This document shows positions 1 through 40,344 of a stretch of 40,344 bases of DNA, piece after piece (position 1 is the first letter of the stretch; each line of letters begins with the position of its first letter). The translations under genes and the position numbers were made by a program. The notes beneath the pieces are model-generated. The model ran no database searches and had not been told where the DNA came from. It saw only the letters and a program-made list of their open reading frames with translations. Origin of the DNA: a virus; the IMG/VR virus record IMGVR_UViG_3300036781_000285, positions 1 through 40,344 of that record. One strand, given 5' to 3'.

Positions 1-127
1 CTGCGAAACGTCCATTCCGAGCGTTCCCTGGACTGACGGTCCGAAAGACATTAGTTTGCGCCTCCCGCGGCCTCTGCCTGCCGCTTTTCGTTCCGATCAC
101 GCAACCAGTCGCCGCGGATCTTCTGAG
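1..127. repeat. Contig-end overlap, left copy
   Basis: These 127 bases are identical to the last 127 bases of the window. The length equals a common assembler k-mer, and genes continue correctly across the join, so this is best read as the overlap of a circular assembly and not as a biological terminal repeat. Removing one copy leaves a 40,217-bp circle. Confidence 0.95.
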
Positions 128-674
128 CGTCGCGCGACATCTCGGAATATTTCGGGTCGTCGGACTCAAGGATTCGGTTCGCATACTGCCAGAGGCGACG
201 GAAAGGCGTGTTCAAAGTCTGTTCCTCCGACCATCCATAGTTTTTCCCGAACATGTGCACAAGCCGGGAAGGCCACTGGCCGAGGCTCGGGCCTTTGCCA
301 TGAGATGAACGCCACAGCGGCATTCCCTTCCAAGTGCGCTGCAGGTAGGAAAGCACCTCGTTCACCGCCTGTTTGTATTCCAAATCAGCCAGCGAAACCA
401 AAAAGAGCCGGCGAAGTTCAGCATCTCGGCAATAATTGGGCGACGTCCGCCAAAGAAAAATCATCAAATCGGCCGCGGGAACGCCCTCATCCTTCTTCTT
501 GAAAACCGCATTGTCGCATCCGTCCAATTCGATGAACATTTGCGGCGTGAATGGCAGGATTTCCACCCGGCCGCAAATCGGCGCCTCAAGCTTGGCGAAC
601 GCTTCGTAACTGTCCGCGCGGTATTGGTCTTCGGCCTCCTTCAGGCCGGGAATGAGGTCATAAAGTCCGGCCAT
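51..674 (-). CDS. Putative tail assembly chaperone
   Basis: A 207-residue protein lying between the tail tube gene and the tape-measure gene, the place where siphoviruses keep their tail assembly chaperones (lambda G/GT). The middle of the protein (residues about 40-85) has the pattern of a region rich in proline and leucine followed by a helix with FLWRTSPNY. The ATG at 674 has an AGGAG Shine-Dalgarno site about 9 bases upstream, one of the few clear ones in this genome. Its TAA overlaps the ATG of the tape-measure gene once the contig is closed (TAATG), suggesting translational coupling. I saw no slippery heptamer for a lambda-style frameshift. The function rests mainly on position. Confidence 0.55.
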   Translation of the reverse strand: MAGLYDLIPGLKEAEDQYRADSYEAFAKLEAPICGRVEILPFTPQMFIELDGCDNAVFKKKDEGVPAADLMIFLWRTSPNYCRDAELRRLFLVSLADLEYKQAVNEVLSYLQRTWKGMPLWRSSHGKGPSLGQWPSRLVHMFGKNYGWSEEQTLNTPFRRLWQYANRILESDDPKYSEMSRDAQKIRGDWLRDRNEKRQAEAAGGAN

Positions 675-702
675 CTTGGGGCGCTCCTAAGTGGTCAAAC
701 CA

Positions 703-1053
703 TCAGGAATTAATCTGCATCCGGAAAGTGACGTTGACGTAAGTGTAATTCCCCTGGGTGTAGGACGTGCCGACGTTTTCAAGAATCCATGTGGCGCCCT
801 GAAGACTGAAAGTTCCTTGGCGAGGGGGAATCGCGGTGGATAGCGTCGCGAGCTGAAGTTTGGCCGAACCGGTCGTCACGCCGGGGATAAATACCTGACC
901 GGTTGGGACTCCATTCGGGTCCTTGATCTCGACGACTGAGGAATTCGCGTTTATCTGGATATCTTCGGCGATGTAGTCGACCGCGGAAACGGTTACGGGT
1001 GAATCGGGGATGCCGAAAGCTTGGGTGCCGTCTTGAAAGGGTACGTAGGCCAT
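703..1053 (-). CDS. Putative major tail tube protein
   Basis: A 116-residue, beta-strand-rich, cysteine-free protein encoded just upstream of the chaperone and tape-measure genes, which is the usual site of the major tail (tube) protein. It begins MAYVPFQDGTQAFG and ends in alternating polar and hydrophobic strands (TYVNVTFRMQINS). It is short for a tail tube protein (lambda gpV is about 246 residues and includes an extra Ig domain), so it would be a minimal tube fold. The start lies behind an A-rich leader (TTAAATAAA) without a Shine-Dalgarno site. A tail tube role is an inference from order and predicted strands. Confidence 0.5.
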   Translation of the reverse strand: MAYVPFQDGTQAFGIPDSPVTVSAVDYIAEDIQINANSSVVEIKDPNGVPTGQVFIPGVTTGSAKLQLATLSTAIPPRQGTFSLQGATWILENVGTSYTQGNYTYVNVTFRMQINS

Positions 1054-1123
1054 TTTATTTAAGGGTCGAGGTCGTTTGACGCGTTACCCCTCCGGCGATG
1101 TCCACTGACTTTCAGCTTTGCGG

Positions 1124-1642
1124 CTAAGACTCTTGCGGCCAGGCGCTGTTCACGATGGCAAACCAGACATGGAAACTGATATTCGTTTCATCCTGAGATT
1201 TCGGATCGTAAACGGTCGGGGTCGCGCTTTCCGGGAGCATGTCGAGGATCTGCAGGCCCGGAAGATTGGTGCCATTCACCACACGGGCGCCGGCGCTCAT
1301 TTGCCACATGACCAAGGCGACGAGAACCGCATGAAGTTCGGCATTGTCCGTGACCAGCGGCCGGGTTGTGAAGACCTTAGCCGAAAGGACACCTTCAAAC
1401 GCATTCGGGACCTGCTTGCGGTTCGCACCGGATTGCCCGGCCGTCGTTCGTTGCTGCATCGCGGGACCGGTCGCAAAAATAAGTTCAATCCGCGGCGTGG
1501 CCAGGATCGCCGGGTTCCGGTTGATCACAACTTGTACCCCGCCGATGGATTGTCCGGCCAGGGCCGCGACAAGTATCGATTGCCAGCATGTTTCCATCTT
1601 CCCGGGAAAATCATAGAGGTCGATAAACGGTGAATAACTCAT
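1124..1642 (-). CDS. Putative tail terminator or tail completion protein
   Basis: A 172-residue protein placed between a larger neck protein and the tail tube, where tail terminator (gpU-like) proteins are normally found. Residues 15-75 look like an alternating helix and strand fold with an internal QVVINRNP strand, and the C-terminal part is rich in short strands (ETNISFHVWFAIVN). No catalytic motif is visible. It belongs to the run of short neck genes 1124-3069 and is transcribed with the head and tail genes. I recognise the position better than the sequence, so treat the name as tentative. Confidence 0.4.
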   Translation of the reverse strand: MSYSPFIDLYDFPGKMETCWQSILVAALAGQSIGGVQVVINRNPAILATPRIELIFATGPAMQQRTTAGQSGANRKQVPNAFEGVLSAKVFTTRPLVTDNAELHAVLVALVMWQMSAGARVVNGTNLPGLQILDMLPESATPTVYDPKSQDETNISFHVWFAIVNSAWPQES

Positions 1643-1684
1643 GGGAATGAATAATTTGTGGGCAAATCTGAATAAAAACCCGGA

Positions 1685-2485
1685 TTATTTGACTGTCCAG
1701 CCCCGGAAACGCTTGGTCGTCTCCTCGAGCGAACCCTTGAACCCCTTTTCAAGGGCGGTCCGGAAGTATCTCACGCGGCCGGCGATCTTCACGGCGAGCA
1801 ATTGCTGAAATCCGATCTTCTGACCATACGGCAATTGGTTGATCAGGGTCACCGCGTAACGGGTATTGGTCTTTTGCACCGTGCTCGCGCCGTTGTTCGC
1901 CTCTTTGCCGCCGGCGCTTGCGTGCCTGGCTTGGGCGATTGCGCTCGCCGACAAGTTGCCGCCCGGGACACGCTCGAGCCTGATTCCGAGGGTGTCGGCG
2001 ATCTGAATCCATGATTTACGCGCCAGGGCAGCGCTTCCGCGGGCTTTCGTGATCGCGACCGAGATTTTTGCCTTCGCTTCGTCGATAATACCCTGCAGGG
2101 CCTGCCATGTGTCGTTGGAATAGTGCAGATTCAACGGCACAAAGTTCGCATCATGGGTCCTCCGGAAGCCGCCGCCCTGCTTTTTCCCGATAAACACCCG
2201 GCCGAACGGCCCTTTGATGCCTGCATTGATCGTGACGGCGCTTTTGGAAGACACCCCGCCATTACCCCCGCCCGTCAATCCCGAGCCGCGGAGCGCGCGC
2301 AACGTGGCGCCACGGTCAATCTGAGCGATGGGTGCAACCTTCGTGTCCCCGGCGCATGCCTTGAGCACGGATCCAGCCTCGGCCAGGATGATTTTTTCCT
2401 TTGGGAGGCCGGTCATTTGAGACGCGACATTGATGAACCCCGCAAACGCCTGCTCGGCGCTGCGCATGTTGATCTTCACGTTCAT
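1685..2485 (-). CDS. Putative neck/tail completion protein
   Basis: A 266-residue basic protein within the connector gene run after the capsid gene. The N-terminus (MNVKINMRSAEQAFAGFINV) starts as an amphipathic helix, the centre is glycine-rich (GSGLTGGGNGG, around residues 68-80), and the C-terminus is rich in Arg and Lys. This layout resembles the HK97 gp10-type minor tail and neck proteins, which are basic and of similar position, but I cannot identify a diagnostic motif. It is separated by only 3 bases from the upstream gene (stop-to-start), so the two are likely co-translated. Function unknown beyond a virion assembly role. Confidence 0.4.
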   Translation of the reverse strand: MNVKINMRSAEQAFAGFINVASQMTGLPKEKIILAEAGSVLKACAGDTKVAPIAQIDRGATLRALRGSGLTGGGNGGVSSKSAVTINAGIKGPFGRVFIGKKQGGGFRRTHDANFVPLNLHYSNDTWQALQGIIDEAKAKISVAITKARGSAALARKSWIQIADTLGIRLERVPGGNLSASAIAQARHASAGGKEANNGASTVQKTNTRYAVTLINQLPYGQKIGFQQLLAVKIAGRVRYFRTALEKGFKGSLEETTKRFRGWTVK

Positions 2486-2488
2486 GGC

Positions 2489-2809
2489 TCAGACAGAGAT
2501 TTTCTTGAGTCCGAGCAGGTAAGCCGAAGCGTCGGTTTTCATGCTTCGGATTTCAAATATTTGCGAACCGTTCAGAGTGATCAAAGCGTTGACGACAGGG
2601 AGATTATCAAGCGCGAACTGATCGACGGCGGCGACGGCGACATGATCGATCTGATCCAAGGTCCCGCCGGCTTGGAACGCGGTCACCTCGTCGGCCGCCG
2701 ACAGAAACCAGATCAGGCCGGTTTGCGTGCCGTAGTCGAAGGTATCTCCGAGGACTGGGCGCGCCTGGATGTTCGCCGCGGCAAGCATCGTATGCAAAAA
2801 GTTAGGCAT
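2489..2809 (-). CDS. Small neck-region protein, unknown
   Basis: A 106-residue protein from an ATG at 2809 whose codon overlaps the TGA of the previous gene (TGATG), a classic coupling arrangement. A TTG one codon earlier is also possible. The sequence is mostly hydrophobic and acidic with the pattern of an alpha/beta connector protein and no catalytic residues that I recognise. Its neighbours on both sides are head-tail connector candidates, so a head completion or connector role is the simplest reading. No family recognised. Confidence 0.5.
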   Translation of the reverse strand: MPNFLHTMLAAANIQARPVLGDTFDYGTQTGLIWFLSAADEVTAFQAGGTLDQIDHVAVAAVDQFALDNLPVVNALITLNGSQIFEIRSMKTDASAYLLGLKKISV

Positions 2810-3069
2810 CAAACGCGCTCCGGTTCATGCCAGGTGCCAGGGTTCTTTGACGCGTTGTCTTGCAAGACCGAAGTCCGCCAGATGATGTTTGGCTCTTCGT
2901 CGTTCAGGCCATCGGTGAACACCTGCAATTGAACGGCGCTTCTTTCGCTGGGGACCGGATCCCATACCCGCACGATGATTGCGGCGCGATGTTGTCCCGC
3001 CGAGGGACCGGCATTGAGAACATAGTGAACGCTACGGCCGATCGAGGGAATCATATGATTTGTCGTCAT
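2809..3069 (-). CDS. Small head-tail region protein, unknown
   Basis: An 86-residue protein beginning MTTNHMIPSIGRSVHYVL. The open frame extends upstream to 3123, but those 18 codons run straight through a strong terminator hairpin (3087-3122), so the ATG at 3069 (or the one at 3054) is preferred. The IGRSVHYVL opening, followed by strands ending in WRTSVLQD and GTWHEPE, matches from memory a small family often found near phage structural genes, without a known function. Its stop overlaps the start of the next gene. Confidence 0.5.
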   Translation of the reverse strand: MTTNHMIPSIGRSVHYVLNAGPSAGQHRAAIIVRVWDPVPSERSAVQLQVFTDGLNDEEPNIIWRTSVLQDNASKNPGTWHEPERV

Positions 3070-3086
3070 GTCCACGCGGTCAGGCC

Positions 3087-3122
3087 AAAAAAGTGCCGCG
3101 GTCCCTTTCGGAAACCGCGGCA
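3087..3122 (-). terminator. Intrinsic terminator after the capsid gene
   Basis: Read on the minus strand, TGCCGCGG pairs with CCGCGGCA (8 GC-rich pairs), extended by four further pairs around a CGAAA loop, and is followed at once by CTTTTTT. This is a textbook rho-independent terminator 29 bases beyond the capsid stop codon. It probably acts as a partial terminator that raises capsid message over the downstream tail genes. Confidence 0.85.
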
Positions 3123-3150
3123 TCGCTCAAAAAACAAAACCCCCCGAAGA

Positions 3151-4107
3151 TTAACTATATTGCGTGGTGATCAGCGTCCCGCTGCGGGTGTTCGTGATGT
3201 CCGCGAGAATAGTTTTCATTCCCCGGATCACGTTGCTCTTGCGCGTCTCGTCGCGATAGCTGGAAACGTTCAGAAGCGGGCCTTCCTTCTCCCAATAGAA
3301 CGTGCGGCCGACGCCGCCGACTTCGAGCTGACCGGCTTTGCACGCGCCCACGAATGCGTAAGTGTTATTCCAAATCGGATTGACCGAATTGTTCTTCGTC
3401 GCCTGCGACTGATTCACATACGCGTCGGCGATCAGGACCTGAGTGATGCCCTGATCCTTGAACGCTTTCTGGATGGTGTCGCCCGTCACGATCGCGCCGG
3501 GATTGATCGAACCGGCGATGAAAGACTTCATGTCGGCCGACTGGCGCAACAGATCATAAATCGTGCCCGCGAAAACGAAGGTATTCGCGCGCTCGCCGCG
3601 GCCTTTGACGAGGCGGATCGCGTTCATCAGGTCGTTAACCGGCGTCATGGTCGCCAGATTGGCCTTTGTCCATGCCGTGCCGGTATTGTTCGAATCAAAG
3701 TTGCCGGTGTTCTGAATGGCGCTTTGAACGTCCATTTCCATGGAGCGGAGCAGGCGATTGCCGACTTCCTTCGTGTAAACGGATTCGAAGGCAAAATAGT
3801 CTTCGTAAATCAGCGTTTGTTCATCGGGCAGAAGGATCTCTTCGGCCTCTTGGACAAGGGTCAGAGTGTGGTCATCGATCGCGGACTGCCAGCGATCGAA
3901 CGTTGTGCCCGGCGTGCGCTTTTTGCTCGTCGCGCGCATGAGATCACCCTTTGCGATGGTGATCTTCGGAACGTGACCGTTCGGCAACTGCATGGGCAGA
4001 GACGGGAGGACGGAAAGCGCAACAAACTGATCGTCCGAGGTCGTTCCCTCCATGATGACGTCAGTCAATTCTTGGCGGGGCTGGGCGACTGCATTCTGAT
4101 ATTGCAT
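3151..4107 (-). CDS. Major capsid protein (lambda gpE-like)
   Basis: A 318-residue protein in the lambda gpE size range (341) and position, following a protease/scaffold gene and a decoration gene. The sequence has the character of that family: an N-terminal stretch on metal-style IMEGTTSDDQ, a long spine-helix region (residues about 90-140, with LPDEQTLIYEDYFAFESVY) and a C-terminal half with alternating strands ending in RKSNVIRGMKTILADI. It would form the icosahedral shell by the HK97 fold. The ATG at 4107 lacks a Shine-Dalgarno site, as do most genes here. A strong terminator follows the gene, consistent with it being the most highly expressed virion gene. Confidence 0.8.
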   Translation of the reverse strand: MQYQNAVAQPRQELTDVIMEGTTSDDQFVALSVLPSLPMQLPNGHVPKITIAKGDLMRATSKKRTPGTTFDRWQSAIDDHTLTLVQEAEEILLPDEQTLIYEDYFAFESVYTKEVGNRLLRSMEMDVQSAIQNTGNFDSNNTGTAWTKANLATMTPVNDLMNAIRLVKGRGERANTFVFAGTIYDLLRQSADMKSFIAGSINPGAIVTGDTIQKAFKDQGITQVLIADAYVNQSQATKNNSVNPIWNNTYAFVGACKAGQLEVGGVGRTFYWEKEGPLLNVSSYRDETRKSNVIRGMKTILADITNTRSGTLITTQYS

Positions 4108-4158
4108 GGCGGGTAAGAGTGGATTTTTGGGATCGGTATGGCGGGAGGAGGGCGCGAA

Positions 4159-4554
4159 TTAAGCGGCGGGGATCTTGGTCACCCAGGTAAATGGGCCGCC
4201 GTCAAAACCGGCGGAGGTCGCGCGGCCGACGAGCAAACCGCCCGAAGGCTGGACGGCATTGAAGGCGCCAAGATCGTCCGTGAAAACGTCCGCCCCGAGG
4301 GCGATCGTCCCGTTCGCGTTGCCGAACTGCTCGCCGGGAGCATTCAGAAACCGCACGCTTCCGTAATTGCCGCTTGCGATCGGCTGCATGGCGATCGCGT
4401 CGCCGCGTTCCGTGTGAGCGGCAACCGCGAGGGATGGCTTCCCATCGACGGAAGAGCCCGTCACGAACTTGAGCCGCTGGTAAAGGGTGATGTCGGCGCT
4501 TGCCAGGAAAGTGCCCCAGCCGGATTCGTTGATGGTCGCGTTGACGTAAGACAT
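4159..4554 (-). CDS. Capsid decoration protein candidate
   Basis: A 131-residue protein directly upstream of the capsid gene, the position of lambda gpD. The pattern of RLKFVTGSSVDGKPSLAVAAH followed by GDAIAMQPIASGNYGSVRFLN resembles small capsid-stabilising or fibre-like proteins of the DUF2190/gpD type, rich in strands and with alternating glycine turns. It is expected to bind the outside of the expanded capsid. No signal peptide or membrane segment. The exact family was not verified; the order protease, decoration, capsid supports the assignment. Confidence 0.6.
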   Translation of the reverse strand: MSYVNATINESGWGTFLASADITLYQRLKFVTGSSVDGKPSLAVAAHTERGDAIAMQPIASGNYGSVRFLNAPGEQFGNANGTIALGADVFTDDLGAFNAVQPSGGLLVGRATSAGFDGGPFTWVTKIPAA

Positions 4555-4603
4555 GAGAGGAAAAGTTTAAAGTTGCGGTGAGGGTTTCGAAATGCGGCGG
4601 GGA

Positions 4604-5704
4604 TCAGGCGACTTTGGCGGCGACGCCCTTGCCGATCAGATAGGCCTCATAAACTTTCGGGGCCGTCTTCATCACGTGGCGATGGGCATTGCTGCCCGAG
4701 AGTTTGAGGGCGCCCGTCTTGGCCTCTTCGACCAATTCGAGGTAGCCTTTCGGCTTGTTCTTGGCTTCGAGCTCGAGCTTCTCGGCCGCGAGGCGGATTC
4801 GTTCCTGTTCGGCCGCGGCATCGCCGCCGCCGCCGCCGGCCGCGCCCGATGCGGCGCCGGCGCCGAGCTTCACCCCGAGGGCGTCGTTTTGCTGTTTCAG
4901 CTTGAGCGTCTCGGCGGTCGTTTCCGTCCGGAGCTTCTCGAAATTCGTTTTGATCGCGGCGAGCTCGCTCGTCATGGCGTCGACGGCGGTCGCGAGTTTT
5001 TTCTTTTCGTCAGCGTCGGCCGGCGGTGCTGAGAACTTGGCGAAAGAGTCCGAGAGCGATTTCAGAAGGGACATGCAATCGGCAATTGTGGGATCGTTTT
5101 CTTTTTTGTCGCCCATGGTGAGATTTGGGATTATTACTTTATTTTCGTTGTCCACTCCTTTGCGGCAAAACAGGCCGCCCGGGGTGATCGCGCCGGCGTC
5201 GACAATGTCGACCGCCTCGAGCTCGGAAACTCGCATAAAGGCGATGTCCCCTTTGATTTCGAAGCGGGGAGTGAAGTCGATGGAAAGGCCGATTTCGCCA
5301 GGTGTCTTTGCCGCGGTTTCAAGGACGACCGCCCGGTTCCGGTAAGAGTCAAAAAGGTGCAAATCACCGATTGAACGATCACCCAGAGTCCGGAAATTAT
5401 CGATAAAGCCGGCCCGTGATCCGATTGAGTCGTCGTGATCCTCCCGGCATTTCACCTGACCGCCGGCATCTTGAGCGGCCCCCATCAGGGTTGAAAGCGT
5501 TTCTTCGTCCGTCGCGATCTGTAATTTTCGTTTGGCCTGAGCCGGATCAAGCGTCCGATCTCCGTTGCCGTCAAACATGACCTTATGGCCTTGAGCCTGG
5601 ACGCCCGCCTTCCCGATCGTAACGTCCCGAATTACCCCTTTTTCCAAGTCGATGGAGCTGCTCGACAGAAAAAAACGGAATTCATGCAGTGGGATCGTCT
5701 TCAT
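4604..5704 (-). CDS. Prohead protease fused to scaffold domain
   Basis: A 366-residue protein from the ATG at 5704 (32 codons inside the longest frame, which would otherwise overlap portal much further). Residues 1-180 look like a herpes/HK97-type prohead serine protease: a His in EDHDD (His90) and a Ser in EIGLSIDF (Ser141), followed by the ELEAVDIVDAGAITPGGLF strand typical of the family end. Residues about 200-300 form a charged coiled coil (ADADEKKKLATAVDAM onward) and a glycine/alanine linker follows, as expected of an internal scaffold. The fusion parallels lambda gpC with Nu3. It would process and shape the prohead before DNA packaging. The start overlaps the portal stop by 23 bases. 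Confidence 0.75.
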   Translation of the reverse strand: MKTIPLHEFRFFLSSSSIDLEKGVIRDVTIGKAGVQAQGHKVMFDGNGDRTLDPAQAKRKLQIATDEETLSTLMGAAQDAGGQVKCREDHDDSIGSRAGFIDNFRTLGDRSIGDLHLFDSYRNRAVVLETAAKTPGEIGLSIDFTPRFEIKGDIAFMRVSELEAVDIVDAGAITPGGLFCRKGVDNENKVIIPNLTMGDKKENDPTIADCMSLLKSLSDSFAKFSAPPADADEKKKLATAVDAMTSELAAIKTNFEKLRTETTAETLKLKQQNDALGVKLGAGAASGAAGGGGGDAAAEQERIRLAAEKLELEAKNKPKGYLELVEEAKTGALKLSGSNAHRHVMKTAPKVYEAYLIGKGVAAKVA

Positions 5705-7265
5705 TACCCATGCCCGGTTTGTCCACGTTCTGACCGGTCTTTCCCTGGGTCGGAGGGCTGGGGTTGGGGAACTTCTTCGAAAGGTATGGCAAAACCACAT
5801 CGAACGCGACGCCGCTCGAAGCCGACACGCGTTTCGCCGCTTCCATGATCGTCAACGCTTGGTTTTCGATCCGCTGATTGATCATCTGCAGGTCGCCGCC
5901 TTGTTCGGAAACATATTCATCCGGCGACATCAGGCCGGCATCGATCAAATCAATGTCCGCCTTTGCTTCCTTGGCGTAGTCGACCGAGATCGCGCGACCC
6001 ATCTGCCATGTGCCTTTAAACCGGGCGAGCGAGGTCGAGAGGTTGCCGAAAGAGCGCAAATCGAGGAAACCCGTCTGGATTCCTTTCTGGATAACCCGGT
6101 TTTTGAAGGGGTTGAGAAGAACCCGCTTCATCCATCGCTTTTCCTCGTCGAATGTGCCCTTCGCTTTGTCGGCAAAGAACCGCTGAATTACCCCGCCGGT
6201 TTGGCTTTGGTAGCAGAATTCGAGCGGGAGCTTCGCGCCGACTGCACATTCACGCTTCAATTCGTTCATCAGGTTGACGAATTGCCCATTAGGGAAGTCG
6301 TTCGGGTACTCCATCACGCCTTCGCTGAGTTTCAAAAAGCTTTGCGTGACCCCGTCGACCTTGATCGAAAGCGGTTCGGGGACGCCGTCCAGCCCTGGCG
6401 CCTGGGTTTCGTAGCTGTTGCCGCGCGGCCGGCCCTGCTCATTGGTCACGTAAGGGAGCTGCGCGGACCGCCATTTGATGTTCAACTTCGTGAAATCGAT
6501 GATCTGCTTCATGTCAAAAGCGTGCTCGATCGCGTTCATGAAGACGGTGACCCCGTGATATTGTTCGTAACGGAACGGGGAATAATAATGGCGGAAGTCG
6601 CTGGCCGAAACTTCGAATTGCGGGACGTAGGCGTTCAGCTTCGGAAGCCGGCGATAAATCTGATAAATAACCGGGGCGCCGGTCGCTAGGTCGACGATAA
6701 TCCCGTTGTAATTGTCAGGACCGATGTTTGCCCCGACCATGGGGTTCCCGATCCGGTCACCTGACACGGCGTTGATCTTGATGGAATCGCCCTGATCGAC
6801 GAAGGTGAAACCACATTCGCCATCGCGTTTATAGGATCGAATTCCAAGCCGGGAAAGTTTCGTAAGATCAAGCCGGTCGGAAAGATCGCACGCGTTGAAC
6901 TGCCATTCGCAAAAATCGTTTATGACCTTGTCGGCGTTCTTGTCGCCGGTGTTCGCGGAATACTTCAGATCCCCGACCACGTAGGTTTCAAAGTCTCCTA
7001 GGATGCCGTCGAAAAACGGAAGGTCTTCTTCCATCTGCCGAGCTGCTCGGATCAAAATGATTCGCTGATAGGCCTGTTTGTAATCCTCCGGAGTGGACAG
7101 GATCGCCGGTGACGGCCGTTTGTTGCCAGGCTCGGCGCCGGCGTAAAAGCGCATCGTCCTTTCGGCGCCGTGCATCGATTCCAGTTTAAGGAATTGCTGC
7201 GCGCGCATCCGATCAATGCGCCATTCGCCGGTGACTGCTTTATGGATCAGGTCGGAGATATTCAC
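5682..7265 (-). CDS. Portal protein (lambda gpB-like)
   Basis: A 527-residue protein, close to lambda gpB (533), located between a gpW-like gene and the protease as in lambda. Features of lambda-type portals include the early YAGAEPGNKRPSPA and Q-rich helix, the block RIILIRAARQMEEDLPFFDGIL (residues about 70-90), and the stem/wing region KINAVSGDRIGNPM then PVIYQIYRRLP. It forms the dodecameric channel for DNA entry and docking of terminase and tail. Its ATG overlaps the stop of the upstream joiner gene by 4 bases. Confidence 0.85.
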   Translation of the reverse strand: MNISDLIHKAVTGEWRIDRMRAQQFLKLESMHGAERTMRFYAGAEPGNKRPSPAILSTPEDYKQAYQRIILIRAARQMEEDLPFFDGILGDFETYVVGDLKYSANTGDKNADKVINDFCEWQFNACDLSDRLDLTKLSRLGIRSYKRDGECGFTFVDQGDSIKINAVSGDRIGNPMVGANIGPDNYNGIIVDLATGAPVIYQIYRRLPKLNAYVPQFEVSASDFRHYYSPFRYEQYHGVTVFMNAIEHAFDMKQIIDFTKLNIKWRSAQLPYVTNEQGRPRGNSYETQAPGLDGVPEPLSIKVDGVTQSFLKLSEGVMEYPNDFPNGQFVNLMNELKRECAVGAKLPLEFCYQSQTGGVIQRFFADKAKGTFDEEKRWMKRVLLNPFKNRVIQKGIQTGFLDLRSFGNLSTSLARFKGTWQMGRAISVDYAKEAKADIDLIDAGLMSPDEYVSEQGGDLQMINQRIENQALTIMEAAKRVSASSGVAFDVVLPYLSKKFPNPSPPTQGKTGQNVDKPGMGNEDDPTA

Positions 7266-7549
7266 GCGCCAAAGGTGTTTTGAAGCGGAAAGCAGGGACC
7301 GCGGGTATTGAAGTTCGGTTGCACGAGATCGGGGACGGAGGTCAAACCGAGTGCAGCGCTAAGGCCATTAATCAGCGTCGTCAATTGATCCATGGAAATC
7401 ACGTTGAGACCGTAGCTTTGGGAAACGCTGGATCCCTGCTGAACGCGGCCCGTGGTCAGGCGCAAAAGATACTCGGCCTTTGCTGCGGTCAAATACGCTT
7501 GGAGCTCGGTCGGCGAGAAAGCGCCAAAATCAAGGACGGGTGAGGCCAT
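7262..7549 (-). CDS. Head-tail joining protein, gpW-like
   Basis: A 95-residue protein placed between terminase and portal, exactly where lambda W lies. The helical stretch LQAYLTAAKAEYLLRLTTGR followed by a strand-turn region (VQQGSSVSQSYGLNVIS) and a second helix matches the two-helix plus hairpin plan of gpW (68 residues in lambda). Such proteins bind beneath the portal after packaging and prepare the tail site. The extra C-terminal tail (about 25 residues) is unlike lambda. Its ATG is read behind a weak five-pair hairpin (7562-7575). Confidence 0.6.
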   Translation of the reverse strand: MASPVLDFGAFSPTELQAYLTAAKAEYLLRLTTGRVQQGSSVSQSYGLNVISMDQLTTLINGLSAALGLTSVPDLVQPNFNTRGPCFPLQNTFGA

Positions 7550-7575
7550 TTAACAAAAGCCCGGATGTCCATCCG

Positions 7576-9099
7576 TTACAGCGTCCGCCGGTCGACCTCT
7601 TCCGACCACCAAATTTGATCGTTATCCCCGACGCCGATCCGCTCGGCCCACTCCGCGGCCAACTTGCGGTTGTAAAGATTGCCGCCGTTGGAATGGAAAT
7701 TTTCCGGCCGCTCCCAAAATGATGGGTGCTTTTCGTGATAGATACCCGCTTCGATCTCGGCGCCGTGATAGTATTTTATCAATTGCCGGAACGTCTGATC
7801 TACCTTTTCGCGTCCGATAAGCAGATCCGGAAGTTCCGCGCCGTGTTTTTTCCACCATTCCACCGTCACGGCGAAGAGATCGCACCCGGGATACCATCGC
7901 CCCTTTCGGATCATGCCGGTCGAAATGAAGGGTTTCGAAAGACGGGGAAAATCCCACCGCTGGCAGAAGGCCGCGCCTTTTCGCTCGCAAGCCTCGAGGA
8001 TCTGTCCGGTCAGGCCGGGCGCGAAACAAATATCAGCGTTTGAATATACGATGATGTCGGAATCTTTCGAAGTCTTCCGAAGGCCCGCTTCGATCAGGTC
8101 CTTGATGAAGGGAACGGGCATTTGATCGCCGACCGTCCGGCCATCGCGCAGCGCGACGTCTCGAATCACTTCGAAGTTTTCCCAATACCCCGGCGCGAAA
8201 TCGTTCTCCGCCTGCCATGAATCGACGGCAACCTGCTGCCGGCGAATGGTGTCCGGATCCAACCGATCGCGCCAATCGGCGAAGACGTGCACGAGCTTCG
8301 GCCGGGTGCTTCGATTGCGTGCTGTCAGTACGGCAACAGCGACGTCCCGGATCCGCGCCGGGAATTCATTGTAATAAAAGCGTGCGCTATCGCTCGGCCG
8401 CCAGGCGGATCCATGCCAGCGACTCGGACTCGGGTTGATGATCGAAACGACGGGCAGATTCGATGCCGCGGCCAGATGCCGGAAACCGGTGTCGACCGAG
8501 ATCAGGCAATGGGCGATATCAAACAGGCCGAGGAAGTCAAAGAACCGGGCCGACCGGTAATCTTTAAGGTCGACGATCATGAATTCTTTCGGGTCCAACC
8601 GCATCCGGAGGCCTTCCATCAGTGGTTTGCCGTAGGGAAACGGGCTCGAAATGCCCGAACAGGTGACCAAAACCACCTTTCGCCCGGCCGCCCGCTGCAT
8701 CAAATCGCCCCGCAAGGCGTCTTCCCTGACCGGATTCCGGCGATCAAACACGAGCGGGAGAGTTCCCCAAGGGACGTCAGCGTTCGCACTGACCCAAGAT
8801 TCCCGGATGAACGAGGTTTCCATGCCGAGATTTGCGATCCCCATTCCATAAATCTGGCAGAGGGCGACGTTTGTCGTCATCTGCCGGGCCTGAAAGGTCG
8901 CCGCGATGCAGTTTTCAAAAGGGCCCGGGAAAATAACCGGGTCGACGTAGGATACGCCGTCAAGCAATGGAGCGAACGCGGTCGCGACCATATACCATGA
9001 TCGTTCTCCGGTCTTCTGAAAGTATCGGAGCGCCAGCGGAAGCGTATTGAAAATGTCCCCGGCGCGCCCGGTTTGGAGAAATAGTTTTTTGTTTGTCAT
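7576..9099 (-). CDS. Two-domain glycosyltransferase
   Basis: A 507-residue protein from the ATG at 9099, 11 bases after the terminase stop. Residues 1-260 look like a GT9-type GT-B fold: an N-terminal LQTGRAGDIFNTLPLALRYF and the donor-site stretch SVDTGFRHLAAASNLPVVSI (about 201-220), a hallmark of ADP-heptose transferases. Residues about 268-480 look like a second, GT-A-like domain with VYSNADICFAPG (351-362), where NAD may act as a DXD-type metal site. The gene interrupts the normal order terminase-W-portal, so it is a cargo gene in the head operon. The acceptor is unknown: LPS-like glycan, capsid protein or modified DNA are all possible. GC content and strand match its neighbours. Confidence 0.75.
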   Translation of the reverse strand: MTNKKLFLQTGRAGDIFNTLPLALRYFQKTGERSWYMVATAFAPLLDGVSYVDPVIFPGPFENCIAATFQARQMTTNVALCQIYGMGIANLGMETSFIRESWVSANADVPWGTLPLVFDRRNPVREDALRGDLMQRAAGRKVVLVTCSGISSPFPYGKPLMEGLRMRLDPKEFMIVDLKDYRSARFFDFLGLFDIAHCLISVDTGFRHLAAASNLPVVSIINPSPSRWHGSAWRPSDSARFYYNEFPARIRDVAVAVLTARNRSTRPKLVHVFADWRDRLDPDTIRRQQVAVDSWQAENDFAPGYWENFEVIRDVALRDGRTVGDQMPVPFIKDLIEAGLRKTSKDSDIIVYSNADICFAPGLTGQILEACERKGAAFCQRWDFPRLSKPFISTGMIRKGRWYPGCDLFAVTVEWWKKHGAELPDLLIGREKVDQTFRQLIKYYHGAEIEAGIYHEKHPSFWERPENFHSNGGNLYNRKLAAEWAERIGVGDNDQIWWSEEVDRRTL

Positions 9100-9110
9100 G
9101 TTCGCTTTCT

Positions 9111-10967
9111 CTACTCGCGTTGAAAGACGCCGGCCTTGAGTCCAAGAACAACGAGCATGCACCCGCAATCATAAAGGTGATCCGGATGGCCGCCGATCTT
9201 CACCCACATCCGGCGCTCCTGTCCTTTTTTATCCTTCACCATGGCTTGCCGGTGGCTGTTCAGGTGCTCCGCATACTCGGGACAAAATTCACCGATATCC
9301 GAAGGGATTTCGTGTGTCTCGCCTTTGCCGTCGCGAAGCACCGCATAAAGATCCTGCACTTTCTGCGATGACCACAGAAAATAGACGGCGTGTTTCCGCC
9401 CCTGCTTTTCCGTGCCGAACCCGACGTCAATCATTCTGAATTCGGAGAAGAGCATGCGCACTGGCGGCTCATTGCCGGTGCCGGCGTGAAGGAATTCGTC
9501 GGCATCCTGACCCATCATTCCGAACCATTTATAACGGGAGCAAATCTCATCCACTTCCACGGGATCAAATCGGCGATCGACGACAACCCACGGTCCGGGC
9601 GCTTTCTCAGACCAATCCGGAACGCCGAGATCAATTTGTTTTTTCCGGACGTCTTCCCATTCGTTGATGCGTCCGCAATCCACCAGTCGAGAAGTCCCGC
9701 GGCGGGAGAACGCCCAGCATTCAAACCAGCGATGAGGAATGTCTCCGGCTTCGCCGCGCTGATTGTCGACGGACATCACGCGAATCCATTCGTCGGCCCA
9801 CTCTCCTTTTTTCAGCATCTGGCTGCGGGTGTAAGAACCCAGCCGCAACTTCGCGGAAACCACGATCGGCCGATCTTCCCACATCTCGGCGAGCTCTTCG
9901 GTGATGAACTGGCGAAGGATTTCGTTGTTAAAAATGCCGCCGCGGAGGTTGAGCCGGACCCACGGGGTCAGAATCTCGGCCCAAGTCCGGCGGCCGATGG
10001 CAAAAGCGTTCACATGATAGGACCGAACCTCGGGATTCGCGGCCGGATTCATGTCCACATAAGCCCCGGTCCGGTTCATTTGAACGAGCCTTTCCTCGTC
10101 GTATGTCATCTCGTGTTTGCAATGGGCCTGCGGACAGACGACCCGGATCGTTTTTTCAAAATCGGCCAGGTTTAAGCGGCCGTCCGCATGCAGAAACGCC
10201 TTCGTCATGTCGAAGCGGATCGTACATTTCGGCGATCGATGATCGAAAACGTATTGAAATAACGCATTGCACTTCGGGCAATGGTGAGACCACTCGCCTT
10301 GATTCCCGGCGTGAAAACGTTCGTCGAGTTCGGACCCTTTGTCCCCGCCGACTGAAATGTTCAGGATTTTCCGCGTGTCTTTATAGGCGCGAAGGCGCGC
10401 GTGCATCTGAGTCAGCCAGGGCCTTTCCCACAAATGCACCTCGTCGTTTATCTGGACTTCGACGGAATCCGATTGGCGGTTCGCGTCTTCCTCCGCGCCC
10501 TGCATGATCAGCCAGGTTCCATCGCGAAAAATAATCTGGCGGGTTTTCTTTTTGTGCGGGTCGTCGCTCAGCCGCTCCTTCAGTTTCTTGCACGCCTGGA
10601 TCATCGTTTCCCATCGGCGTTCTTGGAACTGTTGCGCCTTCACGTTTGTCGCCGCGTTGAAGGCGCACTTCGCCGGCCGCGTGACGATCGTGTTCGCGAG
10701 ACAGACCTGGGCGACGATCGTCTTCCCGGCTTCCTGCGGAGGTCCGATGAAGGTCACTTCCCGCACATAAGGATTTCGGAACGCGCGATAAACTTCCCGG
10801 GTCCATGAAACGTTATCGACATCGAACCGGCCCTTGAATGATTCGCTCCCGCCGAAATCAATCGCCGCGTCCGAGTGATCGGCCTTCGTTCCGCCGGCCC
10901 ATTCGTATATTTCCCGGCGGTCTGCCATGATGACGGACCGGCAAAACAAACTCGCCAAAGAGTTCAT
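9111..10967 (-). CDS. Terminase large subunit (GpA type)
   Basis: A 618-residue protein (lambda gpA is 641). The Walker A-like loop GPPQEAGKT lies at residues about 75-83 and the acidic Walker B pair in VQINDEVHLW near 175. A zinc-knuckle-like CPKC (230-233) and a second Cys/His cluster (CPQAHCKHE) follow. The nuclease part has VMSVDNQ, VVVDRRFD and the late HPDHLYDC, fitting the RNase H-type nuclease of the GpA family. It cuts and pumps DNA. The start chosen overlaps the small-subunit stop as ATGA; an upstream ATG at 11006 would make the overlap 43 bases. Confidence 0.92.
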   Translation of the reverse strand: MNSLASLFCRSVIMADRREIYEWAGGTKADHSDAAIDFGGSESFKGRFDVDNVSWTREVYRAFRNPYVREVTFIGPPQEAGKTIVAQVCLANTIVTRPAKCAFNAATNVKAQQFQERRWETMIQACKKLKERLSDDPHKKKTRQIIFRDGTWLIMQGAEEDANRQSDSVEVQINDEVHLWERPWLTQMHARLRAYKDTRKILNISVGGDKGSELDERFHAGNQGEWSHHCPKCNALFQYVFDHRSPKCTIRFDMTKAFLHADGRLNLADFEKTIRVVCPQAHCKHEMTYDEERLVQMNRTGAYVDMNPAANPEVRSYHVNAFAIGRRTWAEILTPWVRLNLRGGIFNNEILRQFITEELAEMWEDRPIVVSAKLRLGSYTRSQMLKKGEWADEWIRVMSVDNQRGEAGDIPHRWFECWAFSRRGTSRLVDCGRINEWEDVRKKQIDLGVPDWSEKAPGPWVVVDRRFDPVEVDEICSRYKWFGMMGQDADEFLHAGTGNEPPVRMLFSEFRMIDVGFGTEKQGRKHAVYFLWSSQKVQDLYAVLRDGKGETHEIPSDIGEFCPEYAEHLNSHRQAMVKDKKGQERRMWVKIGGHPDHLYDCGCMLVVLGLKAGVFQRE

Positions 10968-11455
10968 GTCGCGGCCGGCGTCTCTTCTCCCAAAGTCAAA
11001 GCCCATAGACCCTCTTTAAAGCGACGAAGAATAAAATCAATTGCCGCATCGTTCATCTGCTGGCACTCGACCGAGCCGCGGCCCTTATATTTTCCCGGCA
11101 GCTCCTGGGAAAACTTTTGAATCATGTTCGCCGTGAATTCGGCCATCGCTGCTTCGACGGTTGGACCGATTGTTTTTTTTGAAATATATTCGCCCTTCGA
11201 TTTCGACAGCTCGAATTGTTGCCGTTCGGTCTCGAGCCTGAGCTTCAGCGTTCGGAACGTCCGCACCTCCGATCCTTCGATATTCGCTGAGCCTTGATCC
11301 GCGATCCATGCGCGGACTTGTTCGCGGTCATATTTTTTCCATCGATCGCGCTTCGGCGCTCCCTTCATCGAAAGATATTTGACGACGGTCCCGCGCGACA
11401 AACTAAGTTCGGCCGCGAGCTCCGATTGATTGCGCCGAATCGGTTTTTTTTTCAT
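10964..11455 (-). CDS. Terminase small subunit (Nu1-like)
   Basis: A 163-residue protein directly upstream of the large subunit with ATGA overlap. Residues about 8-30 (RRNQSELAAELSLSRGTVVK) form a helix-turn-helix, followed by a wing region KGAPKRDRWKKYDREQVRAW, the same winged-helix pattern as lambda Nu1. The middle (SEVRTFRTLKLRLETERQQF) is a helical segment expected for oligomerisation, and the C-terminus carries the large-subunit contact. It recognises packaging DNA. A longer TTG start at 11512 exists, but the ATG begins at the conserved winged helix. Confidence 0.85.
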   Translation of the reverse strand: MKKKPIRRNQSELAAELSLSRGTVVKYLSMKGAPKRDRWKKYDREQVRAWIADQGSANIEGSEVRTFRTLKLRLETERQQFELSKSKGEYISKKTIGPTVEAAMAEFTANMIQKFSQELPGKYKGRGSVECQQMNDAAIDFILRRFKEGLWALTLGEETPAAT

Positions 11456-11524
11456 CTGTTGATGATCAAAAGCTTTTTTTGGATGTCTCGAAACCCTCCG
11501 GGGCGTTTGCAAGCACCTCTATAA

Positions 11525-12109
11525 TCACGGTTTCCGAATAGATTCCTTGCCCGGGTGGGGGGTTGCCTGGCTTTGCATGAGTGGGGCCGGCCCCAGGTCA
11601 TCGATCAATCGTCTAATTGGCTCGAGTTCGCGCCTCATCTGCGCACGTAGGCTTGGCGTGATCTCTGATCCTTTGGCCATTAGCTTTGCATTCCATTCGA
11701 CGAACCGATTGATCAAACCCAAATGAATTTGGCCGAATGGGACTTGGCGCCCTGTCTTGTGTGATCGCGCCCATGCCCGACGATAGCGCGGGGTGGATAG
11801 TTTATCACCTCGATCATTCAAACCACGTATGCCGAGGATGTCCGAGAGTTCGCGTGACAGGTTGTGCGCTTTGCTTCGTCCGTGTCCGGTCATCTTGGCA
11901 ATATCCTGCAGAGTTGCGCCGCCGATGAGATCAGGTCTGAGCTTATACGCTGCGACATACACACGTTGCCCGATCAAATGAATGTCTTGCGCTTCCAATA
12001 GCCAGACGAGCAGACGTCCCAATGCAAAGGCGAGTTCTTCATGGGTGTTTTCATGTTCACTTTCTTTTTCCTCCAAGATCGATCGAGGATCGGACGAATC
12101 TCTTTCCAT
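11525..12109 (-). CDS. Helix-turn-helix protein, first gene of late unit
   Basis: A 194-residue protein from the ATG at 12109 (a TTG one codon before is also open). Residues about 60-100 contain GGATLQDIAKMTGHGRSKAH, a helix-turn-helix of the sort found in DNA-binding regulators, and the C-terminal half is basic and helical. It is the first gene after the early-unit terminator and just upstream of the small terminase, so it could control late transcription or take part in packaging. The specific family is not recognised. A promoter-like TTGACA lies upstream. Confidence 0.6.
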   Translation of the reverse strand: MERDSSDPRSILEEKESEHENTHEELAFALGRLLVWLLEAQDIHLIGQRVYVAAYKLRPDLIGGATLQDIAKMTGHGRSKAHNLSRELSDILGIRGLNDRGDKLSTPRYRRAWARSHKTGRQVPFGQIHLGLINRFVEWNAKLMAKGSEITPSLRAQMRRELEPIRRLIDDLGPAPLMQSQATPHPGKESIRKP

Positions 12110-12119
12110 CAACTTCCGA

Positions 12120-12146
12120 ATTGTCCACCGGCGCGCGCATTGTCAA
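12120..12146 (-). promoter_or_regulatory. Candidate late promoter
   Basis: On the minus strand a perfect -35 TTGACA (12146-12141) is followed 15 bases later by GACAAT (12125-12120), a four-of-six match to TATAAT. It lies between the early terminator and the start codon at 12109. The 15-base spacer is short, and a 17-base spacing to a poorer -10 (CAATTC) also exists. The transcription start would be only about 5-10 bases from the start codon. Confidence 0.45.
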
Positions 12147-12165
12147 ACGCCTTGTATTCAAACGA

Positions 12166-12197
12166 AAAGGCCCGAACGAGTGATCGTCCGGGCCTTT
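12166..12197 (-). terminator. Intrinsic terminator of the early unit
   Basis: Minus-strand reading gives a 14-pair stem (AAAGGCCCGGACGA with TCGTTCGGGCCTTT, one G-U pair), a TCAC loop and then TTTTCGTTT. It lies just after the last early gene and before the late genes. The G-U pair (A-C mismatch if read the other way) supports the minus strand. Confidence 0.9.
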
Positions 12198-12233
12198 GGT
12201 ACAGTTTGGTTAGTCCTGCTAGCCTTTGAAGAT

Positions 12234-12683
12234 TTACGAAGAACCGGCTGCGGCTTCGCTTCCGGTGTCGCTCGCTCCAGACGTGGCGACCGGCGCCGGC
12301 GTATCGGTAGCGGGAGGCGGGGTAACCACGGGAGGCGCGGGCGGATTCAGATTGTTGATGTCGTCTACCTTGCTTTTCAACGCCGCGACCGAAGTCGAAA
12401 GCGAATCAAGCGTGGCTTGGTCTTCATCGCTGATCGAACCATCAGAGGCTTGGAGTTCGGTAATCTTCTGCTCGAGCGTGACGACGCCGGCTTTGATTTC
12501 ATCCAAACCATCGGAGAGTTGCTGATTGAAGGCCGTTTGGCTGGCCGCATATGCGGCGATCGCGACGTGGACTGTATTGCTCATGGTGATTTCTAGGAGT
12601 TCGATCCTGGCGAGGATCCGGATTGTTTGATTATTGGGGCGATCCCGCCAGAAACTCGGGAAAAGGTATTTGAACAAGTTCAT
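12234..12683 (-). CDS. Small coiled-coil protein with Pro-rich tail
   Basis: A 149-residue protein, last gene of the early unit. From the chosen ATG at 12683 it starts MNLFKYLFPSFWRDRPNNQT, then a helix and a coiled coil (residues about 45-110, with DGLDEIKAGVVTLEQKITEL), and ends in a low-complexity Pro/Ala/Ser tail. A second ATG at 12584 would give a 116-residue form without the basic, aromatic start; neither has a Shine-Dalgarno site. It resembles small helical phage proteins but I know no function. It is followed by the strong terminator at 12166. Confidence 0.55.
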   Translation of the reverse strand: MNLFKYLFPSFWRDRPNNQTIRILARIELLEITMSNTVHVAIAAYAASQTAFNQQLSDGLDEIKAGVVTLEQKITELQASDGSISDEDQATLDSLSTSVAALKSKVDDINNLNPPAPPVVTPPPATDTPAPVATSGASDTGSEAAAGSS

Positions 12684-12738
12684 GATTTTCCGGCGGTTGA
12701 TTGGTAGAGAGCAAATTTGCCGTCCGAGTTCCAGTTTT

Positions 12739-12774
12739 AAAAGCCCTGCGCGTTTTAAGTGCCGCGCCCCACTT
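12739..12774 (-). terminator. Hairpins with T-run at the end of the pentamer array
   Basis: After the last pentamer repeat the minus strand reads AAGTG...CACTT (12774-12757) and, alternatively, GCGCG...CGCGC (12767-12748) followed by AGGGCTTTT. Either fold could end or process a transcript of the array. The stems are short (5 pairs), so this is tentative. Confidence 0.3.
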
Positions 12775-12778
12775 TTTT

Positions 12779-13428
12779 GCCTTTGCATTGCTCAACCACG
12801 CCCCCCACTGCCTTCGCTTTGATCATCCTTGCAACGCTCGGCAGAATCGAACTTCGCACCGCCTTTGCCATACGTCACCTTGCGTCACCTTCGCTACGCG
12901 CTACGGGGCATGGCCTCTGCAATACTCCGCTGAACCCCGACGATGCTTTGCTGTGCTTGGCGTTGCCTTTGCAGTTCGACGCATTGCGAAGCGATGCCGC
13001 TGCATTGCTTCGCACTGCGACACACCACTATGCCGGGGCGATACTGTGCCAAGCGTAGCCGTGGCCGCTACGATGCAGGTCATCGCTTCACATCGCCGTT
13101 GCTGTGCGTAACTTCGCATTTCCGGAGCTTTACCGCGCCTGACCTTGCTTATCCATTGCGCCGCGTGATCTCGCATTGCTCTTCCCTGGCGCTGCTCAGC
13201 TTCACATAGCCTTTGCCCATCGCCGCCTAACTCCGCTATACCTTTGCATTTCAGGGCCCTGCTCTGCCATGCGCTTCCGTTGCGTTGCTCTGTTATGCAA
13301 TGCCGGTGCGCCGCGCAGCCACGCACGGCCATAGCGGTGCAGCGCTGCGCAGTGCTCTGCCAATGCTTTGCCGTGCCCGGCAACACCTTCGCCGTTCCCT
13401 GCCCTGCTGTTCAGTGCCATTGCGGGAT
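12779..13428 (-). repeat. Degenerate GC-anchored pentamer array
   Basis: 650 bases between the RAMP-like gene (stop at 13429) and the next gene hold no recognisable gene. The minus strand is built from short words in which GC, or sometimes GG or GT, recurs every 5 (at times 6) bases with three variable bases between, for instance GC-AGA-GC-ACT-GC-GCA in 13357-13341. Words like GCAAAGC, GCAATGC, GCACAGC and GGCAAAG recur throughout. A 5-base period does not match codons, so the open frames crossing it (for example 12904-13386) are probably by-products of the composition. There are no fixed repeats and spacers, so it is not a CRISPR array. It could be a structured or protein-bound RNA, or a DNA-binding array. 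Role unknown. Confidence 0.8.
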
Positions 13429-14040
13429 TTAAGCGAGTTCTTCCCAAGTGAAACGGCCTTTGCCTGAATTCCGCCATTGGCCGATTCCCTTGAATTGACC
13501 GTAATCCAAACACTCGCGGATCATCGGTTCGGTGATCGGTGCGTTTGGCAGCAATCGGATTTCAATTTCAAACGATGTGCCGGCCGAGATCACTTCTGAT
13601 CGCGCAAGACTCACGCGCGGGCCCTGCATGGTCTGAGCGCGAAGCGGCCGCTCGCAAATGTCGTCACACTCCTTTTTGCCGAGCGAGATTTTGCGGGGGA
13701 AGACGAAAACGAAATTGTCGAATTTCGACTTCGCGGACCCCCAGCGTTTGCGGGTTTTCTTTTCGCCGTCCGTTTGCTTTGGCTCCTCCTCGGTCTGGCG
13801 AAGGATGTCGGCCGCTTCCTTGAGAAATCCTTTCACTTGGTAATCCCACAGCATCAGATCACCGGCCTCGTTGCGGTGAAAGATGGTCGTCCCGGCTTCC
13901 TCGCGGTGTTCCGCGGTGTCGAGTTCTTCCTTGCGCCGATCGCCGTCCGGAGCTTTCGAGGCGATGAAGGTCGCAAAGACGTCTTTGTTCGCGGCTTTGG
14001 TTCCGAGTAATTCCTCGGTAAACGTTATTTTGATTTTCAT
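13429..14040 (-). CDS. RAMP-like protein with C-terminal glycine-rich loop
   Basis: A 203-residue protein. It begins with a beta strand (MKIKITFTEELLGT) and carries near its C-terminus GQFKGIGQWRNSGKGRF (residues 181-197), a double-glycine loop of the type seen in RAMP/Cas7 and Cas6 family RNA-binding proteins. The stretch PLRAQTMQGPRVSLARSEVI (132-151) before a long strand also fits a RAMP-like fold. From memory, similar proteins occur in phages of Firmicutes next to comparable short-word repeat regions; this was not checked. It opens with the leader motif at 14042-14053 and lies directly upstream of the pentamer array. No CRISPR or Cas genes are nearby. RNA binding is an inference. Confidence 0.65.
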   Translation of the reverse strand: MKIKITFTEELLGTKAANKDVFATFIASKAPDGDRRKEELDTAEHREEAGTTIFHRNEAGDLMLWDYQVKGFLKEAADILRQTEEEPKQTDGEKKTRKRWGSAKSKFDNFVFVFPRKISLGKKECDDICERPLRAQTMQGPRVSLARSEVISAGTSFEIEIRLLPNAPITEPMIRECLDYGQFKGIGQWRNSGKGRFTWEELA

Positions 14041-14041
14041 G

Positions 14042-14053
14042 TTCTAGTTCTCT
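14042..14053 (-). promoter_or_regulatory. Leader motif copy 6 (AGAGAACTAGAA)
   Basis: One base differs from the other five copies (T to A). It ends 1 base before the ATG at 14040. A hairpin (CGCCGA with TCGGCG) ends five bases upstream of it. Confidence 0.7.
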
Positions 14054-14129
14054 GTTGTCGCCGATCGGCTTGGTCGGCGGAATGCCGTTGATCGATGGCT
14101 TTCAGGAAATTGATTGAATCAGCGGCGAC

Positions 14130-14774
14130 TTATTTTCGGATGTAAAACCCATCGCCCCACAGTCCGCCGTGCCAAATGGTTTCGACACGGGAAAAGCCAA
14201 ATTTCGCAAGATAACTGTCGAGCATTTCAACCCGGGCGCATCCGTCGAATACCTCGCCGCGGTTGATCTCGGTAAAAATGTAATCGATGCCGCGCAAGGT
14301 GTGCTCCGCGCCGTATAGCACATGGAGCTCATATCCTTGGGCGTCCATGAAAAGGAAATTGTAGTCGCCCGCGCAAAACCATGCTGGGAACGCATATGAA
14401 ACGATGTCGTCCAGTCGACGGACTTTCACCGTTTCTTTATGGGTAAATTCAATGTCCGGCCTGATCGCCAAATGTTCGCGTGGCGTGAGTAGTGAGCAGG
14501 ATTGTCCGCCATTGCTCGTTTCAATGTTCATCGGGAGAAAGCCGTTGATGTTCCCCAATGCGGTCTCGAATGCCAATACGTTGACGCCGTCCGGCCGGAC
14601 GCGCTGCTTCAGGATTTCGAAGTTCGCGCCGACCGGTTCGAAATAGACCCGGTGCTTGATGCCGGCGGCGATCCATATCGGATCTTCCTGGCCGTGATGG
14701 GCGCCGACCTGGATCACGCCGCGGACGTGCATCCGGTGCTTGATCATCAGGGTTTGGAATTCGGGGGCGGTCAT
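14130..14774 (-). CDS. FkbM-family methyltransferase
   Basis: A 214-residue class I SAM-dependent methyltransferase of the FkbM type. Motif I is VIQVGAHHGQE (residues about 20-30), the post-I acidic residue is in YFEPVGANFE (44-53), and the family block LFMDAQGYELHVLYGAE lies near residues 140-156. These enzymes usually O-methylate sugars or small-molecule hydroxyls. The start overlaps the previous stop (ATGA). In this phage it may modify the same glycan as the two-domain glycosyltransferase, but that is only an inference. All expected motifs are present and the gene looks intact. Confidence 0.8.
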   Translation of the reverse strand: MTAPEFQTLMIKHRMHVRGVIQVGAHHGQEDPIWIAAGIKHRVYFEPVGANFEILKQRVRPDGVNVLAFETALGNINGFLPMNIETSNGGQSCSLLTPREHLAIRPDIEFTHKETVKVRRLDDIVSYAFPAWFCAGDYNFLFMDAQGYELHVLYGAEHTLRGIDYIFTEINRGEVFDGCARVEMLDSYLAKFGFSRVETIWHGGLWGDGFYIRK

Positions 14775-15088
14775 GACTGCTCCTCCGGATCAACAATGTT
14801 CGATTTGTTCGATTTGTTCGAACGATAAGCAGCGCTATCCTGCGTTTCGAAATTCGGGCGAATTTTCTTCTCGCCGATCATATCGATCAGGCCGCAAAGG
14901 ACTTTCCCTTTTTCTTGGGTTGTTAGTTTGCGGTGCATGCCCTGCAGGATCAGGCGCGCGAGATCGTATTTTTCGCGCTTTATGCAGACGTCGGCGCATC
15001 GGATCGAATTCGCTTCGTGATCGGAAAGCGCGGTTGGAGTTTCGGTTGAATCGGTCATGGGGGTTGAATTCTTAGCGGCTTGCGACAT
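14771..15088 (-). CDS. Small hypothetical protein
   Basis: A 105-residue protein (ATG at 15088; a second ATG at 15058 would remove ten residues and leave MTDSTETPTALSD). The middle (NSIRCADVCIKREKYDLARL) is helical with two cysteines and the C-terminus has an SNKSNKSN repeat. No family recognised. Its stop overlaps the FkbM start. The only plus-strand gene starts 20 bases upstream of its start, so the two are divergent. Confidence 0.5.
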   Translation of the reverse strand: MSQAAKNSTPMTDSTETPTALSDHEANSIRCADVCIKREKYDLARLILQGMHRKLTTQEKGKVLCGLIDMIGEKKIRPNFETQDSAAYRSNKSNKSNIVDPEEQS

Positions 15089-15107
15089 CGTTCGAAAGGT
15101 GTGGATT

Positions 15108-15605
15108 TTGAAGATTTGTCCTACTTGTGAAACTGCATTTTCGGTCCCTCCATCTTGGAAAAGGCAACGCTTTTGCAGCCGGAAGTGTGATCCGCACTTT
15201 CAAAAGCCGCGCGTTACTTATGCTTGTATCGCATGCGGAACGTTGCGGACTGTTCAGCCCTCCTCGACGCGCAAAAAGTTTTGCGGCGATAAATGCCGGC
15301 TTGAATGGTTTTCTTCTGAATTTCGGGGGGATAAGAGTCCACATTGGCAGGGCGGACAAAGCGAATATTACGGGCCAAATTGGAAGCTGCAGCGCGACCT
15401 GGCGCGCAATCGAGACAACTATTGCTGCGTAGATTGCGGGATCCCTGAAGATGAAATGACAGAGCAGCTCTCCGTCTCTCATGTTGCAGCGTTTCGGGAA
15501 TTTGGTTTGGCGAGATATATCGAAGCGAACGACCTCGCCAATTTGCGAAGCCGTTGCCGCACTTGTCATATCAAACATGATTGGTCCGTTGGACATCGGA
15601 CTTAG
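15108..15605 (+). CDS. HNH endonuclease (homing-type)
   Basis: The only convincing plus-strand gene. The 165-residue protein (TTG at 15108 with AAAGGTG ahead; a GTG at 15099 is the alternative) begins with zinc-binding pairs (CPTC, then FCSRKC, and CIACG then FCGDKC) and ends in an HNH domain: CCVDCG, then LSVSHVAAF, and NLRSRCRTCHIKH. This is the layout of free-standing homing endonucleases. It is visibly more AT-rich (about 50% GC in the lines counted) than the genes around it, and it sits against the strand of everything else. Its TAG overlaps the TAA of the opposing gene (TTAG). It looks like a recent insertion. Confidence 0.85.
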   Translation: MKICPTCETAFSVPPSWKRQRFCSRKCDPHFQKPRVTYACIACGTLRTVQPSSTRKKFCGDKCRLEWFSSEFRGDKSPHWQGGQSEYYGPNWKLQRDLARNRDNYCCVDCGIPEDEMTEQLSVSHVAAFREFGLARYIEANDLANLRSRCRTCHIKHDWSVGHRT

Positions 15606-15940
15606 ATAAAAAATTTGAGCGGCATCGTGACCCCGATAAAATTCGTGATCCGGATCGGAAGGGCCTCGAACTTCGTGATTTCAAGCAGGCATTCGTCAAC
15701 GGTCTGATCGGATTGTTTTGCCATAAAAATGCCAATCTTTCGGAGCTGCTCTGACGAGAGGGCGCGAAGATTGCACATGTAAACATTTTCCCGGTTTTGA
15801 TTTCCGAGCGGCCCTAGAATCGCTTCCTCTGAATGAGGCGAGAGCAATGGGACGAGACCGTTCGGGAAAATGTCGCGCAGGAAGTGCCCTTGCTGGAGCA
15901 CTCCGGAAATTGAGTTCACTTGCTGCTGATCGGTAGCCAT
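15602..15940 (-). CDS. Small hypothetical protein
   Basis: A 112-residue protein whose 25-bp overlap with the upstream gene places it in the early unit. It starts MATDQQQVNSISGVLQQGHF and has a mixed helix and strand appearance with a single CLLEITKFEALP segment near residues 84-95. No family recognised. Its stop codon lies back to back with that of the HNH gene, so its 3' end may be a target or edge of the inserted gene. Confidence 0.45.
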   Translation of the reverse strand: MATDQQQVNSISGVLQQGHFLRDIFPNGLVPLLSPHSEEAILGPLGNQNRENVYMCNLRALSSEQLRKIGIFMAKQSDQTVDECLLEITKFEALPIRITNFIGVTMPLKFFI

Positions 15941-16254
15941 TGGCGGGAGTTGGTTGGATGACGTTGAAAAAGATGCCGGCGCGCGCGGGGAACGTAGGTC
16001 CGCGCGGGTTCGGTGATCGGAATCGGCGACAAAAGGCGCCGGAAAAAAACAAGGCGATGCTCGCGCCAGAATTCAAACTCCCGGCCGTCTCGATCGATGA
16101 TTTCCATGATCCTTTCTTCGGGATCGAATCCGGGGCCGAGCGGTTCGCCCGGTTGCATCGCGCCGGCGTAGTCCAGCACGGAGGCGGCGAAACAGCGCGG
16201 CGCGCCCGGGTCGAGGTCGAGAACCATCCGAACGAATTCATCCAATGGCTTCAT
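15916..16254 (-). CDS. Small hypothetical protein
   Basis: A 112-residue protein that starts MKPLDEFVRMVLDLDPGAPR at an ATG overlapping the methyltransferase stop (ATGA), a strong argument for this start over the in-frame ATG at 16287. The C-terminal third is basic (PRARRHLFQRHPTNSRQW) and overlaps the next gene. No domain recognised. Its tight coupling to the cytosine methyltransferase suggests joint expression, without proving a shared task. Confidence 0.55.
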   Translation of the reverse strand: MKPLDEFVRMVLDLDPGAPRCFAASVLDYAGAMQPGEPLGPGFDPEERIMEIIDRDGREFEFWREHRLVFFRRLLSPIPITEPARTYVPRARRHLFQRHPTNSRQWLPISSK

Positions 16255-17365
16255 TTGATTTCGCCGGTTTCGATTTGCCGGATCCAATGGAAGAATTTTT
16301 CGACGACTTGCGGGACAATCGCGTTCCCGAGTCCTTTAAGGCGGTCCACCCTATCGGGTATCCCATCAGCCACTCTACAAAATCCGGATTCAGGGAGCCA
16401 CTCACACCAGTCCGCATTAACGCTCCCGGAATGTTGTCCCGGTTGAGCTGGCTCGCCGGAAGCGTCGCGTTTTTGTGTTCCTGCATTGACGGCGTCGGCC
16501 ATAGTCGGGCCGCCTTGCTCAATGTCGGATTTCCCGTCCCGTAATTCCCCCCTTTCATTCCGTCCGATGCTGTTGGGGTTGGAAATATCGATTGATTGAC
16601 CGCCCTGCCCAATTCGTTCCCCGATGGGCCGTTGCTCTTCCCGTCCTTGCTGAATCCATGCGGTGTCGGCCACATCTTTGCCGCTGTCGCAAGATTCGGG
16701 TGAGATCCCCCCCCCCGTTCGCTGCGCGGCAATTTCTGTCTCGCTCGGAATTTCTCCATATCCTTTTCCGGTTCCATCGCGCATGGTGTCGGAAACAGTT
16801 TGTTGGGAAAGTTCCCCCGCATCACACTCTGCAAGTCCGCGCCGCGTTTCCCGTCCGGCCTCCGGCCCCCTTGTCTCGATGAGGTCGCTGTGGGCCACAA
16901 TCCAGACCCGATCCCTTCGATGTCGGGCATCGACGGCACAAGCCGGAATAATAAACGATTGCGCGGAGTAGCCGACGCTTTCCAAGTCAGAAAGCACACT
17001 GTCGAGCCCCATGCTGACATGCCCAAACACGTTTTCACAAATAATCCAAGATGGCCGGACGATTTTGATAATTGCGAACATTGCCGGCCACAAGTGGCGA
17101 TCGTCATTCGATCCTCCTCGCTTCCCGGCAAAACTGAATGGCTGGCACGGGTAGCCGCCGGTGAGAACGGCGGGTCGAGAAATTCCGGAAAAAGACTCCA
17201 GTCTTCGGATGTCTCCGAGATTGGGGACGTCGGGAAAATGCAGGGCGAGGATTTTGCAGGCGTAGGCTTCAATTTCCGAGAAGCCAATCGTCCGGAATCC
17301 GGCTCGTTTTGCAGCAAGGGCAAATCCTCCGATTCCTGAAAAGAGGTCAAGATGGGTGAGGTCAT
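16238..17365 (-). CDS. Overprinted second frame inside the cytosine methyltransferase gene
   Basis: A 375-codon open frame in the +1 phase, running almost the whole length of the methyltransferase gene and past its stop. It shows motifs not expected of chance: CFLTWKASATPRNRLLF, five copies of a WPTP-like word (LWPTAT, LFPTPC, MWPTPH, IFPTPT, LWPTPS) and NPDFVEWLMGYPIGWTAL near the end. I recall near-identical strings in predicted phage and prophage proteins, usually annotated as methyltransferase-associated. They may be true second proteins or by-products of conserved methyltransferase codons. No coupled or Shine-Dalgarno start was found for it. Confidence 0.3.
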   Translation of the reverse strand: MTSPILTSFQESEDLPLLQNEPDSGRLASRKLKPTPAKSSPCIFPTSPISETSEDWSLFPEFLDPPFSPAATRASHSVLPGSEEDRMTIATCGRQCSQLSKSSGHLGLFVKTCLGMSAWGSTVCFLTWKASATPRNRLLFRLVPSMPDIEGIGSGLWPTATSSRQGGRRPDGKRGADLQSVMRGNFPNKLFPTPCAMEPEKDMEKFRARQKLPRSERGGGSHPNLATAAKMWPTPHGFSKDGKSNGPSGNELGRAVNQSIFPTPTASDGMKGGNYGTGNPTLSKAARLWPTPSMQEHKNATLPASQLNRDNIPGALMRTGVSGSLNPDFVEWLMGYPIGWTALKDSGTRLSRKSSKNSSIGSGKSKPAKSNEAIG

Positions 17366-17372
17366 TTTTCAT
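16251..17372 (-). CDS. DNA (cytosine-5) methyltransferase
   Basis: A 373-residue C5 cytosine methyltransferase with all key motifs: DLFSGIGG (residues 9-16, SAM loop), PCQPFS with catalytic Cys76, ENV (113-115), RHRRDRVW (150-157) and the C-terminal GNAIVPQ (about 349-355). The target recognition region between motifs VIII and IX (about 165-320) is long and made of repeated VADT/SNP-like steps. It would methylate phage DNA, probably to escape host restriction, together with the adenine methyltransferase at 20892. The same DNA also holds a full second open frame (16238-17365). Confidence 0.92.
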   Translation of the reverse strand: MKNDLTHLDLFSGIGGFALAAKRAGFRTIGFSEIEAYACKILALHFPDVPNLGDIRRLESFSGISRPAVLTGGYPCQPFSFAGKRGGSNDDRHLWPAMFAIIKIVRPSWIICENVFGHVSMGLDSVLSDLESVGYSAQSFIIPACAVDARHRRDRVWIVAHSDLIETRGPEAGRETRRGLAECDAGELSQQTVSDTMRDGTGKGYGEIPSETEIAAQRTGGGISPESCDSGKDVADTAWIQQGREEQRPIGERIGQGGQSIDISNPNSIGRNERGELRDGKSDIEQGGPTMADAVNAGTQKRDASGEPAQPGQHSGSVNADWCEWLPESGFCRVADGIPDRVDRLKGLGNAIVPQVVEKFFHWIRQIETGEIK

Positions 17373-17377
17373 TCATA

Positions 17378-17647
17378 TCAGTTTAGAAGGATTTCAACAT
17401 TGCCCCCGATGTCTTCCAAAAAAGATCGGCCGTAGTAATCGATAAAACCGATGCGTTCGCCATTGATATCATGAAGCGGGATTTGCTTCAAAAGTTTCCC
17501 GGTCGAGTTAAAAGATTTGCGGAAAGCCGCGCATTGAATCGGCGTGATTTCCTGAAGTTTCCGGCCCTTTTTAAGGAATAGATCAGGCCACCATTTTTTA
17601 TTTGCCGTCGAAGCGACTGGCGCGGGGACTTCAATTAAAGTATGCAT
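17378..17647 (-). CDS. Small hypothetical protein
   Basis: An 89-residue protein just before the cytosine methyltransferase. Start MHTLIEVPAPVASTANKKWW at an ATG with 1 base between the previous stop and it. It is basic and carries a central LKKGRKLQEITPIQCAAFRK and a C-terminal IGFIDYYGRSFLEDIGG segment. No known domain. Confidence 0.5.
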   Translation of the reverse strand: MHTLIEVPAPVASTANKKWWPDLFLKKGRKLQEITPIQCAAFRKSFNSTGKLLKQIPLHDINGERIGFIDYYGRSFLEDIGGNVEILLN

Positions 17648-17648
17648 T

Positions 17649-17888
17649 TTAATTCACCTCCAGCAACGACAGGACAGATTTCGAAAGTCCCAAAGCTTTG
17701 ATTTGATTCCAAAGCGTGTAGTAGATCGCGAAGAATTCATCCAAAGTTTTTTTGCCGGTTAAATAGTTGCGACTATTAATACGGATAGCGGCCGCAAATT
17801 CGGCGGGTGTTGGATTCTCGCGGCAAGCGTCCCGATGGGCGATGCGCAGCGCGCGGGTTTGATCAGAGAGAAGGGAAAGGGTGTTCAT
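17649..17888 (-). CDS. Small helical hypothetical protein
   Basis: A 79-residue mostly helical protein starting MNTLSLLSDQTRALRIAHRD; the in-frame ATG at 17900 would add four residues and overlap the previous gene. The start chosen follows the upstream stop by one base (TAA A ATG). It contains a NYLTGKKTLDEFFAIYYTLW segment. No family or motif recognised. Confidence 0.5.
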   Translation of the reverse strand: MNTLSLLSDQTRALRIAHRDACRENPTPAEFAAAIRINSRNYLTGKKTLDEFFAIYYTLWNQIKALGLSKSVLSLLEVN

Positions 17889-17889
17889 T

Positions 17890-18288
17890 TTAAGAAGCAT
17901 TTTGGATTTGATCGCTGATCAGCTCGGAGGGGAAAAAAAGGAATGAATCGTGCGGCGCTTCTTCAATGTCCTGTTCGCAACGCATTAGCGGTTTCCAAAT
18001 TACGACGTGCCCGGACGAGATATTTCCCTTCGGGCCGAAAGTGTTCCGGATGATCCACGCCTTTTTTGCGCTGAGTTCTTCGGAGCAATGCTTGGCGACG
18101 CCGCAAGCGAACATGACGTTCATGAACGGCGATGAGATCGACGGCGGTTCGAACTGCATGAATTTGCCGTCCTTTGATAGGTAGCAAACGGAATAGCCGC
18201 GTTTTCCGTGAAGGTGGGGGTAAGTCGGCGCGCTCATGAAGCAATCCCCCGGTTGAAGCTGCAAAAACTCCGGCGGCTTGATTTCCAT
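17890..18288 (-). CDS. Hypothetical protein
   Basis: A 132-residue protein starting MEIKPPEFLQLQPGDCFMS. It has a strand-rich pattern (YSVCYLSKDGKFMQFEPP) with several cysteines and no membrane segment. It overlaps the previous gene by about 55 bases, in the usual compact style of the early unit. The Q-x-G-D-C-F opening recalls phage proteins with a permuted papain-like (NlpC/P60) fold, but I cannot place a full catalytic set, so the function is left open. Confidence 0.5.
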   Translation of the reverse strand: MEIKPPEFLQLQPGDCFMSAPTYPHLHGKRGYSVCYLSKDGKFMQFEPPSISSPFMNVMFACGVAKHCSEELSAKKAWIIRNTFGPKGNISSGHVVIWKPLMRCEQDIEEAPHDSFLFFPSELISDQIQNAS

Positions 18289-18548
18289 GCTTGGCGGCGT
18301 TGCTCAAGGCGGACTTCCTCGCGCTGAAAATCAAGGGCCGCGCGATCTTCCTCGGTCAGCATCTCGGGCAGCGCATAGCCGAGATTGATCAAGGTTTTTG
18401 CGGAAACGGTCGCCCCTGTCCGGAATTGCTGGACTGATTGGGTCAGATTGAAAAGCGGGACATCCGCTTGAATACCTTCCCCGGATTGAATGCCGATAAA
18501 AACGGCGGGCGCCAAAGGGCGGACAACTGGCAGGACGTTGGATTTCAT
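18234..18548 (-). CDS. Hypothetical protein, SSP-like
   Basis: A 104-residue protein beginning MKSNVLPVVRPLAPAVFIGI and containing TEEDRAALDFQREEVRLEQR near the C-terminus. The start codon is ATG at 18548, with the leader motif 7 bases upstream; the in-frame TTG at 18560 inside the motif is unlikely. It may be a small metal- or nucleic-acid-associated protein, but I recognise no domain. The C-terminal end overlaps the next gene by 55 bases. Confidence 0.55.
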   Translation of the reverse strand: MKSNVLPVVRPLAPAVFIGIQSGEGIQADVPLFNLTQSVQQFRTGATVSAKTLINLGYALPEMLTEEDRAALDFQREEVRLEQRRQAWKSSRRSFCSFNRGIAS

Positions 18549-18555
18549 TTTCACT

Positions 18556-18567
18556 TTCAAGTTCTCT
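18556..18567 (-). promoter_or_regulatory. Leader motif copy 5 (AGAGAACTTGAA)
   Basis: Exact copy. It ends 7 bases before the ATG at 18548. A GCGAGG-AATTC-CCTCGC hairpin lies immediately upstream of it on the minus strand. Confidence 0.8.
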
Positions 18568-18602
18568 CGCGAGGGGAATTCCTCGCTTGGGTCTATGCGA
18601 TA

Positions 18603-19031
18603 TTATCGGCCGGGTTCATGCAAGCCTTTAGCTTTAGATGGGGGTAAAGGCCGCGTAAAATAAGGCTCCGGAGTCCTCATACATGTAAAACAGGGGCCTT
18701 CGTGTCCCTTGAAAAGCGTGCATAGGTCCGTGGACGCCGCCCGAGCGACGCTTTCGGCCGCTTTGGCGCGTGGCATGAGATTTCCGCATATCTGAACCCC
18801 GCGCGGCCAGATTCTGAGGCAATTGAGGCATCCAGGCGGGCAAGGCGCCTTCGTTCCTGTTCTCGTTTGATGGCCGTCTTGAGGCTCGAGCTCGCCACGG
18901 AAAACAGGGACGCCGCGGCTTTCAGTGAGCCGTAAGGGCGCGGATCCATCGCCAGGAAGTAATCCGCCGCTTTCGAGATTGCCGGCGAGCTTGGCGAGTA
19001 TCTTCCCCGGGTTTTGGTGCTCATTTTCCAT
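18603..19031 (-). CDS. Overlapping Cys-rich open frame
   Basis: A 142-codon frame that overlaps the helix-turn-helix gene nearly completely and outlasts it at the 3' end. Its C-terminal half has six or more cysteines in pairs (PCPPGCLNC, then VQICG, and LCTLFKGHEGPCFTC), looking like a zinc-binding protein. The first half has no visible start other than ATG 19031, seven bases upstream of the helix-turn-helix start. Either it is a genuine overlapping gene, or the two frames belong together through a frameshift or sequencing indel. Confidence 0.3.
   Translation of the reverse strand: MENEHQNPGKILAKLAGNLESGGLLPGDGSAPLRLTESRGVPVFRGELEPQDGHQTRTGTKAPCPPGCLNCLRIWPRGVQICGNLMPRAKAAESVARAASTDLCTLFKGHEGPCFTCMRTPEPYFTRPLPPSKAKGLHEPGR
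18677..19024 (-). CDS. Helix-turn-helix DNA-binding protein
   Basis: A 115-residue protein from the ATG at 19024, which overlaps the stop of the ASCH gene (ATGA). Residues about 15-55 hold AISKAADYFLAMDP followed by LKAAASLFSVASSSLKTAI, which fits a homeodomain-like helix-turn-helix. The remainder is basic. It may bind phage or host promoters. The 3' part coincides with an alternative cysteine-rich frame (18603-19031), so the true C-terminus is uncertain. It is the nearest thing to a regulator in the early unit. Confidence 0.55.
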   Translation of the reverse strand: MSTKTRGRYSPSSPAISKAADYFLAMDPRPYGSLKAAASLFSVASSSLKTAIKREQERRRLARLDASIASESGRAGFRYAEISCHAPKRPKASLGRRPRTYARFSRDTKAPVLHV

Positions 19032-19503
19032 CGTCGGGGTTCCAATTAAACCAGCCTTGCCGACCCATGCAGGGAACCGGGTCCTTGAACCTTTCGACTT
19101 TCATCGCCTTCCAAGCAAAGCGGCCGGGAGACCAATCCCCGAAAATCCGATCATAATAATCGCAATCCCCAAGGCGGAGAACCTCCTCGGTTTTTTCGCA
19201 ATGCATGAAAATCACCGTTCCGATAATGCACCCGAAAGGAAGATCGGCAAAATGGTTAAAGTCTTCGTCAGCGAAAGAGTCGGCAATCGTTTCGATTCCT
19301 TTTCGAACGTTATTAAAAAACCAGCTTCTTTGGTCAATGGTTTCTCGTTTCGCGGCATGGATCGCCACGCGGTTTCCCAGGTGTTTTGGCGGGAGCGGCC
19401 GTTTTCGGGTCTCGTTCGTTTTGATCATGCGTCCCGTGATCCCGCCAAGCCTCGGGACGAAAAGCGCGCTCGCGTGCGGTTGATGAAGTGAAATTGCCAT
19501 CAT
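19021..19503 (-). CDS. ASCH-domain protein
   Basis: A 160-residue protein. The start is ATG at 19503 (or the next codon at 19500); an in-frame TTG at 19509 lies inside the leader motif. It opens with the ASCH signature: AISLHQPHASAL, then KTNETRKRPLPP and RVAIHAAKR, and later FGCIIGTVIF. ASCH domains share a PUA-like fold and are thought to bind RNA. In phages they occur next to small nucleic-acid genes, and this gene sits beside a KH-like gene and two DNA-binding genes. Function is inferred from fold. Confidence 0.75.
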   Translation of the reverse strand: MMAISLHQPHASALFVPRLGGITGRMIKTNETRKRPLPPKHLGNRVAIHAAKRETIDQRSWFFNNVRKGIETIADSFADEDFNHFADLPFGCIIGTVIFMHCEKTEEVLRLGDCDYYDRIFGDWSPGRFAWKAMKVERFKDPVPCMGRQGWFNWNPDDGK

Positions 19504-19504
19504 G

Positions 19505-19516
19505 TTCAAGTTCTCT
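19505..19516 (-). promoter_or_regulatory. Leader motif copy 4 (AGAGAACTTGAA)
   Basis: Exact copy. It ends 1 base before the ATG at 19503. Confidence 0.8.
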
Positions 19517-19527
19517 CGTTTTGGGGG

Positions 19528-20094
19528 TTATCTGACTTCGATTTTGAATTGCACGCCCTCGCGCCGGCCGTAGGCCGTGAAGATCGTTCGGATCGCGTCC
19601 AGGAAGGCGATGCCTGCCGGATTGTTGTCCGCTCTCTCGGTTAGAAATTCATGGTCCGGCCGGGTCGTCGCCTCGAGGTTGAACACAAAGCGCAAAGGGA
19701 CGGAATGGGTCGCGGCAATATCGACGCGGAACGGATCGGTCAAATATTCGCCGAGCAGCTCGGTCAAAAGCGCTTTCGCGGCCGCCGGATCGTATTTGCG
19801 GGCGAGCTCGGTCTTGACGAAGCCGCGGCGCGGGCCCGGGTGTGGTTCATCAAGGCGGAGATTATAAGTTTGTCCGCATGCGTGGCCGAGCAGGGAAACC
19901 AAATAGAAAAGCGGGCGGATCGTGTCGCCGCCCTGGCCGTTAATCATCGGATAATCGTCGCCGGCCGGCGTGACGTGCCAATAAGTGATCCCCCGGAATC
20001 CCCTGGATTCAATGGTCAGTTTTTCAGGGCTATTGATCAGGCTATTGATCAGCGCTCGGATCAAATCGCGGTGTTTTTCGTGCTTCTCGTTCAT
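19528..20094 (-). CDS. KH-like RNA-binding protein candidate
   Basis: A 188-residue protein from the ATG at 20094. Residues about 25-75 contain SRGFRGITYWHVTPAGDD and MINGQGGDTIRPLFYLVSLL, where the GQGGDTI step takes the place of the GxxG loop of KH domains as found in YlqC-type proteins. The C-terminal half (HSVPLRFVFNLEATTRPDH) is of another, unrecognised type. It would bind single-stranded nucleic acid. It lies next to the ASCH gene, so two RNA-binding-type genes are adjacent. The longer frame start is unlikely. Confidence 0.5.
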   Translation of the reverse strand: MNEKHEKHRDLIRALINSLINSPEKLTIESRGFRGITYWHVTPAGDDYPMINGQGGDTIRPLFYLVSLLGHACGQTYNLRLDEPHPGPRRGFVKTELARKYDPAAAKALLTELLGEYLTDPFRVDIAATHSVPLRFVFNLEATTRPDHEFLTERADNNPAGIAFLDAIRTIFTAYGRREGVQFKIEVR

Positions 20095-20195
20095 AATCTG
20101 AATTTTTGTTGAAAGGGGAAAGACGGCGATCGGGCCTGTTTGTGGGTTTTCCGATCGCCGCCAGTTTGCCACAGCGGGACTTCAAGTCGGGAAAC

Positions 20196-20855
20196 TTAAT
20201 CGCTGGCGCCTTTTCGGGAGGCAACCTTTTTGCCTTCATCTTCGAATTTGAGGAACTCGGTTTTGTCACCCTTTTTGCCTTTCTCGCCGGCGCCGTCGTC
20301 TTCCTCGCCGTCCTCGTCTTCCGTGAGATTCAGCATTTGCTGAGAACGTTCGCCGCTCGCGTATTTCTCGGCCTCCTTGATCATCTTGATGATCGTTTCA
20401 GCCTGATTGGGAGAACATTCACGGCGGCCGTCCGCCGCGGTCTTCCCGTCATCGATGCGGAATGATGGCGTCTTCATCGGGTGGAATTCTTCCGTGATGT
20501 CGAATTTCTTGTTGAAATCGATCACCACGGAACGAAGGCCGGTTTTCGTGTATGAAACCGACAGGCCCCGGATGTTGATCCCCTTTTTCCATTCCTGCCC
20601 GGCTTCAAAAACGTTCGCGACCACGGACGCCAGGGCCTGCAGCGCCTTGTCGAAAGTCGGAAGCGGCGCATCGTAAGCCGTGACGATGTGCTCTTCGGAT
20701 GAGGTGTGCTTTATCTTCTTCGGTTCATCGCCGGCTTTCGATGGCTTGTCTGGATCATTAAAAGCGTCGACCTCGGTCGTCCGCGAGACTTCGTGCGAGA
20801 ACTTTATAAAAGCGTCGTCACGTATGATTTTTAGGAGCTTAGGCATTTTCTTCAT
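20196..20855 (-). CDS. Acidic hypothetical protein
   Basis: A 219-residue protein. Start MKKMPKLLKIIRDD. The second ATG three codons later is also possible. The middle (QEWKKGINIRGLSVSYTKTG) is strand-rich, and residues about 170-205 are strongly acidic (NLTEDEDGEEDDGAGEK), followed by a basic end. The acidic tail recalls single-strand-binding proteins, but the body does not show an OB-fold pattern I can confirm. A short hairpin (GCCGG-ATTC-CCGGC) stands upstream of the start. No family assigned. Confidence 0.5.
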   Translation of the reverse strand: MKKMPKLLKIIRDDAFIKFSHEVSRTTEVDAFNDPDKPSKAGDEPKKIKHTSSEEHIVTAYDAPLPTFDKALQALASVVANVFEAGQEWKKGINIRGLSVSYTKTGLRSVVIDFNKKFDITEEFHPMKTPSFRIDDGKTAADGRRECSPNQAETIIKMIKEAEKYASGERSQQMLNLTEDEDGEEDDGAGEKGKKGDKTEFLKFEDEGKKVASRKGASD

Positions 20856-20891
20856 TTGGTTTTGGTTTCTTTTTTCGGCCGGGAATCCGGC

Positions 20892-22007
20892 TTAAAATTG
20901 GAGTTCGTCCCGGCGCGGGTTCAGGCAATGCGGGGAAAACCAGATCCGCTCGAGCTCGGCGTTTTTGTTCGCTTTGACCCGGTTCGCGCAGCCGCCGGCG
21001 GCCTTCCATGCCACACATTCCCATGTGTCGGGCATTTTGTGCTCTCCCTCGTATCCGCAAAGCACGATCCGCAAGCGATGGTCGTCGCCGTGATCGATCG
21101 CCCATTGCCGGACTTCGTTCGAAAGTTCGGCCGTCCCGTCGCTCGAATAAAGGCCGCGATCGCGAAGTTTGAGGCAATACGGCGGATCAAGAACTACGGC
21201 GGTTTTAAAACCCGGCGGAACGTTCGAAGTCAGGCCGAGCGGAGTGTTGCCGAGCACTCGCTTCCAGTCGCCGCATGCGACCCGAACGCGACGAAAGCGC
21301 GCGGCGAGATCATCAAACCATTTCAAAAGGTTTTCGTCATTGTTCGCGCCCTTGTCGCACATCGCATTCAAATCCGGCATCTGATCCGAGACGCGCAAAG
21401 GCGGGTGGAAAGTCTGGTTGACGCCCTTCGGATGAAGTTGCGGAACTTTTTGGTGAATCCCGTTTTTGCTTTGAACGCCGATGGATTTGCCGGCGGTCAT
21501 TTGCGGCCGTCTTTTTTCGACTGCATTAACTCCGGATGATCTTCCGGATTCAATCTTGGGAATCTGCTTTTTTGGCCCATTCGGCCGCAAGGCGCACCAT
21601 CCTCCGCCGATCCAACAGGACAAACCCCAAACCCACCAGCCGGCAAGCTTCGCGTCGTAAAACGACGGATCCGTTCGGACGCGCTCCCTGAATTCTTCGG
21701 AATTGACGAGGTGCAAATGTCGGGCGTGAAGATCGGCTTCATTGACCGGCCAATCCGCGAACCGCGCGACCTTATCGGGCGCATCCTGAACCGCGCGCCA
21801 AAAGTTCGAAAGGTAGCAGTCCAAATCGTTCACCGTTTCCGACCCCGGGAGCGTCGGCCGGCCGAGCAAGATCGCCCCGGATCCGAAAAACGGTTCAACG
21901 TAATTGTCCACATCACCCAGGCGTTCCCAAATCAACGCGGCGGCGCGGGCTTTTCCGCCAAACCACGGGAACGGGGCTTTCAGATCAGGATTTTTTACGG
22001 GGTTCAT
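20892..22007 (-). CDS. DNA adenine methyltransferase (D12 class)
   Basis: A 371-residue N6-adenine methyltransferase of the Dam/D12 class. PFPWFGGK (residues 12-19) is the SAM-binding opening of the class, VEPFFGSGA (37-45) follows, and the catalytic DPPY is at 274-277. It should methylate adenines in phage DNA. The central insertion (about 145-235) is unusually long. The gene lies immediately downstream of the structured-RNA candidate 22139-22620. Together with the cytosine methyltransferase it suggests protection against several restriction systems. Confidence 0.9.
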   Translation of the reverse strand: MNPVKNPDLKAPFPWFGGKARAAALIWERLGDVDNYVEPFFGSGAILLGRPTLPGSETVNDLDCYLSNFWRAVQDAPDKVARFADWPVNEADLHARHLHLVNSEEFRERVRTDPSFYDAKLAGWWVWGLSCWIGGGWCALRPNGPKKQIPKIESGRSSGVNAVEKRRPQMTAGKSIGVQSKNGIHQKVPQLHPKGVNQTFHPPLRVSDQMPDLNAMCDKGANNDENLLKWFDDLAARFRRVRVACGDWKRVLGNTPLGLTSNVPPGFKTAVVLDPPYCLKLRDRGLYSSDGTAELSNEVRQWAIDHGDDHRLRIVLCGYEGEHKMPDTWECVAWKAAGGCANRVKANKNAELERIWFSPHCLNPRRDELQF

Positions 22008-22024
22008 GCGAAAATAATTTGTGG

Positions 22025-22627
22025 TCAGGATTTCCCCGATATCCGGAATGGGAATAACTCGTGAGTAATTTGTTTGCCGTCACTCTGAAAAAGCCCTTTG
22101 TTGGCGTCTTGAAAGTGATGGCCTTTGCCGGCTATTTTAAACCCCGCGAACGGTTCCCGACGAAGGCCCTCGCGGGGTTTTTTCTTGCCCGCGTTTCGTG
22201 AATCGATTTTCCCTTCCTCGCCTTCGTCGGCCGTGAACCTGGAAACACGGATAACAACCAGAACCCCCGCCGCCGCCTGAAAAAGGAATGGAGCGCTCCG
22301 GGAATCATCGGTACCGGGGAGCGTCGGACGCCTCAACTCCAACCCCGGACAAATAGCATTCTGAGCCGATGGCGTTAAACGTGTTTCCCTTGGGCGGGCC
22401 GAGCGTTTGCCATCGCTAAAAGTCGCAACGCAACTTCCCAGTCCGGAAAGCAATTGCCTCCACGCGACAGCCACCCCGTCAACGGGTGAGCTGTCGACGC
22501 ACTGAGACCCGAACCAAAAGGCGATTCCCTCCGAACTCCGAAACAAATCCAAAAAGATGGGGAGGGGCGCAGGGGAGGGGGCTTGTCCCCCTCCCCGCTC
22601 TGTCTTGGGGGGGTAAATGTTGATCAC
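22025..22627 (-). CDS. 200-codon frame over the structured region
   Basis: This frame starts at a GTG overlapping the upstream stop as GTGA, the coupling style used throughout the phage, and stays open for 200 codons. The predicted protein is rich in Gly, Pro, Ser and Arg in its first half and shows no domain I recognise. The same DNA forms long, nested RNA hairpins with G-U pairs, and a strong terminator-like hairpin lies inside it. I favour RNA for the main role, but dual use cannot be excluded. Confidence 0.35.
   Translation of the reverse strand: MINIYPPKTERGGGQAPSPAPLPIFLDLFRSSEGIAFWFGSQCVDSSPVDGVAVAWRQLLSGLGSCVATFSDGKRSARPRETRLTPSAQNAICPGLELRRPTLPGTDDSRSAPFLFQAAAGVLVVIRVSRFTADEGEEGKIDSRNAGKKKPREGLRREPFAGFKIAGKGHHFQDANKGLFQSDGKQITHELFPFRISGKS
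22139..22180 (-). terminator. Terminator-like hairpin inside the structured region
   Basis: An 11-pair stem (AAACCCCGCGA with TCGCGGGGTTT) with a 20-base loop. On the minus strand it is followed by AAAATAG, a weak T-tract, while the plus strand has the better run (TTTTTTC). It may end the upstream structured RNA on the minus strand or stop antisense transcripts. Confidence 0.45.
22139..22620 (-). ncRNA. Candidate large structured RNA
   Basis: A stretch of about 480 bases between two early genes. As minus-strand RNA it gives H1 GGGGAGGGGG with CCCCCUCCCC (22596-22572, perfect 10 pairs), H2 CGACAGC/CACCC with GGGUG/GCUGUCG (22496-22465), a domain closed by UUCCGGAC with GUCCGGGG (22448-22441 and 22350-22343) that holds H3 AAGUUGC with GCGACUU and H4 AGCGAUGGC-AAACG with CGUUU-GCCAUCGGCU (22417-22364), and finally the 11-pair hairpin 22180-22139. 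G-U pairs in H3 and in the closing stem would be A-C on the plus strand, so the minus strand is favoured. No riboswitch, RNase P or tRNA-like pattern could be matched. A 200-codon frame also crosses it. Confidence 0.55.
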
Positions 22628-22938
22628 GGTTTTAACGAGTTCCGTTCCTCAAGTCTCGCTCCCATGAGGTGCTGATTAATCAAGTCGACTGCCATCGCGT
22701 GCGATAGTTCTCCCGTTCGGACGTCGGCTAGAATATTGTGAATCGATTGAAGCGCCGGACGTTTACCGCGCGGGCATTTCTCGGCATGATCGATGAAGCC
22801 GGCACACTCCGTATGCAGGATGATAAATTTCCCGCGGTGAAATGTGACGATCATATTTTCTTCGAGCGCGATCATTTCTCCGCATTGCGCGCAAGGACCG
22901 CTCCTCAAGTCTTCCCGGATTTGGTCTTTCGTGATCAT
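22624..22938 (-). CDS. Small zinc-finger-like protein
   Basis: A 104-residue protein from the ATG at 22938, whose ATGA overlaps the J-domain gene stop. It has a CAQC pair (residues about 16-19) followed by HTEC and AEKC, a typical zinc ribbon spacing for a small phage protein. The second half is helical. No precise family recognised. It is the last gene before the structured RNA candidate. Confidence 0.6.
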   Translation of the reverse strand: MITKDQIREDLRSGPCAQCGEMIALEENMIVTFHRGKFIILHTECAGFIDHAEKCPRGKRPALQSIHNILADVRTGELSHAMAVDLINQHLMGARLEERNSLKP

Positions 22939-23528
22939 TGTCCGAAGTGTTTCCTCGCCTGATCCCAAGCGCCGGCAAGCCAGGCCATCCGATCATGTGA
23001 ACCGCCTTGGTCGGGATGGGCCTTGAATGCCTTTTCACGGAACGCCGTCTTCGCCTGCTCAAATGTGCAATCGTGTTTCACGCCGAGCGCGTCCCACCAT
23101 GCCGAGCCGGTCGTACCCGGCGCCGGCAATGCGGTGTAACCGGCAAAAGCCTGTTCGAGTGTCCCGACGCCCCAGCGGATCCGGCCGCGCTGCGCTTCGA
23201 TGTCCTTCGCGATCGCCCAAAGATTGTCTTCGACTCGGTTCCACTTATCCACGGCCAGCACTCGCGGCCGGTCCTTGATTTTGAAGTAAATGGCGGCGCC
23301 GCCGTCGATTGGTTGCCGCTGATTCGAATACGGGACGCCGTCCTTCCGCAAAGGGACATTGGTCGAAATGATCACAAGCCAATCCCTGACGCCGAGCAAA
23401 CCGAGCTGTCGCAATATTTCCTTCGTCGCGGCCTCCATGGAATGAGATCCGAAGGCGGACGAGCTGCGAAGCTTGGCGCGCGGCCAGGCGGCCGGCCAGG
23501 ATAGGGGAAACGATTGTTGATCATTCAT
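22935..23528 (-). CDS. J-domain protein
   Basis: A 197-residue protein from the ATG at 23528. The C-terminal 45 residues form a J-domain-like unit (TAFREKAFKAHPDQGGSHDR) with HPD at 171-173, which stimulates DnaK-type chaperones. The first 150 residues (STNVPLRKDGVPYSNQRQP, YFKIKDRPRVLAVDKWNRVE) belong to a type I recall as frequently joined to a J domain in phage proteins. Its role in the cycle is not known; recruiting host Hsp70 is the obvious guess. An inverted repeat spanning about 90 bases stands upstream of the start. Confidence 0.75.
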   Translation of the reverse strand: MNDQQSFPLSWPAAWPRAKLRSSSAFGSHSMEAATKEILRQLGLLGVRDWLVIISTNVPLRKDGVPYSNQRQPIDGGAAIYFKIKDRPRVLAVDKWNRVEDNLWAIAKDIEAQRGRIRWGVGTLEQAFAGYTALPAPGTTGSAWWDALGVKHDCTFEQAKTAFREKAFKAHPDQGGSHDRMAWLAGAWDQARKHFGQ

Positions 23529-23540
23529 TGTAAAATGATG

Positions 23541-23634
23541 CCCCGCCGCCACACTCCGAACCGCTGCTAAGCGTTCAGGACGGGCCAAAAGCGCTATGCG
23601 CTATTGATCACTGAAGGACGGACGACGGGGCAAA
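23541..23634 (-). other. Long inverted repeat upstream of the J-domain gene
   Basis: GCCCCGTCG (minus strand near 23634) can pair with CGGCGGGGC (near 23541), enclosing about 75 bases that include the small hairpin AGCGCATAGCGCT. It lies between the stop at 23639 and the start at 23528. It might shape translation of the next gene. Confidence 0.3.
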
Positions 23635-23638
23635 GGGG

Positions 23639-23860
23639 TTAAAGTTTGTCGGACGGTTCGCCGGCTTGGGCGTCGGAAATCAGCCGATCGAGGGTTTCGC
23701 GGAAGCCGCGGAAATTGTCCGGATGATTGATCGTTTTAATCATCGCGAGGCTTTCTTGCTCCTCGAGGCCGACGATCAGAACGAAAGGCAACGAATGTTT
23801 TTTCAGGACCGTTTCGAGATCGTGTGCCGCGGCAAGGGCGGCTTCTTTTGAAGGGCTCAT
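23639..23860 (-). CDS. Small hypothetical protein
   Basis: A 73-residue acidic helical protein whose ATG overlaps the helicase stop (ATGA). It starts MSPSKEAALAAAHDLETVL and contains FVLIVGLEEQESLAM. No domain recognised. The tight coupling to the helicase gene points to joint expression. Confidence 0.5.
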   Translation of the reverse strand: MSPSKEAALAAAHDLETVLKKHSLPFVLIVGLEEQESLAMIKTINHPDNFRGFRETLDRLISDAQAGEPSDKL

Positions 23861-25554
23861 AAATCGATGTATTCCATTTCTTCGATGAACCGGCTCGGCC
23901 GGTGGGACTCGATCGCTTTCCATTTCGTGATGCGAGAGCGGGAGCTAAAGACGTAGAGGCGTTTCCGTGCGCGGGTGATTCCGACGTAGGCCAGGCGGCG
24001 TTCCTCTTCGATGTCGGCGTTTTTCCGCTGTCCGGGAATTATTTCATCCTCAAATCCGACGAGAAAAACGGAGTCGAATTCCTTCCCCTTGGCGCCATGC
24101 AGGGTCAGGCAATGGATGACTTCGCCCTCTTTCTCTTTCGATTCGGACGGCTTGGGATTCATCGCCAGCAGAAAAGCCAGTTCGATCATGGGAGAACCGT
24201 CCGGCAGCTCGCGGAGCTTCTCGGCAATGAGCATTTGGCTTTCAAGGCTGATCCCTTCGGAGTCCATTACCCGGCTTGCTCGTTCGGCCGAGAGGTTGGA
24301 AGCCAGGCCGAGCGATGTCTTATTGATCGACGAGAACGCGCGCGCGGACTCCTTTCGGATCTCATGCGCTTGCGCCCGGGCCTTGGCGGGGGAATCGCCG
24401 CGCGCCGTCGCCCGGGCGATCAGATAGAAAAAACCGAGCGTATCGTTCTCGGGATAAACGAGCAGATCGACGAGGGTCCGGGCCAAGTGGAAATCCTTTG
24501 GAAGATCCCGCTCGCCGCGCTTCGAAACCTTGAATCCGGCCGCATCAAGCGCCGCGGCGTATTCGTCGGCCAGGTGATTCGTCCGGGTCAAGACCGCAAC
24601 CGATCCGTCGCCCCAGGTTCCCAGGTCTTGCATGACGTCAAGAACCGCGGCGATCTCCGCACCGCCGTTGCGATCAGGCGGGAAAACATGCACCTCGCCG
24701 CCCGGGCCCTTCGTCGAGATCGTTTTCTTTTCCACCCGGTTCGCGTTGTGGGAAATCAGTTCATTGGCCGTGGCGCAAATCTCGGCATGGGACCGGAAGT
24801 TTTCCTGCAGCTTGATCACCTGGACGCGCTCGCGTTTGATATAGGTCAACAGGCCGAGCACATTGCCGCCGCGGAAGCCGAAAATCGATTGATCCGGATC
24901 CCCGACGAAAAACTTTTGCATCTTGAGCGCGCGATAAATCCGCCAGTCGACCGGGCCCGAGTCCTGAACCTCGTCGACGAATAGATAAAGGAAACGGTCG
25001 GCAATTGCGTCGGTTTCTTCCAACATTCGGGCGAACTCGGTCAGCAAAACGTCAAAGTCGACCATGCCGGCGCCGCGAAGGTCGTCATAATAGGCCGCAA
25101 GGACCGTTTCCGGGAGGGTCATTTTCCCGGACGGGCAACCGATTTCCGATTTGAGCTTCATCAGTTTGGCAATCGCGAGCTTGCAACCCAGGCTCGAGGC
25201 TTTGCTCGCGAGCAGGTCGGCCGCGTTCTCCGGGTTGATCACCGTCATCCGTTCGCCGTAACCCATGATTGCGCCGTGTGCTTTGAGCATCATCAGCGCG
25301 AACCCGTGCAACGTTCCGCAATAACCGAGTTTCGCGGATCCGTTCAGCCGCTTTTCGATTTCGCGCGCGCCGGCATTCGTGAAGGTCAAGGCGACGATCT
25401 CGGCCGGCCTCGCGCCCATGTTCATCAAAAGCAGGTTGATTCGTTGCGTGAAGACTTCGGTCTTTCCGGATCCGGGCCCGGCGAGAACGACAATGTCCGA
25501 TTCGCCCGAAAAGATCGCCTCACTTTGCGAAGGGGTGAAGATCTTGCCGCTCAT
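23857..25554 (-). CDS. UvrD/Rep-type superfamily 1 helicase
   Basis: A 565-residue SF1 helicase. Walker A is AGPGSGKT (residues 25-32), Walker B VDEVQD (193-198), motif III GDPDQSIFGFRGG follows, and the late motifs TLHGAKGKEFDSVFLVG and YVGITRARKRLYVFSSR complete the set. It is shorter than UvrD (about 720) because the insertion subdomains are reduced. It would unwind DNA in phage replication or recombination with the ERF and SbcC-like proteins. It overlaps both neighbours by ATGA, in a compact repair cluster. Confidence 0.92.
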   Translation of the reverse strand: MSGKIFTPSQSEAIFSGESDIVVLAGPGSGKTEVFTQRINLLLMNMGARPAEIVALTFTNAGAREIEKRLNGSAKLGYCGTLHGFALMMLKAHGAIMGYGERMTVINPENAADLLASKASSLGCKLAIAKLMKLKSEIGCPSGKMTLPETVLAAYYDDLRGAGMVDFDVLLTEFARMLEETDAIADRFLYLFVDEVQDSGPVDWRIYRALKMQKFFVGDPDQSIFGFRGGNVLGLLTYIKRERVQVIKLQENFRSHAEICATANELISHNANRVEKKTISTKGPGGEVHVFPPDRNGGAEIAAVLDVMQDLGTWGDGSVAVLTRTNHLADEYAAALDAAGFKVSKRGERDLPKDFHLARTLVDLLVYPENDTLGFFYLIARATARGDSPAKARAQAHEIRKESARAFSSINKTSLGLASNLSAERASRVMDSEGISLESQMLIAEKLRELPDGSPMIELAFLLAMNPKPSESKEKEGEVIHCLTLHGAKGKEFDSVFLVGFEDEIIPGQRKNADIEEERRLAYVGITRARKRLYVFSSRSRITKWKAIESHRPSRFIEEMEYIDL

Positions 25555-25820
25555 TGGGACGGGGCTCCAAGGTGATTTTTAATCAGAAATTCGAAGGCGT
25601 CGGCCTTGGTCATTTCTGAATGATAAATAAAATAGAAATCCCGATCGGTTTCCTCATCATGGAAAATTGAAATCCGGTACCACACTCCCGGAAAAGATCC
25701 CATCGGGCCAATCCCCGAAGGCTCGGAGTCCAAGGCCTTGAAATATTCTCCGCGAGTGTCCGCGACATTCTTTATCTGTCCATCAAGCGGACCTCCGATA
25801 AGCTTCAGTTTGATTTTCAT
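25551..25820 (-). CDS. Small hypothetical protein
   Basis: An 89-residue protein; ATG at 25820 with the leader motif one base upstream, so the TTG at 25826 is not the start. It begins MKIKLKLIGGPLDGQI and has a strand-rich pattern with WYRISIFHDEETDRDFYFI, a composition of a small beta protein. No family assigned. Stop overlaps the helicase start. Confidence 0.55.
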   Translation of the reverse strand: MKIKLKLIGGPLDGQIKNVADTRGEYFKALDSEPSGIGPMGSFPGVWYRISIFHDEETDRDFYFIYHSEMTKADAFEFLIKNHLGAPSQ

Positions 25821-25821
25821 G

Positions 25822-25833
25822 TTCAAGTTCTCT
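25822..25833 (-). promoter_or_regulatory. Leader motif copy 3 (AGAGAACTTGAA)
   Basis: Exact copy. It ends 1 base before the ATG at 25820. A GGATT...AATCC hairpin ends seven bases upstream of it. Confidence 0.8.
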
Positions 25834-25834
25834 G

Positions 25835-26107
25835 CTACGGATTTTTCTCTCTGTAATCCTCAATGATCCGGTCGGCTTCTTCCTTCTCCTTTTGATAGGC
25901 GGCGTACTTTTCAGGATTCGGTTTTGCGTCTTTCAAAACCTGCTCATGAGGAATACCGAGAATCGCCGCATGTGCTTCGGTCAATTTTTCGTAAGTAGCT
26001 GTTCCATATCCAAGGAGCCAGAATTTGCGGGGATCATAAATGATCGTTTGCAACGTGTGACGGATAGCGGCCGCCGCTAATTTTTGAGTTTCTTCAGTCA
26101 TGTTCAT
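25835..26107 (-). CDS. Small hypothetical protein
   Basis: A 90-residue mostly helical protein (MNMTEETQKLAAAAIRHTLQ), starting at ATG 26107 with the leader motif one base upstream; a second ATG lies two codons on. The C-terminus is charged (YAAYQKEKEEADRIIEDYRE). Nothing in it allows a function call. It opens a new translation block after the SbcC-like gene. Confidence 0.55.
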   Translation of the reverse strand: MNMTEETQKLAAAAIRHTLQTIIYDPRKFWLLGYGTATYEKLTEAHAAILGIPHEQVLKDAKPNPEKYAAYQKEKEEADRIIEDYREKNP

Positions 26108-26108
26108 T

Positions 26109-26120
26109 TTCAAGTTCTCT
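26109..26120 (-). promoter_or_regulatory. Leader motif copy 2 (AGAGAACTTGAA)
   Basis: Exact copy. It ends 1 base before the ATG at 26107. A TCGGGG-TTT-CCCCGA hairpin stands nine bases upstream. Confidence 0.8.
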
Positions 26121-26160
26121 CCTGTTGCATCGGGGAAACCCCGACGAACGCCATCAGGGA

Positions 26161-28146
26161 TTAACCCGTGATGACGTCAAATTGGTAGGTGATATTCTCG
26201 AGATTGTTCTGCGCGCCGAGCTCGTCGATCGCAGCGCGATAAAGCACTTCCCGGCCGACATCGATCCCGACGAACTGATTCAAATCGCCGGCCTTCAGCG
26301 CCTGATCGATTCGGAAGAGCACCCGCGGAAGGTTTGCATCCGATATCCGCCCCATTTCGTCCAGGATCATGACGCCGAAAGGCGAGGAAGCCGAAAGGGC
26401 TATTTGAATCGCAGCATATGCAAGGGCCTTCTCGGTACCGGAAAAGGTGTTGTGAGCGACCCAAAGACCATCCCGCCAGGTTCCGATCTCGCCGGCTTTG
26501 TAACTGAGCGGTGAGCGCAGCATGTCCCCGAAAAGGGCGTTTGCCTTGTTGAGGAGCGGAACGAAGACATCGCTGACCATTTGGGCCTGAATTTCCCGCA
26601 AGGCCACGGTTGCGCCCTTGATCACTTCGATTTCGCGCTTCGCTTCGTCCCTCTGCTCCTCGGCCTCGGCCAGGCGCTGCAGATCGCCGGCGCGTGCCAT
26701 GGCCTTTCGGTGAACTTCCTTCAAATTGCGCTGCGAGTCGGTTTTTACATTGATCGAGGTTTGCACGTCGTCGACCTGTTGCTGAAGAAGCGCATCCTCA
26801 GCCGGAAGTTGATCAAGCTCGGCGTTCAGGGTGTCGAGTCGCGATATCAGGCCCGTAAGACGGTGAATTTCGCGCGTAGCGACCGAAATTTGTCGGGAGA
26901 GGGTATCCGCCTGGGTCTGAACCTGATTCGCGGCCGACCATGCCGCCACAGCGTCACGCCACTTTTGCAAGGCATGTTCTTCGACTTTCACAAGTTCCGC
27001 CACTTTATCCGAAAATCCTTCGATCGAAATCACCAGTTCGGCGGCCCGTTGCATCTTCCAATTGTCGCCAGTTGCCCCGCAATATGGGCAAATCGGCGCA
27101 GCGTCCAAATCCTGCAGGGCCTTTTCCTGTTCCTTGACTGTCTTTTTATGGGAATCGATCTGGATCCGGATGGATTTCGCACCGCTTAATAGGTTGGCGT
27201 TTTCGATGGCCATCACGCCGAGAGCATCCAGGCCAGGGACCGCCAGTTTTGAAAGCGCATCCTCCCCGGCATTTTTCGAGGCGTTTTGATCCGCCATGAA
27301 CAACCGGTCTTTCGCGCCGGCTTCGATTTCCTTTTTGAGGTATTTGCGGCGCTCGCGGGCCTTCACGATCGCGTCGTAAGACCCGATAAACACGCCTTTC
27401 TTTTGGGAGAGTTCGGCCAGCTCGCGTTCGAGTAATCCGATTTGCTGCTCGATCGACGAAATCGACGCGCCGCCGGTCTCATCTTGGGCCCGCAAATAGG
27501 CGAGGCCCTGAATTGTCCGTTGCATCTTGTCGGAGAGGTCGGCCGATTCCTTGGCGAAGGTCTTCGTCGATTCGATGGCCAGGGCGACGAATTGCTGAGG
27601 GTTCTCAAACCCGGCTTCGGTGCAAACGTCGTCCAGCTTCGCCAGATAACTTTCCACGTCGGCCGGCGTATAACCGGCTTCCGGATCCGGCGAGGCGAGA
27701 GATTGCCGAATCTTCTCTTGAACGACGATCGGGGACCACTCGTCGGCATCCATCGGAATCATCGCGGTGACATAGTCCACGCGCTCCCGGTCGCTCTTCG
27801 CAAAGTATTCGTCGGCGTTGAGCATCACATTCATGCCGGCGAACTGCTCGATCGTTGGGGGGACGATTGCGCCCGACTTGATCGAATCGCCCGAGACGAA
27901 CCATTTTCTCGTGATGGTTTCGCCGGTGTCGAATACTCCACGCAGCAGCATTTCCCGGCCGCTCATGAGTTTTGACGTCTTCGCCTTGCCGAGCTCGGGC
28001 AGGTAGCCGACGAGAAGAAGCCGGATTGCATCGGTCAGGGTCGTCTTTCCGACCCAATTTTCCCCGATGACCATATTCAGGGAAGAAAGGTTTCGGGCGA
28101 AGCTTTGCCCTTTGAAGTTCGAAACGGAAATTGAGGTGAGGCGCAT
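26161..28146 (-). CDS. SbcC/Rad50-like AAA ATPase with zinc hook
   Basis: A 661-residue SMC-like ATPase. Walker A is GENWVGKTT (residues 28-36), a long helical region follows, the hook motif is CPYC (353-356) at the centre, another coiled coil follows, and the C-terminal part holds FSGTEKALA (568-576, signature motif) and VMILDE (592-597, Walker B). This is the two-head plus zinc-hook design of Rad50/SbcC in small form. No SbcD-like nuclease gene was found next to it, so it may work alone or with host SbcD. It would process DNA ends in recombination with the ERF protein. The short head-to-hook arms suggest a compact phage version. Confidence 0.85.
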   Translation of the reverse strand: MRLTSISVSNFKGQSFARNLSSLNMVIGENWVGKTTLTDAIRLLLVGYLPELGKAKTSKLMSGREMLLRGVFDTGETITRKWFVSGDSIKSGAIVPPTIEQFAGMNVMLNADEYFAKSDRERVDYVTAMIPMDADEWSPIVVQEKIRQSLASPDPEAGYTPADVESYLAKLDDVCTEAGFENPQQFVALAIESTKTFAKESADLSDKMQRTIQGLAYLRAQDETGGASISSIEQQIGLLERELAELSQKKGVFIGSYDAIVKARERRKYLKKEIEAGAKDRLFMADQNASKNAGEDALSKLAVPGLDALGVMAIENANLLSGAKSIRIQIDSHKKTVKEQEKALQDLDAAPICPYCGATGDNWKMQRAAELVISIEGFSDKVAELVKVEEHALQKWRDAVAAWSAANQVQTQADTLSRQISVATREIHRLTGLISRLDTLNAELDQLPAEDALLQQQVDDVQTSINVKTDSQRNLKEVHRKAMARAGDLQRLAEAEEQRDEAKREIEVIKGATVALREIQAQMVSDVFVPLLNKANALFGDMLRSPLSYKAGEIGTWRDGLWVAHNTFSGTEKALAYAAIQIALSASSPFGVMILDEMGRISDANLPRVLFRIDQALKAGDLNQFVGIDVGREVLYRAAIDELGAQNNLENITYQFDVITG

Positions 28147-28157
28147 GGGATTAGGGT

Positions 28158-28538
28158 TTAAAGGGAAATGTCTTTGTCGAGTTCACACGCCGGCGAGCGC
28201 ACTTCGACCGGTCCATGTCGCGCAACTTCGATCGCTTCTTTTTGATCCTCTAATTCCCCGGCGCGGTGGATCGCCCATTGAAAGCCGTCCGTCGATTCCC
28301 AAAAGGTTTTCGCTCTGCCGTATTGAGAGAATAAATTAAGCGGGATCGCTTGGACCTCGGGAAAGTTCTGCAAAACGGGCGTCGGGATCTTCTTTTCCCC
28401 GTCCAACAATTGGCGAAAAATCTCGCAGTCTAAAACGGTGCTTTCTCCGTTCTCGTCTGTCGTGACGATCCGCTTGCGGATCACGCCGAAAGCGATCCCG
28501 CCTTGATATTGAATTAAAATCGGTTCGTTGATGTCCAT
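28158..28538 (-). CDS. Hypothetical protein
   Basis: A 126-residue protein starting MDINEPILIQYQGGIAFGV, 12 bases upstream of the SbcC-like start. The first half is strand-rich (FGVIRKRIVTTDENGES), the second helical. No catalytic or metal site found. It lies in the recombination cluster, which is the only clue. Confidence 0.5.
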   Translation of the reverse strand: MDINEPILIQYQGGIAFGVIRKRIVTTDENGESTVLDCEIFRQLLDGEKKIPTPVLQNFPEVQAIPLNLFSQYGRAKTFWESTDGFQWAIHRAGELEDQKEAIEVARHGPVEVRSPACELDKDISL

Positions 28539-28547
28539 GGATGGGGA

Positions 28548-28973
28548 TCAGTTGTGTGATGGGTTGATGACGCTTTCGCGGTTTGGGTTCTGAACGATCT
28601 CGACGAACCACGCCGGCGGGATTTGTCCGGAGACAAGCCGCCAATAATGATTCCCGGGAAAGGAATTTAAAAAGGACTCGGAATCGGGGTGATATTTTCG
28701 CGCCATGAGCGGCCAGGGAACGACGCGATCGAGGGCGATCGGCGGAATCGCAATCGTAATCCGCCATTCATCGCGCCGGAAGGGAAGGTGGGAATGTGGT
28801 TGGGGCCTCGCCCATTCCTGCATGAAATCGCCATTGATCGTGGTCCATTGCCATCCGCCCACCATTGAAACCCGATCAAGCTTGTCGAGATTCCATGGGA
28901 TGACGCCCTTCGTCAATCCCTGCGCCCGGATCAATGGAATGTGTTTCCGCGAGGTGAAGTGATATAAGGTCAT
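28548..28973 (-). CDS. ART-like small protein (possible ADP-ribosyltransferase fold)
   Basis: A 141-residue protein. Its opening MTLYHFTSRKHIPLIRAQGL is the YHFT...I...GL start seen in RNA 2'-phosphotransferase/ART-like and DarT-like families, and it ends with LVSGQIPPAWFVEI. The middle has FRRDEWRITIAIPPIALDRV. From memory, a family with this plan exists in phages, called only hypothetical. The catalytic residues were not assigned and no toxin partner is seen next door. Overlaps the next gene's stop (ATGA). Confidence 0.5.
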   Translation of the reverse strand: MTLYHFTSRKHIPLIRAQGLTKGVIPWNLDKLDRVSMVGGWQWTTINGDFMQEWARPQPHSHLPFRRDEWRITIAIPPIALDRVVPWPLMARKYHPDSESFLNSFPGNHYWRLVSGQIPPAWFVEIVQNPNRESVINPSHN

Positions 28974-29158
28974 GATTTGCGCGCCGCCTTATTGGCGGTG
29001 TATTTCTCGACATTTTGAGCCATCGAAGTGCCGAGGTTTTCGAAAATGGTGCTCCCGGCAAAAAACCCGGTCGTCAGGGAATACCAGACGAAAGAGCAGA
29101 TGAATCCGATCAAAAGGAAGGGGATCATCACCATGAAGAAGAGAATCATTTTGATCAT
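28970..29158 (-). CDS. Small membrane protein
   Basis: A 62-residue protein from the ATG at 29158 with one strongly hydrophobic stretch (residues about 4-35, MILFFMVMIPFLLIGFICSF and on), followed by a polar tail ending in KYTANKAARKS. It would be a one- or two-span inner-membrane protein. No function known; it is produced early. The start chosen leaves only 7 bases after the previous stop. Confidence 0.55.
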   Translation of the reverse strand: MIKMILFFMVMIPFLLIGFICSFVWYSLTTGFFAGSTIFENLGTSMAQNVEKYTANKAARKS

Positions 29159-29165
29159 AAAAATT

Positions 29166-29417
29166 TTATTTCCCGCCGAGTGTTGCGTAGTGTGGAATTC
29201 CCGTGAGGTGAACGAATCCCTTTTCACTGAAGCAATTCAAGGTTTTCCGTTTCTTGTACGCCTCGCGGATATTCATCGGGGTATGAATCGAAAGCCGAAA
29301 GCGCGTGCAGACCGTCGCGGTCTTGAACGACCAGCACTCTTTCACGCCGAGATCGTTGTTCCCATTGTAGAAATTATTACGGCAACCTTCACACATGGAT
29401 TTCGTCGGCGTGCTCAT
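29166..29417 (-). CDS. Small zinc-binding-type protein
   Basis: An 83-residue protein from the ATG at 29417 overlapping the ERF stop (ATGA). Cysteines in CEGC (residues 9-12) and further on (ECWSFK, TVCTRFR, NCFSEKG) suggest one zinc site. The motif NNFYNGNNDLGVKECWSFK recalls a widespread small phage family of unknown role, from memory. It follows the ERF recombinase and is likely co-expressed with it. Confidence 0.6.
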   Translation of the reverse strand: MSTPTKSMCEGCRNNFYNGNNDLGVKECWSFKTATVCTRFRLSIHTPMNIREAYKKRKTLNCFSEKGFVHLTGIPHYATLGGK

Positions 29418-30193
29418 AGTCCCATTTCCTTTTTCGCCTCGACGAGCGCCGCCTCGAGCAGAGTGTCTGCCGCGGACTTCCGGTATTTTGGATTGGGCGC
29501 CCATTTAAACCAGTTCGTGAGCTCTTCCTTCCCCATGTCGCCAAGTTTGAAGCCTTTGTATTGCGTCCCGAAGTGAATCGCGACTTCTCGCCAATTGAGT
29601 TTGCCCGGCGCGGCCGCGGCGGGTTTGGCAACGGTTGCGGCCTTTGTTTGCACGGCTTGATCGGGCGCCGGTTGCTGCCCGGAATCGGCAAGCCGGCGCG
29701 TCTTGTTGAGCTCGTCGCCGCCTTCCTCGGTCGCGATCAAAAAGCATTTATAGACGAAATATTTCATCGCGCCGGTGATGGCTTTGTATCCGCCTTTGTC
29801 GGCGACGTCGGCGCCCTGCCCTTGCGACTTCACCGAAAAGCTGTCGCCGCTCTCGCCGTCAATGAACGTGTGAAGAAGGGAAACTTCGGTCAGGAAACTA
29901 CGCTTCGCTTTATCCGGATTCGTCGAAGATTCGGCGACGACTTCGCGAATCGATTGGGATTCGACCGAGGTCATCACGAAAATTCCGGCGTCGGCGAGCT
30001 TCGTCCGGATCGCGTTCATCAGGTCATCAGACGTGATATAATCGTATTGATGAAACGAATTGTACCCGGTTTTCGGGACCGAATTTATTTCCTTCAGGAT
30101 CCGGGCCAGCTTGATCACCAGGGGCGACGGGCGAAGGAGCAATGGAGCCGGACGCAGGCCTTCGGGAAAACGCTCATCGGTAGGAGTTGCCAT
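29414..30193 (-). CDS. erf: ERF-type single-strand annealing recombinase
   Basis: A 259-residue protein of the ERF superfamily. Residues about 40-75 (KTGYNSFHQYDYITSDDLMN) and KLADAGIFVMTSVES are the family's opening, and GYKAITGAMKYFVYKCFLIA (135-154) lies in the conserved core. ERF proteins anneal single strands and promote recombination or circularisation. A long Pro/Ala linker follows, then a C-terminal helical domain. It is the first gene of the early unit and has the leader motif 8 bases ahead of ATG 30193. Confidence 0.85.
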   Translation of the reverse strand: MATPTDERFPEGLRPAPLLLRPSPLVIKLARILKEINSVPKTGYNSFHQYDYITSDDLMNAIRTKLADAGIFVMTSVESQSIREVVAESSTNPDKAKRSFLTEVSLLHTFIDGESGDSFSVKSQGQGADVADKGGYKAITGAMKYFVYKCFLIATEEGGDELNKTRRLADSGQQPAPDQAVQTKAATVAKPAAAAPGKLNWREVAIHFGTQYKGFKLGDMGKEELTNWFKWAPNPKYRKSAADTLLEAALVEAKKEMGL

Positions 30194-30201
30194 AATTCAA
30201 A

Positions 30202-30213
30202 TTCAAGTTCTCT
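30202..30213 (-). promoter_or_regulatory. Leader motif copy 1 (AGAGAACTTGAA)
   Basis: Exact copy. It ends 8 bases before the ATG at 30193. It opens the early unit. I see no clear -35/-10 pair in the 68-base gap. Confidence 0.8.
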
Positions 30214-30249
30214 GGATCGGCAGAAGGCCAACCACTGAGCAGACCAAAA

Positions 30250-30306
30250 GCGCCCGGACCTCTACTTGTCGAGAATTATTTTCCCGATCGAGGCAATCTC
30301 CGGGCG
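30250..30306 (-). terminator. Possible late-unit terminator
   Basis: CGCCCGGA (30306-30299) pairs with TCCGGGCG (30257-30250), extended by CCTC with GAGG after a 5-base bulge. CTTTTGG follows. The loop is long (about 28 bases), so this is weaker than the two other terminators. It covers the last codons of the late unit. Confidence 0.45.
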
Positions 30307-30450
30307 ATTGTTCCGCGTGGAACATTTCCCGATGAGCATGAAGAAAAGCCCTAAAGTGATTGAGATTATCACGATCAAAAGGGTCAGAAACCAGCGAAGA
30401 AATGCAAACCCGCGCGGCTTGATTTGATAAAATTCTTCGCGCTCCATCAT
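30262..30450 (-). CDS. Small membrane protein of the lysis region
   Basis: A 62-residue protein beginning MMEREEFYQIKPRGFAFLRW. A single strong transmembrane stretch covers residues about 17-41 (FLRWFLTLLIVIISITLGLF). It is coupled to the spanin-like gene by ATGA overlap. A second holin or antiholin, or a lysis regulator, is likely by place. The last gene of the late unit. Confidence 0.55.
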   Translation of the reverse strand: MMEREEFYQIKPRGFAFLRWFLTLLIVIISITLGLFFMLIGKCSTRNNRPEIASIGKIILDK

Positions 30451-30911
30451 CGCCGATCCTGCCTGTTGATCTGCTCGAGGCGTTCAATCGAACGTTGCTG
30501 AGCTTCTTCCAGCGCGATCAATCGGGCAATAAATGAATCGGTCGTCGTTCGCCATTGCGACCACTCCTTAAGGGAATCCGCGCGAGCCGCCGTCAAAGCT
30601 GCCACATTCTGCCGGGTTGTTTCTCCTTCGGCATCAGTCTTCGTGACCCAGATCGCAACGCTTACGATCATTCCACCGATCACGATGATTGATCCGAACA
30701 GCATCTTTCCCAAATTAAAAAGATTCGCCATCGATCGCGCCTGTTTATCCAACCTCCGAAGCAAAATTTCCTCCGGTGTCGGCTCGCGCGCCGGCACAAA
30801 AGGGGAATCGGAATCAGAGGAAGGAATCACAGCGGAGAATTCGCTCGGGGATGCGTTACTTCGTAATGGGAGCAATCGTCGATTGCTGGCCTTGCCAAAA
30901 TTGAATCCCAT
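30447..30911 (-). CDS. Inner-membrane spanin candidate (Rz-like)
   Basis: A 154-residue protein with a polar N-terminus (residues 1-60), one transmembrane segment (about 70-90, MLFGSIIVIGGMIVSVAIWV) and a C-terminal coiled coil (ADSLKEWSQWRTTTDSFIAR onward). The membrane-anchored coiled coil follows the plan of inner-membrane spanins, although the long cytoplasmic part is unusual. It overlaps the lipoprotein gene by 56 bases. A shorter start at 30731 would remove the N-terminal part. No sequence hallmark proves a spanin. Confidence 0.5.
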   Translation of the reverse strand: MGFNFGKASNRRLLPLRSNASPSEFSAVIPSSDSDSPFVPAREPTPEEILLRRLDKQARSMANLFNLGKMLFGSIIVIGGMIVSVAIWVTKTDAEGETTRQNVAALTAARADSLKEWSQWRTTTDSFIARLIALEEAQQRSIERLEQINRQDRR

Positions 30912-31344
30912 GATTTATCCCGTTGGCGAAATCAGTCAGTGCGGCGATCGCAATCCCCGTGTTGACAGTGGGATTCCCTCCGGTTGCCCCAGCATTCGCT
31001 TGGGACGCTGCACTGATCAGAGATCCGATTTGATTATAAACGGCAGCGTTTTTGGTATCTACCGCCGCGGCGGCTTTCAGTGGTTCTATTTCTGCATTGA
31101 GAACGCCCATTTGAAACGGAGTCACTTTGCCGAGCGGGATTAACGGAAGCGCCTCGGCGAAATCCTGCAGGCCTTTCAGGGAAAGGGGATTGCTGTCGAG
31201 CTCATAGGTCGCGAATCCATTGCCCCCCAAAAAAGTTCCGGTTGCGATATTTTGCGCGGGAGAACCGCAACCGGTGAAAAGAGGAATGAAAGCAAAACAG
31301 AGGGCCGAAAGGCCGACGACGAGGAGGTTTTTGTTACGGTTCAT
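30856..31344 (-). CDS. Predicted lipoprotein of the lysis region
   Basis: A 162-residue protein from the ATG at 31344. A short n-region and hydrophobic core (NLLVVGLSALCFAFIPL) lead to the lipobox LFTGC with the lipid-bearing Cys26. It would be anchored to the outer membrane. The rest is Ala/Gly-rich helical sequence without a catalytic site. In this place an outer-membrane spanin is a possibility, but it is larger than most, so superinfection exclusion or another late surface role is equally possible. Confidence 0.65.
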   Translation of the reverse strand: MNRNKNLLVVGLSALCFAFIPLFTGCGSPAQNIATGTFLGGNGFATYELDSNPLSLKGLQDFAEALPLIPLGKVTPFQMGVLNAEIEPLKAAAAVDTKNAAVYNQIGSLISAASQANAGATGGNPTVNTGIAIAALTDFANGINHGIQFWQGQQSTIAPITK

Positions 31345-31360
31345 GATGTTTTCTTGCGGG

Positions 31361-31663
31361 TTAAGTTGCCGGCAGGGTTGCGGACGCATGGGCGCCCGAT
31401 GCTGGCAAAGATTTCTGATCGGCGAGCGCTTTTGAAACGGCGGCGGCGACGGCGAGGTTCAAACGTTCATCGTCTTGCACCTGGCGAGCGGTCAACCATT
31501 CATCCGCCATATCCCAGAGGGGGCCGGCAATAAGCGGGATCACGCCGGCGAGCTCGGTCGCCTGGGATTGCGTCATGTATCCGTGAGTGATCGCAATCCC
31601 GCCGGTAACCGTGAGAAGGTGACGAAGTGCGGCAAGTGCTGGCTGTTTGGACGTGTCTTTCAT
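31361..31663 (-). CDS. Putative holin
   Basis: A 100-residue protein with a hydrophobic segment (residues about 13-50, LRHLLTVTGGIAITHGYM then ATELAGVIPLIAGPLWDMAD) similar to a known class of small phage holins (Pam3-gp28 type) that have ALRxLLT...GG and SQ...LAG steps. The tail is polar and Ala-rich. It lies at the start of the lysis genes. I cannot see two clear spans, so the class is tentative. It would permit the escape of an endolysin, which I did not find. Confidence 0.55.
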   Translation of the reverse strand: MKDTSKQPALAALRHLLTVTGGIAITHGYMTQSQATELAGVIPLIAGPLWDMADEWLTARQVQDDERLNLAVAAAVSKALADQKSLPASGAHASATLPAT

Positions 31664-31690
31664 GCGGCGTGCGGTTCCCGGGACGAAGGA

Positions 31691-32068
31691 TCAAACGAAG
31701 TTCTTAAAAAAGGCTCGAATCCACGAAATGACCTTTTGAACGATGCCGATCTTCGGATTCGAAGGGGCGATAATTTCTTGCGAGAGAACGGCGGTCGTCG
31801 AAATGCTTCCGGCCGAATTGCTGATCGTGACCCCATAGGTTGCCGCATCCGTCGCGGCAAAGGACGCGATCGTTAAAATTGCATTCGTGGCGCCGGGAAT
31901 ATTCACGCCGGCTTTCGTCCATTGATAGGTAAATGGCGCGGTTCCGTCCGCCGTTGCGGTCATCGTGACATTGGTCCCCAAAGTGACAGCGTCAGCAAAG
32001 GCAACGCCGGCCGAAGCGCCAAAAAGCGCGAGAATAAAAAAGAGCGAGGCGAACGATTTGGTTTTCAT
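31691..32068 (-). CDS. Secreted Ig-like domain protein
   Basis: A 125-residue protein from the ATG at 32068 (a TTG at 32077 is the longer choice). A signal peptide with hydrophobic core FFILALFGASAGVAF ends at an A-F-A site, and residues about 26-100 form an Ig-like domain: APFTYQWTKAGVNIPGATNA and ATDAATYGVTISNSAGS. A short amphipathic helix at the end (KVISWIRAFFKNFV) could bind a membrane. Such Ig repeats are common in secreted Verrucomicrobiota proteins. Its role for the phage is unknown: adhesion, exclusion and virion attachment are options. Confidence 0.65.
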   Translation of the reverse strand: MKTKSFASLFFILALFGASAGVAFADAVTLGTNVTMTATADGTAPFTYQWTKAGVNIPGATNAILTIASFAATDAATYGVTISNSAGSISTTAVLSQEIIAPSNPKIGIVQKVISWIRAFFKNFV

Positions 32069-32080
32069 GATCTTCAACGT

Positions 32081-32569
32081 TTATGGTTTTTGAATGACGG
32101 GAGCAAGTCCCGCGAGAACGCTTCCGGGGATCATCTTGTTTACCTCAAGATTCAGATCGTCCCGGGAAATCAGGGTGAGATTGATCGGTTTCACCAGATC
32201 CAGAACCGCGCGCATCTTTTCCGAGAACTTCGCTGCGAGCGCCGGGCTTTTGTCGATCGCGTCGCCGGTGCCGTCCGGGCTGATCTCTTTGATCGCGGCG
32301 AGCCGCGCCGAATCGTAATTTTCTTGCGCGCGCTTCGTTTCGGCCAGGTCGTCCGCGATCGCCCAAGCGGTTTTTGCATTAAAGGAATATCCTCCGCGGA
32401 TGATCTTCGACGGGAGGTCCTTCCCCTGACTTATTTCGCGATCAAAACCGTCGAGAGCGGTTAATGACGCGTTGAGCGCCAAAGTATCTTTGACCGCGAG
32501 TTTCAACGTCTCCGCGCGCAAAGCCCCGGCCGAGGCCAGGGCGATCATAAGAAGTATTTTCACATTCAT
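32081..32569 (-). CDS. Secreted phage protein of unknown role
   Basis: A 162-residue protein. The first 19 residues (MNVKILLMIALASAGALRA) form a signal peptide with a cleavage site before ETL. The rest (TLALNASLTALDGFDREI, then TAWAIADDLAETKRAQENYD and SVLAGLAPVI) recalls a common phage family usually lacking a signal. The gene lies between the fibre gene and the Ig-like gene and precedes lysis. Its function is not known. The signal is the odd part. Confidence 0.55.
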   Translation of the reverse strand: MNVKILLMIALASAGALRAETLKLAVKDTLALNASLTALDGFDREISQGKDLPSKIIRGGYSFNAKTAWAIADDLAETKRAQENYDSARLAAIKEISPDGTGDAIDKSPALAAKFSEKMRAVLDLVKPINLTLISRDDLNLEVNKMIPGSVLAGLAPVIQKP

Positions 32570-32587
32570 GTTCTCGAATGAGTCGGA

Positions 32588-34330
32588 TCAGCTTCCGGTG
32601 ATCAACTTATAAACCGTTCCGCCGATATCGATGTAAACGGCCTGAGTGAGATTGGCCGTCAAGGTCAGGCCTGTAACCAGCGAACCAAGTTTCCACGCTC
32701 CGGCCGTTGCGCCGACAGGCGCGGACGTGGTCGCCGTGCCAGCGATAGAAATCGCATCACCGAAGAATGATTTTTTGGCCACCGCGAAGCCGCCGGCCGT
32801 AATCAGCGAGCCGGTCGTTGTGCTGCTGGAATCGGTGGTGGACGCGATTGAAATGATTCCGCCATTGAACAATGCACCCGCATTGCCGAAGCCGCCGGCG
32901 TTGATCAGTGAACCGGTGGTCGTGGACGTGCTGGAGGTTGATCCGAACACTTTCGCCGCTCCGTTCACCTGGAGTGCGTTGACCCCATCATCCGTCGCCG
33001 TGTTGACGAGCAAAAATCCGGCGTTGGTCAAAACCATTTTATAGCTGCGAGTGGTGCTGCCATTTGGCGTCACTCCGAATCGATATTCGGTGCCGTTGGC
33101 AGATCCGGTCCATGTCTGAGAGGCAAATATACCCATCAATCCAGCGAATTCATTCCACGAGGTGCCGTAACCGCCCCCGGCAAAAATCGAAAGTTGATCA
33201 CCCGATTGTGTAGCGGTCGGAGAGGATGGTGTTCCCCACGATTTTCCGCCGGCATATCCTGGCCCAAACGCGTTACCGGCAGAGCGATGATCCATTATGT
33301 AGGTGGTGCCGTCGCTCGTACCGGTAATATTAAGCGCGCCGGCATACATCCCCGACACAAGCGTCCCTATGTTGACTAGCGGCACAACCATGGCACCTGT
33401 GCCGCTCGGGGTCAGCGTGATATTTTGATTCGTGCCTTGCGCGACGATGTCGAAAGATCCGGACGTGCTGGACATTTTTCCAGCCGTGGTGCTGCCCAAG
33501 TAAGCCGTCCCGGTGGTATCGACCGTGAAGCGATCAGAATAACCGGCGGCATTCACGTTCGAACTGACCACAAAATTACCGGTTGGATTCGTGGTCCCTT
33601 GCACTGGCCGGGTTTCGATCGCGAATCGCACATCCTGCGAGGCTGCGGTCGCCGTGGTTTTCCATCCCTGCCCATCCAGGACAAGGCGAGGGGAGAAAAG
33701 CTGATTGCCAGAACTGGCCGTCGTTGTGTTCGAAACTGTAAGCCCGTCGCCGCTGGTGTTGGCCGAAAGGCCATTGATCAGACCTAGAACGCTTGACGCA
33801 TAGATGAAATTTGCCGATCCGGCAAAGCTGCCCGAAGAATTATATTGGACGTTTGTATTTGAACCGCCGGGACTGCCGCTTCCCCCGCCCGCTCCCAAGG
33901 CGACAGTAGCGCCATTGATCTGCGCTTTTAGTTGATTGGCGCTCGTATCATAAAAAATGTCTCCATTGGCTAATGATGATGGAGCACCCGCAAAGCTTCC
34001 CACGTTTAGGCCGCTCGTTGTCGTGTTCGGGGCAAATGTCTGCTTCACGCCCGCGGTGAAAGTAATCGAAGCTGTGACAGAAATTGTACTGCCCAGAGTC
34101 TTGTTCGTCAGCGTTTCCGCTCCCGCAAGAGTTGCAAGGGTTCCAGATGAGGGGAGAGTTAAACCGAGCAGCGAAGTCGCTTGAATTACTCCTGAACCGG
34201 TAGCGGCAATCGTGACTCCGGTCGGAACATTCAAATTCGCGGTCAAGGCGCCACCTTCCTTTTGGACGTTTTGCGGAGTGGCGAGAATTGCCAGAGGGAA
34301 GAAGAACAGAGTGAAGATTATTTTTTTCAT
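32588..34330 (-). CDS. Tail fibre-like protein with signal peptide
   Basis: A 580-residue protein from the ATG at 34330 (the open frame continues upstream, but this ATG sits one base after the previous stop). It starts with a Sec signal (MKKIIFTLFFFPLAILA). The body is low-complexity, Ser/Thr/Gly-rich, with fibre traits such as ETLTNKTLGST and VQYNSSGSF. Residues near the end repeat STTTGSLI and AGGF twice. It resembles phage fibre or adhesin proteins. A signal peptide on a virion fibre is unusual, so it may be exported to the cell surface. Confidence 0.65.
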   Translation of the reverse strand: MKKIIFTLFFFPLAILATPQNVQKEGGALTANLNVPTGVTIAATGSGVIQATSLLGLTLPSSGTLATLAGAETLTNKTLGSTISVTASITFTAGVKQTFAPNTTTSGLNVGSFAGAPSSLANGDIFYDTSANQLKAQINGATVALGAGGGSGSPGGSNTNVQYNSSGSFAGSANFIYASSVLGLINGLSANTSGDGLTVSNTTTASSGNQLFSPRLVLDGQGWKTTATAASQDVRFAIETRPVQGTTNPTGNFVVSSNVNAAGYSDRFTVDTTGTAYLGSTTAGKMSSTSGSFDIVAQGTNQNITLTPSGTGAMVVPLVNIGTLVSGMYAGALNITGTSDGTTYIMDHRSAGNAFGPGYAGGKSWGTPSSPTATQSGDQLSIFAGGGYGTSWNEFAGLMGIFASQTWTGSANGTEYRFGVTPNGSTTRSYKMVLTNAGFLLVNTATDDGVNALQVNGAAKVFGSTSSTSTTTGSLINAGGFGNAGALFNGGIISIASTTDSSSTTTGSLITAGGFAVAKKSFFGDAISIAGTATTSAPVGATAGAWKLGSLVTGLTLTANLTQAVYIDIGGTVYKLITGS

Positions 34331-34331
34331 G

Positions 34332-36566
34332 TTAAAGAATCGGGGTGACGTTGAATAATTTGCTCCAAGTGGTTGTGGGGCTCGCGAGGGTCCAAAGGAT
34401 CTCAAAATATTCATTATGAGCGGATCCCCCGCCATCATCTGATTTAGCGGTATAAAGAATGGCCCCGCTATCCGCATCTTTGATGTTGATGATGATACCG
34501 GCCGTCGCCGGAAGAAGAAACCGGATTTTTGTTATCCATCCGGCTTGGCCGGTCTGTACGAGTAAATTGCTTGTGCGCGCCGCCCCTGCGACTGTCACAA
34601 CTTCGGAATGAATGGAAGAGACCGGCGTGATCACGGAATCGCCCGAGGTCATGGTTTGCGCATTCGTCGTCGACTTGCCCGAGTCGATCCATACGGGCGC
34701 GGTGGCGCCGGTATTTACGGCGAGAAGTTGCCCGGCCGTTCCCTTCGGAAGGGAAACGATATTTGCGCCATCAAAATAAAGTAAATCTCCCTGAGTCATG
34801 AAGGGAGGAATGCAACGGGCGAACAGTTGCCAGAAAACGGGGTTCAATGCGGGATCGTAATCGGCCGGCCGAAGTTTGCTCACGCTTTCGGCATCAGTTC
34901 CGCTCATCAATACCCATGCGCCGCCGGTACCGGCCGCAACGAGGATCGAAGTCCCGACCGGAGTCACCCCGCCGGCGGTCGAAATATTTATCAGGACGTT
35001 TGCCCCGCTTCCGGTCAAAGCCGTAATGTCGAAACGGTTTTGAATCACTGATAGCGCCGATGGCGCCGTTGACTCCGGATCGTAAAATAGAACGACGACC
35101 CAAGCCGCGCCGTTTGATCTCAAAAGAGCTGTTTGGCCGCCGCTGATAAGCGAGATTGTCGCCGGAATCGTCGTGACGATCTGGGTCGACGGTTCGATCT
35201 TTTGCACCGCGACGAGAAACCCGTCGCCGACCGTCGCCGCACTCGGAAGAGTTGCAGCGACCGCCCCCCCGGACGAATCCACTTGGAAAAGTTTTCCCTC
35301 ATCATCAGCCGTAACTGTAAAATTAGCGGTCTTCTGATCACTGTTCGCGAATATTGTTTTCAGGTTCGCTTTCGCAATGTGGGTATCCGCCAGGCCGGAA
35401 AGATTGCCGTTCTTCGGCAAAAGCAGAGAACTATCAAAATCGATTTCCCACGCGGTCCCGTTCCAATTCACCATAACAAAATATGGCCGCGCTGAAATAT
35501 CCGTTGTGATTGAAGCGAGCAAAGTCCCGGCCGGGGAAGCATTGAATATCTCGAGCAGGTTGCCGGCGGTCGTATCCGGGAGAAGAACAGCAAGAATCGT
35601 ATCGCCCGCGACCGCGCCCGTTCCGAGCAAGGAGAATGTCCGGGTCCCCGGGCCGTTGGAAACGGTGATCACTGCGGTCAAATGCCGGCAGGTCGAATTC
35701 TTGGGAATATCGGTATTCCCCGCCGCGGTGCTCGAAAATGCCGATCGAGCGAAATTATTCTGTCCGAGCACCGCGGCATTCAAAGCCGCCTGAGTTGCGA
35801 GCAGGGGTTTGTCAGCGCCGGCGAAGCTTTCCGGGTTGATGATCGTGCACTGAATTTGAGCCGAGATCTTCAGGAAGGTCGTCCGAACGCCGAGCGGATC
35901 GCCAACCGTGATTTGAAAAGTATCATTGATGATGTTCCCGGCCGCGACAAACGCCTGGAAGATTTCCAGGGTTCGGGTCGAAAGTTGTCCGGTCCAACCA
36001 TTCGCGATTGTCGTCCAGTCGTCGGCGAAGGTGATCGGGTTTTCCGCCAGCGTGGCGAGCTGCACGGCGTTGATGCCGCTTGCGCCGGTGACGACCGTCG
36101 AGATTTCCACGGTCGAAGCGGGAGTAAGAGCCGCAAAGTTGACCGTGATTTCCGGCTGTGCTGCCCCGCCCAAGGTGCCTTGAAACGTAACGACGTAATA
36201 TTTGCCAGCGACGCCGGCGACAGCGATATTCCCGGCGCCGATCCCGGACAATGCCTCGAGGGCGGTCTGCAGCGCCGCCGGGCTGATATTATAGGCAAGG
36301 GCGCCAGTCGAATGTCCCGACCAAGTCCAAATCGCTGTACCGCCGGTCGGAAATCCGCATTCGCCGATGGCGATATAAGGAATGTACCCGGCGTTACCGC
36401 TGAACGCGGCGAAATTGCCGGTCCCGTCGACAAAATAGAGCTCATATTGCCGACCGTCGCCGATCACCAATTGGGGGAACGGAATCGGCGACATATTGTC
36501 AACCGCCCGCACCAAGGCGGAAGCGATCGACGAGGCGTTTACATTTACGAAAAGTTGAGTGGACAT
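34332..36566 (-). CDS. Large tail/baseplate or fibre protein
   Basis: A 744-residue protein, next after the small oxidase in the late order. Residues 1-60 (MSTQLFVNVNASSIASALV, then PFPQLVIGDGRQYELYFVDG) look like an attachment domain, and the centre and end are repeats of strand-rich, Gly/Ala/Thr-rich sequence. No catalytic site visible. It may be the main distal tail or fibre protein. A GC-rich hairpin lies just upstream of its start. The C-terminus overlaps nothing. Confidence 0.6.
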   Translation of the reverse strand: MSTQLFVNVNASSIASALVRAVDNMSPIPFPQLVIGDGRQYELYFVDGTGNFAAFSGNAGYIPYIAIGECGFPTGGTAIWTWSGHSTGALAYNISPAALQTALEALSGIGAGNIAVAGVAGKYYVVTFQGTLGGAAQPEITVNFAALTPASTVEISTVVTGASGINAVQLATLAENPITFADDWTTIANGWTGQLSTRTLEIFQAFVAAGNIINDTFQITVGDPLGVRTTFLKISAQIQCTIINPESFAGADKPLLATQAALNAAVLGQNNFARSAFSSTAAGNTDIPKNSTCRHLTAVITVSNGPGTRTFSLLGTGAVAGDTILAVLLPDTTAGNLLEIFNASPAGTLLASITTDISARPYFVMVNWNGTAWEIDFDSSLLLPKNGNLSGLADTHIAKANLKTIFANSDQKTANFTVTADDEGKLFQVDSSGGAVAATLPSAATVGDGFLVAVQKIEPSTQIVTTIPATISLISGGQTALLRSNGAAWVVVLFYDPESTAPSALSVIQNRFDITALTGSGANVLINISTAGGVTPVGTSILVAAGTGGAWVLMSGTDAESVSKLRPADYDPALNPVFWQLFARCIPPFMTQGDLLYFDGANIVSLPKGTAGQLLAVNTGATAPVWIDSGKSTTNAQTMTSGDSVITPVSSIHSEVVTVAGAARTSNLLVQTGQAGWITKIRFLLPATAGIIINIKDADSGAILYTAKSDDGGGSAHNEYFEILWTLASPTTTWSKLFNVTPIL

Positions 36567-36576
36567 TAAATGAAGG

Positions 36577-36604
36577 GGGCGAGCCGGCTACTATTGCCCC
36601 CCAT
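36577..36604 (-). promoter_or_regulatory. GC-rich hairpin before the large tail gene
   Basis: On the minus strand GGGGGC (36600-36595 region) pairs with GCCCCC next to TTCATTTAATG, the start of the 744-residue gene. It may be a weak terminator or a translation control hairpin. Confidence 0.35.
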
Positions 36605-36614
36605 GTCCACGGCC

Positions 36615-36998
36615 CTAACCCCAGATTGCCAGGGCTTCCGCGTCTGAAATCGGCTTCTTTCCGATCCGGGCGTTCACCTCGTTATGACGCGCGACCGTCC
36701 AAGAGAAATATTTTGTCCAATCCGGGGGCGTCCGGCGTGACATCAAAAACCAATGATTCAGGCAATCTCCACATGGTAAACGCCTGGCAAACGCGGCGAG
36801 CCAAACCGAATCTTCACCTTGATGCGTCAATGCGCGGCGATGCAATTCAGACCAAAGCGGATATCCATTAATTTGTGGCGGATGGACTGCGGCGCCGGCA
36901 TTTGCTGGCGCCTGCGCGAGATTGCCGCGTAACCCGGTCGGCCCTGTCAAATGGGCATGGGGCTGGCCGACATATCCGCTTTTTATTACTTTTCCCAT
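36615..36998 (-). CDS. Erv/Alr-type sulfhydryl oxidase-like protein
   Basis: A 127-residue protein from the ATG at 36998; the longer frame to 37118 overlaps the previous gene. It matches the Erv/Alr FAD-dependent thiol oxidase plan: PLWSELHRRALTHQGED (W...LH), then RLPCGDC with a redox CXXC, and ARHNEVNARIGK, the HN-x-VN-x-(L/I)GK motif that binds FAD. The first cysteine usually before HN is replaced. The gene neighbours a protein with 15 cysteines, so it may introduce disulfides into it or other virion proteins. Such oxidases are known in viruses and some phages by recollection. Confidence 0.75.
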   Translation of the reverse strand: MGKVIKSGYVGQPHAHLTGPTGLRGNLAQAPANAGAAVHPPQINGYPLWSELHRRALTHQGEDSVWLAAFARRLPCGDCLNHWFLMSRRTPPDWTKYFSWTVARHNEVNARIGKKPISDAEALAIWG

Positions 36999-37002
36999 GT
37001 GC

Positions 37003-37827
37003 TTAGGGAGAAAGAACCACCAGACAACCTGACGCGATCGTTTCCCATCCGGCTTCATTTGGCACATCGACCCAATCGGTCGACTCATCGATTCGATCAG
37101 CCGTAATCGTGCTTTCAAATGGCATGCCTAGATCAATGTAGGGATCGCTCGTTCCGAGCAATCGGCGGGCGAAATTGATCTGAACATTATAGGTTTTCCC
37201 TATCACTGCCGTCCAATTGGCCTTAATCTGTATGTTTCTAAATCCGAAGGTAAAACTGCCCGTCCCGGTGCGATCGGTGAGATAGGCGCTGCTGCCGCCT
37301 GAACAATCCGACCACGAACTTATTGCACTGGCCGCCCGGTTCGCGGCATCGTCTTCGGTGTCCTCACTGGAGAGTGAATTCGTCCACGTGCCGGTGACAT
37401 TATATCCACGTCCAGAGGTTTGGCATACGCATCCGTTGCCGATAGCCGAGGAAGTGGTCGCAGTATTAGATTGGGTGCTGCAACTTGGGTTCTGGGCTGC
37501 TCCACAATTCGCGTTTACTAAAGAACTGCAATCCGGCGACGGGCAACTTGTTGGTAACGGCGTATAAATTCCCGACCCACTATAATTGATCGTGACGTCG
37601 CTCAACGTACCGCCCGCGCAAGTGAAATCCCCGATGCCATATGTCCTCTGTCGTAGCGATCCGCTGGCGGTCAGTATTTTATATTTTTTGGGTGGATCGC
37701 TTGCATTGGTGAATTCGCTGAATCCGCAAAGTGTGGCGAACCCGGTTTTTGACTGACAGGTGAGGCTGCATGGCACTGGCGCGCGCTTACAGCATCCGCA
37801 AGGATTCGGAGTAGTCGCCGAGCTCAT
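37003..37827 (-). CDS. Cysteine-rich virion or secreted protein
   Basis: A 274-residue protein with 15 cysteines. The first 120 residues have most of them (CGCC, PCSLTC, LCG, FTCAGG, TSCPSPDCSS, NCGAAQNPSC, GCVCQ). The second half (TYNVQINFARRLLGTSDPYI) is beta-rich. No signal peptide. It is placed between the tail genes and the Erv-like oxidase, 4 bases from each, which implies a substrate relation. It might be a host-binding tail tip protein hardened by disulfides. Confidence 0.6.
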   Translation of the reverse strand: MSSATTPNPCGCCKRAPVPCSLTCQSKTGFATLCGFSEFTNASDPPKKYKILTASGSLRQRTYGIGDFTCAGGTLSDVTINYSGSGIYTPLPTSCPSPDCSSLVNANCGAAQNPSCSTQSNTATTSSAIGNGCVCQTSGRGYNVTGTWTNSLSSEDTEDDAANRAASAISSWSDCSGGSSAYLTDRTGTGSFTFGFRNIQIKANWTAVIGKTYNVQINFARRLLGTSDPYIDLGMPFESTITADRIDESTDWVDVPNEAGWETIASGCLVVLSP

Positions 37828-37831
37828 GGCT

Positions 37832-38203
37832 TTAAATTCCCGGGAACGTTATAGTAATTTGCGAGGTGTCCGGATCGCAGGAAATCTGAACACCCTGCAG
37901 CGCGCCAATGATGCCCGAAATCTGGTTATTGATCGTCGTAATATTGTTATAAATATTAGTGATGTTCTGAGTCACGTTCGTAATGGCGGACGATGAATTG
38001 CCGTTCTCGGAAATGGCCTTGATTTGGGCGACGAGCGGAGAAAGGTCGATAATCAGGTTTTTTTCCCCAGATTTCACCGTGCCAGATCCGGCCGGCGTGA
38101 TCGTCGCGTTTCCGATGGCGTTAACCGCATCAATGACGCGATTCGCGAAGGCAGCTTCCAAGAAGGTGGGCCGGCCGCCCGCTGTCAGGCGGGGGATTTT
38201 CAC
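37832..38203 (-). CDS. Tail protein with coiled-coil segment
   Basis: A 123-residue protein from a GTG at 38203, chosen because it overlaps the previous stop as GTGA; the longer ORF start lies deep inside the upstream gene. The middle (SAITNVTQNITNIYNNITTI) is Asn/Ile-rich and probably a trimeric coiled coil, as in tail fibres or tail tips. It begins KIPRLTAGGRPTFLEAAFAN. Function in the distal tail is inferred from its location. Confidence 0.55.
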   Translation of the reverse strand: MKIPRLTAGGRPTFLEAAFANRVIDAVNAIGNATITPAGSGTVKSGEKNLIIDLSPLVAQIKAISENGNSSSAITNVTQNITNIYNNITTINNQISGIIGALQGVQISCDPDTSQITITFPGI

Positions 38204-38910
38204 GGCAGGAAGTAACTGTCGAGACTGATTACCTCGAGTTCGAAGATATTCCCGCGCCACCGCCGGATATTGCGGGCGACGATCCAATTCCCGGAAACGA
38301 ATCCGGCCGTCGCGCCTTGCAACTGCCATCGGTTTTCGATTATCGCCGGCGGCCCCGATGACACTGTTTCGTTGCCGACATTGACATAAACCTGACCGGT
38401 AAAATCGACGACCGCGCCGAGATAGGTTACATTCGAAAGCGCTGGAAGCGTGAACAGCGTTGCGGGGACTTGGGTCGGATATAATTGCCGGGCGTAAGTG
38501 AAAGTCACCCGGGCAAGTAATTGCTGGGTAGAAGGAGCCAAGCCACCATATTTATCCCATCCAATTGGGCGGCCGCTGATCCGCGAGATTTGCACGGCCG
38601 ATTTTCCGGGATTGGTGAAACTGATCAAAAGCGGTTCGACCCGGGTTGACGGAATCTGGGCATAATTCCTCGAAAAATAAATCACCGGTCCCGCATGCTG
38701 GGTCGTCTGTTCGTTGATCAGAAAGGCATTGGGATAAAGATAATCCTTCGTACCCTGGATCAGCGGAATATAGTTGATGGCTTTCTGACAATACATGCGC
38801 GTGATCATCGTCGCGCGCGTGACCTCATCCGTGGAAATCTGCGGACTGCCCTCGCATTCGAAAGGGTCATCGATGTTCGCATCGAAAAGAGGTGTTCCAA
38901 TGGCGGCCAT
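38200..38910 (-). CDS. Distal tail protein candidate
   Basis: A 236-residue protein directly after the tape-measure gene, with the start overlapping its stop (TAATG). It has many strand stretches (QVPATLFTLPALSNVTYLGA, VYVNVGNETVSSG) and a C-terminal RRWRGNIFELEVISLDSY. The position fits distal tail proteins, which close the tail tube, but no sequence family could be named. The downstream genes encode tip or fibre proteins. Confidence 0.5.
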   Translation of the reverse strand: MAAIGTPLFDANIDDPFECEGSPQISTDEVTRATMITRMYCQKAINYIPLIQGTKDYLYPNAFLINEQTTQHAGPVIYFSRNYAQIPSTRVEPLLISFTNPGKSAVQISRISGRPIGWDKYGGLAPSTQQLLARVTFTYARQLYPTQVPATLFTLPALSNVTYLGAVVDFTGQVYVNVGNETVSSGPPAIIENRWQLQGATAGFVSGNWIVARNIRRWRGNIFELEVISLDSYFLP

Positions 38911-40268
38911 TAGGGGGTGTTGACGTAGCGTCCGGCCTCGATCGTCTTGATCTCGGTCAGGATGGTTTTGATCGCCTGGTTATCTTTGGCGATCTGTTCG
39001 CGGAGTTCTTTCATCGGGTCGCCTTCGGTCGATTTGGTGAAGCCGCCCGCAACAAGATCATCACGCATGCCCGAGGCCTGCGCCGTCAAACTTTTTGCGC
39101 TGTCCTGATTGCCGGCGAGGCGCGCGGCCTCGGCCTGGCTTTCGAGGTCCTGAACTTGCTTCGCTTTGTCGCGCGCGGCCTCTTGCGCCGGTGAAAGGTT
39201 GACGTCCGCGCCAAAGGAAAACGCCTCTTTGCGCCGCTTTTCCGATTCTTCCTGCGCTTTGGCGAAGTCGTCCGTCGCGCCGCCCTGAATGTTGGCGAGT
39301 TCACCGATCGTCAGTTTCGATTTATCTTTGATTTTGTTTTCGTCGGCCGTGAGCGCCAGGCGTTTTTCCCCGAGGGCAAACCGTTTTTCATCCAGCGCCA
39401 GCAACACAGCCGCCCGGGCCTGTTCTTCGGTTTGATATTTCTTCGCGAGCTCGCCGAGCTCATTCAGCTTTTCATGAAGCTCGAGCTTCTTCTTCGCGGT
39501 TTCGACTTCGGTCAGGTTGGAATTGCGCAACTCCATCCAGATTTTATTGATCCGCTGCCCGACCTTTTCGGCGCGTTCCGTGGTCGTTCCCTGTTTTTCC
39601 TCCGAGTCTTCAATTTGCCGGTCGATCTCGAGGAGCTGCTCCTTCGTCTTTTTCTTGTCTTCTTCGACGACAGCCTGCGCCTCGAGGATTTTGTTTTGCG
39701 CCTCGTTGGTCTTTTGGAGCTTGGTCGCATCGTCGTCACCAAAGCCAAATTTCGCGAGCACATTGCTTCCAAATTGTTTGCCTGCGGCCCCGCCAATGGC
39801 GCGCGAAAGAATATTATGAAGCGTCGATTCGTGCGTTTCCTTCCCGGCCGCGTCCGCTTCCCGGATGGCCTTGGTCAAATCCTTCTCTCGTTTTTCTTGG
39901 AGTTGCTTCGGGTTAAGGTGAAGTTCGACGATCTTCTCGATCAATGAAGCGTTCTCTTTCGCGATCTCGATCGACTGCTTCCATCCTTCTTTTGATCCGC
40001 CGACGATGGCCTCGGCGATCCCCTCGCTGATTTTTTCGATATTTAGGCCGAGACCGGTCGCCAGGGCGCCGGCCAAGTGCCGGGATCCGGTCAGTTTGTG
40101 CCCCAGGGCCTCGGCCAACTTCGCACCGGCGCCTTCGCCGTGTTTTCCGGCTTGGTTTTCGATCTCGCTCCCGAACTTGCGAAACTCCTCCTTCGCCTTC
40201 GCGAGGTCTTTGTGGACCTGCGAAACGTCCATTCCGAGCGTTCCCTGGACTGACGGTCCGAAAGACAT
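38910..40268 (-). CDS. Tail tape-measure protein
   Basis: A 452-residue protein spanning the tail position after the chaperone. It begins MSFGPSVQGTLGMDVSQVHK, the usual phage-tail start of a tape-measure protein, and its body is almost all helix and charged coiled coil (EIDRQIEDSEEKQGTTTERA, ELHEKLNELGELAKKYQTEE). A glycine-rich patch (ALATGLGLNI) stands near residues 66-76. By the usual 0.15 nm per residue it would set a tail of about 65-70 nm. The start codon overlaps the chaperone stop once the contig is closed. Confidence 0.8.
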   Translation of the reverse strand: MSFGPSVQGTLGMDVSQVHKDLAKAKEEFRKFGSEIENQAGKHGEGAGAKLAEALGHKLTGSRHLAGALATGLGLNIEKISEGIAEAIVGGSKEGWKQSIEIAKENASLIEKIVELHLNPKQLQEKREKDLTKAIREADAAGKETHESTLHNILSRAIGGAAGKQFGSNVLAKFGFGDDDATKLQKTNEAQNKILEAQAVVEEDKKKTKEQLLEIDRQIEDSEEKQGTTTERAEKVGQRINKIWMELRNSNLTEVETAKKKLELHEKLNELGELAKKYQTEEQARAAVLLALDEKRFALGEKRLALTADENKIKDKSKLTIGELANIQGGATDDFAKAQEESEKRRKEAFSFGADVNLSPAQEAARDKAKQVQDLESQAEAARLAGNQDSAKSLTAQASGMRDDLVAGGFTKSTEGDPMKELREQIAKDNQAIKTILTEIKTIEAGRYVNTP

Positions 40269-40344
40269 TAGTTTGCGCCTCCCGCGGCCTCTGCCTGCCG
40301 CTTTTCGTTCCGATCACGCAACCAGTCGCCGCGGATCTTCTGAG
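40218..40344. repeat. Contig-end overlap, right copy
   Basis: Exact copy of bases 1-127, containing the tape-measure start and the end of the chaperone gene. It is the closing overlap of the circular assembly. Confidence 0.95.

Follow-up and report, generated by a model that had tools for sequence, protein, structure and literature searches.

The 40,344-base stretch of viral DNA analysed here (IMG/VR record IMGVR_UViG_3300036781_000285, positions 1-40,344; hereafter the window) very probably carries a VIPR-type phage locus, in which a RAMP protein would work with a guide RNA encoded by a pentameric array beside its gene. VIPR (Viral Interference Programmable Repeat) combines a Vipr protein with vrRNA and was described in a preprint first posted on 27 April 2026, with a version 2 of 25 June 2026 (PMC13142463). 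That preprint reports RNAs of GGY/NN pentamers that are bound by a phage RAMP protein and guide it to DNA, a mechanism that was tested; the variable pairs recognise the DNA, and one base is skipped in each repeat (PMC13142463). Because it holds terminase and portal genes, the window is a tailed phage or prophage. Its main features are listed in Table 1.

Table 1. Positions of the RAMP gene, the array and other recognised features in the window.
Feature	Positions	Strand	Description
Lambda-type portal protein	5682-7265	minus	library match
GpA-type terminase large subunit	9111-11006	minus	library match
Array	12776-13423	minus	125 units of pentamer type, G-(C/T)-(A/G-rich)-N-N, including 23 six-base units that open with an extra G; presumed to encode a vrRNA-like guide RNA
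Longest uninterrupted block	12813-12863	minus	10 units between two joints; candidate single guide
vipr-like gene	13429-14040	minus	203-aa RAMP (predicted Cas7-fold) protein, glycine-rich loop G-x3-GIGQWRNSGKGRF
FkbM-type methyltransferase	14130-14774	minus	upstream of RAMP gene; PF05050, E 3e-11
DNA methyltransferase	16254-17372	minus	PHROG 1008 match in overlapping reading frame call
SMC/SbcC-like ATPase	26161-28146	minus	weak family matches

An earlier note on this DNA had described GC, GG or GT at every fifth base of the minus strand between positions 12779 and 13428. The rhythm is real and far above chance, and it lies where the note had placed it, on the minus strand. Within 12779-13428, the periodogram of GC positions has its maximum of 46.7 at a period of 5.185 bases, compared with a best value of 9.24 in 1,000 dinucleotide-preserving shuffles and of 9.3 in 295 other 650-base windows of the contig, which is the excess over the rest of the genome that had been expected. 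GC-GC spacings include 5, 6, 10, 11 and 15, with a spacing of 4 absent, and the rhythm stays coherent across the whole 650-base stretch. Some details of the earlier description need correction: the period is not exactly 5, and the limits are those given by a hidden Markov model whose 5-base units may carry insertions, which parsed the minus strand from 13423 to 12776. Of the parsed units, 97% open with G; the second base is C (72%) or T (18%), and three variable bases follow, the first of which is A- or G-rich. The mean period is 5.185 rather than 5 because an extra G, which makes a 6-base word, enters once per 5-7 words, and a coarser second rhythm of 26, 31 or 36 bases is present. Words do recur (GCAAA occurs eight times), so that the statement that they are never exactly repeated was too strong, although diversity is high, with 78 distinct words among 125. 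As had also been noted, the array begins directly behind the stop codon of the RAMP gene (13431-13429). A modest hairpin (z -1.1) lies behind the window array.

The array code was quantified in 198 arrays from 149 loci, comprising 17,194 units, with 2,203 distinct blocks used for per-position information. The extra G occurs once per approximately six units, and the length of the blocks between extra Gs has its mode at 5-7 units. In inner units, the first G carries about 1.2-1.8 bits and the second base 0.3-0.7, and information falls to 0.04-0.2 at the A/G-rich third base and mostly to 0.00-0.05 bit at the last two. Blocks meet at a conserved joint of about 8-9 bases, GCAAN-GG, in which the last unit of one block reads GC-A-A-N and the next opens G-G-C/A-A; joints recur at irregular intervals of 5-7 units, and arrays are continuous, with up to about 300 words. 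Comparison of 22 mutually dependent pairs of related arrays gives substitution rates of 0.015 for the G and 0.044 for the base after it; each of the next three bases has a rate of 0.063-0.067. Because the bases themselves served to label the units, the low rate at the G, and the lack of any substitution at the inserted G, are to some extent a product of the labelling; this does not apply to the evenness of the last three bases and of codon positions. Neither covariation nor base pairing was found across the joint, where the highest mutual information reflects only one lineage that prefers one second base, and array ends of the family have no hairpin excess, conserved 3' tail or terminator. In human gut phage records (L265-L268), words start with GA as well as GC and GT, and the GCAAN-GG joint is retained. 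In the minus-strand array of another locus (L094, 12378 bases), whole blocks are repeated internally and partly also in two other arrays (L140 and L031), a pattern that copying or exchange of blocks as modules would give.

On the evidence of its predicted fold and sequence profile, the product of the gene ahead of the array is a RAMP protein, which agrees with the earlier recognition of a RAMP-like protein with a glycine-rich loop. An AlphaFold2 model built from 24 relatives has a pLDDT of 86 and a pTM of 0.79, and Foldseek searches with this predicted structure return type VII CRISPR Cas7 as the best match, followed by Csm3 and gRAMP. The sequence profile of the family matches the type VII Cas7 chain 21bh over the G-loop (E 2e-4) and also Csm4. 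This loop, DYGxxxGIGQWRNSGKGRF, is the most conserved part of the protein, with invariant residues in the 24-sequence alignment. A gene with the same loop (GVGDWRPRFGRF) occurs at 28474-29061 in phage SUSP1, which served as a control; its GGTNN/GGCNN words, with a period close to 5.0, lie on both sides of the vipr gene, in agreement with the preprint. Profile-profile comparison aligns the window family with SUSP1-type Vipr end to end over 181 columns (E 1.4e-4, probability 52%, from small alignments). Among reference families, no member of the 24-protein alignment matched Pfam at E 0.01; for alignment members, NCBIfam, PHROGs and PADLOC each yielded a single marginal match and no family that names the protein; and in CRISPR families the best score of alignment members was E 0.0039, with the window's own protein matching none. 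Such loci are at present mostly unannotated because the protein matches no Pfam family and has marginal matches elsewhere. An Rfam search of the locus returned only sub-threshold chance matches and no hammerhead. The downstream open reading frame at 12234-12791 was considered as a relative of the protein family and rejected: its likeness disappeared once it was left out of the profile.

That array and RAMP gene go together in many phages is supported in both search directions. Some rhythm was present near all of the first five protein relatives fetched, one of which (L003) is weak when scored with GC and clear with GT. In the full set of 164 loci with the gene, 116 have a rhythm score of at least 14 no more than 1.6 kb away from it; the loci include near-duplicates (143 genes are distinct), so the 116 are not all independent. 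No control stretch more than about 4 kb from the gene reaches that score (0 of 133; maximum 10.3). None of the contrary outcomes that the earlier note had named (no spacing peak, homologues without arrays, codon-level conservation) refuted the pairing, and the two parts that it proposed are real, although the kind of system is not new and matches VIPR. In the reverse direction, a DNA pattern that contains the rhythm without the protein returned 120 stretches from IMG/VR, 21 of which also encode a homologue, in nearly every case next to the array. Alignment searches found 451 relatives in IMG/VR, of which 80 were kept, together with 58 loci in genomes of bacteria and archaea, many of them in metagenome-assembled genomes (MAGs) of gut clostridia and others in MAGs of Coriobacteriales, Verrucomicrobiota, Gemmatimonadales and Saccharibacteria; plasmid records yielded no relative of the protein. 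Arrays track the gene family across host phyla. Gene and array also occur together in a culturable isolate, Caldicoprobacter algeriensis TH7C1 (L240). One contig binned as Lokiarchaeota (L237) has a RAMP relative with 43% identity and no clear array nearby, for which a virus or a binning error is possible. An 86-kb Oscillospiraceae MAG contig (JAGCAN010000001.1) carries two RAMP loci of the family (L234 and L236) with equal identity (40%) and match length.

Loci of the family sit among early genes of temperate phages, including SSB, repressor, integrase and RecT- and RusA-like genes, as recognised from sequence. The strongest repeated neighbour that they have in common with the window is the DNA methyltransferase, relatives of which occur less than 6 kb from the RAMP gene in 11 loci. 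Among the 143 distinct loci, no gene family is constantly adjacent as an accessory gene; the commonest families nearby are general phage genes.

Strand, adjacency and base patterns suggest how the two parts could function. The array would be transcribed on the strand of the gene (minus), probably together with it, and the resulting RNA would consist of pentamers with a constant G-C/T and variable bases. By analogy with VIPR and Cas7 complexes, the protein may coat this RNA with one subunit per pentamer, so that constant bases are gripped and variable ones presented. Following the preprint, which is the only model for this step, the complex could pair with a gapped DNA site, probably in a competing phage or prophage, and block transcription of the target. 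The GCAAN-GG joint splits the array into blocks, each of which may be a guide unit or may mark where overlapping guides end. Two adjoining blocks would contain 10-14 words, close to the published 9-16, and our guess is that this would fit overlapping guides. Equal substitution rates at the three bases that follow G-C/T suggest that three bases, and not two, may be read in this clade. It is possible, if rather doubtful, that the guide code of the clade differs from the published one: each pentamer would have three variable bases (G-C/T-NNN), and the joint would delimit short guides of 5-7 words, which would imply a reading rule and guide processing other than those of the one-base skip.

Target decoding in 3.2 Mb of related phage DNA covered five registers, two or three bases read per word, skips of 0-4, extension of matches and the additional bases of the joint; no rule exceeded the reversed-order controls. 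Scanned exactly in IMG/VR, three decoded single-guide patterns produced no match, and sites with two mismatches number four in 295 genomes, within chance expectation. These null searches neither support nor refute guiding; true targets probably lie outside so small a set. Set against the VIPR-type reading are the null target search, the missing tail, the missing constant accessory gene and a direct profile probability with SUSP1 Vipr of only 52%.

The only serious rival explanation is that the protein coats double-stranded DNA, for example at a partition or packaging site, with approximately 5.185 bases as half a helical turn (10.37 bp). The closeness of the mean period to half the B-DNA repeat and the coherence of the rhythm over 650 bases are in its favour, but the extra base comes as a defined GCAAN-GG joint at irregular 5-7-unit intervals rather than evenly spread, and the variable positions are nearly free of preference, unlike a binding site. 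SUSP1, with its homologous protein, has strictly 5-base words, and its RNA was sequenced (PMC13142463); the predicted fold of the window protein is also that of RNA-binding Cas7. A DNA-coating role is therefore considered improbable.

Two further explanations have far less to commend them. The array is crossed by open frames of 136 and 161 aa, one of which could be read as a low-complexity repeat protein, but this is contradicted by a unit that is not a multiple of three, by the extra base that shifts the frame every 26-36 bases, and by a commonest indel length between related arrays of 5. Substitution rates in related arrays are also even over codon positions (0.049/0.050/0.053 for positions modulo 3) and uneven by pentamer phase. 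The array is non-coding and has no codon signal, as the earlier note had maintained from a period that does not fit codons, and the codon-level conservation that it had named as contrary evidence is not seen among these relatives; a coding origin is accordingly given a negligible probability. Equally improbable is a decaying or selfish tandem repeat, similar to a microsatellite, that lies beside the gene by chance. Some blocks are indeed duplicated within arrays or common to several of them (as in L094), but the words have their frame in common and not their filler, and arrays follow the gene family from one host phylum to another, both of which contradict such an origin.

The VIPR-type reading gives the clade some importance as a natural resource. 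The very recent preprint claims that recognition of DNA by RNA guides with a gapped code is older than CRISPR (PMC13142463). A large clade with another word and a second, coarser rhythm offers 2,203 distinct natural blocks; they come from up to 149 loci, many of which belong to gut clostridial MAGs. With these blocks one could examine the reading of the code, the start and end points of guides, and what sets the step of the RAMP filament on RNA.

Among known systems, class 1 CRISPR-Cas shares with the window locus the Cas7 backbone protein (type VII Cas7, type III Csm3), which is similar in predicted fold, G-loop and a weak sequence-profile match, and the window protein, too, would presumably cover its guide RNA at regular steps. 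Unlike class 1 CRISPR-Cas, the locus lacks ordinary repeats and spacers, no cas operon was seen, and the rhythm is of 5 bases rather than the 6 of crRNA complexes; instead of near-identical repeats with unique spacers and cas genes, nothing in the array is constant beyond the joint of about 8-9 bases. TIGR-Tas would differ from the window system in its protein, which has a Nop domain, and in an array of 36-base units that contain two 9-base spacers. Its likeness lies in a phage-borne array and an RNA that guides a protein to DNA (PMC12045711).

The closest resemblance is to type II VIPR as found in SUSP1: a single phage-borne RAMP protein of about 20 kDa with a G-loop, distantly homologous to SUSP1 Vipr, beside a long intergenic pentamer array with constant and hypervariable positions in a minimal phage or prophage locus. 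The word of this clade is G-C/T-R-N-N, whereas that of the SUSP1 type is GG-Y-N-N; the exact GGY word is absent, and the array agrees with VIPR as a "related consensus", in the wording of the preprint, which reports seven VIPR types and also staggered arrays with overlapping vrRNAs (PMC13142463, figs S17, S18). The clade also has a joint with an extra G per 5-7 words and a period of 5.1-5.2, compared with 5.0 in the SUSP1 type. A type II vrRNA consists of 9-16 repeats without interruption and ends in a conserved structured 3' tail, and characterised VIPR types are described with a conserved tail or terminator and an accessory vap gene (vap1-6) (PMC13142463). Here, in contrast, arrays are continuous, with blocks of 5-7 units and a joint, without a conserved tail or hairpin excess, and no constant vap gene was found. 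Because the preprint describes other architectures, this difference excludes type II and not VIPR. The same anatomy and the end-to-end profile alignment with SUSP1 Vipr make the window locus most likely a VIPR system of a distant clade. The kind of system was already known, since VIPR was described months earlier; what is new is the anatomy of the clade, above all its two-level rhythm, variants of which may already be present in the supplement of the preprint.

Follow-up and report, generated by a model that had tools for sequence, protein, structure and literature searches.

A phage RAMP protein and its adjoining pentamer array probably form a VIPR-like RNA-guided system

Does a small RAMP-like protein encoded by a phage in which no CRISPR had been noticed act alone, or is it part of a larger system? 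The question is raised by a gene in IMG/VR virus record IMGVR_UViG_3300036781_000285, of which positions 1 to 40,344 (the window) were analysed. The gene is probably no stray Cas7 relative: with the array behind it, it seems to make up a VIPR-like system of two parts, probably a variant whose array is designed differently.

A RAMP protein family in phages and prophages

The open reading frame at 13429..14040 lies on the minus strand, starts with ATG and encodes 203 amino acids with the C-terminus ...GQFKGIGQWRNSGKGRFTWEELA, as given in a first-pass annotation. The genome is that of a phage with terminase and portal genes; no relatives of its terminase were found in the viral contigs searched. 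A chance open reading frame is excluded because relatives of the product are encoded in viral contigs and in bacterial genome contigs. A simple search recovered relatives from 5 viral contigs, and a nine-sequence profile recovered them from 289 viral stretches and from 54 bacterial genome contigs, many of which look like prophages, one example being locus L123 of Caldicoprobacter algeriensis TH7C1. Four human faecal phage records have relatives at 41-45% identity, and the range includes Clostridia, Coriobacteriales, Verrucomicrobiota, Saccharibacteria, Gemmatimonadales, Cloacimonadota, WOR-3 and Omnitrophota. Pfam and PHROGs hold no family for the window protein, and the Pfam RAMPs match its family only at E 0.06.

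An alignment of 60 sequences has 12 invariant residues (L12, F54, G71, K74, R131, G140, R142, S148, G185, G187, N191 and G195). The most conserved stretch is a predicted beta-hairpin of two strands around RPLRAQTMQGPRVSLARS (residues 126-152, codons at 13585..13665 on the minus strand; DSSP strands 127-137 and 140-151), which carries R131, G140, R142 and S148 and could serve as a thumb. Also among the best-conserved parts is the C-terminal glycine loop GQFKGIGQWRNSGKGRF, which corresponds to the RNA-contacting loop of RAMPs (residues 181-197, codons at 13450..13500 on the minus strand) and contains the invariant G185, G187, N191 and G195. The first-pass annotation had likened this C-terminus to the RAMP glycine loop, and both that likeness and the RAMP fold it proposed hold up in the alignment, the structural model and the sequence profiles.

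The AlphaFold2 model built from a 60-row homologue alignment (pLDDT 86.9, pTM 0.81) has the ferredoxin/RRM core of a RAMP and, C-terminally, the loop. Foldseek against the PDB places type VII Cas7 first (E 5.5e-9) and Csm3 next, with the match extending over residues 1-203, and VIA-align gives Z 13.7 for type VII Cas7 (158 residues, 4.0 A) and Z 13.1 for Csm3. A profile of 63 family members matches type VII Cas7 (E 1.3e-5) and Csm4 (4e-4) in the PDB, both via the glycine-loop region, and the PADLOC Cas7_IIId model matches 15 of the 63 members (best E 1.2e-4). With its predicted RRM/ferredoxin-like core and C-terminal glycine-rich loop, the 203 aa single-domain protein is assigned by the model to the RAMP superfamily (Cas5/6/7-like), with a Cas7-like fold.

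A pentamer array directly behind the gene

Beginning 5 nt past the stop codon and on the same strand, 648 bases (12776..13423, minus strand) form a guide-like array of 125 pentamers of the form G-Y-N-N-N. Read from 13423 to 12776, the segment has identity peaks at lags 5, 10/11, 16, 21 and 26. In a parse with a repeat HMM the pentamers begin with G (97%), followed by Y (C 72, T 18%), an A-biased third position and two further variable positions. An extra base, nearly always G, is inserted every 5-7 pentamers (boundary GCAAN-G|G), so that the array is split into GG-bounded units of about 26-37 nt, mostly of 5-7 pentamers. The HMM log-odds of the array is 170 nats. None of 200 dinucleotide shuffles of this segment exceeded 0.7, and none of 237 pieces from elsewhere in the window exceeded 0.4. 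No Rfam match was found in the window and hence no hammerhead between units.

Spurious open reading frames of 60-160 aa cross the array on both strands (12901-13386, minus; 13202-13513, minus; 12943-13209, plus), and gene callers will label such guide arrays as low-complexity hypothetical proteins. That the array is itself protein-coding low-complexity sequence, with the 161-aa frame at 12901-13386 (minus) and others on both strands as its genes, would account for these open frames of 60-160 aa. However, all three sense frames of the array contain stops (6, 3 and 10), its period is 5 and not 3, and no frame would survive the +1 insertions. We regard a coding array as scarcely credible.

Linkage of gene and array across homologous loci

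An array of this kind adjoins the gene in 199 non-redundant homologous loci. Nearly all of a first set of 143 loci have one within at most a few hundred bases of the gene, as do 71 of 73 further non-redundant loci in flanking position. Across the 199 loci the array lies downstream only in 120, upstream only in 50 and on both sides in 24, with a median size of 98 pentamers and a maximum of 485. Where position 2 is mainly T and the strands can therefore be distinguished (GT-type arrays; L118, L136, L126, L024 and L075), array and gene have the same sense, with sense-strand counts of 80 vs 14 in L118, 172 vs 3 in L136 and 131 vs 17 in L126. In the pooled loci 71% of 3293 spacings of the extra G are 5-7 pentamers, sharply unlike a geometric law. 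The pentamer at the extra G is GCAAN, and GG occurs only about once per 6 pentamers.

Comparison of the sequences that follow the arrays revealed no shared 3' tail, and 118 loci had neither a conserved accessory (vap) gene nor any close neighbour family in common; no nuclease is conserved beside the gene. Two loci on the bacterial contig JAGCAN010000001.1 (L119 and L121) have seemingly identical gene and array, and represent either the same prophage present twice or a duplication made in assembly. In L087, array pieces of 12-17 pentamers, with gaps between them and without the extra G, lie about 600-1400 nt upstream of the gene; their fifth position is G-rich, and the layout may resemble separate vrRNAs as in SUSP1.

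This co-occurrence bears on the reading of the protein as a true orphan, for example a Cas7-like RNA-binding protein serving as an anti-CRISPR decoy or RNA chaperone beside an unrelated satellite repeat. The Cas7-like fold would suit an orphan, no other Cas gene was seen nearby, and phages are known to carry solitary cas genes that serve as anti-CRISPRs. Nevertheless, nearly every homologous locus, across very different phages and hosts, has an array of the same kind no more than a few hundred bases from the gene, and this largely refutes the orphan reading, which we consider very improbable. The description of the protein as solitary in the first-pass annotation therefore has to be given up, since the gene is half of a two-part locus that corresponds to VIPR (PMC13142463). 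Its statement that there is no CRISPR array or other Cas gene stands as far as true CRISPR in the inspected neighbourhood is concerned, yet the large array of non-CRISPR repeats immediately behind the gene escaped it; its suggestion that the protein may have its own RNA partner finds a likely candidate in this guide-like array, judging by sequence.

Turnover of array units

Seven related contigs (L146-L151 and L167) have whole units in common, in the same order (u4, u5, u8, u13, u19 and others), and their arrays differ by complete GG-bounded units gained or lost; L148, for instance, is without everything that lies between u8 and the last units. The GG-bounded unit would thus behave as a spacer-like guide that is gained or lost whole. 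Substitutions between orthologous units occur at all positions, fewest at position 1, and do not single out reading positions.

Comparison with VIPR and other RNA-guided systems

A weak match in the first profile search, to PDB chain 36pp ('SUSP1 Vipr protein'), pointed to a 2026 preprint that describes the Viral Interference Programmable Repeat (VIPR; PMC13142463). There, VIPR pairs a phage-encoded RAMP protein with vrRNAs built from GGY/NN pentamers 'or a related consensus', recognises double-stranded DNA with one base skipped per step, and represses transcription of competing elements. Vipr is a small single-RRM RAMP that is mainly phage- or prophage-encoded in a minimal locus (PMC13142463). 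We located the vipr gene of the Escherichia phage SUSP1 at 28474-29061 of KT454805, where its product matches 36pp over the whole length, and GGTNN tracts in the same genome. An hhalign comparison of the family profile with SUSP1 Vipr is full-length and collinear, though weak in itself (E 3.3e-4 for a single comparison, probability 38%, 20% identity).

The two loci share a single small RAMP protein (about 200 aa) in a phage, with comparable C-terminal loops (GVGDWRPRFGRF vs GIGQWRNSGKGRF), and flanking non-coding pentamer repeats in which constant and variable bases alternate. The protein and locus agree with the VIPR description (203 aa, a phage genome, 289 viral and 54 genome relatives), and the GYNNN array provides the flanking pentamers in a related consensus, not as GGY/NN itself. 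In contrast to SUSP1 (type II), which has four separate vrRNAs of about 100 nt with GGYNN repeats, a structured 3' tail on each, and vap1, the window has one continuous GYNNN array of GG-bounded units with three variable bases per repeat, without 3' tails or a conserved accessory gene and without GGY in every repeat. The hallmarks of a SUSP1-like locus, separate tailed GGYNN vrRNAs and an adjoining vap gene, are thus absent from the window. The preprint mentions seven VIPR types, some with staggered arrays and overlapping vrRNAs (PMC13142463), and the window locus may be one of these.

Like type VII Cas7 (8yhd, 9j9e) and type III-A Csm3/Csm4, the window protein has the RAMP fold over the whole chain and a glycine loop. 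Unlike type VII and III-A CRISPR-Cas, the locus has no CRISPR repeats, adaptation genes or other effector subunit; its repeats are 5-nt and degenerate, and no cas cluster occurs among the neighbours of 118 loci. The guide period also differs, being 5 in the window array vs the 6-nt register of Cas7 backbones. TIGR-Tas systems resemble the window array in that their guide RNA has split recognition segments in tandem arrays, and their protein probably differs in fold from the window protein.

Coding content of the units

If the guides copy coding DNA and step along it by 3 nt, the three variable positions are expected to look like codons. This was examined in 3,014 distinct units with 15,742 interior pentamers. 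With expectations set within loci, positions 3-5 hold 530 sense stops instead of 640 (z -7.0), and depletion in the other two registers is weaker (z -2.4 and -4.4). The codon signature is a pooled one only; the window's own array has 5 stops in about 101 interior codons, with no visible depletion.

Among peptides common to different arrays, one unit alone stands out. The otherwise unrelated arrays L110 and L139 share a unit in which positions 3-4 are identical in 8 of 8 interior pentamers, with 1 change at position 1, 4 at position 2 and 5, all transitions, at position 5. It reads ATG GCR ACT GGY ACA GGY AAR ACR, that is MATGTGKT, a helicase Walker A motif. The DNA pattern of this unit with the wobble base skipped occurs in at least 120 viral contigs, vs about 6 expected by our own estimate (17 fixed bases, assumed 1e11 positions). 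We read 80 of the sites: 79 fall in frame within long open reading frames, the best differs from the L139 unit at 1 of 24 bases, and all five site proteins tested are ResIII/DEAD helicases. The cross-array identity test by itself is weak (2 matches vs a shuffled mean of 0.18 and maximum of 3), and the force of the match comes from what the unit spells. This is consistent with guides that target a conserved helicase, from a phage or a restriction system, and disregard the wobble base, as put forward in PMC13142463. Judged from these patterns, we think it likely that the units are to be read in codon register.

Searches of fetched phage DNA did not find natural targets of the window's array, and hits for the full set of arrays, sought in 2-3 Mb of this DNA (about 6.8 Mb for both strands), did not exceed shuffled controls. 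The decodings used positions 2-3, 3-4, 4-5, 5-1 and 3-5, target steps 2-6 and several extra-G rules, exact and with mismatches, against all fetched loci. One setting gave an apparent excess, with 23 hits, that vanished against shuffles (6-17), and matches at step 5 were the arrays themselves on the opposite strand. Decoded peptides matched local open reading frames no better than controls did.

Proposed mechanism

We conclude that the gene and array very probably constitute a VIPR-like, virus-encoded, non-CRISPR RNA-guided interference system; direct support, read from sequences and model, comes from the RAMP fold, the array, its linkage to the gene, the unit structure and unit turnover. The array would be transcribed together with the gene. 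Protein subunits would then coat the RNA, with one copy for every pentamer that grips its constant G-Y and displays its variable bases. Read together in steps of 3 nt, as in the '1-nt skip' of VIPR, the variable bases would recognise the DNA of rival phages or of other mobile elements, such that pentamer positions 3-4 would correspond to codon positions 1-2 and position 5 to the wobble base. The bound complex would then block transcription of competitors; repression appears likelier than cutting because no nuclease is conserved beside the gene.

A system of the same make-up could instead act on RNA and silence the transcripts of competitors, and the closest folds, type VII Cas7 and Csm3, are indeed subunits of RNA-targeting complexes. 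However, the units mostly read as coding strand, and a guide of coding-strand sense is complementary to the template DNA strand alone and not to mRNA; furthermore, SUSP1 VIPR binds double-stranded DNA (PMC13142463). RNA targeting is, in our estimation, very unlikely.

Within the VIPR-like reading, we tentatively raise, with rather more doubt than confidence, a distinct branch whose pentamers each combine the constant G-Y with a complete codon. The array would then be a store of brief in-frame segments of competitors' protein genes, the helicase Walker A motif being one example, and its units would be gained and lost like CRISPR spacers, without an adaptation gene nearby. If true, this implies that interleaved guides are written by some mechanism not yet described.

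Unit turnover and the codon-register hint are of greatest interest here. Turnover in sister phages makes guide acquisition without Cas1/Cas2 directly testable, a point relevant to the proposal that CRISPR arose from viral RAMP systems, and the arrays offer more than 20,000 readable repeats for working out the guide code. The findings place a compact, probably RNA-guided system, a protein of about 23 kDa with a repeat array, in hundreds of phages and prophages of Clostridia, Coriobacteria, Verrucomicrobia, Saccharibacteria, candidate phyla and others.

Other genes in the window

Directly upstream of the vipr-like gene is an FkbM-type methyltransferase gene (14130-14774, minus strand) that is not common to other loci. 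At 15057-15605, on the plus strand in an otherwise minus-strand region, there is a weak HNH endonuclease match, possibly a homing endonuclease. The window also encodes two DNA methyltransferases on the minus strand (16238-17372 and 20892-22007), the former with two overlapping open reading frames of about 374 aa in different frames.
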